Part shown: one piece after another, positions 1-44,956 of the stretch
How positions within the stretch are numbered: the stretch's first letter is position 1
Layout of the letters: the number at the start of each line of letters is the position of its first letter
Assembly (NCBI GenBank): GCA_017453465.1
Contig: JAFTEV010000078.1
Coordinates: 1 to 44,956, forward strand
Direction: 5' to 3'
Length of the DNA stretch: 44,956 bases
Source: Bacteroidaceae bacterium
GTDB taxonomy: Bacteria > Bacteroidota > Bacteroidia > Bacteroidales > Bacteroidaceae
The notes under the pieces: model-generated
The model's input: only the letters and a program-made list of their open reading frames with translations
Told to the model about the DNA's origin: nothing
The model's database searches: none
Program-made: the position numbers and the translations under genes

Positions 1-21
1 AGTGAAAAGTGAAAAGTGAAA

Positions 22-91
22 AGTGAAAAATCCGGGTTACTGCAGGATGACGCTGCCATGCGTTGTTTATCCCCAGCAACCCGGATTTTTC
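22..91. repeat. Palindromic repeat with heptamer tract, 3' of the GH10-CE1 gene
   Basis: Seen directly: four heptamers AGTGAAA at 1-28 run into GAAAAATCCGGGTT (25-38), which is exactly complementary to AACCCGGATTTTTC at 78-91, with a loop of about 39 bases. The element begins about 37 bp beyond the stop codon of the xylanase-esterase gene. On the minus strand it gives a hairpin ending in a T-rich arm, so it could act as a weak terminator. A sister copy with compensating stem changes lies at 31515-31586 downstream of typA. Confidence 0.75.
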
Positions 92-103
92 ATTTTTCAC
101 TTT

Positions 104-125
104 GCAAATTTGCGTGCAAATTTGC
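104..125. repeat. Twin 10-bp palindromes after the xylanase stop codon
   Basis: GCAAATTTGC, itself a perfect palindrome, occurs twice (104-113 and 116-125) separated by GT, two bases beyond the stop codon of the GH10-CE1 gene. It may be part of the transcript end structure or a protein-binding dyad. No function is evident. Confidence 0.5.
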
Positions 126-127
126 AA

Positions 128-2272
<2,145 letters not shown>

Positions 2273-2306
2273 CTAGATTAACTAGAAGGGCTAGAAAGCC
2301 CCTGCA

Positions 2307-3887
2307 TTAATTATTGATTGTCAGTTGCACGGAACCGCCCGTTTGACGGGTGGCGTAGTAGAAAGCAGCATAGCGCGTACCCATAAAGAGGCGGGTGTAG
2401 TCGAAGCGCATCTTGTAGTCGGTGGTGCCGATGTGGTGGTAGGTTTTGCCACCATCGATGGAGTAGTAGAAATTGGCTGCATCGCGCTGGGGCTGGAAGT
2501 CTCCGGTCATAACGAGGCGGATGGCTTTCAGCTTGGAGGCAGGGATTTCCTGGCGGCTGACTTCGCGGCGTTCCACGTCGGTGATGGCTTTGGTGTCGGG
2601 GGTAAGGCGTACACTCTCTTCGGTGAAGACGAGGTAGATCTTCTTGCCTTCACGCTGGATGGTGAGGATGCCACTGTCGCCGTTGAGGGCTGCCAGTCCT
2701 GTGCGGTCGCCGTCGCGCATTTGGGTGGCATTGATGATGATGGTGTCGGCGCAGGTGGGACCCCATGTGCGCCAAGTGAGGGTGTTGCGTGCATCGTAGA
2801 GGCTGGTGGCCAGGGTGGAAGTGCGAAGCGTGAGGTGGTGTCCGGGCTTGCTCATGCTGCCAGTCTCGGTTTGTATGTCGGCACGAATGTAGTTGTGGTT
2901 CCACTGGTAGTCCTTCTCGATGGTGGCATAGCGGGGCTGCTGGTGACAGGCACACTGGCCGTCGAGGGTGACGGTCTGGGGTATCTTGCCGTCGCCGAGG
3001 GTGCCGAGCATGGGCCAGCCATCAATCCAGGTGCAGGGTTCGAGGGTGAGCACACGTCCGCAGCCGCCTCGGTCCTGAAAGATGACACCATACCATTCGC
3101 CATGCTTGCCATCGACGATGGTGCCCTGGCCAGCAAGGGGGAATCCGCCGAAGTCGCTCTTGAGAATGACCTGCATATCGTAAGGTCCTTCGATATTGCG
3201 ACTGCGGTAGGCCAGCTGCTGGCGACCCGTGCGTGGCCATGAGATGCAGAGCAGGTAGTACATGCCGTCGTGCTTGATGACGCGACTGCCCTCGTGCAGT
3301 CCGTCAGGCTTGCCGTTGAGCTGGAGAACTTTGTTCACGCCGCCGGGCTTTTCAGCCGTGAGGTCGGCTGTGAGTTCGACCAGACGGATGTTGCCACTGC
3401 CAGAGAAGACATAGACGCGCCCGTCGTCGTCGAAGAAGAGGGACGAGTCGTGGTAGGCTGGCAGTCGGCTGTGCAGTGTCCAGCCCTTGGCGGGGTCGGT
3501 AGTGCGGAAGACCATGGATTTGTGTGGGTCGTCGTTGGCCACAAAGAGTGCCCAGAAGGTGCCGTCGTGGTAACGCAGGGAGGTGGCCCACTGTCCGCGT
3601 CCGTAGATAGTGCCTTCCTTCAGGTCGTATCGAGGTGTGTCCTTGATTTCGTCGAAGAGGTAACTGACGGTTTCCCAATGGACGAGGTCAGTGCTACGCA
3701 TGATAGGCGCACCGGGGAAGAGGTGCATGGTGGTGGTGACAAGGTAGTAGTAGTCACCCACACGGATGATGTCGGGGTCGGGACAGTCTGCCCAGATGAA
3801 GGGATTCTGCACCTGTATCTGCTGAGCACGGAGTGTAGGAAATCCGAGACTGAAGAAAAGGATGAGGATAAGGGTTTTGAGTTTCAT
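2307..3887 (-). CDS. Secreted GH43 beta-xylosidase / alpha-L-arabinofuranosidase with C-terminal beta-sandwich
   Basis: A 526-residue protein with a clear signal peptide (cleavage after TLRA, about residue 21). The five-blade GH43 domain spans about 25-315. The catalytic triad is visible as Asp37 (DCPDPDII, base), Asp147 (HDSSLFF, pKa modulator) and Glu199 (LHEGSRVI, acid). Residues about 325-526 resemble the concanavalin-like C-terminal domain typical of GH43 subfamily 12-like xylosidases (FYYSIDGGKTYHHIG near the end). It would remove xylosyl or arabinosyl units from xylo-oligosaccharides, probably in the periplasm. The GH67 gene ends 10 bp upstream, so the two are cotranscribed. Which of the two sugar specificities it has cannot be decided by reading. 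Confidence 0.88.
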   Translation of the reverse strand: MKLKTLILILFFSLGFPTLRAQQIQVQNPFIWADCPDPDIIRVGDYYYLVTTTMHLFPGAPIMRSTDLVHWETVSYLFDEIKDTPRYDLKEGTIYGRGQWATSLRYHDGTFWALFVANDDPHKSMVFRTTDPAKGWTLHSRLPAYHDSSLFFDDDGRVYVFSGSGNIRLVELTADLTAEKPGGVNKVLQLNGKPDGLHEGSRVIKHDGMYYLLCISWPRTGRQQLAYRSRNIEGPYDMQVILKSDFGGFPLAGQGTIVDGKHGEWYGVIFQDRGGCGRVLTLEPCTWIDGWPMLGTLGDGKIPQTVTLDGQCACHQQPRYATIEKDYQWNHNYIRADIQTETGSMSKPGHHLTLRTSTLATSLYDARNTLTWRTWGPTCADTIIINATQMRDGDRTGLAALNGDSGILTIQREGKKIYLVFTEESVRLTPDTKAITDVERREVSRQEIPASKLKAIRLVMTGDFQPQRDAANFYYSIDGGKTYHHIGTTDYKMRFDYTRLFMGTRYAAFYYATRQTGGSVQLTINN

Positions 3888-3897
3888 GGGGGTGTGC

Positions 3898-5883
3898 TTA
3901 TCGTTTTGAGTTCAAGAGTTGGCGTGAAGGATTTTCGTAGTTTGTAATGCCGAGGCGGATGGCCTTCAGTTCGTCGAGCGTGTGAACGGGTGGTTCGACG
4001 AAGGCAGGCAGGGGCTGTCGGCTAAACGTCTGGAAATAGAGCAGACAGGCATCTTTCCACCACTCAGCATCGCGCACCTGGGTCTGTAGCCGCTGCTGGA
4101 TGTCGTTGAAGGTGGCTGCGGGGAGGTAGGGCCGCAGGGTGTTCCAGGTCTGGAGCATCTGGCGTGCACCTTCCAGCCCTGTCTGATAGTGATGGCAGAG
4201 TTCGGTCCAGAGCGTGCGTCCGGTGTGGCAGCGGTGTGTCCAAGGGGCGTGGTGGAACCAGAGCAGGTACTTGTCGGGACAGGTGTTGATGTCTTCAAGC
4301 TGCCGGGCCAGCGGTTCGGGGTACTGAGCCGTGGCAGCACTGCCTGTAGCCTGGGTGCGGTCGAAGCCGAGACCGAGGGTGTCGGCGCGGTGGTAATAGA
4401 CACACTGCCAGTCAGCTCGCTGTCCGGGGTTGTTCTGCCAAGGCTGTGGACCGTAGTGATGGCCTTCGGCAAAGATGTGGTGGAGACCAAGGGGCATCAT
4501 GTAGCTGACCACGGTTTCGCGGCTCTGGCACATCCATGGAACGAGGGCCGAGAGCTGGGGAGCTGTGCCAAAAGTCTGGGCTACCCACTCACGGGCTATC
4601 GCCGCGCTGCTAAGGCTGGAGTTCCATGCCAAGCGACCGAAGGCGTACCAGTTGGCCTGAGCCATGACGTTGCCGCAGAAGTTCGCGTCGGTGCCCACAT
4701 TGGAGACGGCGGCGATGGCGCGGAGCTTGCTCTGCTGCATCTGTTCGGCATAGCGGGCGTATTGCTTCACGTCGGAGAGAAACTCCTCCCACATGGGGGC
4801 AAGGAAACAAATGTGATTGGCATGGCCAAGATATTCTTGCGTAATCTGGAGTTCAGCCATCTGCGGTGTGCGAGGCATGGCTCCGAAGAGCGGACTGTAA
4901 GGCTCGCGTGGCTGGAAGTCGATAGGGCCGTTCTTGATTTGGATGACGACGTTGTCGAGAAACTGCCCATCGAGGGGCTGAAACTCCAGGTAGGCTTGTT
5001 TGGCTCGGTCGGGGTCGGTGGGCGAATAGACGAAGGCTCGCCACATGACGATGCCGCCGTAGGGACGCAGTGCGCGTGCCAACATATTGGCTCCATCGGC
5101 ATGGGTGCGCCCGAAGTCCATCGGCCCAGGCTGCCCCTCGCTGTTGGCCTTGACGAGAAAGCCGCCGAAGTCGGGGATGAGCTGATAGATTTCCTTTGCC
5201 TTCTGCTGCCACCAGCGTTGCACCTGCTTGTCCAGCGGGTCGGCGGTCTTCAGTCCGTCGAGCACAACAGGCGATGAGAAATTGACTGCGAGATAGACGC
5301 GAATGCCGTAAGGCCGGAGCAGGTCGGCATAGGTCTTGGCCTGACGGAGCACTTCGGCTGTGAGCATACGGGGCGAGGCGTTGACGTTGTTGAGCACTGC
5401 ACCGTTGATGCCGATGGCGGCATTGCGGCGGGCATACTCCAGGAGGTGCGCCTTGTCGTAGGTGGGCCAGAAGATGCTGTGCCCAGAATAGCCGCGCTCC
5501 ATCGTGCCGTCGAGGTTGTCCCAGTGGTTGAGCAGACGGAGGTCGTGGTCTGGGTTCTCAGTCAGCAAGGTGTCAGCCGGCAGGGGGGCTTGGGCTGCAA
5601 GGCGGAGCAGATGGGCTGCGCCGTAGAGCAGTCCGACATCCGTGGGAGACGTGACAAGTGTCTGCCCCACTGTGCGCTCAATGCGGAAGCCGTCGGACTT
5701 CAGTCCCTGCTGGCTTTTGCGCTGAAGGCTGACGGTGCCGACCATGTTGCTTGCCTCCAGCCAGTCGATGGCCAGCTGGGTGGTGGGCGATGGCTTGGTG
5801 CGCAGCTGCATAGTGGGCTTTGCCTCCAGCCCCAGGGGGATGAAGGCAAGAGCCAACAGGAGAATGTTACGAATGTTACACAT
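3898..5883 (-). CDS. Alpha-glucuronidase, GH67
   Basis: A 661-residue protein with an N-terminal signal peptide (hydrophobic residues 6-20, cleavage near LEA-KP). It removes (4-O-methyl)-D-glucuronate from the reducing-side-distal xylose of xylo-oligosaccharides. Family hallmarks are present: LLNHWDNLDGTMERGYSG, the acid Glu249 in KANSEGQPGP, and the two carboxylates Asp322 (NGPIDFQPREP) and Glu350 (LQITQEYLG), with the 28-residue spacing known in GH67. An N-terminal alpha/beta domain (about 30-105) precedes the barrel and a helical C-terminal domain follows. It starts 6 bp after the GH51 stop. The location is predicted to be periplasmic, where it would act on oligomers imported by the SusCD pairs. 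Confidence 0.93.
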   Translation of the reverse strand: MCNIRNILLLALAFIPLGLEAKPTMQLRTKPSPTTQLAIDWLEASNMVGTVSLQRKSQQGLKSDGFRIERTVGQTLVTSPTDVGLLYGAAHLLRLAAQAPLPADTLLTENPDHDLRLLNHWDNLDGTMERGYSGHSIFWPTYDKAHLLEYARRNAAIGINGAVLNNVNASPRMLTAEVLRQAKTYADLLRPYGIRVYLAVNFSSPVVLDGLKTADPLDKQVQRWWQQKAKEIYQLIPDFGGFLVKANSEGQPGPMDFGRTHADGANMLARALRPYGGIVMWRAFVYSPTDPDRAKQAYLEFQPLDGQFLDNVVIQIKNGPIDFQPREPYSPLFGAMPRTPQMAELQITQEYLGHANHICFLAPMWEEFLSDVKQYARYAEQMQQSKLRAIAAVSNVGTDANFCGNVMAQANWYAFGRLAWNSSLSSAAIAREWVAQTFGTAPQLSALVPWMCQSRETVVSYMMPLGLHHIFAEGHHYGPQPWQNNPGQRADWQCVYYHRADTLGLGFDRTQATGSAATAQYPEPLARQLEDINTCPDKYLLWFHHAPWTHRCHTGRTLWTELCHHYQTGLEGARQMLQTWNTLRPYLPAATFNDIQQRLQTQVRDAEWWKDACLLYFQTFSRQPLPAFVEPPVHTLDELKAIRLGITNYENPSRQLLNSKR

Positions 5884-5889
5884 GTTACA

Positions 5890-7803
5890 TCAGAGTTGCA
5901 CCGTGAGCATGGTGAAGCTATATGGCGGCAGGTCGAGGGTCTGCTGCTTCTTCAGCTTCACAGTTTCGGTCTTGGGGGCAATGGGCTGTGCGTCGTAGTT
6001 GTTTTCGTCTTCCGCCTGGCCAGCGATGGTAGTCTTGGTGGCCTGAGGCTTCATGCTCTTGAAGCGGCTAAGGTTCAGTTGGACAGTCTTGGCATCGCCG
6101 CTGGCGTTGCAGACTTTGATGAAGAGCTGGCGAGTCTTGGTGTTGAGCACGACCGACTGTTCTTGCAGGTCGGTTGCATCAGTGATTTTCACGCAGTCGC
6201 CATAGTAGTACTGACCGCTCGACTGGCCAAACATCTGCTGCACGTAGTAGCTGCAGGTGAGGAACGGACGCTCGTTGTCGAAGTAGATGAGGTCGGGGTT
6301 CCAGTTCGTCGCGTTCTTCCGGGCAAAGAGGGGTGCATAGCTGGTCATGCAGACCACATCGCCGTTGCGCTCAACGTGGAGCAAGTAGAGGGCTTCGGCC
6401 AAAGCATCAATGAGTTTCTTGTCTTTGGCAGCATATTCGCCCAGATACACCTTGGTCTTGCGACCGCGTGGATACTTGTCGTACTGGCGGTTCTTCAGGA
6501 AGTAGTCGCGCTGTTCGTAGTAGTGCTCATCGAGGATGGGCAGACCAATCTCTTCAGCCAACTTCCAACCGTTGTCGAAGTCGGGATTGCCGGGATGGGA
6601 GCCTGGGCCAGCTGTGCCCACAATCACGATTTCGGGGTGAGCCTTCGTGATGCGCTCGTACATATATTTAAATCGCTCGCAAAATTCGGGCGTAATCTTC
6701 TCTTCGTTGCCTATGCCGAGGTATTTCAGGTTGAAGGGAGCGGGGTGGCCTTGGTCGGCACGCACCTTGCCCCACTTTGTAGTCACATCGCCATTGGCCC
6801 ACTCAATGAGGTCGAGCGCGTCCTGCACCCATTCGTCCATTTCCTGCATGGGCACCACGTCCTGTGCCTGTGTCTTCATGCTCCAGCCGCCGTTGGTGCC
6901 CTGACAGCTCACACCGCAGGGAAGGATGGGTACGGGCTGCATCTGGAGGTCTTCACAGAACTGGAAGTATTCGTAGTAGCCCAGCCCCATTGACTGGTGG
7001 TAGCCCCAGGTGTTCTTCAGCTGGCGGCGTTGCTCCTTGGGGCCGACGGTAGTCTTCCAGCGGTAGGTGTTCCAGAAGCCGTCGCCACCGCCGTGGACTA
7101 CGCAACCGCCGGGGAAGCGCATGAACTTGGGGTGAAGGTCGGCCAGTGCCTGGGCCAGGTCGGGGCGCAGTCCGTGACCTTTGTAGGTGTCTTGCGGCAT
7201 GAGCGAAAGCATGTCGGCATCCAGCTGGCCCGGTGTGAGGACGAGCACCTGCAGGGCTGCCTTCTGGCAGTCAGCATTGGGTTGCAGGGTGGCAGTGTAT
7301 TTCTGCCAGCCAGCAGCGTTCACCGTGAGGGTGGTTTCGGCCAGGAGTTTCGGGTCTTTGCCCCAGCCCTGCGGCTCGACGAGTGCGATGCGCAGTTGCT
7401 TGGCACCGCCCTTGCCGTTGCGGAAGAAGGCCGAGAAGTCGTACTGCTTGCCTTGCTTCACGCTGATGCCCTCGAAGCCGTCGTTCTGGAGGCCGAATCC
7501 CTTCCAGCCGACATAGTCGTAGTATTCCTTCACACGCTCAATGTGCAGACGCATGTAGGTGGGGTTGTTGGGATGAATGGGGTTGTCCATGCGCGGTTCG
7601 AGATAGCCCAGCGAGTGACCAGGGCGAATCATGCGCCAAGCCGTGCCTGGGCCCCAGCCGTCGCGCTCTGTAGGGCTGAACTCGAAGGAGCCGTTCTGCA
7701 GCAGTTCGGCATAGAGTCCGCCGTCGGCACTGGAAGAAATGTCCTCGAAGAAGATGCCGATGAGTTCATCGCTAATCTGCTTTCCGCCCTGCGGCGCAGT
7801 CAT
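5890..7803 (-). CDS. Alpha-L-arabinofuranosidase, GH51, with signal peptide out of frame
   Basis: From the ATG at 7803 the product is 637 residues: an N-terminal carbohydrate-binding-like beta-sandwich (about 40-200), then the GH51 barrel with FPGGCVVHGGG, acid/base Glu367 in GIGNEEK and nucleophile Glu456 in YLGEYAAK, then a C-terminal beta-sandwich. It would release arabinose side chains from arabinoxylan. This start gives no signal peptide, unlike the other enzymes of the operon, and leaves 92 bp after the preceding stop. An ATG at 7868, 27 bp after that stop, opens a typical signal sequence but is out of frame because of a three-copy AGTGAAA tract (7834-7854). With four copies the frame would run through to SLSAQKPMTAPQ. 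As it stands the 22-codon leader ends at a TGA overlapping the ATG at 7803. This may be a switch, an inactivated signal peptide, or an assembly error in the tract. Confidence 0.88.
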   Translation of the reverse strand: MTAPQGGKQISDELIGIFFEDISSSADGGLYAELLQNGSFEFSPTERDGWGPGTAWRMIRPGHSLGYLEPRMDNPIHPNNPTYMRLHIERVKEYYDYVGWKGFGLQNDGFEGISVKQGKQYDFSAFFRNGKGGAKQLRIALVEPQGWGKDPKLLAETTLTVNAAGWQKYTATLQPNADCQKAALQVLVLTPGQLDADMLSLMPQDTYKGHGLRPDLAQALADLHPKFMRFPGGCVVHGGGDGFWNTYRWKTTVGPKEQRRQLKNTWGYHQSMGLGYYEYFQFCEDLQMQPVPILPCGVSCQGTNGGWSMKTQAQDVVPMQEMDEWVQDALDLIEWANGDVTTKWGKVRADQGHPAPFNLKYLGIGNEEKITPEFCERFKYMYERITKAHPEIVIVGTAGPGSHPGNPDFDNGWKLAEEIGLPILDEHYYEQRDYFLKNRQYDKYPRGRKTKVYLGEYAAKDKKLIDALAEALYLLHVERNGDVVCMTSYAPLFARKNATNWNPDLIYFDNERPFLTCSYYVQQMFGQSSGQYYYGDCVKITDATDLQEQSVVLNTKTRQLFIKVCNASGDAKTVQLNLSRFKSMKPQATKTTIAGQAEDENNYDAQPIAPKTETVKLKKQQTLDLPPYSFTMLTVQL

Positions 7804-7868
7804 GGGTTTCTGGGCCGACAGGCTAAGCAGGAAAGTGAAAAGTGAAAAGTGAAAAATCTAAGTTTCAT
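7801..7868 (-). other. Frameshifted leader ORF with (AGTGAAA)3 tract before GH51
   Basis: The ATG at 7866-7868 starts MKLRFFTFHFSLSCLACRPR and ends after 22 codons at a TGA overlapping the GH51 ATG as ATGA. The tract is three exact heptamers at 7834-7854 on the plus strand. Seven is not a multiple of three, so each gain or loss of a unit moves the frame. One more unit gives a hydrophobic signal peptide ending SLSAQ in frame with GH51. The leader's first codons (AAACTTAGATTTTTCAC) are also identical to an arm of the palindromic repeat at 31570-31586. Confidence 0.75.
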
Positions 7869-7895
7869 AAGATTATTGCTGTTATGAGGGGAAAA

Positions 7896-9944
7896 TTAGT
7901 TAATCAGAAAAATCTTCTTTTGACCCTTGTAGGTGCAAGTCACGACGGCACGTCCGTCCTGAATCTTACCAACGCTGATCTGCACAGCCGGGTCTGAGGC
8001 TGTGACGCTGAGCTTGCTCTGCTCGGTCAACCGCCCATACACCTGATAGTGGTTACATTCGGTAAAGCCGTTGGCATTGGTTGCCATCAGAGGCTCTGCG
8101 GGGATGTTCAGCTTCTGGCCATCTGCGGTGATGGTGACGGTGGGCACTGCGGGTCGCTGGGGCATGATGTTTTTCGACAACGCGCTAAAGCTGATGCCGT
8201 GGAGGTCGAAAAGTCCCGGCTTCTGCTGCGTGCGCTGTCCACGGCGTTGCTCCGGTGCCTTCACTTCGGGGCCTTCAGCCACAAGGTAGATGGCGTGCTT
8301 GCCCTGCAAGCCTTCCACTGCTGGCAGGCTCACCGAATACGTGGCCTCCTGCTGCTTGGCCGAGGCTGGCACGTCGATGACGGCAAGTTCCCGCCCCTTC
8401 CAGGCAGCGTTTGCCCAGGGACCGTCAATCATGACGTGAATCTTGAATGCCCCATTGCCGCTGGGCGTGAGGTTCAGGTTCAGCATCGTGCCGTCGCCCT
8501 GCCGGGTTCCCTCGAAAGCCTTCACACCCTTGGCGTCCTTGTCCAGACCGCCAAAGCCAAAGTACTTGAAGCCGACAATGCCGCCATTGGTGATGCCGAC
8601 CAAGTCCATCGAGTTGTTCCACACATCGTGGTTATCCTGCATCCACTCATTGCTGTTGGTGCCGCCATACATGAAACAGGCTATGCCCGCAGAATAGTAT
8701 TGATAAGGAGGCAGACCGAATATCTGGAAACCTTCACTGGTCACCTCGGCACCCGTGTAGGCATTGCCGTCGGCGGCTTTCGCAGTCCACTCATTGCCCT
8801 TCACGTATGGGTCGTAGCCCGTGATACGCACCTTTCCGCCCTGAGCCACAGACTTCTTGTCCCATTCAATCTTTACGGGAGCCACCATCGACTGGCGGGC
8901 ATTGCCGAAGCCACGTGGCGGACGGTGGTAGAACACATACCACTGCCCATTGATTTCCTGCAAGGAGCCATGCGTGTTGTGCCCGGCATTGGTGGTGATG
9001 AGTTTCGACCCGTCCCCGTTCAGCACAACGCCACGGCTGTCAACCAGCACACCGCCACTGCGCCACGGTCCCAGCGGACTGTCGCCGTAGGCATAGCGCA
9101 GGGCACTGTTGGTTGCCCCCAGCCCGTATTCCTGGCCAGAGTAGCCAGAGAACACCATCACATACTTATTGCCGACCTGACGAATGGAGGAAGCCTCAAA
9201 GAAATTGAAGTCCAAAGGATTCTGCCCCTTGTAAAGTGCCTTGTACTCACTGCCCTCCTTGTCGAGCAACCTGCCGTCACGACTGCTGGCAGGGATGAAG
9301 GGGTCTATCAGCTCGGTGCCCGGACGCTGGCTGAACATCGTGCGCTGGTCAAGTTCGCAAGCCGTAGAGTGCTGGAAACCGTAGAACACGTATGCACGGT
9401 AGCCCTTGTCATAGTCCGGGTCTTTCTTGTCGGTGATATTTTCAATAAACACAGAAGGGTCGAAGTCTATCAGCGAACCCTCTACACACTGACTGCCATC
9501 GGCAGAAAGGTTGACTGGCGTAAAGGGGCCATCGGGACGGTCGCCCTTACAAACCATGCCCACACGCCGCCATCCACGGCTATGGGGATAGAGCCAGTAG
9601 GTCTTCTTACCCGTAGCCCGGTCTTTCACCTCCACAAGGTCGGGGGCATACATCGTGTCCCACTGTCCGCCAACATACCATGTAAAGATGGGTCCCTCAT
9701 CACGCCACTGGCTCAGGTCCTCAACTGGAGCCGACCACATACGCACATCGTTGCCGCAATACTTGTTGTAGTGGGTGTCGTGCGAACCAACCACATAGGC
9801 ACGGTAACGGCCTGGGCGGTCGGGGTCTTCAAACACACGGGGTTCTCCGTCTGGTACGTGCTCCCACAGCGGGAGGTAGGGGTTCTGTGCCTGACAGCAC
9901 AGTGCCGTCAGCCCCATCAGTGTTGTAGTCAAAAAACGTTTCAT
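7896..9944 (-). CDS. Secreted GH43-family glycosidase with CBM6-like C-terminal module
   Basis: A 682-residue protein with signal peptide MKRFLTTTLMGLTALCCQAQ. The N-terminal GH43 propeller (about 25-380) shows Asp40 (RVFEDPD, base), Asp162 (DFDPSVF, modulator) and Glu250 (FNFFEASS, acid). Residues about 425-570 look like a CBM6-type beta-sandwich (IVGFKYFGFGG, DGTMLNLNLTP, IHVMIDGPW). The last 80 residues form a further small beta domain. The likely substrate is arabinose or xylose side chains of xylan, inferred from neighbours. It is the first gene of the enzyme operon, with a -7 promoter box at 9994-10001 and a direct-repeat candidate operator just upstream. The CBM assignment is by general resemblance only. 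Confidence 0.82.
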   Translation of the reverse strand: MKRFLTTTLMGLTALCCQAQNPYLPLWEHVPDGEPRVFEDPDRPGRYRAYVVGSHDTHYNKYCGNDVRMWSAPVEDLSQWRDEGPIFTWYVGGQWDTMYAPDLVEVKDRATGKKTYWLYPHSRGWRRVGMVCKGDRPDGPFTPVNLSADGSQCVEGSLIDFDPSVFIENITDKKDPDYDKGYRAYVFYGFQHSTACELDQRTMFSQRPGTELIDPFIPASSRDGRLLDKEGSEYKALYKGQNPLDFNFFEASSIRQVGNKYVMVFSGYSGQEYGLGATNSALRYAYGDSPLGPWRSGGVLVDSRGVVLNGDGSKLITTNAGHNTHGSLQEINGQWYVFYHRPPRGFGNARQSMVAPVKIEWDKKSVAQGGKVRITGYDPYVKGNEWTAKAADGNAYTGAEVTSEGFQIFGLPPYQYYSAGIACFMYGGTNSNEWMQDNHDVWNNSMDLVGITNGGIVGFKYFGFGGLDKDAKGVKAFEGTRQGDGTMLNLNLTPSGNGAFKIHVMIDGPWANAAWKGRELAVIDVPASAKQQEATYSVSLPAVEGLQGKHAIYLVAEGPEVKAPEQRRGQRTQQKPGLFDLHGISFSALSKNIMPQRPAVPTVTITADGQKLNIPAEPLMATNANGFTECNHYQVYGRLTEQSKLSVTASDPAVQISVGKIQDGRAVVTCTYKGQKKIFLIN

Positions 9945-9993
9945 CTCTCTGTTTTATTTATTGTGTTTTGATTGTTGCACATTGAGTTTTGTG

Positions 9994-10001
9994 CAAAGTT
10001 A
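9994..10001 (-). promoter_or_regulatory. Bacteroidota -7 promoter box for the enzyme operon
   Basis: The minus strand reads TAACTTTG, matching the Bacteroidota TAnnTTTG -7 consensus, about 50 bp upstream of the GH43 start at 9944. No convincing TTTG -33 box sits at the usual spacing, which fits an activator-dependent promoter. Confidence 0.6.
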
Positions 10002-10008
10002 TAGATTT

Positions 10009-10031
10009 ATGGCCAAACATCCATGGCCAAA
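10009..10031 (-). promoter_or_regulatory. Direct repeat TTTGGCCAT x2, candidate operator
   Basis: The minus strand carries TTTGGCCAT twice (10009-10017 and 10023-10031), 14 bp apart from start to start, immediately upstream of the -7 box at 9994-10001. Each contains the palindrome TGGCCA. Direct repeats at about -35 to -50 are where hybrid two-component or AraC-type activators of polysaccharide loci bind, so this is a reasonable operator candidate. The identity of the regulator is not known. Confidence 0.4.
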
Positions 10032-10192
10032 TGTAACAAGAATTTCATTGAATGTACCACAACGGCACAATGTTTCGCCATTTACATGAAACACAAAATA
10101 AAATGCAACCTGTCTGCATGGCCTATGCCCCCACACTACTGCCAAATCTGGCCCAGACTATGCAGAAAAACTTGCCCCACTGAAGAGTGAAA

Positions 10193-10322
10193 GCAGTCAG
10201 ATAGGCAATTATTCTAAGAATCATTGTTTGATTCTTGTAAATCATTGTTTGATTCTTAAGAATCATTGTGTGATTCTTAAGAATCAAACAATGATTTATA
10301 GAATAATTGCCTATCTGACTGC
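10193..10322. repeat. 130-bp nested palindromic element with 21-bp internal units
   Basis: The ends are perfect 23-bp inverted repeats (10193-10215 and 10300-10322, starting GCAGTCAGATAGGCAATT). The arms continue to about 44 bp with two mismatches. Inside, a unit of about 21 bp built on AATCATTGTTTGATT occurs three times forward and once inverted. The whole lies between a terminator (10365-10399) and the promoter of the enzyme operon. No target-site duplication was found. It could be a MITE-like element or a long RNA hairpin. The rest of the 9945-10472 gap holds only the promoter, the operator candidate and the terminator. Confidence 0.8.
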
Positions 10323-10364
10323 GTTTGCACCGAAGAGGGAGCAAAAAAGTTGTGCAGAAAGGGC

Positions 10365-10399
10365 AAAAAAAGAAGCAGTCGCGGAAGAGCCACGACTGC
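10365..10399 (-). terminator. Rho-independent terminator of the SusCD-esterase operon
   Basis: On the minus strand GCAGTCG and CGACTGC (10393-10399 and 10375-10381) form a 7-bp stem with an 11-base loop, followed by TTCTTTTTTTGCCC. It lies 74 bp past the esterase stop. Confidence 0.75.
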
Positions 10400-10472
10400 A
10401 GTCTGAGGGGGGGAGTCATCGAGGTGGATGACAGTAAAAAATGAAATGAGTTACAACGATAATCGAAGGGGA

Positions 10473-12080
10473 TTACTTGCCATAGACCAGCTTCGACATC
10501 TTTTCGGCGGCTCGCTGGCCGGCTATATCTTTATCCTGCGGGTGGATGTCATTCCATTCGCCTGTGTCGGCAAGGGGTGCAAGGGCAGCACGAGTGAGAC
10601 GCTGGGTGGCCAGCAGCTGTTGGTCGCGGGTGATGGCCCAGCCTTTTTCGAGCGGCGGATTGTGACCTTTCTGGAAGCTGGCCAGTTCCATGACGACCAC
10701 AGGGAACTCCGTGTGCCACTGGCTACGCCAGTCCTCGACCATGCGGACAAGGTAGTCGGCGTAGTCGGGCTGGCCCGCGTTGCTCTCGCCCTGGTACCAC
10801 AGCATTCCCGTGATGGGGAGGTCCTGGAACGGGGCAATCATGGCGTTGTAGAGACCCGTGGGGCAATCGACGAAATAAGTGGAGCCTGGCTTCTGGCGCA
10901 TGGAACTGCCCTGAGCCATTTGCCACTGCTGGGTGATGGGGAAGATGTGGTCGCCCACCTCCAGCTGATAGAGCTTGCCACGGGTGAAGTTGGCCCGCCC
11001 GCTCTGCGACATGAGGTGCACCATGATTTCGTTTTCGCCCTGACGGAGCACTCCCTGGGGCACGGTGTAGATGCGAGGGGGATATTCGTAGGTGGTGTTG
11101 CCTACAAACTGGCCGTTGACAAACACTGAGTCGGCATCCTTCATGGCTCCAAGGCGCAGGGTGGCTCCCTTGCCAGCGCAGTCGGCGGGCACAGTCAGCG
11201 TGTGGCGAAACCAGTAGGAGCCGTGTCCGGCCTTGCCCCAGTCGGAGAAGATGTCGGCCACGGGCCAGCGGGAAAAGTCGTAGCCTGCCGTGCGCCACCG
11301 GTTCACCACCGTGTCGGCGGCTATCATCTGGCGTTCCCATTCGTTGCCAGCGCGGCTTTCTTCGCGTCGGATGGAGTCGGGCCAGTTCTCCTGGTGATAT
11401 TTCAGCTTGTCAAACTCGGTGGCGTAAGCCTTGAACTCACGCAGACTCTGTTGCGGCATCCAGGCATCGACCTTTGTGCCGCCCACGGCAGAGTTGACAA
11501 TGCCGATGGGCACACCAGTCTGCTCTTGCAGCTGACGAGCCATGAAGTAGCAGATGGCACTCACCTCGCCGCAGTTCTCTGGAGTGATGTCCTGCCAGGG
11601 ACGAATCTGCATATCGGTGTTGGGCCTTACGTAGTTGAACTGCTGTGGAATCTTCAGGTAGCGGATGTTGGGGTTGCTGTAGCTGCGCACCTTGTCGGCC
11701 ACCTTGTCCATGCAGCGGCGTATGGGCAGCTCCATGTTGCTCTGCCCGGAGCAGAGGAACACGTCGCCAATGAGTACATTCTGCACCAGCACCGTGGCTG
11801 AACCCGAAACCACACGCAGCTGCTGTGGCTGGGCCGTGGCACTCAGCTTGGGCAGATAGACTTTCCATGTGCCGTCGGCCTGCACCTTGGTCTTGGCAGA
11901 CTTGCCGCACAGTGTCACCTGGACGGCAGTGCCTGGTTCGCCCCACCCCCACACAGGGAGTTTCTGGCTGCGCTGAAGTACCATGCCGTCGGCAAAGAAG
12001 CGGGGCAGGCGCAAGGGTTCGGCACTGAGGATACAGGGAAGGCAGAGGGCACAGAGAAAAATGAATCGTTTAAGCATCAT
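10473..12080 (-). CDS. Secreted SGNH/SASA-family acetyl esterase (sialate O-acetylesterase-like, probable acetylxylan esterase)
   Basis: A 535-residue protein with a signal peptide (cleavage LSA-EP, about residue 20). The split SGNH domain shows nucleophile Ser114 in LCSGQSNME, the WYQGESNA block, and Asp511/His513 in NDIHPQDKD. Between the first blocks and the WYQGESNA block lies an inserted jelly-roll like the GH2 sugar-binding fold (YWFRHTLTVPADCAGKG, ADSVFVNGQFVGN), as is common in this family. The family removes acetyl groups from sialic acid or xylan; the xylan context favours acetylxylan (CE6-like) deacetylation. Its ATG overlaps the SusD stop (ATGA at 12077-12080), so the two are translationally coupled. 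It is the last gene before the terminator at 10.38 kb. Confidence 0.85.
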   Translation of the reverse strand: MMLKRFIFLCALCLPCILSAEPLRLPRFFADGMVLQRSQKLPVWGWGEPGTAVQVTLCGKSAKTKVQADGTWKVYLPKLSATAQPQQLRVVSGSATVLVQNVLIGDVFLCSGQSNMELPIRRCMDKVADKVRSYSNPNIRYLKIPQQFNYVRPNTDMQIRPWQDITPENCGEVSAICYFMARQLQEQTGVPIGIVNSAVGGTKVDAWMPQQSLREFKAYATEFDKLKYHQENWPDSIRREESRAGNEWERQMIAADTVVNRWRTAGYDFSRWPVADIFSDWGKAGHGSYWFRHTLTVPADCAGKGATLRLGAMKDADSVFVNGQFVGNTTYEYPPRIYTVPQGVLRQGENEIMVHLMSQSGRANFTRGKLYQLEVGDHIFPITQQWQMAQGSSMRQKPGSTYFVDCPTGLYNAMIAPFQDLPITGMLWYQGESNAGQPDYADYLVRMVEDWRSQWHTEFPVVVMELASFQKGHNPPLEKGWAITRDQQLLATQRLTRAALAPLADTGEWNDIHPQDKDIAGQRAAEKMSKLVYGK

Positions 12081-13807
12081 TTCAAGGGTAAATACCAGTT
12101 AGACTTTTCTGTCAGCAGATTGTAAAGGCTGTTGTCGAAATTGGCTGAACCATTGCGGCCTGCCACCTTCTGGGCAAGGAACGTCGGGTCGTTTCGGCGC
12201 AGAGCTATTCGCATCAAATCGTAGAAGCGGAGACCTTCGCCTGCTGTTTCGAGTGCCATTTCGTCGCAAATCTTCTCCTCCACAAAGAGGATGGAGTCGG
12301 ACTTCGATGCCAGGGCAGGAATGATGTAGGTCTTGTCGGCATTGGCTTCACCCGAACCGCGAGCGTGAATGCCTTGGGTATTGTCGGTAGTGAAGGTGTA
12401 ACTGCTGAACGTAATGAGGTCGCCGGCTGCGGCACGCTCTTCAGCACTCATGTACTTGTCCATGTGGTCGTTGCAAAGCCCGTACTTCAAGACGAAGAAT
12501 GCTGCTTCGGGGAATCCGGCACGGTTCAGTGCCTCGGCATAACGCAGGTAAACGTGCTGCCGGCGATAGATGGTAACATAGTTTTCATGGCACTTTTCAA
12601 ACAGCTGATAGACTGAAGAGTAGTTGGTAGAACCGCTCGCCAAGGAATGTATCGTGTAGCTAAAGTAGAGGCGTAAGTCTCCACGCATATTCTCATCGGT
12701 ATATACTTTGTCGGCTGGAGGCTCGATGGTGTCGCGCAGCAGGGTGACGGGGTCGCTATAAACGAGGGTGTAACGCTGGCTGCGCGAGAGTTCCTTGTAG
12801 GCGGGACTGGCCTCTGCCTGATAGTAGTAGTTGTTATCCTCTGTGGATTCAAATACGTCGTCGAGGTAGGAAACTGTGCCGTCAAACTCTTCCTCCTCCA
12901 TTGGAATGATGGTTATGTTCTCATCGGTCGATGAATACATGCCACCATAGACCATAAAAGTTTCAAAAGTATAGTCCAACCACCCCTGGCTGTTGATGCC
13001 TGTGGGGTGAATGCTGCCTTGCTTCGTGAGGTAGTCGTGATAATAGCGTGCCGCCTCGGTATAACGTCCAGCCCAAAGGCAAAGGTCGCCCAGCAGCACA
13101 CGCACAGGGATGTAGAATGTGCGAGAGGGGAATGATGCCATCGCGCCATAGTCGGGGTATTCCGTATCGACGTAAGGCGCAAGGTCGCTGATGAAGTAAT
13201 CAGCCATCTGCTGAATGTCGTACTTCGGGAAGAGTTCGGGGTCAGCATCTTTCTCTGTGAGGAGCGGCTCGGTGTAGAAGGGCACACTGCCGTAATTGAG
13301 AGCCAACTGCATGTAAGTCCAGGCACGGTAGGCCTTGATGACGGCGTACTCCTTTTCGAACACCTTCACACCGCGCTTCATCAGATTCATGTCTGCCGTA
13401 GCCAGAAAGTAGTTGCAATTCTGGATGATGGCATAGTAGTCGCTCGGCTTGTTGTAAGGGTTTGCCGCATCAGCGGTGAAGTTTGCCAACGCCTGCAGAT
13501 TGAGGTTGGCATGGCCGGTCAGGCTTGTCAGGTCGCCACGCACCTCACCCAGCAGCACCGTGCGGTCGGCTATCACCTGCATCTTGCTGATGATGCCGAG
13601 CAGGGAGTAAACCGTGTCGTTGGGCGTATCGAGGTTGTTGTCCTCCACAAATTCCACCAAACTGCTTTCGGGTTCAGTGCAGGAGGATATGAAAAGTGAA
13701 AAGTGGAAAGTAACAATGCCCAGCAACAGCGTGGAGGCGTATTTCACTTGTTTTCTTATCGAATGATATTGCATCTTCATAATAATAGTAAAAATTGACT
13801 TTGTCAA
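12077..13807 (-). CDS. SusD-like outer-membrane glycan-binding lipoprotein (second pair)
   Basis: A 576-residue RagB/SusD-type protein. The N-terminus has a lipoprotein signal ending LFISSC, so it is anchored by Cys43 in the outer membrane. The SusD-typical helical core is recognisable in KAYRAWTYMQLALNYGSVPF and in the C-terminal ETAGEGLRFYDLMRI block. It would cap the SusC barrel encoded 12 bp upstream and capture xylan oligomers. The signal peptide residues TFHFSLF are coded by a degenerate copy of the AGTGAAA repeat (about 13691-13709). The start at 13807 is weakly supported; internal Met10 or Met12 gives a more ordinary signal length. Its stop overlaps the esterase start. Confidence 0.92.
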   Translation of the reverse strand: MTKSIFTIIMKMQYHSIRKQVKYASTLLLGIVTFHFSLFISSCTEPESSLVEFVEDNNLDTPNDTVYSLLGIISKMQVIADRTVLLGEVRGDLTSLTGHANLNLQALANFTADAANPYNKPSDYYAIIQNCNYFLATADMNLMKRGVKVFEKEYAVIKAYRAWTYMQLALNYGSVPFYTEPLLTEKDADPELFPKYDIQQMADYFISDLAPYVDTEYPDYGAMASFPSRTFYIPVRVLLGDLCLWAGRYTEAARYYHDYLTKQGSIHPTGINSQGWLDYTFETFMVYGGMYSSTDENITIIPMEEEEFDGTVSYLDDVFESTEDNNYYYQAEASPAYKELSRSQRYTLVYSDPVTLLRDTIEPPADKVYTDENMRGDLRLYFSYTIHSLASGSTNYSSVYQLFEKCHENYVTIYRRQHVYLRYAEALNRAGFPEAAFFVLKYGLCNDHMDKYMSAEERAAAGDLITFSSYTFTTDNTQGIHARGSGEANADKTYIIPALASKSDSILFVEEKICDEMALETAGEGLRFYDLMRIALRRNDPTFLAQKVAGRNGSANFDNSLYNLLTEKSNWYLPLK

Positions 13808-13819
13808 GCTAAAGGTTCA

Positions 13820-16800
13820 TTACAAGTTAATCTTTGCACCAATTGAGAAACTACGCCCCGAACCGAGCAGACCACGGTCGATGCCCATGCCCAGCACTGA
13901 ATTGGAATGTGAGAACTCAGGGTCGCTGCCCAGATAGCGGGTCAGGGTGAAGACATTGTTGGCTGCTGCCCAGACGGTAATGCCTTGCAGATAAGTGCTG
14001 CGAATAGGCAGGGTGTAGCTCAGTGTCACTGTCTTCAGTTTCAGGTAAGAGCCATCTTCAATCCAGCGGTCGCTGAAACGGCTGTTGCCCATGGGGTCGA
14101 GGAAACTGGCACGCGGAATGTCGGTCTGTTGTCCTTCGTGTGTCCAGCGATTCTTCATCGCTGTGGTCTGGTTGTAGAAGTACGAACCCGACTCCAGGAT
14201 AGAACGCTGGTAGTTATAGACATCGCCACCCAGCGAGTAGGTGAAGTTGGCACTGAGGGTGAAACGCTTCCAAGAAAGCTGTGTGTGCAGTGTGCCATAG
14301 ACATCGGGGTTGGGGTCGCCAATCACCTGCCTGTCCTGCTGGTCAATGCAGTGGTCACCGTTGACATCCACGAAACGCATATCACCCGCAGCGAAATACT
14401 GCTTGGCACCCGTCTCGGTGAGCTGGTAGAGCGATGCAGCGTCAGCCTCGCCTTGTGAGGCAAACACACCGTCCGTCTTGTAGCCATAGAAGAGTCCGGT
14501 AGCCATGCCTTCCTGGTTGCGGATGGTGGCTCCATAGAGGGTCTGGTCCACATAGCCATCCGTACCAGGCAACGACTGGATGCTGTTCTTGTAGTGTCCC
14601 ATCGATGCGCCCAGCGACCACTTCCAGTCCTTCAGATTAAGCACCTTCACGTCGAAGCCCACATCGAAGCCCTGATTGCGCACCCGTCCGCCATTCGTCC
14701 AGTTGGTCTGCAAACCCGTCAAGTAGCTCAAGCTGGAAAGTGAAAGCAGGTTGTAGGTATTGGCGAAGAAATAGTTGAACTGGAAGTTCAGCCGATTGCT
14801 GAAAGCCGACAACTGCAAACCAGCCGTCAAGCGAGCTGTGGTTTCCCACTGCAAGCGGGTGTTGCCGATGTTGGCAATGGCCAGACCTGTAGTACTGTCG
14901 AAGATGCGCCTGGCGGCAAAGTAAGTGCGGCTGGCCTGACTGTTCACACCGTCGTTGCCCAACAGGTCGAAGCCCACATTCAGCTTGAGGTAGTTCAGCC
15001 CCTTGCTCTTTGGCATCCAGCTTTCATTGGTCATAACCCATGCAGCCTCCACACTGGGGAAGAAGCCAAAAGCATAGTTGCCAATCTTCACGCCGTCGGC
15101 TGCATCCACACCAAACTTACTGCTGCCGTCCATGCTCAGTGCAGCCGTGAGATAGTAGCGTTCCAGATAATTATAATCCGCAGTGAGATAGTAAGTCAGG
15201 TTGACATTCCTGTTGTCCAAACCATCCGTCTGCTTGTAGGACAGCGAAGACGACATATTCGGTGTCTTGTCGTTGCCTGTGTCGTAGCCCACCTGTGTGT
15301 TCAGCCGGTAGGTGTCGCGCAGGTAACGCCAACCACCCCTCACACCAAGCAGATGAGCATTCCAGCGATGGTTGAAGCGGAAGTAGAGGTCGTTCATCAC
15401 CGTAATCTGACGGGCAGCCAGCGCGCTGGCCGTATTCTCCACCGAACCAATGCCCTTCACCTCATAAGTAGGCACACCGTTGGTGGGCAGATAATAATTC
15501 TCGTCGGTATTGACCAGCTGGAAAGCAAAGTGGTCTGCTACCGTCCAGTCCTTGCTGATTTTCCACTGCGGCGTAACAGCCAGCGAAATCATGCGGTTCG
15601 AGAAATAATTTTTGTTCTTGCCCTCGCCGTTCTCCAGAATGGCAGTCGGATTAGGCAGCGACTTCGTGTATTTCGCCGTTGTCACCACGTCGCCCAGGTA
15701 GTCGTCCGCCTCGGCCAGATAGCTGGAAATGTTGCCGCTGGTGTCGAAGGCGTAAGGCGAAAGGAACGGAGCCTTGATGAGCGAGAGGAAGCCAGGGCTG
15801 CTGTTGATGCCGTCGGTCACATTATCCTTCACTCCATCGTCGCGCATGTTGCGGTTTACATCGCTATAGGCAGCGTCAAACCTGATGTTCACGTTCTTTG
15901 CCAAAACGATGTCGGTGTTCAGTCGCAGGTTGAAGCGTGAAAAGCTGTTGTCCTTCAGTGTCGCCCTTGCACCCGCATAGCCTACCGAGAGGTTATAGTT
16001 GGCCACATCGTCACCACCCTGCACGTTGATGCTGTAGTTCTGCACAAAACTCTCCTTGCGCACCTGCTTCGACCAGTCGGTGTCGTTGTGATACATATTG
16101 TAGTAATAATACTTCGGGTCGGTTTGCAGGAACTTGAAGCTGTTGCTCTTCGTACCCGTTGTGCCAATCAGTTCCGAAGCAAAGACGCGATATTGCCGGG
16201 CATCCATCATTTCAACCCGGCGCGGCAAGAGCTGGAAACTACCGCCCACGCTTACGTCGATGCGTGTAGCCATCGACTTATTGCGCTTGGTCTCGATGAC
16301 CACCACGCCGTTGGCACCCTTTGCGCCATAGATGGCTGCACCGTTCTTCAGCACAGAAATCCGCTCGATGTCCTCCACCATGATGTTCGCCAGGACGTTG
16401 TTGTAGAAACCGTCGTGCTGCGTCGTGCCGTCGTACTGCATGTTTTGGATAACACCATCGATGACAACCAGTGGCAGTGCATTGCTGTTCAGCGAATTCA
16501 CACCATTCATCAGCATCTTCAGCCCCACGCCAGGCATTCCGCTCCGCACAGCAGTCAGCATATCGCCACCAAACTGTGTCTGCAACTGCGGGTCAATGCT
16601 GAGGTCGTTGTTATTGTAACCTACCTGCGCCGTCTTTAGGCTCTGTGCAGTAGTCTGCTCCCGGTAAGTCTCGAAGAACTGCGATGAGTACATCTTGACA
16701 GGAACCACACTGCCACCCACGGCAGAAACGGCCTGCTGCACAAGGTTGTATCCCTCTGCCTCAAAGCTGAGTGAAGTGACATACTTGGGCACCTTGATGG

Positions 16801-17047
16801 TGTAATCGCCCTGTTCGTCAGTCATGGCAGAATACAGCCCATTGTTGTATGCCTGCACACGCACACCCGCAGCAGGTTCGCCTGTGGCAGCGTCGAGCAC
16901 ACGACCCTTCAGTTCGACCAAGTCTTGCGGTTTCGCGGTTTTGCGGTTTTGCGGTTTTACGATTGTTGAGTCTTGTGGCTGTGCCGCCAGTGTGCCACTG
17001 GCCATGAGGCACGCAGCCTCTATCAATATCAATGCAATGTGTTTCAT
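13820..17047 (-). CDS. SusC-like TonB-dependent outer-membrane transporter (second pair)
   Basis: A 1075-residue protein: signal peptide (cleavage about LAA-QP, residue 22), carboxypeptidase-D regulatory-like domain about 45-115 (LKGRVLDAATGEPAAGVRV), plug domain about 145-260 (VLKNGAAIYGAKGANGVVV), then a 22-stranded-type beta-barrel ending in GRSFSIGAKINL. It imports glycan fragments using TonB energy with the SusD encoded next. The start overlaps the preceding FAS1 gene stop by 4 bp (ATGA at 17044-17047). Residues 30-41 (VKPQNRKTAKPQ) are encoded by an octamer array AAAACCGC (16927-16958), a low-complexity insert between signal and first domain. A change of one octamer there would shift the frame. 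Confidence 0.94.
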   Translation of the reverse strand: MKHIALILIEAACLMASGTLAAQPQDSTIVKPQNRKTAKPQDLVELKGRVLDAATGEPAAGVRVQAYNNGLYSAMTDEQGDYTIKVPKYVTSLSFEAEGYNLVQQAVSAVGGSVVPVKMYSSQFFETYREQTTAQSLKTAQVGYNNNDLSIDPQLQTQFGGDMLTAVRSGMPGVGLKMLMNGVNSLNSNALPLVVIDGVIQNMQYDGTTQHDGFYNNVLANIMVEDIERISVLKNGAAIYGAKGANGVVVIETKRNKSMATRIDVSVGGSFQLLPRRVEMMDARQYRVFASELIGTTGTKSNSFKFLQTDPKYYYYNMYHNDTDWSKQVRKESFVQNYSINVQGGDDVANYNLSVGYAGARATLKDNSFSRFNLRLNTDIVLAKNVNIRFDAAYSDVNRNMRDDGVKDNVTDGINSSPGFLSLIKAPFLSPYAFDTSGNISSYLAEADDYLGDVVTTAKYTKSLPNPTAILENGEGKNKNYFSNRMISLAVTPQWKISKDWTVADHFAFQLVNTDENYYLPTNGVPTYEVKGIGSVENTASALAARQITVMNDLYFRFNHRWNAHLLGVRGGWRYLRDTYRLNTQVGYDTGNDKTPNMSSSLSYKQTDGLDNRNVNLTYYLTADYNYLERYYLTAALSMDGSSKFGVDAADGVKIGNYAFGFFPSVEAAWVMTNESWMPKSKGLNYLKLNVGFDLLGNDGVNSQASRTYFAARRIFDSTTGLAIANIGNTRLQWETTARLTAGLQLSAFSNRLNFQFNYFFANTYNLLSLSSLSYLTGLQTNWTNGGRVRNQGFDVGFDVKVLNLKDWKWSLGASMGHYKNSIQSLPGTDGYVDQTLYGATIRNQEGMATGLFYGYKTDGVFASQGEADAASLYQLTETGAKQYFAAGDMRFVDVNGDHCIDQQDRQVIGDPNPDVYGTLHTQLSWKRFTLSANFTYSLGGDVYNYQRSILESGSYFYNQTTAMKNRWTHEGQQTDIPRASFLDPMGNSRFSDRWIEDGSYLKLKTVTLSYTLPIRSTYLQGITVWAAANNVFTLTRYLGSDPEFSHSNSVLGMGIDRGLLGSGRSFSIGAKINL
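16927..16958. repeat. Octamer array inside the susC-like gene 5' end
   Basis: Four tandem octamers, GCGGTTTC then GCGGTTTT three times on the plus strand. They lie in the coding sequence just after the signal peptide of the second SusC. The same octamer family forms seven copies upstream of the other susC-like gene (25953-26008). Confidence 0.8.
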
Positions 17048-18717
17048 TTGCTTGCCTCCTTCCTTGCTTTAGATTCCTCCGTTTCCTCGGATTCAATCAC
17101 TGGTTTCAGATAAATACAGTCCAGATACATTTCACGAGAGAACTGAGTCTGACGGTTCGTGATGCTGCACTGAATCTGCAATGTCACGCCCGCATCGGGC
17201 TGCCGATAGTTGCAGACGGGGAATGTGAACCGCCCTATCAGCAGTGTGTCAATCTGGGTACCGCTGCTCCTTATTTCCGTACCGTAGTCCACGGTCTTTT
17301 TGCTGCCATCGAGGTCGGTGTAGGTCAGCTGCGCCTTAAACTTGTTAGGCTTCGTGTCCTTGGAGTTTGCCTGATATACTGTCTTCGGCAATGTAACGAT
17401 GCAGATGTCGTAGGTGCCGCTCAGCGTATTCGCAACCTCGAAGGTAGCTGTCCAGTTGCTTGTGCTGGACTTCGGGACAATGTCGAGATAGCCGCCACCC
17501 GAAATTGCCGAATTGTTGGTTTCACGAATGTTGGTCGTGCAAAGTGTGTTATTGACCATGTTTGCTTCGCGCTCGCCCTCCGTCTTGATGGGGTGGAAAT
17601 AGAGCTGACGGGTGTCGAAGGGCCACTTTGCGATGTTATAGAACACACCATTCGAGCACTTCAGGCTGTCCTTCAGCTGTGCACGGTCGAAGAGGCTGTC
17701 GGCATCGTATGGCTTATAATAGACATGATAGGGCCAATCAAGGAATGAATAAGCAGCGGTAATCAGGGAGTCCTGCGGTGCTTTGTTCACAGCTTTGTTC
17801 TGATTGAAGATGAGGTCTTGCACGAGGCTGACTGTCTTCCAGTATTCACTGATGGAGTCTGCCTTCTCTATGTTGCCATAGTTGAACAGGCTGCTGGCCT
17901 CGGCATAGACCGTGTTCCACACATTGGCATCGGGCACCAGCATCATGAAAGCAGAGTCCTCACAGATGATGTTGCCAATGGCACGGAAGTAGTCGTTCTC
18001 TGTCACCATCACGGAGTCGGAATACACCTTGCGGCCATCCACCAGTCCCGACTGGATGCTTCGGTCCTCATCCAGTTCCTTCTTCTCCATGCGCTTCAGC
18101 AGCTGACCGATATGGGCATACTGGCCGAGACTGGTCAAGCCTTCATAGATATTGTAGGTGTAGGGTGCATCGTCGCTGATGACATGAAGCAGACCGTTGG
18201 TGGCAGGGATGTTGTAACTGCCCTCCACCACCCTGCTACTGTAGAGCTGGGTGGCAGTCAGGTCGAGAAATTTGTCGTTCAGCATCTTCACCGTCTCCGC
18301 CGTAGCAGCGTTCATGTTATAGAGACTGCGCGAGATGTGGTTTGCCATAAAGTGGGTAGCCACGGTGGAGTCTCCCTGTGCTGTTCCACAAAGACTGAGC
18401 AGGGAGTCCACATTGAACGTGCCGTTCACCGGTGCCCACACTGTCAGCGACTGGTCGGCATCCAGCAACTCCGCGTATGTGACGGGTGTGGCATGCATAT
18501 TATTATAAAGATGTGTAGCCCTGGCAACTTTCAAGAAGTCGCTGAGCTGAGGGTTCTTCTCGATGCATCGAAGCAACGACTCACTGCCTGCCGCCTGATC
18601 GCTGGAGTCGTAATGGTCGTTCCAGCTGTCCGAGCAAGCTGTAAGCAGTCCTGCCGTCACCATGCCTGCCAGCGGAATGGCCCATGTAAATAATGCGTTC
18701 TTTATATACCGTTTCAT
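17044..18717 (-). CDS. FAS1 (fasciclin)-domain lipoprotein, cassette B
   Basis: A 557-residue lipoprotein with lipobox LLTAC (Cys28). Residues about 47-185 form a FAS1 domain: SLTVWAPVNGTFN is the H1-like block and NIPATNGLLHVIS the NG-x-x-H block. A second, degenerate FAS1 module follows (about 190-385; SAFMMLVPDANVW, KCSNGVFYNIAKW). Residues about 400-545 look like a beta-sandwich (NTLSGTYDICIVTLP), perhaps glycan-binding. FAS1 domains are adhesion folds. Genes of this type next to SusCD in Bacteroidota probably encode accessory surface glycan-binding proteins taking the SusE/F place; that is inference. The gene overlaps the following susC-like gene by 4 bp and is separated from the upstream FAS1 gene by 203 bp without a visible promoter. 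Confidence 0.85.
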   Translation of the reverse strand: MKRYIKNALFTWAIPLAGMVTAGLLTACSDSWNDHYDSSDQAAGSESLLRCIEKNPQLSDFLKVARATHLYNNMHATPVTYAELLDADQSLTVWAPVNGTFNVDSLLSLCGTAQGDSTVATHFMANHISRSLYNMNAATAETVKMLNDKFLDLTATQLYSSRVVEGSYNIPATNGLLHVISDDAPYTYNIYEGLTSLGQYAHIGQLLKRMEKKELDEDRSIQSGLVDGRKVYSDSVMVTENDYFRAIGNIICEDSAFMMLVPDANVWNTVYAEASSLFNYGNIEKADSISEYWKTVSLVQDLIFNQNKAVNKAPQDSLITAAYSFLDWPYHVYYKPYDADSLFDRAQLKDSLKCSNGVFYNIAKWPFDTRQLYFHPIKTEGEREANMVNNTLCTTNIRETNNSAISGGGYLDIVPKSSTSNWTATFEVANTLSGTYDICIVTLPKTVYQANSKDTKPNKFKAQLTYTDLDGSKKTVDYGTEIRSSGTQIDTLLIGRFTFPVCNYRQPDAGVTLQIQCSITNRQTQFSREMYLDCIYLKPVIESEETEESKARKEASK

Positions 18718-18767
18718 AACTAATTTTACAATTGGACAATTTCTAATTTTACATTTTTTTTTGTAGA

Positions 18768-18868
18768 AGTTAAGGAGTTAAAGGAGTTAAGGAGTTAAGC
18801 CAATACAGAACGTCAGTAATGGCTTAACTTCTGTCCGAAGGACGAGCGAAGCGATAACTCCTTAACTA
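18768..18868. repeat. AGTTAAGG array with inverted repeat between the two FAS1 genes
   Basis: Four copies of AGTTAAGG-like units (18768-18800) run into GTTAAGCCA (18794-18802), which pairs with TGGCTTAAC at 18820-18828. A second inverted segment, ATAACTCCTTAAC (about 18854-18866), matches the array after a short GC-rich insert containing GTCCGAAGGAC. The 18718-18920 gap holds nothing else that I recognise. It may weaken transcription into cassette B or stabilise an mRNA end. Confidence 0.6.
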
Positions 18869-18920
18869 CCATTTTCAATTTTTAATCTTCAATCTTCAAC
18901 TAATTCCTAATTATGCATTA

Positions 18921-20894
18921 TCAATGTGTATCTTCCGCGTTGAGACCTGCATACACAGACTTCGGACAGAATTCAAAATAATTGATAGGCAACTCGGCCT
19001 CTTCATTTTCGATGACCAGCTTGATACGCAGGTAGTATTCCTTATCGGGAGACATGGGCTGCGTGGTAAGAATCTTGCGGTACTTACCATTGTTGGCACG
19101 CAGATTGTTCGCACCACCCTGATTCCAAGAATCCATGTCTTTCATATATCCACGGTTGTGCATGGCCTTGTCGATGGCACGGTTCTCCTCTTCGTCCTCT
19201 ACGTCGGCCACCCAACCAATGCTTGGGTCACCACCCCAGATGCGGAAGTCTATCGGCAAGCCCATAGGCTGCATGTTATCCTTCTCACCGAAATAAATCT
19301 GCACAACGCCACGGTCGTTACCTGCACCGTAAGCAAATCGAACTTCATAGGTGTTGGCTGGCACAGGTGGCAGTTTGAAGGTGATGTCGAACTGACCAAT
19401 CAAATCGACAGCATCGGAATAAGTCGCCATCCACACACCACGTTCACGCAAGGCGAGTCGTGGTGCACGTCCGTGGAAGTCCCAACCTTCTACGGCCTTG
19501 AAGCCTGTGACATGGGTGGTGGTGCCACGAACACCTGCATTGAGAAATTCGGTGGACATGGTAATCACATTCCAGCGAATGCGGTCGTTGAACACCACAT
19601 CGCGAGTCTGGGTGCTGTAGGTAAGCACATCGTCAAGATAATGATAGATACCGTTGAGAGCTTGCTGGTTCAGCGTATCGAGCGGATAGCCAGCAGCCTG
19701 CATATCTGCATCGTGGATTGACTTCATTTCCGTTGGTGTATAGACTTTTACACCACGCACTGAATAGCTGGCTGCCACGCCTTTTCGGTTGATGAACAGA
19801 CCTTCGCTGGGCGACGACATCTTCATAATGGTAGATGGCATCAGCGTCGTGTACCAGTCTGTCGCATCAATCAGATTCGGCATGGAACAAGTCGTTTTGT
19901 AATCAATGCCACTCTCCGAAATAGTGAAGTCGTTAATGGCACCGTAATAAGGCAGCAAGTGATATGCAATGAATCGGTTGAGCGGATTCTTCCTGTTTGT
20001 CCAGTCATCATCATAAAGACCTGCATCCTCAGGATAGGTCTGGTCATAGACCTCCTTGGCGTATGCTTTCAAGTCATCCAGATTGTTGATGCCCTTGGCA
20101 GCAAACACGCTGTTGGGTTCAATCAGAGCCGTAAAACGCTGTACTCGTTTAGGGATGTACTTACAGAGCTTCGTTTCTCCGGTACGGTGGATATAAACGC
20201 CCTTGTTTACCGAGTCTATGCCCACAGTGTAGTCCCCGTATTTTTCCTGATAGGCTGCGATGGAATCGACCAGCCCCGTCAGCGTAAGCGCACTGTAGAA
20301 AAGTGACACACAGGGGTCACCCTCCAGAATTTCGGGCAAATAGAGCTTAGAAGGCTGAATCACCCGGTCGAGCGTGTGAACAACACCGTTCTCAACAGAG
20401 TCGTCGCGTGCAATGAGGCACGAAGACATGTTTACATAATAAACAACACCCGTAGCACTGCTGTCACAAGAAAACGTGAGGAAGCGTTCATTCATGTTAG
20501 CAGTGGGAATGTTGCCATCGGAAAGGTCGGTCGTAAAAAAAGCCTGCTGAATGATGTGGTTCCACGAAAGCGTGTCACACTCGGCTTTGGTCAGTTCGTC
20601 AACACTCGACAATCCGTGCTGAGCAAGATAGGAGTTGACGGCTGAATTGGTGGGTGCAAAGCAGGTATAGCTGCCGTATGTGGCCATCATGCCATACATG
20701 CCTGAACGTTGAAGAATCTTAGTAAACTCACTATAGAGTTCTGGCCGAGCATCAAGATAGTCACTGACCATCTCACCCGTAAAGGTATAGTAGTTCTCTG
20801 CTTCTGGCTCATCGGAACAGCTTGTCACCGTTGTAAAAGTCAACGACAAAGCCAATAGCCATTCGGCCATGATGAATATATTTTTGAGTCTCAT
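18921..20894 (-). CDS. FAS1 (fasciclin)-domain lipoprotein, cassette A distal
   Basis: A 657-residue lipoprotein with lipobox TVTSC (Cys26). FAS1 module 1 spans about 40-180 (YTCFAPTNSAVNSYL, ENGVVHTLDRVIQP). Module 2 spans about 185-430 (FTALIEPNSVFAAKG, NGIYHYLDDVLTY). The C-terminal 220 residues form a beta-rich domain (ANTYEVRFAYGAGNDRGVVQ) reminiscent of carbohydrate-binding sandwiches. The gene starts 6 bp after the SusD stop, so it belongs to the same transcript and probably encodes a surface partner of that SusCD pair. It shares overall layout with the 17044-18717 gene (two FAS1 modules plus a beta domain), so the two could be distant paralogues, one per cassette. Ligand unknown. Confidence 0.85.
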   Translation of the reverse strand: MRLKNIFIMAEWLLALSLTFTTVTSCSDEPEAENYYTFTGEMVSDYLDARPELYSEFTKILQRSGMYGMMATYGSYTCFAPTNSAVNSYLAQHGLSSVDELTKAECDTLSWNHIIQQAFFTTDLSDGNIPTANMNERFLTFSCDSSATGVVYYVNMSSCLIARDDSVENGVVHTLDRVIQPSKLYLPEILEGDPCVSLFYSALTLTGLVDSIAAYQEKYGDYTVGIDSVNKGVYIHRTGETKLCKYIPKRVQRFTALIEPNSVFAAKGINNLDDLKAYAKEVYDQTYPEDAGLYDDDWTNRKNPLNRFIAYHLLPYYGAINDFTISESGIDYKTTCSMPNLIDATDWYTTLMPSTIMKMSSPSEGLFINRKGVAASYSVRGVKVYTPTEMKSIHDADMQAAGYPLDTLNQQALNGIYHYLDDVLTYSTQTRDVVFNDRIRWNVITMSTEFLNAGVRGTTTHVTGFKAVEGWDFHGRAPRLALRERGVWMATYSDAVDLIGQFDITFKLPPVPANTYEVRFAYGAGNDRGVVQIYFGEKDNMQPMGLPIDFRIWGGDPSIGWVADVEDEEENRAIDKAMHNRGYMKDMDSWNQGGANNLRANNGKYRKILTTQPMSPDKEYYLRIKLVIENEEAELPINYFEFCPKSVYAGLNAEDTH

Positions 20895-20900
20895 AATATA

Positions 20901-22595
20901 TTATATGTTTTGTTCTGTTTTATCAGTTTCGTAAGCAGGATTCTGAATGAGGAAGGGGTTCTGCTTGATTTCATCACGATGGTAAGGCCACCAAATGATG
21001 TCCTTAGAAGAGAGTTTCACACGAATGGCTGCAGAATTTTCCTGGAACTTGGGGAGTACCTTTGTAATCATGCGGCTGTTTTCTCCCTCACGGCGACAGA
21101 GTCTGACAAAGTCGAACCAGCGTTTGCCTTCAAACATGAGTTCGCGCTGACGCTCTCCCAAAACAAGGTCTTCCATTGTGCTGCGTGCAATAGCATAATC
21201 ATCGTAAACCAGCAGGTCGGTTGTGGATGTACGCTTGTTGTTAGCACGACGCCAGACTGCCATCACTCCATCAAAGGCGTTCTGGTAGTGCTGGGTTTGT
21301 TCGGCGGTAAGCTGCTGACCCACTTCCACGTTTCCTGCCAATTCCACTTCTGCTTCTGCACGCATCAGAATGACATCGGACAGACGGTAGAGAATCCAGT
21401 TGGCATAGTTGGTAGAACGAGCAGAGGAAGTCACGGTTGGAGCGGCACCCGTCGTCGTACTGGTACGGAACTGTACACGCTGAGCCACGTATTTCTGCAC
21501 ATAGCCCTTGTTGTTGGTTTCCAGTATATTTTCCAGGAATCGGCAATCAGTTTTCCTGAAGTAGTCATTCGTACCTGCGTATGCATTTTCATAGATGAAC
21601 GGAGGCACGCCAATTTGTCCTGTTCTGGAGGATGATGAACCATAAAAGTCACGGACAAAGAGGTTGGAAACCGACTGGTTGCTGACAAAGTTCAGTTCAA
21701 AGATGCTTTCAAAAGAATTGCCCGTGCCAAAGATTTCGGTATAGGCATTACCTGCATAGGAACTACCTGGCTGTGTCTCGGAAACAAGAGGATACCTGCC
21801 ATAGAGTTCCACAGGATAGGTGGTGGGATTCTTTTCCCTTTCCTCTTCGTATTGCAGAATCTTCTGGTCAATCACCTTGTCGCAATTGTCAATGCAAGCC
21901 TGATAGTCGCCTTTCCACAAATACAGGTCGGCTAACAGGGCATAACAAGCATAGCGAGTGATGCGGCAGGTGTTTTCGACGGAATTTTCACCATAACTCT
22001 TCACGGCCTCGTCCTTGACCCGTTCCACATCGGCAATCAAGTTGTCGAGCACTTGGTCAAAAGGCGTTGCGGGAATCTGGTATTGCTGACTGTCGTCTTT
22101 GGAAGGTTCTGTGACGTATGGCACATCGCGGAAAGTGCGAATCAGGTAAAAATAACATAGTGCTCGCAGCGTAGTGGCCTCGGCAATGGTTGCACGCATT
22201 TCTGCTTGGGTGAAGTTGGGATCCTTGGCACTCACTTCGGGAGCATAGTAGATGACTGTGTTGCAGCGGTTAATGCACTGATAGAAGCTGGACCAATTGG
22301 CAAAGCGGTTGGTCTCCAGCAAGTTTTCCTTAAATATCTGATTCAGGTCGTTGTTGGTTCCCGACCCACTCTGCATATTGTCGGAGCGGGCTTCTCCCCA
22401 AATGGCCATGCGCTGGATGCAGTCTGCACTTTCCAGCTGTGCATAGCAGGAGTTGAGCACACTCATCACGTCGGCCTTCTCTGTCCAGTAATTTTCAAGT
22501 ACAATATCGTTCAGCGGTTCGATACTGAGGAAGCCATTACAACCCGACAGAGCAGCTGCAACGGACGCTATCAAAATATATCTAAGTCTTTTCAT
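20901..22595 (-). CDS. SusD-like outer-membrane glycan-binding lipoprotein (first pair)
   Basis: A 564-residue RagB/SusD family lipoprotein with lipobox ALSGC (Cys19) followed by NGFLSIEPLNDIV, the usual SusD N-terminus. TPR-like helices (ATTLRALCYFYLIRTFRDVP, LLADLYLWKGDYQACIDN) and the C-terminal GERQRELMFEGKRWFDFVRL block are canonical. It is encoded 15 bp after its SusC partner and would bind xylan-derived chains at the cell surface. It is only distantly similar to the other SusD here, so the two pairs probably handle different chain lengths or decorations rather than being a recent duplication. Confidence 0.95.
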   Translation of the reverse strand: MKRLRYILIASVAAALSGCNGFLSIEPLNDIVLENYWTEKADVMSVLNSCYAQLESADCIQRMAIWGEARSDNMQSGSGTNNDLNQIFKENLLETNRFANWSSFYQCINRCNTVIYYAPEVSAKDPNFTQAEMRATIAEATTLRALCYFYLIRTFRDVPYVTEPSKDDSQQYQIPATPFDQVLDNLIADVERVKDEAVKSYGENSVENTCRITRYACYALLADLYLWKGDYQACIDNCDKVIDQKILQYEEEREKNPTTYPVELYGRYPLVSETQPGSSYAGNAYTEIFGTGNSFESIFELNFVSNQSVSNLFVRDFYGSSSSRTGQIGVPPFIYENAYAGTNDYFRKTDCRFLENILETNNKGYVQKYVAQRVQFRTSTTTGAAPTVTSSARSTNYANWILYRLSDVILMRAEAEVELAGNVEVGQQLTAEQTQHYQNAFDGVMAVWRRANNKRTSTTDLLVYDDYAIARSTMEDLVLGERQRELMFEGKRWFDFVRLCRREGENSRMITKVLPKFQENSAAIRVKLSSKDIIWWPYHRDEIKQNPFLIQNPAYETDKTEQNI

Positions 22596-22610
22596 AGGGA
22601 TGCGAAGTTT

Positions 22611-25600
22611 TTAGAATTGTACTGTTACACCGAATGTAAAGCTACGGGCATTAGGCGTGCGGGCATTGTCGGTTGTCACACCGTAGCCACCATAGCCAAC
22701 TTCTGGGTCTGCACCGCTATATTTGGTAAGGCAGAAGAGGTTGTTGCCCGACAGGTAGAGGCTAAGTGTGCTGAGTCCTATCTGCTTCAGCAGTTTCGGG
22801 TCGAAGGAGTAGCTGAGCTGTGCGTAGTTCAGTCGCATGAAAGAGCCGTCCTCAATGAAGCGGTCGGAACCGAGCCAGTTGTAGCCGCTCTTGTGGAGTG
22901 CGCGTGGGAGTTCTGCGTTGTCACCCTCGCAACGCCAACGCCAGTTGACGGCTGCGCTCTGATTGTTGTTGGTGTACATGCTTTCTGCATTCATGCGGGC
23001 TGCATTGATAATCTTGTTGCCCACACGGAAGTTGAACTGACAGTTGAGTTGCCAACGTCCGTACTGGAACTTCATGCCCCATCCACCTGTTACCTTTGGC
23101 AGTGAACTGCCCAGATAGACGATGTCGAGTTCATTGATTTGTCCGTCGTGGTTGATGTCCTCGTAGCGGGAATCGCCTCCCTTGAACTCGTAGATGTAGC
23201 TCTGGTTGTCGCTGTCGTAACAGAAGACCATCGGCACAGTGAATCCGTTCTTGTCAACAATCACATTGTCGTTGGCATCGCGAGCGACGGGCGCATTAGG
23301 TCCACTGACTCCAGGCACTTCTACTTCGGAGTATTTGGAGTACTGGTAAACCCCCTTGTAGCGGAAGCCGTACATACTGCCAAACGCATTGTTCAGTTGC
23401 ACACGGGTAAGATAGGAACCGTTGTTCTTGTTGAATTCGCTATTGAGCGATGCAAGCACAGTTTCATCCATCTTCGTGATTTCGTTTTTGTTGTTGGCAA
23501 ACGAAACGTTGAAGCCCCACGAGAACTTGCCTTTCTTGATAATCTGATTGCCGTTGAGATTGAATTCCCAACCGTTGTTGCGCATGTTGCCGACGTTCTG
23601 GTAGGCGAGTGCGGTGAAACCCGAAGAGGTGGGGATGCGGCGGTTCATCATGAGCAGGTCACTGGTCATCTGTGTATAGATGTTGAAGTCGGCAGTGAGT
23701 TTGTTGTCGAAGAATCCGAGGTCGAAACCTACGTTCCAGGTTTCTTTTTCTTCCCACTTGAGGGAACCCAGACGGATATTGCTGGGGTACATGGAGGAGC
23801 CACGGTTGTAGGCATCGCCAGCCGAGTACTTGGAAAAATAGAGGTATTCACCGTTTGGCTGGTTGCCCACCTTACCCCAACCTGGACGAATGGAGAGCAT
23901 GGAGAGCCAGGTAAGTTTCTGCATCCAGGGTTCGTCGCTCACGTTCCAGCGGAAGGACAGGGCCGGGAAGTTTCCCCAGCGGCTGTCGTCACCAAACTTG
24001 GTGCTGCCGTCGCGACGAATGGAGAAGTCGGCAATGTAGCGACCCTTGTAGGCATAGTGGGCAGAGAAGGTGAGATAGACGGAACGCCACTGGCCAGCCC
24101 CTGTGGAGAGTCCCGAAACCACGCCGTCGGCAGTAGTCAAAGTGATGGTTCCTGAGGGTAGACCAAAGATTTTGCTGCCTGTCGATTTGGACGAGCCATC
24201 GGTCAGCTGGAATTGTGCCATGGCCATGAAGCTGTGGTCTTCGTTGTTGAAGTGAGGCGTGAAGGTCAGGCGGTGGGTAGTGGTCACAGCCATGCTCTTG
24301 TGGGCATCGGCTGAAGAAGCGTTGTTCTGGGTGCTTGACCATCCTGAAGTGACGAGGCTGGAGGGGTAGAAGGTGTCGTTGTACTTATTAAAGATGTTGA
24401 AAAGAATCTTACCTTCATATTTCAGCTGGTGCTGGTCGGCTTCGGTACCCAGCAGGTTGTAGTGCAGCTGAAATTCTGGCTGAATCTGATAAGTAGATTC
24501 GTCGTTCTTGGCTTGCTTGGCCAGGGCAACAGGGTTGACATACTTATATTGGTCTTCCTTCAGTTCGTCGGAACAGGTGTTGAGCATGTGGTAGTAATCG
24601 GGAAGGTCGTTACCAAGGGCATCTTGCTCGTAGATGGAGAGGTTGGGCATCTTCTGATAAGCAATGCCGAGCAAATCTTGGTTGATGATGCTGCCGTCGC
24701 GGTAGTTCTTCTTGTTGTTGGTGTAGGTCATGTTGAAGTTCGTCACAATCTTGATGCGGTCGCTGACGAAGTAGTCGAGGGCTACACGGGTTGTAAAGCG
24801 GTCGAGGCGTTGCTCAATGACGGTACCCGTCTGGTGGTCGTAACCGCCGGAGATGCGGAAGTTGGCTTTTTCGCCACCGCCCGAAATACTGATGTAGTGC
24901 TTCTGCAACCAGCCTGTCTTGGTGATAGCACTGCGCCAGTCTGTGTTGTTGTTGTACATTTCGTATTCGTTCCACGACTTGTCGTAGTTGAATTCGCGAA
25001 TGTTGGAGGAGGCATCACTGAGGTTGGGGTTGTAGTAGGCCTCCTTCATGAGCATGGTGTACTGGTCACCGTCGAGCAACGGAATACCCTTGGGCTGGAA
25101 CGTGCCAGTGAGGCGGAAGGAGTATTGCACTTTGGTTTTACCCCTTGCACCACGCTTGGTCTTAATCTCGATGACACCATTGGCTCCCTGCGAACCCCAG
25201 ATAGCTGTACCTGCAGCGTCCTTGAGGACGGAGATGGAGGCGATGTCGTCGGGGTTGACGTTGAGGAGTTCGGCAAACTGGTCTTCGGTGGCGTTGGCGT
25301 AGTCGAAGTTGCTGTTGTGGTCACTCTCGAAGATGTTGCCATCGACCACGATGAGGGGTTCGCTACTGCCGTTGATGGAGCTGACACCACGCAGACGCAT
25401 ACTGGTGCCTGAACCGAGGTTACCGCTGTTGCTGACGATGTCGAGACCAGAGATACGGCCTTGCAGGGCTTCATCGATGCTGGTGACGGGCAGGCCCTCA
25501 AATTCCTTTGCATCAATGGTCTGGTGGGCAATAGAAAGCTCCCTTTCAGGAATGGCGAGACCACTGGCTGGGATGACGCGCTTTGACTTGACGACGACTT

Positions 25601-25919
25601 CTTGCAGCTGGGTGGCACTCTTCAGCACAATCTTGTAGCTGGTACCCTTGATGGGGATGATTTTAGTTTCGCAGCCGATGTAAGAGATTCTCAGCCTGTG
25701 CTTGGGGTCAACTATCTTGAAGGAGAAGTTGCCGTTGATGTCGGTAACGGCATGTGCCACGATACGGTTGGCTTTGTCTATCTCGACCACGTTGCACGCC
25801 ATGAGCGGTTCCAGGTCATCGGACACCGTACCATGAATCATAGTCCCTGCTGTCTGGGCCAGAAGGCTCAATGGCATGAGGGAGAATGTGAGTATGAGTA
25901 GGATGTGTTTTGGTTTCAT
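22611..25919 (-). CDS. SusC-like TonB-dependent outer-membrane transporter (first pair)
   Basis: A 1102-residue protein from the ATG at 25919, chosen because MKPKHILLILTFSLMPLS with cleavage at LLAQ is a clean signal peptide. The open frame extends further upstream only through an octamer repeat. A carboxypeptidase-D regulatory domain (about 28-100, IHGTVSDDLEPLMACNVV) is followed by a plug domain with GLAIPERELSIAHQTIDAK and VLKDAAGTAIWGSQGANGV, then the barrel ending RSFTFGVTVQF. It would import xylan oligosaccharides with the SusD encoded next. A 139-bp repeat-filled leader separates it from the FAS1 gene upstream. Confidence 0.95.
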   Translation of the reverse strand: MKPKHILLILTFSLMPLSLLAQTAGTMIHGTVSDDLEPLMACNVVEIDKANRIVAHAVTDINGNFSFKIVDPKHRLRISYIGCETKIIPIKGTSYKIVLKSATQLQEVVVKSKRVIPASGLAIPERELSIAHQTIDAKEFEGLPVTSIDEALQGRISGLDIVSNSGNLGSGTSMRLRGVSSINGSSEPLIVVDGNIFESDHNSNFDYANATEDQFAELLNVNPDDIASISVLKDAAGTAIWGSQGANGVIEIKTKRGARGKTKVQYSFRLTGTFQPKGIPLLDGDQYTMLMKEAYYNPNLSDASSNIREFNYDKSWNEYEMYNNNTDWRSAITKTGWLQKHYISISGGGEKANFRISGGYDHQTGTVIEQRLDRFTTRVALDYFVSDRIKIVTNFNMTYTNNKKNYRDGSIINQDLLGIAYQKMPNLSIYEQDALGNDLPDYYHMLNTCSDELKEDQYKYVNPVALAKQAKNDESTYQIQPEFQLHYNLLGTEADQHQLKYEGKILFNIFNKYNDTFYPSSLVTSGWSSTQNNASSADAHKSMAVTTTHRLTFTPHFNNEDHSFMAMAQFQLTDGSSKSTGSKIFGLPSGTITLTTADGVVSGLSTGAGQWRSVYLTFSAHYAYKGRYIADFSIRRDGSTKFGDDSRWGNFPALSFRWNVSDEPWMQKLTWLSMLSIRPGWGKVGNQPNGEYLYFSKYSAGDAYNRGSSMYPSNIRLGSLKWEEKETWNVGFDLGFFDNKLTADFNIYTQMTSDLLMMNRRIPTSSGFTALAYQNVGNMRNNGWEFNLNGNQIIKKGKFSWGFNVSFANNKNEITKMDETVLASLNSEFNKNNGSYLTRVQLNNAFGSMYGFRYKGVYQYSKYSEVEVPGVSGPNAPVARDANDNVIVDKNGFTVPMVFCYDSDNQSYIYEFKGGDSRYEDINHDGQINELDIVYLGSSLPKVTGGWGMKFQYGRWQLNCQFNFRVGNKIINAARMNAESMYTNNNQSAAVNWRWRCEGDNAELPRALHKSGYNWLGSDRFIEDGSFMRLNYAQLSYSFDPKLLKQIGLSTLSLYLSGNNLFCLTKYSGADPEVGYGGYGVTTDNARTPNARSFTFGVTVQF

Positions 25920-25952
25920 AACTAATTGAACAATTGGACAATTTACAATTTT

Positions 25953-26063
25953 GCGGTTATACGGTTGTGCGGTTTTACGGTTGGGCGGTTGTGCGGTTAT
26001 ACGGTTGATACTCAAATTGTGAATTGTTAATTGTGAATTGTTAATTGTGAATTATTAATTATT
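25953..26063. repeat. Octamer array and heptamer array between FAS1 gene and susC-like gene
   Basis: Seven octamers of the form RCGGTTNN (25953-26008) are followed by seven heptamers of the AATTGTG/AATTGTT/AATTATT type (26015-26063). The last heptamer overlaps the stop codon of the FAS1 gene at 26059. They lie in the leader of the first susC-like gene. The octamer is the same family as that inside the second susC-like gene. Confidence 0.8.
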
Positions 26064-28629
26064 TATACTGTAAGGTTCCGTCTATCTGGTGAATCACAGC
26101 GAAGGAGGACGTGTAGAGGTTGTGGGCCTGTGCAGCGTCGGGGGTGTCGTACTGATATTCGCGTGCCATGATGTTGTAGAGGCCGCCATCAGTCACCACT
26201 TTGTGCGTGTTGCCCTTGGCATCGGTGACTTGCAGGTCGGTGCCAGTCTGGTTGACACGGAGCTTGTAGTATTGCAGGTTGCCGTCTTCCACCTTGTAGG
26301 CCGAGGTTTCAAATTCGCCTGAGTTGGGTCGCTCGCCAATGTAGAAGGCATTGTCCTGAATGTGGTACTTGAGGAAGTTTTCAATCTCCAGCTGGAGGCT
26401 GTCACGTCGCTCTTCGTCGGTTTCGTTCTCCACTTCTTCCCAGGTGGGCAGCTTGCCAGCGGATTGCAGATCTTCGATGGCTTTGTTGGTGGGGACATAG
26501 ACGGTGTATTTGAAGGTATTGAAGAGCGAAATATTGGGGGAAGGGCAACCGTGTTCATCGGAACCAATGACGTGCTTGGTTTCCAGATAGGGTGAACTCT
26601 GGAGAAGTTCGCGGAAGACACGGAATTCTTCGTGTTCTTCAAGAATGTCGAAGACCGACTTGCGTGCTGTCATAATAGGTTCGGGCAGCACAGTGCTGGC
26701 CGTGTTGAGGGTGTCGAGAATGTAGGTTTTTCCGTTACCCACATCGGAAAAGTCGTGTACGGCAGTGATGCGGAGCTTCTTGCCTGTCTCCAGCTGGTAG
26801 CCGCCCTGCACGGTCATGCCATCTTTGCCGCTGAGGGCGTTTTCCACCTTGATAACACTGCCGCCCTTGGAGGTGTAGTAGGTGTTGCCGTCTTCCACAT
26901 TACCTATTATAATATGTGTATCCAGAATATCTTCGAGACGGTCGAGAATCTGAGTGTAGGATGCTTCGCCCAGCGAGTCGCCAACAAGCCCAGACTCCGT
27001 GTCGTATTCCCAGATAGCAGCACGCACCTTATCTACTTTTTCGGCTGCATCGGGCTTGTAGTGGAAACGGAAGAGCTGTGTAGTAGTCTTGCCGAAGGAA
27101 CAGGGGTCAACGTAGTAGAGAAGTGCATCGTTGCGAGGAATGAAAAAACTGTAGTAAGAGTTCTGCGAGGTAAGATAGACATTGAAGCCCAGCTGTTCAA
27201 TGCCCCAGTTGAGCACGTCCATGGTTTCGTTGATGAGGACCGGGAAGGAGACGGAGATGTAGGCAACGGGATTGAACACTTTGTTGGTGACATAGACGGC
27301 ACCATTACAACACATCTGCACGCGGTCCACATCCTTGGTCTCAATACCCAGTTCGTCGTTGGCATCGTTGAGTACCTGATCAAACTTGCTGGGCACGCTC
27401 ATCACAAAGCTGTTGAGCATGTTGACGTTTATCATCTTGGAAACGACATTGTCGGGCACGTTGTCCCAGGAACCATAGCGTTCCTTCAGCGGCTTGCCTG
27501 CGCCTTCGTTCCAATAGTGGTCAAGTGCTTCGTTGGTGGGCACAAGCATCACGCCCATGTTTTCCTGCACGGCTACGTTGGTGGCGGTGCTGGCTGTGGT
27601 TTCAGAATAGAACTGGTTCCACCCTGGGTCGAACTTCAACTGGCCGTTGACAGCCCCTCCTGCAGGAGTGTTTTCAAGCTCACCGCCGTTGCTGCGGATG
27701 GAGAAATAGCGTTTCTGGAAAAGAGAATCGACGGGGGCATTGGGATTCAAACGGTTGTATTCGTCTGTGGCTGTTTTGCCCACGTAATAGGGGGCGCAGA
27801 AGCGGTTCATCAGCTTGGCAAACTGACTCAGCTCTGCAGTCTGTGTCACATACTGAGCCATGTTGGGCTGCGGCAGTGTGACTTCGGCCATTTCGTGAAC
27901 GAAGCCGTTGGAGCACTTCACGTTCTGGTTAATCATCTTCACACCGTTCACGTGTGCATCGCCAGGTGTGCGTTGGTCAGCATAATTATTAAGGAAGTCG
28001 CAGTCTGCATTCGTAATCAGTTTGTTTTGCAGAAACTGTTCGATGAAGTGCACCATGGGCGGTGCAGTAAAGTCGTTGGCACAAGCAATGGACTTACTGT
28101 TGTCGCGGTAGTATTGCCAGTAAGGGGTTTGTGGCATCTGGTCGGGCGACATAACGGGGATGCTGTCATACTCCGAGGAAGCCGTCAGACGGCGCATACA
28201 GTCTCCCTCTGTGGGTCCTTCCGAGCTGGACAGGTAGGCCACCTGGCAGGCATTGTTAATCATGCTGCCATAGAGCAGGAGCTTCTTCTGAGCGTCTGTC
28301 AGGTCTTCATACTTCGACACACCCCAGGTGTTGTTCTGGTAGAAGCGTTGGAAAGCTTCATCGTCGGCAACGAACAGCGTCTTGCTACCCGTCTTGGCAA
28401 GCACCTCGTTATACCTCAAATCGTCAATCAGCCTTACCGTCTGGGTAAATCTGCCTTCGGACTGGAGATAATCATAGATGCTTGAGCCTAACCAATCGGG
28501 AGTCTTCTCCGCCAAATCGTAACCGTCGGAACAGGATGTCATCAGGCCAGACAGCAGTGCTGCACCAGCCAGCATCCTAGTTCCAAGGCATCGCAAAGTT
28601 CGCGATGATGTTTCAGGCTTTAGTTTCAT
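26059..28629 (-). CDS. Large FAS1 (fasciclin)-repeat lipoprotein, cassette A proximal
   Basis: An 856-residue lipoprotein (lipobox LMTSC, Cys33). About four FAS1-like modules can be followed: residues about 50-245 (TLFVADDEAFQRFY, CSNGFVHEMAEVT), 255-470 (VMLVPTNEALDHYW, CNGAVYVTNKVF), 475-660 (YYSFFIPRNDALLYY) and 680-850 (YTVYVPTNKAIEDL, DGGLYNIMAREY). It is the first gene of the long operon, preceded by a -7 box at 28668-28675. It would probably be displayed on the cell surface as a glycan-binding or spacer protein of the SusCD apparatus; this is inference from position. FAS1 modules usually mediate adhesion, so a role in attaching cells to plant fibre is an alternative. Confidence 0.85.
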   Translation of the reverse strand: MKLKPETSSRTLRCLGTRMLAGAALLSGLMTSCSDGYDLAEKTPDWLGSSIYDYLQSEGRFTQTVRLIDDLRYNEVLAKTGSKTLFVADDEAFQRFYQNNTWGVSKYEDLTDAQKKLLLYGSMINNACQVAYLSSSEGPTEGDCMRRLTASSEYDSIPVMSPDQMPQTPYWQYYRDNSKSIACANDFTAPPMVHFIEQFLQNKLITNADCDFLNNYADQRTPGDAHVNGVKMINQNVKCSNGFVHEMAEVTLPQPNMAQYVTQTAELSQFAKLMNRFCAPYYVGKTATDEYNRLNPNAPVDSLFQKRYFSIRSNGGELENTPAGGAVNGQLKFDPGWNQFYSETTASTATNVAVQENMGVMLVPTNEALDHYWNEGAGKPLKERYGSWDNVPDNVVSKMINVNMLNSFVMSVPSKFDQVLNDANDELGIETKDVDRVQMCCNGAVYVTNKVFNPVAYISVSFPVLINETMDVLNWGIEQLGFNVYLTSQNSYYSFFIPRNDALLYYVDPCSFGKTTTQLFRFHYKPDAAEKVDKVRAAIWEYDTESGLVGDSLGEASYTQILDRLEDILDTHIIIGNVEDGNTYYTSKGGSVIKVENALSGKDGMTVQGGYQLETGKKLRITAVHDFSDVGNGKTYILDTLNTASTVLPEPIMTARKSVFDILEEHEEFRVFRELLQSSPYLETKHVIGSDEHGCPSPNISLFNTFKYTVYVPTNKAIEDLQSAGKLPTWEEVENETDEERRDSLQLEIENFLKYHIQDNAFYIGERPNSGEFETSAYKVEDGNLQYYKLRVNQTGTDLQVTDAKGNTHKVVTDGGLYNIMAREYQYDTPDAAQAHNLYTSSFAVIHQIDGTLQYK

Positions 28630-28667
28630 CTTGAGAATAAATATTTTGTTTTTTTAGTTTTATGCTG

Positions 28668-28675
28668 CAAAATTA
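28668..28675 (-). promoter_or_regulatory. -7 promoter box for the FAS1-SusCD operon
   Basis: The minus strand reads TAATTTTG, matching TAnnTTTG, 39 bp upstream of the FAS1 ATG. A TTTG lies 22 bp further upstream, a longer spacer than usual. Confidence 0.55.
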
Positions 28676-28702
28676 TGGTTTTTTAATAGCTTACACACAA
28701 AA

Positions 28703-28738
28703 AAGATGTAACACGAACATTTGCTCATGTTACATCTT
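28703..28738 (-). terminator. Terminator after the GPH-GH43 operon
   Basis: AAGATGTAACA (28703-28713) is perfectly complementary to TGTTACATCTT (28728-28738). On the minus strand the stem is followed by a TTTT run. It sits about 150 bp past the GH43 stop and just upstream of the next operon's promoter. Confidence 0.7.
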
Positions 28739-28774
28739 TACTTTGGGAAGTGAAAAGAGGAAGATTGAATATTG

Positions 28775-28880
28775 AATTAGGAATTAGGAATGAGGAATTA
28801 GGAATGAGGAATTGATACTCCAATTGTGAATTGTGAATTGTGAATTATCAATTGTCAAATTGTAAATTGTCCAATTGTCC
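28775..28880. repeat. Heptamer arrays AATTAGG and AATTGTG
   Basis: Five heptamers AATTAGG/AATGAGG (28775-28809) are followed by three AATTGTG (28822-28842) and a degenerate stretch of AATTGTCC-like units to about 28880. They fill the gap between the GH43 stop and the terminator hairpin. Confidence 0.75.
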
Positions 28881-28890
28881 AATTCGTCAC

Positions 28891-29922
28891 TCACTTCCCT
28901 CGGGTGGTTTCAATCGTTCCGTCGGCACGGTAATGCAGTTCAGAAACCTTCAGTGAGCGCAACCAAGTCTTGCCACCCGATGGCACCGAGTCGTGATGGA
29001 GTAAATACCACTTACCCTTGAACTCTACGATGCAGTGGTGAGTGGTCCATCCCACAACAGGAGTCAGGATGACCCCCTGGTAAGTGAAGGGTCCGTAAGG
29101 ATTGTCGCCAATGGCATAGCAAAGCAGATGGGAATCGCCTGTGCTATAGGAGAAATAATATTTTCCGTTATACTTGTGCATCCACGAAGCTTCAAAGAAA
29201 CGGTGTGGGTCGCCAGCCATCAGCGGCTTGCCCTCCTTGTCGAGGATGATGAGCGGACGCGGTGCCTCGGCAAACTGCATGTCATCGCTCATCTTCACCA
29301 CCCAGCTAGGCAGTGCAGGGGCATCGGGCCGAGCAAAGAGCTGAGTCTTGCGGTCGGGAGCAGGTCCCAAGTCAACCAGTCCGTTCTGGTCGCCATATTT
29401 CCCAGGAATCGTCTCAAAGCCATGGAAGAGCGGTTGCCACCACTGCAACTGTCCTCCCCAAAGACCACCAAAGTAAGTGTAGATAGTGCCGTCTTCATCC
29501 TTGAAGACACAGGGGTCGATGGAGAAAGAGCCACGAATGGGGTGTTCGCGGGGAACAAAGGGGCCTTCGGGCTTGTCGGCTACGGCCACACCCAGACGGA
29601 AGACACCGTCATAGCCTTTCGCAGAGAACACATAATAGAACTTTCCGTCCTTCTCCACCACGTCGCTATCCCACAGCTGTTTTTCAGCCCAGGGCACCTG
29701 TTCCACACTGAAGAGGACGCCGCCGTCAGCAACCTGTCCGTTCTCCAGGTCATGGGCAACAAGTACGTGGTAGTCCTTCATCTGGAAATGACCACCATCG
29801 TCGTCCTCACATTCACCAGCATCCCAGTCGTGCGACGGATAGATGAAAAGTTTGCCGTCCCATACGTGAGCGGACGGGTCTGCCATGTAGTCGGCAGGAT
29901 AAAGATACTTCTTTCCTTCCAT
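28891..29922 (-). CDS. Cytoplasmic GH43 beta-xylosidase / exo-xylanase (XynB-like)
   Basis: A 343-residue protein without a signal peptide, consistent with a cytoplasmic role. It is a single GH43 propeller of subfamily-1 type, with base Asp15 (YMADPSAHV), modulator Asp136 (FSIDPCVF) and acid Glu244 (HRFFEASWMHK). It would cleave imported xylo-oligosaccharides to xylose, possibly also removing arabinose. It follows the GPH symporter gene after 34 bp. Pairing of this GH43 type with a GPH symporter is known from the xynD-xynB arrangement of Prevotella bryantii, so the pair probably forms the uptake-and-finish step of the pathway. Confidence in the family is high; the exact sugar preference is inferred. 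Confidence 0.9.
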   Translation of the reverse strand: MEGKKYLYPADYMADPSAHVWDGKLFIYPSHDWDAGECEDDDGGHFQMKDYHVLVAHDLENGQVADGGVLFSVEQVPWAEKQLWDSDVVEKDGKFYYVFSAKGYDGVFRLGVAVADKPEGPFVPREHPIRGSFSIDPCVFKDEDGTIYTYFGGLWGGQLQWWQPLFHGFETIPGKYGDQNGLVDLGPAPDRKTQLFARPDAPALPSWVVKMSDDMQFAEAPRPLIILDKEGKPLMAGDPHRFFEASWMHKYNGKYYFSYSTGDSHLLCYAIGDNPYGPFTYQGVILTPVVGWTTHHCIVEFKGKWYLLHHDSVPSGGKTWLRSLKVSELHYRADGTIETTRGK

Positions 29923-29956
29923 AATTCTTTTTGCTATTTTACTCTGGCTTTCGCTA

Positions 29957-31345
29957 TTACTTATTTCTCGCCTCTATTTCTTTATTAATCTTGTCAATCA
30001 CTTCGTCGGTCAGCTCATACTTGCTGATAATCCACATGGCCAACACCAGCAGGGCAGCAGGAATGACGCACACCAGCCAGAGGATGCCTTCCTCGGCTTC
30101 AGGAGTCTGAACCGTAGATTCAGAATTGTAGGCCACGTATGCCAGCACAGCAGGAGCCACAACGCTACCCAGTGTCATGCCAGCCTTGAAGAAGATGCCC
30201 GTCAAGGCATTCACGATGCCCGCAATGCGCCGTCCGCTGACATATTCACCGTATGAAATCACCTCTGGCACCAGTGCCCACATGTAGCCTGTAGCCACAA
30301 TGACACCCGTAGATTTCACGAACTGTGCCACATAGACCATTGTCATGCTCGGATTCTCCATCTTAGCCACGAAATAGAGGAAAGCCATACCTGCCACGGC
30401 AATGCCGAGGAAGATGTAGAACATATTGCGCTTGCCCACCAACTTCTTAATCATCGGCACCAGCGGCATGAAGATAAACGACGGAGCAGAGCCAAGTCCC
30501 ATGAAGACGGAGAGCTGGTCAGCCGTACCGTGCATGTTGCAGTTGATGAAATAGGCACCAGCCGCATTGCCGATAGACATCATGGCAAAGGCCGTGACAA
30601 AGAAGAAGGCAATCACCCTGAGCGGACGGTTCTTCAGAAACTCCATCCACAAGTCGCTCACCTTCACGTTGGCAGCTTCGCTTGCGTCCATCACAACGCG
30701 CTCCTTGCACTGCGAGAAGCAGAACAGCAGCAGGGCCAGTCCCACCAAGGCATAGATGGTCATTGTCGTGAACCATGCGACAGGGTCTTTCGGCAGACCC
30801 TCATGCTCTTCCTCCGTGAAGTAGGCAATAAGCAACGGCAAACCCGACCCCACGGCCAGACCGCCGCAATTCGCCATAAACATACGCACGGAAGTAAGAA
30901 TGGTTATTTCGTCAGTGTCGCGAGTCAGCGATGAATTCAGTGCGCCGTAGGGCACATTGATAAATGTATAGAGTAGCGTCATGGCTATGTACGTCACGTA
31001 GGCATACAGCAACGACGGTGCAAAACCGTTCCAGAAACATAGGATGGCAAAGCCCGTCAACGGCACGCCCACATACACCAGGTAAGAGCGATACTTGCCC
31101 AACTGTGGACTATGCTTGTCGATGAGCGCACCCACGATGGGGTCCCAGATGACGTTGGCCACATTGCCCACCGTAAACATCACCGACACATCCACCGCAT
31201 CCAGTCCATAGATGTCGGTGTAGAAAAACAACAGATACATGCACGTAGTCTGGAAAATCAAGTTTTGGGCCAAGTCGCCCGAACCAAAACCGATGCGCTG
31301 CATCCAATTCAGCTTGTAAAAGCCTCTGTTCGTATCCTTCTCCAT
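29957..31345 (-). CDS. GPH-family sugar:cation symporter (XynD-like)
   Basis: A 462-residue inner-membrane protein with about 12 hydrophobic segments. The N-terminal block RIGFGSGDLAQNLIFQ and the loop VGALIDKHSPQLGKYRSYL match glycoside-pentoside-hexuronide:cation symporters. It would carry xylose or short xylo-oligosaccharides from periplasm to cytoplasm, feeding the GH43 encoded 34 bp downstream. It starts with MEKDTNRGFYKLNWMQ, the usual charged N-tail for the family. A -7 box (31423-31430) lies about 78 bp upstream of the ATG. It is the first gene of a two-gene operon. Confidence 0.9.
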   Translation of the reverse strand: MEKDTNRGFYKLNWMQRIGFGSGDLAQNLIFQTTCMYLLFFYTDIYGLDAVDVSVMFTVGNVANVIWDPIVGALIDKHSPQLGKYRSYLVYVGVPLTGFAILCFWNGFAPSLLYAYVTYIAMTLLYTFINVPYGALNSSLTRDTDEITILTSVRMFMANCGGLAVGSGLPLLIAYFTEEEHEGLPKDPVAWFTTMTIYALVGLALLLFCFSQCKERVVMDASEAANVKVSDLWMEFLKNRPLRVIAFFFVTAFAMMSIGNAAGAYFINCNMHGTADQLSVFMGLGSAPSFIFMPLVPMIKKLVGKRNMFYIFLGIAVAGMAFLYFVAKMENPSMTMVYVAQFVKSTGVIVATGYMWALVPEVISYGEYVSGRRIAGIVNALTGIFFKAGMTLGSVVAPAVLAYVAYNSESTVQTPEAEEGILWLVCVIPAALLVLAMWIISKYELTDEVIDKINKEIEARNK

Positions 31346-31422
31346 TGAGCTAATTTTTAGTTACTGTGTTTTTTGACAGTCCCCCACCCCGAAGGGCGAA
31401 AAGAACCAGTCATTTTCTGTTG

Positions 31423-31430
31423 CAAAGATA
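31423..31430 (-). promoter_or_regulatory. -7 promoter box for the GPH-GH43 operon
   Basis: The minus strand reads TATCTTTG, an exact TAnnTTTG match, about 78 bp upstream of the symporter ATG. No clear -33 box was found at the usual distance. Confidence 0.6.
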
Positions 31431-31514
31431 CCACCTTTAACCTCATCTCCGCTTTCCGCCTCGTTTCATATTGTTTGCCCCACGCTACAAAAGCCAACCC
31501 AAAACAAAGTGAAT

Positions 31515-31586
31515 AGTGAAAAATCTAAGTTACAGTATAGCCAGCATCGGGGCTGTGTTTAGCTCCAGCAACTTAGATTTTTCACT
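31515..31586. repeat. Palindromic repeat downstream of typA
   Basis: AGTGAAAAATCTAAGTT (31515-31531) is perfectly complementary to 31570-31586, with a 38-base loop. The loop ends in CCAGCAAC, as does the copy at 22-91. The stem core differs from that copy (CTAAG instead of CCGGG), but the opposite arm changes to match. It starts 50 bp past the typA stop and could terminate it. The 31346-31635 gap otherwise holds the GPH promoter. Confidence 0.75.
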
Positions 31587-31635
31587 TTTGACTTCGTCGA
31601 GCTAAAGGTTCACTAAAAACTCTTCGACGCTTTTT

Positions 31636-33441
31636 TTATTCTTCGGTCTTGTTTGCCCTTTTTCGTTCCAGGTGGTCGAGAATAATCTTGCGAATGCGCA
31701 TGGACTTTGGTGTAACTTCCACATATTCGTCGGCCTTGATGTATTCCAGGGCTTCTTCGAGGGATAGCTGGACGGGCGGGATGATGTGGGCTTTCTCGTC
31801 CGTGCCCGAAGCACGGACATTGGTGAGCTGCTTAGCCTTGGTCACGTTAATGACGAGGTCGTTCTCGTGAACGTGTTCGCCAACCACCTGCCCTGCATAG
31901 ACTTGGTCTTGCGGTGAAATGAAGAATTTGCCTCGGTCTTGCAGGTGGTCTATGGCGTATGCAAAGGCAGTGCCTGCTTCGAGGGCAATCATGGAGCCGT
32001 TGGTGCGGCGTGTCATTTCACCCTTGAAGGGCTGGTAGTCCTTGAAGCGGTGGGCCATGATAGCTTCACCCTGACTGGCAGTGAGGACATTGGTGCGTAG
32101 TCCGATAATGCCGCGTGAAGGAATTTCAAATTCCAGGTTTGTGCGCTCGCCTTGTGTCTCCATGCTGAGGAGGTCGCCCTTACGACGGGTGACCAAGTCA
32201 ATCATCTTGCTGCTGAACTCTTCGGGCACATTGATGGTGAGTTCTTCGATGGGTTCACATCGTTGGCCGTTGATTTCGCGGAAGATGACTTGAGGTTGCC
32301 CCACTTGCAGTTCGTAGCCTTCGCGACGCATGGTTTCAATAAGCACAGAGAGGTGGAGTACACCGCGTCCGCTCACAATCCACTGGTCGGTGGTGCCGTC
32401 CTTCATTTCAACATGGAGGGCAAGGTTTTTCTCCAGTTCCTTCTGAAGTCGCTCACCAATGTGGCGGCTGGTGCAGAACTTGCCTTCCTTGCCGAAGAAG
32501 GGAGAATTGTTGATGGTAAAGAGCATCGACATGGTCGGCTCGTCGATGCTGATGGTAGGCAGTGCTTCGGGGGTGTCGAAATCGCAGATGGTGTCACCTA
32601 TTTCAAAGTTGGAGAGTCCGATGATGGCACAGATGTCGCCAGAGGAAACAGCCTCGGCAGTCTTGTGTCCCATACCCTCGAAGGTGTGAATCTCCTTGAT
32701 TTTTGTCTTCTCGGAAGAACCATTGCGGTGAACAATGGTGATATTCTGCCCAGCCCGAAGCGTGCCACGGTGCACACGCCCTACGGCAATGCGCCCTGTG
32801 TATGTAGAGTAGTCGAGCGACGTGATGAGCATCTGGGGTGTGCCCTCCAACTGCTCTGGGGCAGGGATAGTTTTCAGAATCACATCCAGCAAGTAAGTGA
32901 TGTCCTGAGTCGGTGTTTTCCAGTCTGCTCCCATCCAACCCTGCTTGGCAGAGCCATAGACAACGGGAAAGTCTAATTGGTCTTCGCTGGCTCCGAGGGA
33001 GAACATCAAGTCGAACACCATTTCATATACTTCTTCGGGACGGCAGTTGGGTTTATCGACTTTGTTGACTACCACGACAGGCTTCAAACCTATCTCCAGT
33101 GCCTTTTGGAGTACGAAACGTGTCTGGGGCATGGGACCCTCAAAGGCATCGACCAGCAGAATGCAGCCGTCAGCCATGTTGAGCACACGCTCTACTTCGC
33201 CGCCGAAGTCGCTGTGTCCCGGCGTGTCGATGACATTTATCTTTATACCTTTATAATTAATAGATACGTTTTTGGAGAGGATGGTGATGCCACGCTCTCG
33301 TTCCAGTTCGTTGTTATCCAGAATCAAATCTCCTGTCTGCTGGCCAGCCCTGAACAAGTTGCCAGCCATCAACATCTTATCGACCAGGGTTGTCTTTCCG
33401 TGGTCAACGTGTGCAATGATTGCAATGTTTCGTATGTTCAT
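31636..33441 (-). CDS. typA: Ribosome-associated GTPase TypA/BipA
   Basis: A 601-residue translational GTPase of EF-G/LepA type, acting on ribosomes and implicated in 50S assembly and stress or low-temperature growth. G1 is AHVDHGKTTL (residues 10-19), G3 is DTPGHSDFGG, and G4 is NKVDKPN. Domains II, III, V and the BipA C-terminal domain follow, with GRGVLHLSVLIETMRREGYE and RRKGDLLSMETQGER being typical. Full family length. The ATG directly follows the purU stop with no gap (TAA-ATG), so the two genes are cotranscribed and probably coupled. It uses the purU promoter at 34.38 kb. Confidence 0.97.
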   Translation of the reverse strand: MNIRNIAIIAHVDHGKTTLVDKMLMAGNLFRAGQQTGDLILDNNELERERGITILSKNVSINYKGIKINVIDTPGHSDFGGEVERVLNMADGCILLVDAFEGPMPQTRFVLQKALEIGLKPVVVVNKVDKPNCRPEEVYEMVFDLMFSLGASEDQLDFPVVYGSAKQGWMGADWKTPTQDITYLLDVILKTIPAPEQLEGTPQMLITSLDYSTYTGRIAVGRVHRGTLRAGQNITIVHRNGSSEKTKIKEIHTFEGMGHKTAEAVSSGDICAIIGLSNFEIGDTICDFDTPEALPTISIDEPTMSMLFTINNSPFFGKEGKFCTSRHIGERLQKELEKNLALHVEMKDGTTDQWIVSGRGVLHLSVLIETMRREGYELQVGQPQVIFREINGQRCEPIEELTINVPEEFSSKMIDLVTRRKGDLLSMETQGERTNLEFEIPSRGIIGLRTNVLTASQGEAIMAHRFKDYQPFKGEMTRRTNGSMIALEAGTAFAYAIDHLQDRGKFFISPQDQVYAGQVVGEHVHENDLVINVTKAKQLTNVRASGTDEKAHIIPPVQLSLEEALEYIKADEYVEVTPKSMRIRKIILDHLERKRANKTEE

Positions 33442-34305
33442 TTAACTAAATATGATTGTTTTATTCTTGTAGGTCAACACTTTGCGCTCAACATGTTTCT
33501 TGACGGCACGGCTGAGGACTATCTTTTCCAGGTCTTTGCCTTTGAGAACAAGGCTATCGGGTGTGTCTTTGTGGGTAATGCGGACTACGTCCTGCTCAAT
33601 GATGGGGCCAGCGTCGAGTTCTGCGGTGACATAGTGGCTGGTGGCTCCGATGATTTTCACGCCACGCTCGTATGCCTGATGGTAGGGCTTGGCTCCGATA
33701 AAAGCGGGAAGGAAGGAGTGGTGGATGTTAATGATGCGGCTGGGGTAGGCTTCTATCATTTCGTCGCTGATGATTTGCATGTAGCGGGCGAGGACGATGA
33801 AGTTGACCTTCTGGTCACGCAGCATCTGCATTTCCGCTTGTTCCACTTCTTGCTTGTTCGACCAGTCTTTCTTGATGCTCCACACGTAGTAGGGAATGCC
33901 GAACTGGTCGGCCACGTAACGAAGGTCTTCGTGGTTGCTGACGATGCAAGGAATCTCTACATTCAGTTCTCCTGCCTTGTAGCGAGCCAGAAGGTCATAT
34001 AGACAATGGGACATTTTGCTGACAAAGATGGCCATGCGGGGTTTGATGTGACCGAAGTAGAGGCGGAACTTCATCTCATAGCGTTTGCTGTAGAGCGTAT
34101 CGATGTATTCTTCTATTTTTTCGGCAGGGATGAGGAAGTCTTGCAATGCCCACTCCACACGCATAAAGAACATGTGGTCAACTTCGTCAACATACTGGTC
34201 AAGATAGACGATGTTTCCGTTGTTGTCAGTGATAAACTTTGTAATTTCGGTGATAATGCCCAGTCGGTCGGGGCAGTGAAGCAGAAGTATGGCTGTTGAG
34301 TTCAT
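33442..34305 (-). CDS. purU: Formyltetrahydrofolate deformylase
   Basis: 287 residues from the ATG at 34305. An upstream GTG at 34380 also keeps the frame open but overlaps the -7 box, so it is rejected. An N-terminal ACT domain (about 1-80; LLLHCPDRLGIITEITKF) is followed by a formyltransferase fold with the active-site Asn/His in NIHHSFLPAF and Asp in TAELDAGPIIEQD. It hydrolyses 10-formyl-THF to formate and THF, balancing one-carbon pools and supplying formate for purine synthesis. It heads a two-gene operon with typA. Confidence 0.94.
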   Translation of the reverse strand: MNSTAILLLHCPDRLGIITEITKFITDNNGNIVYLDQYVDEVDHMFFMRVEWALQDFLIPAEKIEEYIDTLYSKRYEMKFRLYFGHIKPRMAIFVSKMSHCLYDLLARYKAGELNVEIPCIVSNHEDLRYVADQFGIPYYVWSIKKDWSNKQEVEQAEMQMLRDQKVNFIVLARYMQIISDEMIEAYPSRIINIHHSFLPAFIGAKPYHQAYERGVKIIGATSHYVTAELDAGPIIEQDVVRITHKDTPDSLVLKGKDLEKIVLSRAVKKHVERKVLTYKNKTIIFS

Positions 34306-34379
34306 TGAATGAAGTCTTGAAGTTCTGAGGTCTTGAGGCCAACCTAATAACCTTGCAGCCTCAAAATCAATTTTGGCCA

Positions 34380-34387
34380 CAAAGGTA
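34380..34387 (-). promoter_or_regulatory. -7 promoter box for purU-typA
   Basis: The minus strand reads TACCTTTG, matching TAnnTTTG, 75 bp upstream of the purU ATG. It faces away from the M48 protease promoter at 34431. Confidence 0.6.
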
Positions 34388-34393
34388 CGGAAA

Positions 34394-34421
34394 AATTAGG
34401 AATTAGGAATTAGGAATTAAG
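34394..34421. repeat. AATTAGG heptamer array between divergent promoters
   Basis: Three exact AATTAGG heptamers and one AATTAAG (34394-34421) lie between the -7 boxes of purU and the M48 protease gene. They occupy the positions where both -33 elements would be. Confidence 0.75.
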
Positions 34422-34430
34422 AATATTTCG

Positions 34431-34438
34431 TAACTTTG
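34431..34438 (+). promoter_or_regulatory. -7 promoter box for the M48 protease gene
   Basis: TAACTTTG matches TAnnTTTG, 30 bp upstream of the ATG at 34469. The expected -33 region falls in the AATTAGG array and lacks a TTTG. Confidence 0.6.
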
Positions 34439-34468
34439 CAGGAAATTCCTAATTAATAATTGATAATA

Positions 34469-35686
34469 ATGTTATACTGGATTATCATTACCATTGTTGT
34501 GGCAGAATTTATTTATAGTGTTGTGTTGAGTGTCTTGAACCGTCGTGCCAGCCACAACCCCATACCAAATCTTTTGGAAGGTGTTTACAATCAAGAGGCA
34601 TATAAGAAGCAGCAGGCATATTCGCGGGAGAATGCACGGGCAGGACTGGTTTCCAGCTGCATTGATACGGCTCTACTGCTGGGGCTGTTTGCGCTGGGCG
34701 GCTTTTGCTGGTTCGATGGTGTGGCTCGCGGTGTCAGCAGCGATGCAGTGGTGATGGCATTGGTCTATTTTGGCATGTTCTATCTGGTGGATTGGTTTGT
34801 GGGACTTCCTTTCTCCGTGTATAGCACTTTCCACATTGAAGAGAAGTATGGCTTCAATCGCACCACTCCTTGGCTGTTTGTGACGGACACGCTGAAGGGA
34901 ATGCTGATTTCTATACTCCTGTATGCTTTGCTCATCGGTGTGGTCGTGTGGATTTACGGACAGATTCCGCAATATTTTTGGTTGGTTGCCTGGGGAGTGT
35001 TGTCCGTCATTATGCTGGTGTTGCAGTTTTTCTATAGCGATGTCATTGTGCCGCTGTTCAATAAGCAAACGCCATTGCCAGCAGGTGAATTGCGGTCGGC
35101 TATTGAGACGTTTGCACAGCAGGTGGATTTCAAACTGGATAACATCTATGTCATTGACGGCAGCAAGCGTAGCAGCAAGGCGAATGCCTACTTTACAGGA
35201 TTCGGTGCCAAAAAGCGTGTGGTGCTGTACGACACGCTGATGGAACAACTTACCACCGAGGAGATTGTGGCTGTGTTGGCCCATGAGATAGGGCACTACA
35301 AGCATCGTCACATCGTTAAAGGCATCATCTCGGCCTTGGTTACCAATCTTGTGATGTTTTACCTCTTTAGCCTTGTGATTGACAGCAGGGAGATTGCGGC
35401 GGCTGCGGGTTGCAGCGAGGCTTCGTTCCACATCAACATGACGGTGTTCATGCTGTTGTTTACGCCTATTCAGGTTGTCACTTCCTTGATTGGCAATGTG
35501 GTGTCAAGACGGCACGAATGGCAAGCCGACGAGTTTGCCCGTGTGCATGGCATGGGGAAAGCCCTGGGCAGTGCTTTGCGCAAGATGTCGGCCAAGAGTT
35601 TGTCGAATCTTACGCCTCACCCCGCTGTGGTGTTCACGCAGTATTCTCACCCAACGCTGTTGCAGCGGGTGGAACATGTGGAGTGA
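34469..35686 (+). CDS. M48-family integral-membrane zinc metalloprotease (Ste24/CAAX prenyl protease 1-like)
   Basis: 405 residues from the ATG at 34469; a TTG nine bases earlier is a less likely start. There are several membrane segments in the first 190 residues and near 285-345. The zinc site is HEIGH (His272, Glu273, His276), with Glu350 in RRHEWQADEFARVHG as third ligand. The N-terminal M48 extension (FHIEEKYGFNRTTP) is typical of Ste24-like enzymes. In bacteria these act on membrane or misfolded proteins rather than prenylated ones; the substrate is unknown. Its last 40 bp overlap, tail to tail, the end of the glycosyltransferase gene on the other strand. Confidence 0.92.
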   Translation: MLYWIIITIVVAEFIYSVVLSVLNRRASHNPIPNLLEGVYNQEAYKKQQAYSRENARAGLVSSCIDTALLLGLFALGGFCWFDGVARGVSSDAVVMALVYFGMFYLVDWFVGLPFSVYSTFHIEEKYGFNRTTPWLFVTDTLKGMLISILLYALLIGVVVWIYGQIPQYFWLVAWGVLSVIMLVLQFFYSDVIVPLFNKQTPLPAGELRSAIETFAQQVDFKLDNIYVIDGSKRSSKANAYFTGFGAKKRVVLYDTLMEQLTTEEIVAVLAHEIGHYKHRHIVKGIISALVTNLVMFYLFSLVIDSREIAAAAGCSEASFHINMTVFMLLFTPIQVVTSLIGNVVSRRHEWQADEFARVHGMGKALGSALRKMSAKSLSNLTPHPAVVFTQYSHPTLLQRVEHVE

Positions 35687-36783
35687 TATACACTCATCAG
35701 TTGCTGTGCAAGGACGGTGGGGTGGAAGGTCTGCATGGCATACTGGCGACTGCCTTGTATCATGTGTGCTCTAAGTGCTGTATCAGTCAGTGCTTGGAGC
35801 ATTTTTTCTTTGATGTCTTCGGGCGAGGCGGGGTTGGCCAACAAGGAATAGGGGCCAGCGGCTTCGGGCAGACTACTGACATTGCTACTGACGACGGGAC
35901 ATCCGCTCAGCATGGCTTCGACAACGGGAAGTCCAAAGCCTTCGTAAAAGGAAGGATAAACAAAGAGCTGGGCATGGAGGTAAAGCTGTTGCAATTCGTC
36001 GTGAGTCAGCCCACCCAACCAGCGAAACCGTGACTCCATGCCATGGGCTGCGATGTAGCTTTTCACTTCTCGTTTGTATTCATGGCCGTCGCCCACGATG
36101 TAGAGTGGCAGGTCAATGTCGGGCGGCAGGAGTTGCATGGCCTTGACGATGCCAAGCAAGTTCTTGCGAGAGTTGACGGAGCCGACATAGAGCATGTAGG
36201 GAGCCTCTGTCCAAATGCCTTCTACCTTACGGGCGTTTTCCTCATAGTATCTTTTGTTCACGGGTTGATACACCACATCTATTTTACTTTCTTCCACATC
36301 ATAGAATCGAAGAATGTCTTGCTTGGTACATTGGCTGATGGCAATGATGCGGTCGGCATGGCAGACGGCGTATCGCCATTTCTGGTCATAGATGTGGCGG
36401 TCAGCCCAGTGATACATATCGGGAAAAGTGCGGAATGCCACATCGTGAATGGTGACAACAGAAGGAATGCCTGTGCGGTGGATGCCCAGGGGGAGTTCGT
36501 TGCTAAGTCCGTGAAAAAGGTCGATTCTATCACGCTTCAAAGCCGCAGGCAGTCCGAAAGTACGCCACAGTCCACCCCGCAAGAAACCGTGAGGCTGGAC
36601 GGTGTGGCAACCTTCCTTCGAGAGGTAGGGGCTTGTCACGGGGTTCAGCCTCAGTTTGGGTGTATAAAGAATGTACTGATTTTGGGGATATTCAGCAGTC
36701 AGGATGTCAATCGTTGTGCGACTGTGATTGCCCAGTCCTGTGAAGTTATTGTAGAGACGCTTTGCGTCAAAGCCAATCTTCAT
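35647..36783 (-). CDS. GT4-family glycosyltransferase
   Basis: A 378-residue GT-B-fold enzyme. The N-terminal acceptor domain begins MKIGFDAKRLYNNFTGLGNHSR. The C-terminal nucleotide-sugar domain shows YVGSVNSRKNLLGIV and the EX7E-type block EGFGLPVVEAMLSGCPVV. No signal peptide or membrane segment is seen, so it is probably at the cytoplasmic face of the inner membrane. It follows a DUF4254 gene with a 4-bp ATGA overlap, in an operon with waaA, which suggests a role in LPS core or other surface glycan synthesis. Donor and acceptor cannot be read from the sequence. Its final 13 codons lie over the end of the convergent protease gene. Confidence 0.88.
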   Translation of the reverse strand: MKIGFDAKRLYNNFTGLGNHSRTTIDILTAEYPQNQYILYTPKLRLNPVTSPYLSKEGCHTVQPHGFLRGGLWRTFGLPAALKRDRIDLFHGLSNELPLGIHRTGIPSVVTIHDVAFRTFPDMYHWADRHIYDQKWRYAVCHADRIIAISQCTKQDILRFYDVEESKIDVVYQPVNKRYYEENARKVEGIWTEAPYMLYVGSVNSRKNLLGIVKAMQLLPPDIDLPLYIVGDGHEYKREVKSYIAAHGMESRFRWLGGLTHDELQQLYLHAQLFVYPSFYEGFGLPVVEAMLSGCPVVSSNVSSLPEAAGPYSLLANPASPEDIKEKMLQALTDTALRAHMIQGSRQYAMQTFHPTVLAQQLMSVYHSTCSTRCNSVG

Positions 36784-37385
36784 TTCTTTCTATACAACAC
36801 GGGGTTTGTGCTGGGGTCGTTGTACATTTTCATTTGCTTATAGACCTTCATGTACTTGCGGCCAGCCTCGATGTCGGCCAGAAGTTGGTCTATGGCGGTA
36901 GAAAGGTCTTTCTGCTGTTCAAGCAAGACGTTGAGCTTTTGCTGGCAAGTGGCAATGTGTTCAGCCGTAGCGTCCCCCCGCTGCACCTGTTCCTGCATGT
37001 GGTAAATCTTCAGGGCCAGAATGCTCAGGCGGTCAACAGCCCATGCGGGGCTCTCCGTGTTGATGGTAGCATCAGTCAGCTGCTTCACTTCACGGTAGGT
37101 GGTGAGGAAGTAGCTGTCAATCATTTCCACAATGTCAGTGCGGTCTTGGTTGCTCTTGTCAATTCGGCGTTTCAACTGCAACGCATCGGCAGGGTCAATC
37201 TGGGGGTCACGAATCAAGTCTTCCAGATGCCACTGCACGGTGTCAATCCAGGCTTTGAAGTAGAGGTAGTATTCTATCGTCCCCGCATCATAGGGGTTAT
37301 TGATTGGCTGGTCAACATCATCGGTGAGGTGGTAGTCCTGGATGACTTTGTCGAATATAGGCATTGCCTGTTGTGTGAATGTCAT
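36780..37385 (-). CDS. DUF4254 protein
   Basis: A 201-residue soluble, largely helical protein with charged, heptad-rich stretches (about 95-190), for example AEHIATCQQKLNVLLEQQKD, suggesting a coiled coil. Motifs such as INNPYDAGTIEYYLYFKAWI and AWAVDRLSILALKIYHM are recognised as DUF4254. No signal peptide or catalytic motif is evident. It lies 15 bp after waaA and overlaps the GT4 gene start by 4 bp. The context suggests it helps LPS core assembly, perhaps as an adaptor of the glycosyltransferase, but its function is unknown. Confidence 0.85.
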   Translation of the reverse strand: MTFTQQAMPIFDKVIQDYHLTDDVDQPINNPYDAGTIEYYLYFKAWIDTVQWHLEDLIRDPQIDPADALQLKRRIDKSNQDRTDIVEMIDSYFLTTYREVKQLTDATINTESPAWAVDRLSILALKIYHMQEQVQRGDATAEHIATCQQKLNVLLEQQKDLSTAIDQLLADIEAGRKYMKVYKQMKMYNDPSTNPVLYRKK

Positions 37386-37400
37386 TTCTGGTTGTATATC

Positions 37401-38675
37401 CTATTTATTAAATATGTATTCAAAACATTTATCGGCTGCACCGGCATTGGCATTGATGTATGCCCCGGCTTTCTTTCCTGCCGTTTCCAGTCGGGGGTGG
37501 TCGGTAATCAGTTTGTCCATGATGGCGGCAAACGACGGTGCATCGATGTATTCAAAGGCTCCACCTTGTCGGAGGAGAGCCTGAGCTTCCTGGAATTTCT
37601 TGTTCTTGGGGCCAAAGACCACGGGAATGCCATAGACTGCCGCTTCGGGCACATTGTGGATGCCTACGCCAAAGCCACCGCCGATGAGGGCTATCATGCC
37701 ATAGCGATAGATGGACGAAAGTTTGCCGAAACAATCGACAATCATAACCTGTTCGTCAGTCACACGTACTCTCCCCGACTCCACTTCAGTATAGCGTACA
37801 GCCTTTAGTCCACTGGCCTCCAGCAGATGGTCGATGCTTTTCAGGTGGACGGCACTGATGACGTGGGGCGCAATAATCAGCTTCCAGTCGCGGTGCTGTG
37901 CAAAGTAGGGAATGTAGATTTCCTCGTCGGGACCCCACGAAGAGCCAGCTATGAAACAAGGGCTGCCAGCCACAAACTGCTCGACGACGGGAAGCGGTGC
38001 TGCTGCATTCTTGATGGCAATGACGCGGTCCAGACGGGTGTCGCCAACTACCGTGACATTGTTCACTCCGTGTGCCTGGAGCAGTTGTTTGCTTTGTTCG
38101 TTCTGCACAAAGAGGTGGTCAAACTGGCGCAGTGGAATCATCGTGCCCCACCAACGGAAGAACCGCTGGCCAGGACGGAAGATGCTGGAAACGCTGTACA
38201 GCTTCACCCCCCGCTTATGAGCCGAGAGGAGGTAGTTGCTCCAAAACTCATACTTGATGAAGATGCCTATTTCGGGGTGAGCCAATCGAAGGAAGGTAAG
38301 CACGTAGGCTGGTGTGTCGAAAGGCAGGTAACAAACCACGTCTGCGCCGTGATAGTCTTTCCGCACCTCGTAGCCCGAAGGGGAGAAGAAGGTCAGCAGT
38401 ATCTTGTATTCGGGATGCTCCTTCCGCAGCCTTTCCATCAGAGGGCGACCTTGCTCAAATTCGCCCAAAGAAGCAGCGTGGAACCACGCCACACGGTCTT
38501 CTGGCTTAATCTCTGCATGTAAAATGCGGAACGTGTCAATCATTCCCTCTACGAGCTTCTTTGCCTTGTTCGAGAACAGGGAAGCAACGATTACAGCCAA
38601 TGCGTAAGCGTACAGTCCTATACTATATATAATTCTGTAAAGCCTTATCATAAACTTCGGCTGAAACCTTGTCAT
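37401..38675 (-). CDS. waaA: 3-deoxy-D-manno-octulosonic acid (Kdo) transferase
   Basis: A 424-residue GT30 enzyme that transfers Kdo from CMP-Kdo to lipid A precursor at the inner membrane. An N-terminal membrane anchor (about 14-34) is followed by the acceptor block AWFHAASLGEFEQ with the presumed catalytic base Glu72, then FIKYEFWSNYL and the C-terminal GGGFGVGIHNVPEAAVYGIP that binds the donor. The ATG at 38675 overlaps the gltX stop (TGATG). An ATG at 38651 (MIRLYRIIYSIG) is an equally plausible start closer to the usual N-terminus. It is followed by DUF4254 and GT4 genes. Confidence 0.93.
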   Translation of the reverse strand: MTRFQPKFMIRLYRIIYSIGLYAYALAVIVASLFSNKAKKLVEGMIDTFRILHAEIKPEDRVAWFHAASLGEFEQGRPLMERLRKEHPEYKILLTFFSPSGYEVRKDYHGADVVCYLPFDTPAYVLTFLRLAHPEIGIFIKYEFWSNYLLSAHKRGVKLYSVSSIFRPGQRFFRWWGTMIPLRQFDHLFVQNEQSKQLLQAHGVNNVTVVGDTRLDRVIAIKNAAAPLPVVEQFVAGSPCFIAGSSWGPDEEIYIPYFAQHRDWKLIIAPHVISAVHLKSIDHLLEASGLKAVRYTEVESGRVRVTDEQVMIVDCFGKLSSIYRYGMIALIGGGFGVGIHNVPEAAVYGIPVVFGPKNKKFQEAQALLRQGGAFEYIDAPSFAAIMDKLITDHPRLETAGKKAGAYINANAGAADKCFEYIFNK

Positions 38676-40237
38676 CAGCCCAGCGTTTCAATCGCAAACT
38701 TCATTCTCTTCATTACCTCTTCCTTGCCCAGGAAGGCACTCAGTTCGTACATGTCAGGGCCTTGGCCTGTGCCCACCAGGGCCACACGCCAGGCATTCCA
38801 CGGCTTGATGCCAGTCTGTTCTGCCCAGGGGTCAACAACTGCTTTCTGGCCTTCCACCGTGAAATCGTCAATGCCGGCCAGCACGGTGAGCATCTGCTGC
38901 ATTTCGGTAGCGGTGCCTTCCTTCCAGTTCTTGCGGATGAACTTGTCACCCTCCTTGTCAAACTCAGTCGGAGCCACAAAGAAGAACTTCGTGAGTGGCC
39001 ACAAGTCACTGGCAAAACTGATGTTGCGCTTCTTCTTGTTGCCCAGACCGTCCACATATTCTATCACCTTCAGCTTCATCATGCGCACCACTTCTGCCTC
39101 CTGTTCAGCCGTGGCCGTAATGCCAGCTTCGCGAAGCACCTTGTCGAAGGCTGGCACCCAGTCGCTGTCGGGACGCTGAATGAGGTACTGGTGGTTGAAC
39201 CACGCAGCCTTCACGTAGTCGAACTTTGCGCCGTTCTTCGAACACTTGCTCAGGTCGAACAACTTCACCATTTCGTCCAGCGACATCAGTTCCTGGTCAT
39301 TACCTGGATTCCAGCCCAGCAGGGCAAGGAAGTTGATGACGGCTTCGGGCAGATAGCCCTTTTCGCGATAGCCGCTCGACACAGCCCCAGACTTTGGGTC
39401 GTGCCACTCCAGCGGGAACACGGGGAAACCCAGCTTGTCGCCGTCACGCTTCGACAACTTACCATTGCCCACAGGCTTCAAGAGCAGAGGCAGATGGGCA
39501 AACCGAGGCATGGTGTCGGCCCAGCCAAAGGCTTCGTAGAGCAGTACGTGCAAAGGAGAACTGGGCAGCCACTCCTCGCCACGAATGACGTGAGTCACTT
39601 CCATCAAGTGGTCATCCACAATGTTGGCCAGATGATAAGTAGGCAGGTCGTCAGCACTCTTGTAGAGCACCTTGTCGTCCAAGATGCTGCTGTTGATGAC
39701 CACTTCGCCACGGATGATGTCGTTCACCACCACGTCACGTCCTGGTTCAATCTTGAAGCGCACCACGTAGGGCGTGCCAGCCTGAATGAGTGCATCCACC
39801 TCGGCCTCCGGCATGGTCAGCGAATTGCGCATCATGCCGCGTGTCTGGGCATCATACTGGAAGTTCTCTATCTCTGCACGCTTGGCATCCAGCTCCTCTG
39901 GCGTGTCGAAGGCAATGTAAGCCTTCCCGCCATCAAGCAGCACCTTCACATACTGGCGATAGATGTCGCGACGCTCACTCTGGCGATAAGGCCCGTGGTC
40001 GCCGCCAAAGCTGACACCTTCGTCAAACTGAATGCCCAGCCACTTGAACGACTCCAGGATGTACTCCTCTGCACCAGGGACAAACCGTGTAGAGTCTGTG
40101 TCCTCGATGCGGAAAATCAAGTCGCCGCCATGTTGCTTCGCAAACAGATAATTATACAGGGCAGTGCGCACACCGCCAATATGCAGAGGCCCCGTGGGGC
40201 TGGGTGCAAAGCGCACCCTCACTTTTCTTTCAGTCAT
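38675..40237 (-). CDS. gltX: Glutamyl-tRNA synthetase
   Basis: 520 residues from the ATG at 40237 ([16 protein letters not shown]). A longer in-frame ATG at 40264 overlaps the promoter box and is rejected. It is a class I synthetase: the HIGH-type motif is HIGG in [18 protein letters not shown], and the KMSKS-type motif is [12 protein letters not shown] helical anticodon-binding domain follows. It charges tRNA-Glu in the cytoplasm. It is first in an operon with waaA (1-bp overlap), a DUF4254 gene and a GT4 gene. A -7 box lies at 40262-40269. Confidence 0.97.
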
Positions 40238-40261
40238 TGTCTTTTGTGATGATTTTGTCCG

Positions 40262-40269
40262 CAAAGGTA
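40262..40269 (-). promoter_or_regulatory. -7 promoter box for gltX operon
   Basis: The minus strand reads TACCTTTG (TAnnTTTG), 25 bp upstream of the gltX ATG. A weak TGTG sits 19 bp further upstream at the -33 position. It faces away from the ilvE promoter. Confidence 0.65.
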
Positions 40270-40331
40270 GTGATTTTTATTTTAATTTCACACTTTTACA
40301 CTCCACATATTACTTTTTTTATACAAAAACG

Positions 40332-40362
40332 ATTGCAGTGTGGCAGAAAAAGCGTACTTTTG
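40332..40362 (+). promoter_or_regulatory. Promoter of ilvE
   Basis: ATTG (40332-40335) and TACTTTTG (40355-40362) are separated by exactly 19 bp, fitting the Bacteroidota TTTG-N19-TAnnTTTG pattern. The leader to the ATG at 40406 is about 36 bases. Confidence 0.75.
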
Positions 40363-40405
40363 CACTTAAAATAAGAAAACACAAAAACGTTAAAACGCTA
40401 CAATA

Positions 40406-41428
40406 ATGGAAAACATTGATTGGTCAAGCCTCGGTTTTGGCTACCACAAGACCGACTACAACGTGCGTTGCTACTACCGCAACGGCGCGTGGGGCGAAAT
40501 TGAAGTTTGCTCCGAAGAAACCATCCCCATGCACATGGCCGCCACCTGTCTGCACTACGGACAGGAGGCTTTTGAGGGTCTCAAGGCATACCGCTGTCCC
40601 GACGGCAAGGTGCGCGTGTTCCGCAGCGACGAGAATGCAGCCCGTCTGCAATCCACCTGCCGTGGCATTCTCATGCCCGAACTGCCCACCGAGAAGTTCA
40701 ACGAAATGGTTGACAAGGTCATCCGCCTCAACGAGCGATTCATTCCGCCCTACGAGACGGGAGCCACCCTCTACGTCCGTCCGCTCCTCATCGGCACCAG
40801 CGCACAGGTGGGCGTACACCCTGCCAGCGAATACCTCTTTGTCATCTTCGTCACACCCGTAGGCCCCTACTTCAAGGGCGGCTTCAGCTGCAACCCCTAC
40901 GTCATCATCCGCGAATACGACCGCTCTGCCCCACTCGGCACCGGCATTTACAAGGTGGGCGGCAACTATGCAGCCAGCCTCCGCGCCAACAAGATGGCAC
41001 ACGACCTGGGCTATGCCTGTGAGTTCTACCTCGATGCTAAGGAGAAGAAATACATGGACGAGTGTGGTGCAGCCAACTTCTTCGGCATCAAGAACAACAC
41101 CTACGTCACGCCGAAGTCAACCTCTATCCTGCCCAGCATCACCAACAAGAGTCTGATGCAGCTGGCCGAAGACCTCGGCCTGAAGGTGGAACGCCGCCAG
41201 ATACCAGAAGAAGAGCTTGAAACCTTTGAAGAGGCAGGAGCCTGTGGCACAGCCGCCGTCATCTCGCCCATCAGCAAGATTGACGACCTCGACACAAAGA
41301 AGAGCTACGTCTTCTCAGCCGACGGCAAGCCAGGACCCATCTCCACCAAGCTCTACAACCTCCTGCGCGGCATCCAGTACGGCACCGAACCCGACACACA
41401 CGGCTGGACTCGCGTAGTCATTGAATAA
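40406..41428 (+). CDS. ilvE: Branched-chain amino acid aminotransferase
   Basis: A 340-residue class IV PLP aminotransferase of BCAT type. It interconverts leucine, isoleucine and valine with their 2-oxo acids using 2-oxoglutarate, in the cytoplasm. The PLP-binding lysine is Lys183 in IYKVGGNYAASL. Family blocks YGQEAFEGLKAYR, YVRPLLIGTSAQVGV and EAGACGTAAVISPI are present. Full length, starting MENIDWSSLGFGYHKTDYN. It is monocistronic: its own promoter lies upstream and a strong hairpin 50 bp after the stop. Confidence 0.96.
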   Translation: MENIDWSSLGFGYHKTDYNVRCYYRNGAWGEIEVCSEETIPMHMAATCLHYGQEAFEGLKAYRCPDGKVRVFRSDENAARLQSTCRGILMPELPTEKFNEMVDKVIRLNERFIPPYETGATLYVRPLLIGTSAQVGVHPASEYLFVIFVTPVGPYFKGGFSCNPYVIIREYDRSAPLGTGIYKVGGNYAASLRANKMAHDLGYACEFYLDAKEKKYMDECGAANFFGIKNNTYVTPKSTSILPSITNKSLMQLAEDLGLKVERRQIPEEELETFEEAGACGTAAVISPISKIDDLDTKKSYVFSADGKPGPISTKLYNLLRGIQYGTEPDTHGWTRVVIE

Positions 41429-41478
41429 TCGGTCCGATAATCGAGTCCTGGACACAGAGACACACAGCTGTCTCACAA

Positions 41479-41529
41479 CAGTAGCACTGCATTGCTGCAA
41501 ACGGCGCAATGCAGTGCTACTGCTGTTTT
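41479..41529 (+). terminator. ilvE terminator hairpin
   Basis: CAGTAGCACTGCATTG (41479-41494) is perfectly complementary to 41507-41522, with a 12-base loop, followed by CTGTTTTATAG. The stem is longer than usual. Confidence 0.7.
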
Positions 41530-41535
41530 ATAGTT

Positions 41536-41600
41536 CTCTCACTTCAGCAGCAAAGTGCGCTCACTTCAGTGGAAAAGTGCGCTCACTCAAGCGGCACTGC
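41536..41600. repeat. Three tandem 22-bp units between ilvE and sstT
   Basis: Units start at 41536, 41558 and 41580 with the shared core CTCACTTCAG (CTCACTCAAG in the third). The third merges into the sstT terminator hairpin. Function unknown. Confidence 0.6.
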
Positions 41601-41617
41601 ACGCTGGCCGCAGTGCC
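41593..41617 (-). terminator. Candidate sstT terminator hairpin
   Basis: GGCACTGC (41593-41600) pairs with GCAGTGCC (41610-41617), 9-base loop, 9 bp past the sstT stop on the minus strand. There is no strong T-run. Confidence 0.45.
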
Positions 41618-41625
41618 AAACCTTT

Positions 41626-42837
41626 TCACTTCCGGTCGTGCCACTCTGCCGTGACGGTGAAGAGGGCATCGCCACTGCTGTTGAGGGCGGTCTCGACGGA
41701 GTCCTGAACCACACCGATGATGAAGCCGACGGCTACGGCTTGCATGGCGATGTCGCCCGAAATGCCGAACAGCGAACTGGCCATGGGGATAAGCAGGAGC
41801 GAACCTCCCGCCACGCCCGATGCACCACAGGCTGCCAAGGTAGCCAACAGACTGAGAAAGAGGGCAGCAAAGATGTTGACCTCTATGCCTAAGGTGTGGC
41901 AGAGAGCGAGGGTCATCACGGTGATAGTGACGGCGGCTCCGTTCATGTTGATGGTGGCACCCAGCGGGATGCTGACGGAGTAGAAGTCCTCCTCAATGCC
42001 CAGCCGACGGCAAAGGTTCATGTTGATGGGAATGTTGGCAGCAGAAGAGCGGGTGAAAAAGGCATTGAGACCACTCTCCTTCAGGCAGGTCCACACCAGG
42101 GGGAAGGGATTGCGGCGCAGGTAGAGTGCCACAATCAGCGGATTGACAATGAGGGCAGAACAGAGCATACAGCCCACCAGCAGGAGGAGCAGTTTGCCGT
42201 AGGTCGTGAAGATGTCGAGCCCGCTCTCCGAAACCGAGGCAAAGACGAGGCCCAAGATGCCGAAGGGCGCAAACTGAATGACCCAGCGCACGGCTTGGGA
42301 TATGACTTCGCTCAGGTCGCCCAGTATCTGGATGGTGGTCTGGCTGGCTTTCAGCTTCAGGGCCAAGCCAATGATGACTGCCCAGAAGAGCACACCGAGG
42401 TAGTTGGCACTGGTGACGGACTGCAAGGGATTGGACACCATGTTGGTAGCCAACTGGCTGAACACCTCGTAGAGTCCGCCCGGAGCCTGACTCTCAGCCG
42501 TGCCGCTCAGCACAATCTCTACGGGGAAGAGGAAACTGGCCACCACCGCTACTGCGGCAGCAAGGAAGGTGGCCAACAGATAGAGCGTGATGACGGTGCG
42601 GAAGCGTGCGCCCAGTCCGCCCTGCGCCTTGGCGATGGAGGCCGCCACAAGCACGGCCACCAGAATGGGGGCAATGGCCTTGAGCGCACTGACAAACAGG
42701 CTGCCCAGAATGCCGATGAACGTAAACTGCGGACAAGCCAGGCCCAGCACAACACCCAGAACCAGCCCCACCAGGATGCGGAGCACCAGGCTCATGCGCC
42801 GCCATTTGCCCGCGAGGGCCAAGAACAGCTTTTTCAT
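41626..42837 (-). CDS. sstT: Serine/threonine:sodium symporter
   Basis: A 403-residue inner-membrane protein of the DAACS (dicarboxylate/amino acid:cation symporter) family. Eight or so membrane segments and two re-entrant regions are expected. Hallmarks are TRSSAANIPINMNLC (serine-rich hairpin), PLGATINMNGAA and the C-terminal GVVQDSVETALNSSGDALFT, which fit SstT better than glutamate carriers. It takes up serine and threonine with sodium. The ATG is 5 bp after the guaD stop with AAGGGG between, a rare Shine-Dalgarno-like sequence in this group, so it is cotranscribed with guaD. Confidence 0.94.
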   Translation of the reverse strand: MKKLFLALAGKWRRMSLVLRILVGLVLGVVLGLACPQFTFIGILGSLFVSALKAIAPILVAVLVAASIAKAQGGLGARFRTVITLYLLATFLAAAVAVVASFLFPVEIVLSGTAESQAPGGLYEVFSQLATNMVSNPLQSVTSANYLGVLFWAVIIGLALKLKASQTTIQILGDLSEVISQAVRWVIQFAPFGILGLVFASVSESGLDIFTTYGKLLLLLVGCMLCSALIVNPLIVALYLRRNPFPLVWTCLKESGLNAFFTRSSAANIPINMNLCRRLGIEEDFYSVSIPLGATINMNGAAVTITVMTLALCHTLGIEVNIFAALFLSLLATLAACGASGVAGGSLLLIPMASSLFGISGDIAMQAVAVGFIIGVVQDSVETALNSSGDALFTVTAEWHDRK

Positions 42838-42842
42838 ACCCC

Positions 42843-43319
42843 TTAGTATTCCACCTTGTCGGCCTTGTTTTCCCAGTCGCGGAAAGCCCGCAATGCCTGG
42901 TCGCGCATCAACATTCGGGTGGGGATGCTGCGCTCAGCGGGCTGGCGGTCAATCTCTTCGTAGATGAACTTGTCGCCGAAGTTGATGTGCTCGGCATCCT
43001 CCTTCGTGTTGCCATAGTAGATGCGGTCTATGCCAGCCCAGTAGATGGCAGCCAGACACATGGGGCAGGGTTCGCAGCTGGTGTAGATGGTGCAGCCTTT
43101 CAAGCGGAAGTCGCCCACCTGCTGACAGGCAGCGCGGATGGCACTGACCTCGGCGTGTGCCGTGGGGTCGTTGTTGGCCGTCACGCGGTTCACGCCTGTG
43201 GCCACGACCTGTCCGTCCCTCACGATGACGGCACCAAAGGGGCCACCGCCCTTCTTCACGTTCTCCACGCTCAGGTCAATGGCCTGCTGCATGAATTGTT
43301 TGTCGGTTTCGGTAATCAT
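42843..43319 (-). CDS. guaD: Guanine deaminase / nucleoside deaminase
   Basis: 158 residues from the ATG at 43319 (MITETDKQFMQQAIDLS). The frame is open further upstream only because of antisense overlap with the methyltransferase gene. It is a cytidine-deaminase-fold zinc enzyme: HAEV (HAE catalytic motif in PTAHAEVSAIRAAC) and PCPMC (zinc cysteines). Length and the C-terminal FGDKFIYEEIDRQP with the aromatic tail match small guanine deaminases of GuaD type rather than TadA. It converts guanine to xanthine in the cytoplasm. A divergent -7 box lies at 43346-43353. Operon with sstT. Confidence 0.88.
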   Translation of the reverse strand: MITETDKQFMQQAIDLSVENVKKGGGPFGAVIVRDGQVVATGVNRVTANNDPTAHAEVSAIRAACQQVGDFRLKGCTIYTSCEPCPMCLAAIYWAGIDRIYYGNTKEDAEHINFGDKFIYEEIDRQPAERSIPTRMLMRDQALRAFRDWENKADKVEY

Positions 43320-43345
43320 ATTTGCAATTTCAACGGATTTTTCGG

Positions 43346-43353
43346 CAAAGATA
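43346..43353 (-). promoter_or_regulatory. -7 promoter box of guaD-sstT
   Basis: The minus strand reads TATCTTTG, 26 bp upstream of the guaD ATG and only 14 bp from the oppositely oriented -7 box of the methyltransferase gene, so the two promoters must overlap. Confidence 0.7.
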
Positions 43354-43367
43354 CAAACTTTTTTCTG

Positions 43368-43375
43368 TATCTTTG
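43368..43375 (+). promoter_or_regulatory. -7 promoter box of the tRNA methyltransferase gene
   Basis: TATCTTTG on the plus strand ends only 4 bp before the ATG at 43380. Transcription would start at or about the initiation codon, implying a leaderless mRNA. Confidence 0.65.
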
Positions 43376-43379
43376 CAGC

Positions 43380-44084
43380 ATGAGAGCAGAAAACACATTC
43401 CAATTCAAACAATTTAGTGTCTGCCACGCCCGCTGTGCCATGAAGGTAGGCACCGACGGCGTGCTGCTCGGTGCGTGGGCCGACGTGGAGGGCGCCACCA
43501 CCGCACTCGACATCGGCACGGGTTCGGGCCTCATCGCCCTGATGCTGGCTCAGCGAAACGCCACACTCCGCGTCTGGGGCATTGACATCGACACCGCCGC
43601 CGTGGAGCAAGCCAAGGAGAACGCCGAGCGCAGTCCGTGGGCAGACCGCATCGAGGTGCTGCAAGCCGACTTCTGCCATGTTGCACGTTCTCAAACCTTT
43701 TCGCTCATCGTGAGCAATCCGCCTTTCCATGCCGAAGACACCCCCAACCCCGATCAGGCACGCAATGCCGCCCGCCACACCTCGGCACTGCCCATCCCCG
43801 TGCTGATGCGGAATGCCGCTGCCTTGCTCGAAGGGCAGGGACGCTTTTGCCTCATCGTCCCCACCACGCTGGCCGCCGAAGTCATTGGCGAAGGGGCTGC
43901 CAACCACCTCTACCTTTCACGCCGAACCGACGTAAAGACGACTCCCGCCAAACCCGCCAAGCGCAGCTTGCTGGAGTTCAGGCTTTACGCCTCCCCCACG
44001 GAGCACTCCGTCCTCCACCTGCAAGACGATCACGGCGGGCGCAGCGAGGCATACAGCGCATTGACCGAAGCGTTCTATCTTTAA
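43380..44084 (+). CDS. trmN6: tRNA1(Val) (adenine37-N6)-methyltransferase family protein
   Basis: A 234-residue SAM-dependent methyltransferase. It starts MRAENTFQFKQFSVCHARCA, typical of the YfiC/TrmN6 family. SAM motif I is LDIGTGSGLIAL (residues 43-54), acidic motif II is GIDID, and the N6-adenine motif NPPF is at 113-116. It would methylate A37 of tRNA1-Val in the cytoplasm; assignment beyond the family is inference. The ATG at 43380 sits almost on its own promoter, so a leaderless transcript is likely. It is monocistronic, ending 26 bp before a very strong terminator. Confidence 0.92.
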   Translation: MRAENTFQFKQFSVCHARCAMKVGTDGVLLGAWADVEGATTALDIGTGSGLIALMLAQRNATLRVWGIDIDTAAVEQAKENAERSPWADRIEVLQADFCHVARSQTFSLIVSNPPFHAEDTPNPDQARNAARHTSALPIPVLMRNAAALLEGQGRFCLIVPTTLAAEVIGEGAANHLYLSRRTDVKTTPAKPAKRSLLEFRLYASPTEHSVLHLQDDHGGRSEAYSALTEAFYL

Positions 44085-44110
44085 TCTACATCCCTACAGA
44101 CCTGTTTTCG

Positions 44111-44175
44111 CCACCGACCAGCGCAGATTACACGCCCCCCTTGTGTAGTCTGCGCTGGTCGGTGGTTTTGTTCTT
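44111..44175 (+). terminator. Strong terminator with 23-bp stem
   Basis: Arms 44111-44133 (beginning CCACCGACCAGCGCAGA) and 44143-44165 pair over 23 positions with a single wobble, loop of 9 bases, followed by TTTTGTTCTT. It terminates the methyltransferase gene. The stem is well over the usual length. Confidence 0.85.
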
Positions 44176-44267
44176 CCCTGCAAATCCTAACTTCCGGAGA
44201 CTTCTATCCATTGAACACATCTTTAATATAAATAGAGGTATGGTCTCGTTTTTCTTAAGCCGTGTTA

Positions 44268-44333
44268 GCAATGCGTCGCGCTCGTGTAGGCAATGGTTTG
44301 GGATTGATTGCCTACGCGGGAGCGACGCATTGC
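44268..44333. repeat. Inverted repeat GCAATGCGTCGC ... GCGACGCATTGC
   Basis: Arms of 27 bp (44268-44294 and 44307-44333) with about four mismatches and a 12-base loop. A further degenerate direct copy of the right arm (ATTGCCTACGTGAGTGCGAC) follows at 44329-44348. No ORF is here. It may be a short repetitive element. Confidence 0.65.
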
Positions 44334-44482
44334 CTACGTGAGTGCGACGGATGCTATACGTAACAAGCTCAGTTTGTTTTCAATACTCAAACAGAAGCGG
44401 TTACGCACAAAAATTTGTGTGGAAACTGTTGTGTTCCTGCTCCAATAAATGTTCTTTAACAAATTAAGGTGGGTATGTGGTT

Positions 44483-44735
44483 GTACATTAATTGTGGGGG
44501 CTTGAACATTAATTTGGGGGAAATTGGTCCGTTAATTAGGGGAAATTAGGTTCGTTAATCATGGGGAAATTAGGATGCTAATAACCTGAAATGAATTTGC
44601 AACCGACAAATTATCGCCTATCCATCAACTAACACCATTGAATCTAAACAAGCATATAATTTCCCCAAATTAACGGGCTAATTTCCCCAAATTAATGTTC
44701 AAGTCCCCCCAATTAATGTTCAAGCACCCCACAAT
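44483..44735. repeat. Long inverted array of 20-22 bp GGGG-containing units
   Basis: Left arm (about 44483-44566): units such as CTTGAACATTAATTTGGGG and AAATTAGGTTCGTTAATC, four or five in a row. Right arm (about 44657-44735): the same units inverted. The best pair, 44501-44519 against 44685-44703, is a perfect 19-bp inverted match. The spacer is about 90 bp and has no ORF. It may be a mobile-element remnant, or a hairpin or protein-binding array. The rest of 44085-44956 holds the terminator, the repeat at 44268 and the promoter at 44782. Confidence 0.7.
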
Positions 44736-44781
44736 TTATGTAACTGCAATCTTTCTTTCCTTGAAAATCCTTGCATTTTGT

Positions 44782-44812
44782 TTCGTCGTTCTGTTTCTTT
44801 TTCGTATCTTTG
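44782..44812 (+). promoter_or_regulatory. Forward promoter reading out of the window
   Basis: TTCG (44782-44785) and TATCTTTG (44805-44812) are exactly 19 bp apart, a good Bacteroidota promoter. No gene starts convincingly before the window ends, so it drives either a gene beyond 44956 or a small RNA. Confidence 0.65.
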
Positions 44813-44839
44813 CCGCTGATATTCAAAAAAATCGTATCT

Positions 44840-44927
44840 ATTTGGCTTTCAATGCCAAATTTTGATGGTGAAAATGTAGGGTAACGATTTAGTCCCAATT
44901 CTGCTTCATTGGTTTTCTACATTTTCA
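44840..44927 (+). other. Structured leader downstream of the 44.8-kb promoter
   Basis: Two inverted repeats occur in the presumed transcript: ATTTGGC with GCCAAAT (44840-44846 / 44854-44860) and TGAAAATGTAG with CTACATTTTCA (44869-44879 / 44917-44927). They suggest a folded 5' leader or a small RNA. No known riboswitch motif was recognised. Confidence 0.4.
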
Positions 44928-44956
44928 TTCGTGTCAAACAACTCTTTACGGGTGCA

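Follow-up and report, generated by a model that had tools for sequence, protein, structure and literature searches.

A GH51 arabinofuranosidase whose leader, probably a repeat-type signal peptide, lies one heptamer out of frame

Does a run of seven-base repeats at the start of a GH51 alpha-L-arabinofuranosidase gene decide whether the enzyme is exported? The gene lies on the reverse strand of the window, by which we mean the whole of contig C68 (44,956 bp) of assembly G000, which comes from a Prevotella-related gut bacterium and comprises 108 contigs (3.16 Mb; completeness 85%, contamination 6%), and a first-pass annotation proposed that a change of one repeat unit would bring its leader into, or out of, frame with the enzyme. 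The geometry behind this proposal is reproduced in full. Three exact AGTGAAA units occupy positions 7834-7854, within the tract delimited by Tandem Repeats Finder (7832-7855), and the adjoining 16 bases AACTTAGATTTTTCAC (7849-7864), to which the annotation had not drawn attention, are part of the same feature. The leader ATG at 7868 sits 27 bp past the preceding gene, whose stop ends at 7896, and the 22-codon leader closes with a TGA (7802-7800) that overlaps the ATG (7803-7801) opening the enzyme body. By hand arithmetic the two ATG codons are 65 nt apart; since 65 mod 3 = 2 and the unit is 7 nt, the leader comes into frame with one heptamer more, as had been claimed, or with two fewer. The tandem repeat thus sits in coding sequence, where a change in unit number shifts the frame of the product.

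As it stands, the window's GH51 copy has no in-frame signal peptide, and its catalytic and C-terminal domains are both present (Table 1). No other route to an in-frame leader is apparent. The body's own open frame is closed by a TAG at 7860-7858 and contains no ATG upstream of 7803, and an ATT start just after this TAG would give a leader without positive charge, which we judge unlikely. Programmed frameshifting would require a -1 shift, and inspection by eye of the T run reveals no canonical slippery heptamer. Because the export signal is one seven-base unit out of frame, this copy of the enzyme probably stays intracellular. The preceding gene gives no Pfam match at E 0.001.

Table 1. Positions in the window of the GH51 locus and of the repeat features discussed in the text.
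Feature	Position	Strand	Details
GH51 alpha-L-arabinofuranosidase body	5890..7803	-	637 aa; PF22848 and PF06964
GH51 leader ORF	7800..7868	-	22 codons; MKLRFFTFHFSLSCLACRPRNP*, opening MKLRFFTFHFSL; TGA overlaps ATG 7803
Heptamer tract	7832..7855	-	3.4 copies of TTTTCAC (AAAGTGA on +), period 7, 100%; Tandem Repeats Finder
Solo arm inside GH51 leader	7834..7867	-	shares all 34 nt with the G000:C67 arm
Gene preceding GH51, presumed operon	7896..9944	-	682 aa; leader MKRFLTTTLMGLTALCCQAQ by eye
Second heptamer-coded leader	13690..13711	-	3.1 copies, 93%; TFHFSLF then SSC; SusD-like by eye; in frame
Full element copy	31516..31585	.	16-nt arms around a 38-nt core
Element-like but diverged inverted repeat at contig edge, heptamer-armed	1..102	.	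AATCCGGGTT ... AACCCGGATT; read from sequence

Perfect arrays of period 7, no shorter than 19 bp and with 2.5 copies or more, number four in the window, compared with none in 20 first-order resamples. Further heptamer or octamer arrays (GCGGTTTT, AATTGTG, AATTAGG) are seen at 16925-16958, 25949-26060, 28767-28889 and 34394-34424; the second of these is missing from the related genome G004 and different in G015, and the third is replaced in G004.

None of the three forward frames of TTTTCAC, the heptamer of the GH51 leader, contains a stop, and each gives the same peptide cycle, FSLFTFH; the reverse strand carries stops in each frame. A change in unit number therefore keeps the character of the leader and shifts the enzyme downstream. 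Slips that spare the leader core, together with the exact one-step arithmetic, would fit a contingency locus, in which frequent slipped-strand changes would leave the population a mixture of exported (four-unit) and cytoplasmic (three-unit) GH51, maintained by selection. That GH51 is normally an exported glycan enzyme, set here among glycan-degradation genes, fits the same idea. The tract is, however, only 3.4 units long, and the comparative evidence described below makes such a locus unlikely.

The normal state of the enzyme can be judged from its orthologues. Those compared are the best 80 of at least 587 confirmed GH51 relatives, a set that may omit records from the window's own genome or very near relatives; among the matches listed, most of the relatives are labelled as uncultured Prevotella, Prevotellaceae, Bacteroidaceae or Bacteroidales, and many come from ruminants. 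All 80 of this best set have an in-frame ATG some 22-27 codons upstream of the body, which bears out the first-pass view of export as the usual state. Their leaders are signal-peptide-like by eye, the standard used for leaders throughout, and most end in AQK. Period-7 runs of at least 17 nt within 150 nt upstream occur in none of these best 80, which argues against a contingency locus, and period-8 runs occur in two (L209 and L216). The body begins with Met in 67 of the best 80 and with ATGA in 59, so that the overlap of stop and start is what mature-protein sequence ordinarily shows at this codon and gives no indication of a coupling device. The proposed one-unit toggle thus survives as one-step arithmetic between exported and unexported forms, but not as a designed, coupled restart.

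The nearest of these orthologues, that of G004 (87% identity), shares the leader ATG and aligns with the window on both sides of the leader, the window sequence being a net 4 nt shorter. The GH51 body gives dN 0.094, dS 0.785 and dN/dS 0.12 against G004, with values of 0.12 to 0.34 for five other genes of the cluster. Amino-acid changes specific to the window number 33 and those specific to G004 number 23, within the range of four other genes that can also be compared with G015. The 80 in-frame leaders, with a body constrained like its neighbours, lead us to conclude from these alignments that export is the normal state of GH51, and that the departure of the window's copy is probably recent. 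Strong constraint on the body despite the leader lesion could also mean that GH51 has been usefully and permanently relocated in this species, now acting in the cytoplasm on imported arabino-oligosaccharides. A lesion too young for decay would leave the same signature, however, and with in-frame leaders in 80 of 80 orthologues and leaders, by eye, on the neighbouring enzymes, relocation of this kind is very improbable.

The leader DNA itself is repeated many times in the genome. When 1,101 bp around the leader were compared with their own genome by BLAST, 67 of the 70 matches listed fell within window positions 7802-7871, on the leader, and the remainder were the GH51 locus itself and two GH51 paralogues; in this first look 40 of 100 candidates were scored. 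AACTTAGATTTTTCAC, allowing two mismatches, has 92 matches in the 3.16 Mb assembly, 52 of them exact and some on redundant contigs, against none for the reversed control, and two-unit heptamers number 66 against 27 for the reversed control, many of them as opposed pairs 69 bp apart. These sequences belong to an inverted-repeat element of about 69 bp, in which AGTGAAA units are followed by AATCTAAGTT, a 37-nt core (near TCAGTTTAGCCAGCATTAGGCTGCGTTTAGCCCCAGT), AACTTAGATT and TTTCACT units. Among the fetched loci of G000 there are 30 canonical full copies, 29 with the 37-nt core and the window's own with one of 38; in having many copies with inverted arms the element is MITE-like. It is mostly intergenic: 35 of 36 arm pairings show no 40-bp overlap with an ORF of 120 aa.

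The GH51 leader contains a solo arm, which in addition to its 34-nt identity with C67 matches C5 and C37 exactly over 32 nt; in 89 kb of syntenic G004/G015 DNA the longest exact match is 14. An arm in this orientation at the start of a gene would supply the same phenylalanine-rich core in any frame. The arm (at most one mismatch) is found in 32 of 61 genomes, very unevenly: G014 has 80, G000 66, G003 65, G002 61, G017 55, G026 48, G015 3 and G004 1. Target-site comparison was confined to one syntenic sequence, that of G004, which is too diverged there to reveal an empty site. At two other solo arms (L078 and L082, on C37 and C45 of G000) promoter-like sequence lies just downstream, with TAnnTTTG, which we take to be the Bacteroidetes promoter motif; arms may therefore also sit in promoter regions.

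REP/RAYT palindromes are short, dispersed, intergenic palindromic units, and the element described here is like them in each of these respects. It differs in its heptamer arms and 37-nt core, and in that Y1_Tnp (PF01797) has no match in G000 (85% complete), although present in 5 of 14 controls; on this evidence a REP/RAYT system was rejected. Carriage by phage was likewise set aside, one exact 23-base pattern giving no match in viral_contigs, as was a known RNA family, the window having no Rfam match at the gathering threshold.

Arms placed at gene starts generally encode leaders that are in frame. ATGAAACTTAGATTTTTCACTT, with at most one mismatch, has 23 matches in 45 genomes of the genus, 18 of which start with ATG and three of these with ATGTAA. 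Thirteen of the remaining 15 run on in frame for at least 225 aa, and the two exceptions are GH51 and a 10-codon ORF; the 13 are not independent, five coming from one gene family and three from another. One arm leader, MKLRFFTFHSSLFTIPLFLLCALSVHSQ at G000:C93, belongs to the same genome as the window, so that element sequence lies within an in-frame signal peptide there, as judged by ORF continuity, but not in the GH51 copy.

A broader pattern, ATGA followed by at most 29 nt and two units, identified 110 distinct places. In 17 the ATG frame closes before the end of the array; the other 93, in which it stays open, were all fetched. Of these, 34 run on in frame for 100 aa or more, in 12 a long ORF lies in a different frame, and 47 show neither. 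Seventeen of the 34 in-frame rows read by eye as signal peptides, in 11 gene groups. Excluded from the 17 were L296, L299, L300, L303, L307, L324, L327, L341, L363, L371 and L385, which are not signal-peptide-like, and L301, L326, L348, L354, L358 and L380, in which the array is inside a membrane-protein ORF. In eleven of the 12 out-of-frame rows the ORF either has an ATG of its own past the array or lacks a plausible start. GH51 is thus, by eye, the only out-of-frame leader of 18. With one-third expected in frame by chance, the probability of at least 17 of 18 is 1e-7 and of at least 11 of 12 groups 5e-5, values that serve as a rough guide since orthologues are not independent.

Unit number and frame are also conserved between species in the orthologue groups that were aligned (four and six genomes), and this stability again weighs against a contingency locus. 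A lipoprotein leader has four units in G006, G017, G027 and G068, one of them imperfect in both G006 and G027, whose sequences do not differ here. In G017 (MKNRFFTFHFSLFTFLLMLTLASC) and G068 the four-unit leader is in frame and, like that of GH51, continues into CACTTTCCT. The heptamers of the membrane protein number four in six genomes, one being imperfect in G020; there the arm end and four heptamers are read in frame within the ORF, as KETGxLDFSLFTFHFSLQS, at the six membrane-protein loci named above. In the CVKED group (G027 and G035) the array aligns without gaps, but upstream of it the leaders show a 12-nt difference.

Other families vary in leader type. Within the QLDNTVEVTN group, heptamer leaders occur in G027 and G066, and leaders without heptamers in G003 and G014. 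In a family with matches in 40 genomes, of which 30 loci were read, arm-type leaders are present in G002, G003, G017, G023 and G026, genomes with 21-65 arms each, and may be related by shared descent; the rest of the family has other leaders, the arm-rich G014 (80) and G025 (26) included, and four of its genomes have no arm count.

Signal peptides do not in general have heptamer periodicity. In an unselected sample of 139 signal-peptide-like ORFs (a crude rule), taken from 86 sequences not chosen for heptamers, a perfect period-7 run was seen in one leader, and lag-7 agreement was 0.256 compared with 0.227 in gene bodies. On these values heptamer periodicity is not a general rule, and with one leader in 139, heptamer leaders are rare overall. 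The second heptamer-coded leader of the window, at a SusD-like gene (Table 1), is matched in the G004 orthologue by a different heptamer in the same place. Leaders of one gene family, at L432 (G016), L422 (G007) and L425 (G066), contain by eye other heptamer-like units (TTTTTAG, TTCAATC). There are hints, then, that other dispersed heptamers also supply signal peptides.

Differences in arm length can be seen within the assembly itself, where redundant contig regions include loci L039, L040, L110, L103, L107, L104, L108, L119 and L123. Contigs C12 and C92 align without mismatch over 2,962 + 3,014 positions (5,976), and their single gap, of 38 bp, falls within an arm, so that in the stretches compared they differ only by a 38-bp duplication of the arm. 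The arms of two other redundant pairs, C83/C89 (one mismatch) and C105/C82 (none), are alike. The C12/C92 difference may reflect population variation or assembly behaviour. An arm with two lengths would suit both the loss of a unit favoured below and a contingency locus; the difference is 38 bp and not a heptamer step.

Assembly behaviour raises the further question of whether the GH51 tract is itself an assembly or consensus error, the true majority sequence having four units and a normal signal peptide. The assembly is fragmented, with the contig number and contamination given above, its redundant contigs include one pair that differs within an arm, and the window's contig begins inside a heptamer array. 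Against this, the tract is only 24 bp long with unique flanks, and a typical short read is longer than that; the body is intact, and the locus occurs once in the assembly. An error of this kind is, in our estimate, quite improbable. Besides the window contig (1-102), G066 C29 and C120 (base 4) and G000 C83 (base 51) start in or near heptamer arrays, so the repeat may break assemblies.

Repeat-derived signal peptides as such are already known, with a precedent in Yersinia, where the RU-2/YPAL element supplies a signal peptide to YPO1552, the leaders of its relatives lying outside the element (Delihas 2007; PMC2759123, PMC2229807). In contrast to that case, the donor here is a heptamer-armed end that gives the same peptide cycle in three frames, about 11 gene groups of a single genus make use of it, and in the window the copy is out of frame. 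With hmw1A of Haemophilus influenzae the locus has in common tandem 7-mers that could, by their number, control a product related to the cell surface; in hmw1A repeats in the promoter region, with 13-24 units in constructs, have a measured effect (PMC8262952); the GH51 tract, at 3.4 units, is much shorter and lies in the leader rather than the promoter region. Short heptamer arrays spread genome-wide and largely intergenic are also known for TAACTGA in Beggiatoaceae and a few Bacteroidetes (PMC4679880) and for GGGAATC in Xanthomonas (PMC4692102), but the unit differs, and the portions of these papers available to us do not describe a heptamer-armed inverted repeat or signal-peptide use. Among the papers listed in a survey of the literature there is no report of this inverted-repeat element or of phase-variable signal peptides in Prevotella, and the recurrence across gene groups and the frame-independent core are not described in the literature covered by it.

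Taken together, we favour, with a probability of about 0.6, the reading that the GH51 leader is a repeat-type signal peptide that has recently lost one unit, from four to three, ahead of an enzyme body that is still constrained. The leader DNA would be one arm (AACTTAGATTTTTCAC plus TTTTCAC units) of the dispersed element. In the most economical history its in-frame ancestor would have had four units and read MKLRFFTFHFSLFTFLLSLSAQ, a peptide that can be aligned by hand to the G004 leader if a gap of one residue is allowed and would equal the G017 lipoprotein leader in MK-RFFTFHFSLFTFLL. One unit would then have been lost, by slippage or by recombination with other arms, leaving an allele whose leader would end after 22 codons; the enzyme, if made, would begin with a Met that lies within the mature sequence (7803) and would remain cytoplasmic. 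Regain of a unit would in principle reverse the loss, at a rate that is probably low. An ancestor with one unit instead of four is arithmetically possible. The species is represented here by one genome, in which the locus occurs once. Since the G004 leader already resembles the arm in places (TTAGATTTTT and TCACTTTTC), the leader may also have arisen by common descent and later converged on the arm, rather than by a single insertion.

Loss of one unit from a repeat-type signal peptide brings together dispersed repeats and protein export, which are usually treated apart, and suggests a possible route by which unrelated proteins could gain a signal peptide, or lose it in one mutational step. A broader proposal, that the arms are a store of ready-made signal peptides in this Prevotella-like genus, supplied when an arm lands at a gene start or converts it, each leader carrying a one-unit switch between exported and cytoplasmic states and GH51 having been caught in the latter, is speculative and, in our view, doubtful. 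Reversible switching at GH51 is arithmetically sound and would be possible, though we rate it well below the loss of a unit. Should unit number change in natural populations, whether a fibre-degrading enzyme is public or private to the cell would become a heritable, switchable trait; should it not, the locus would still be a clear case of repeat-type coding sequence behind a loss of export.
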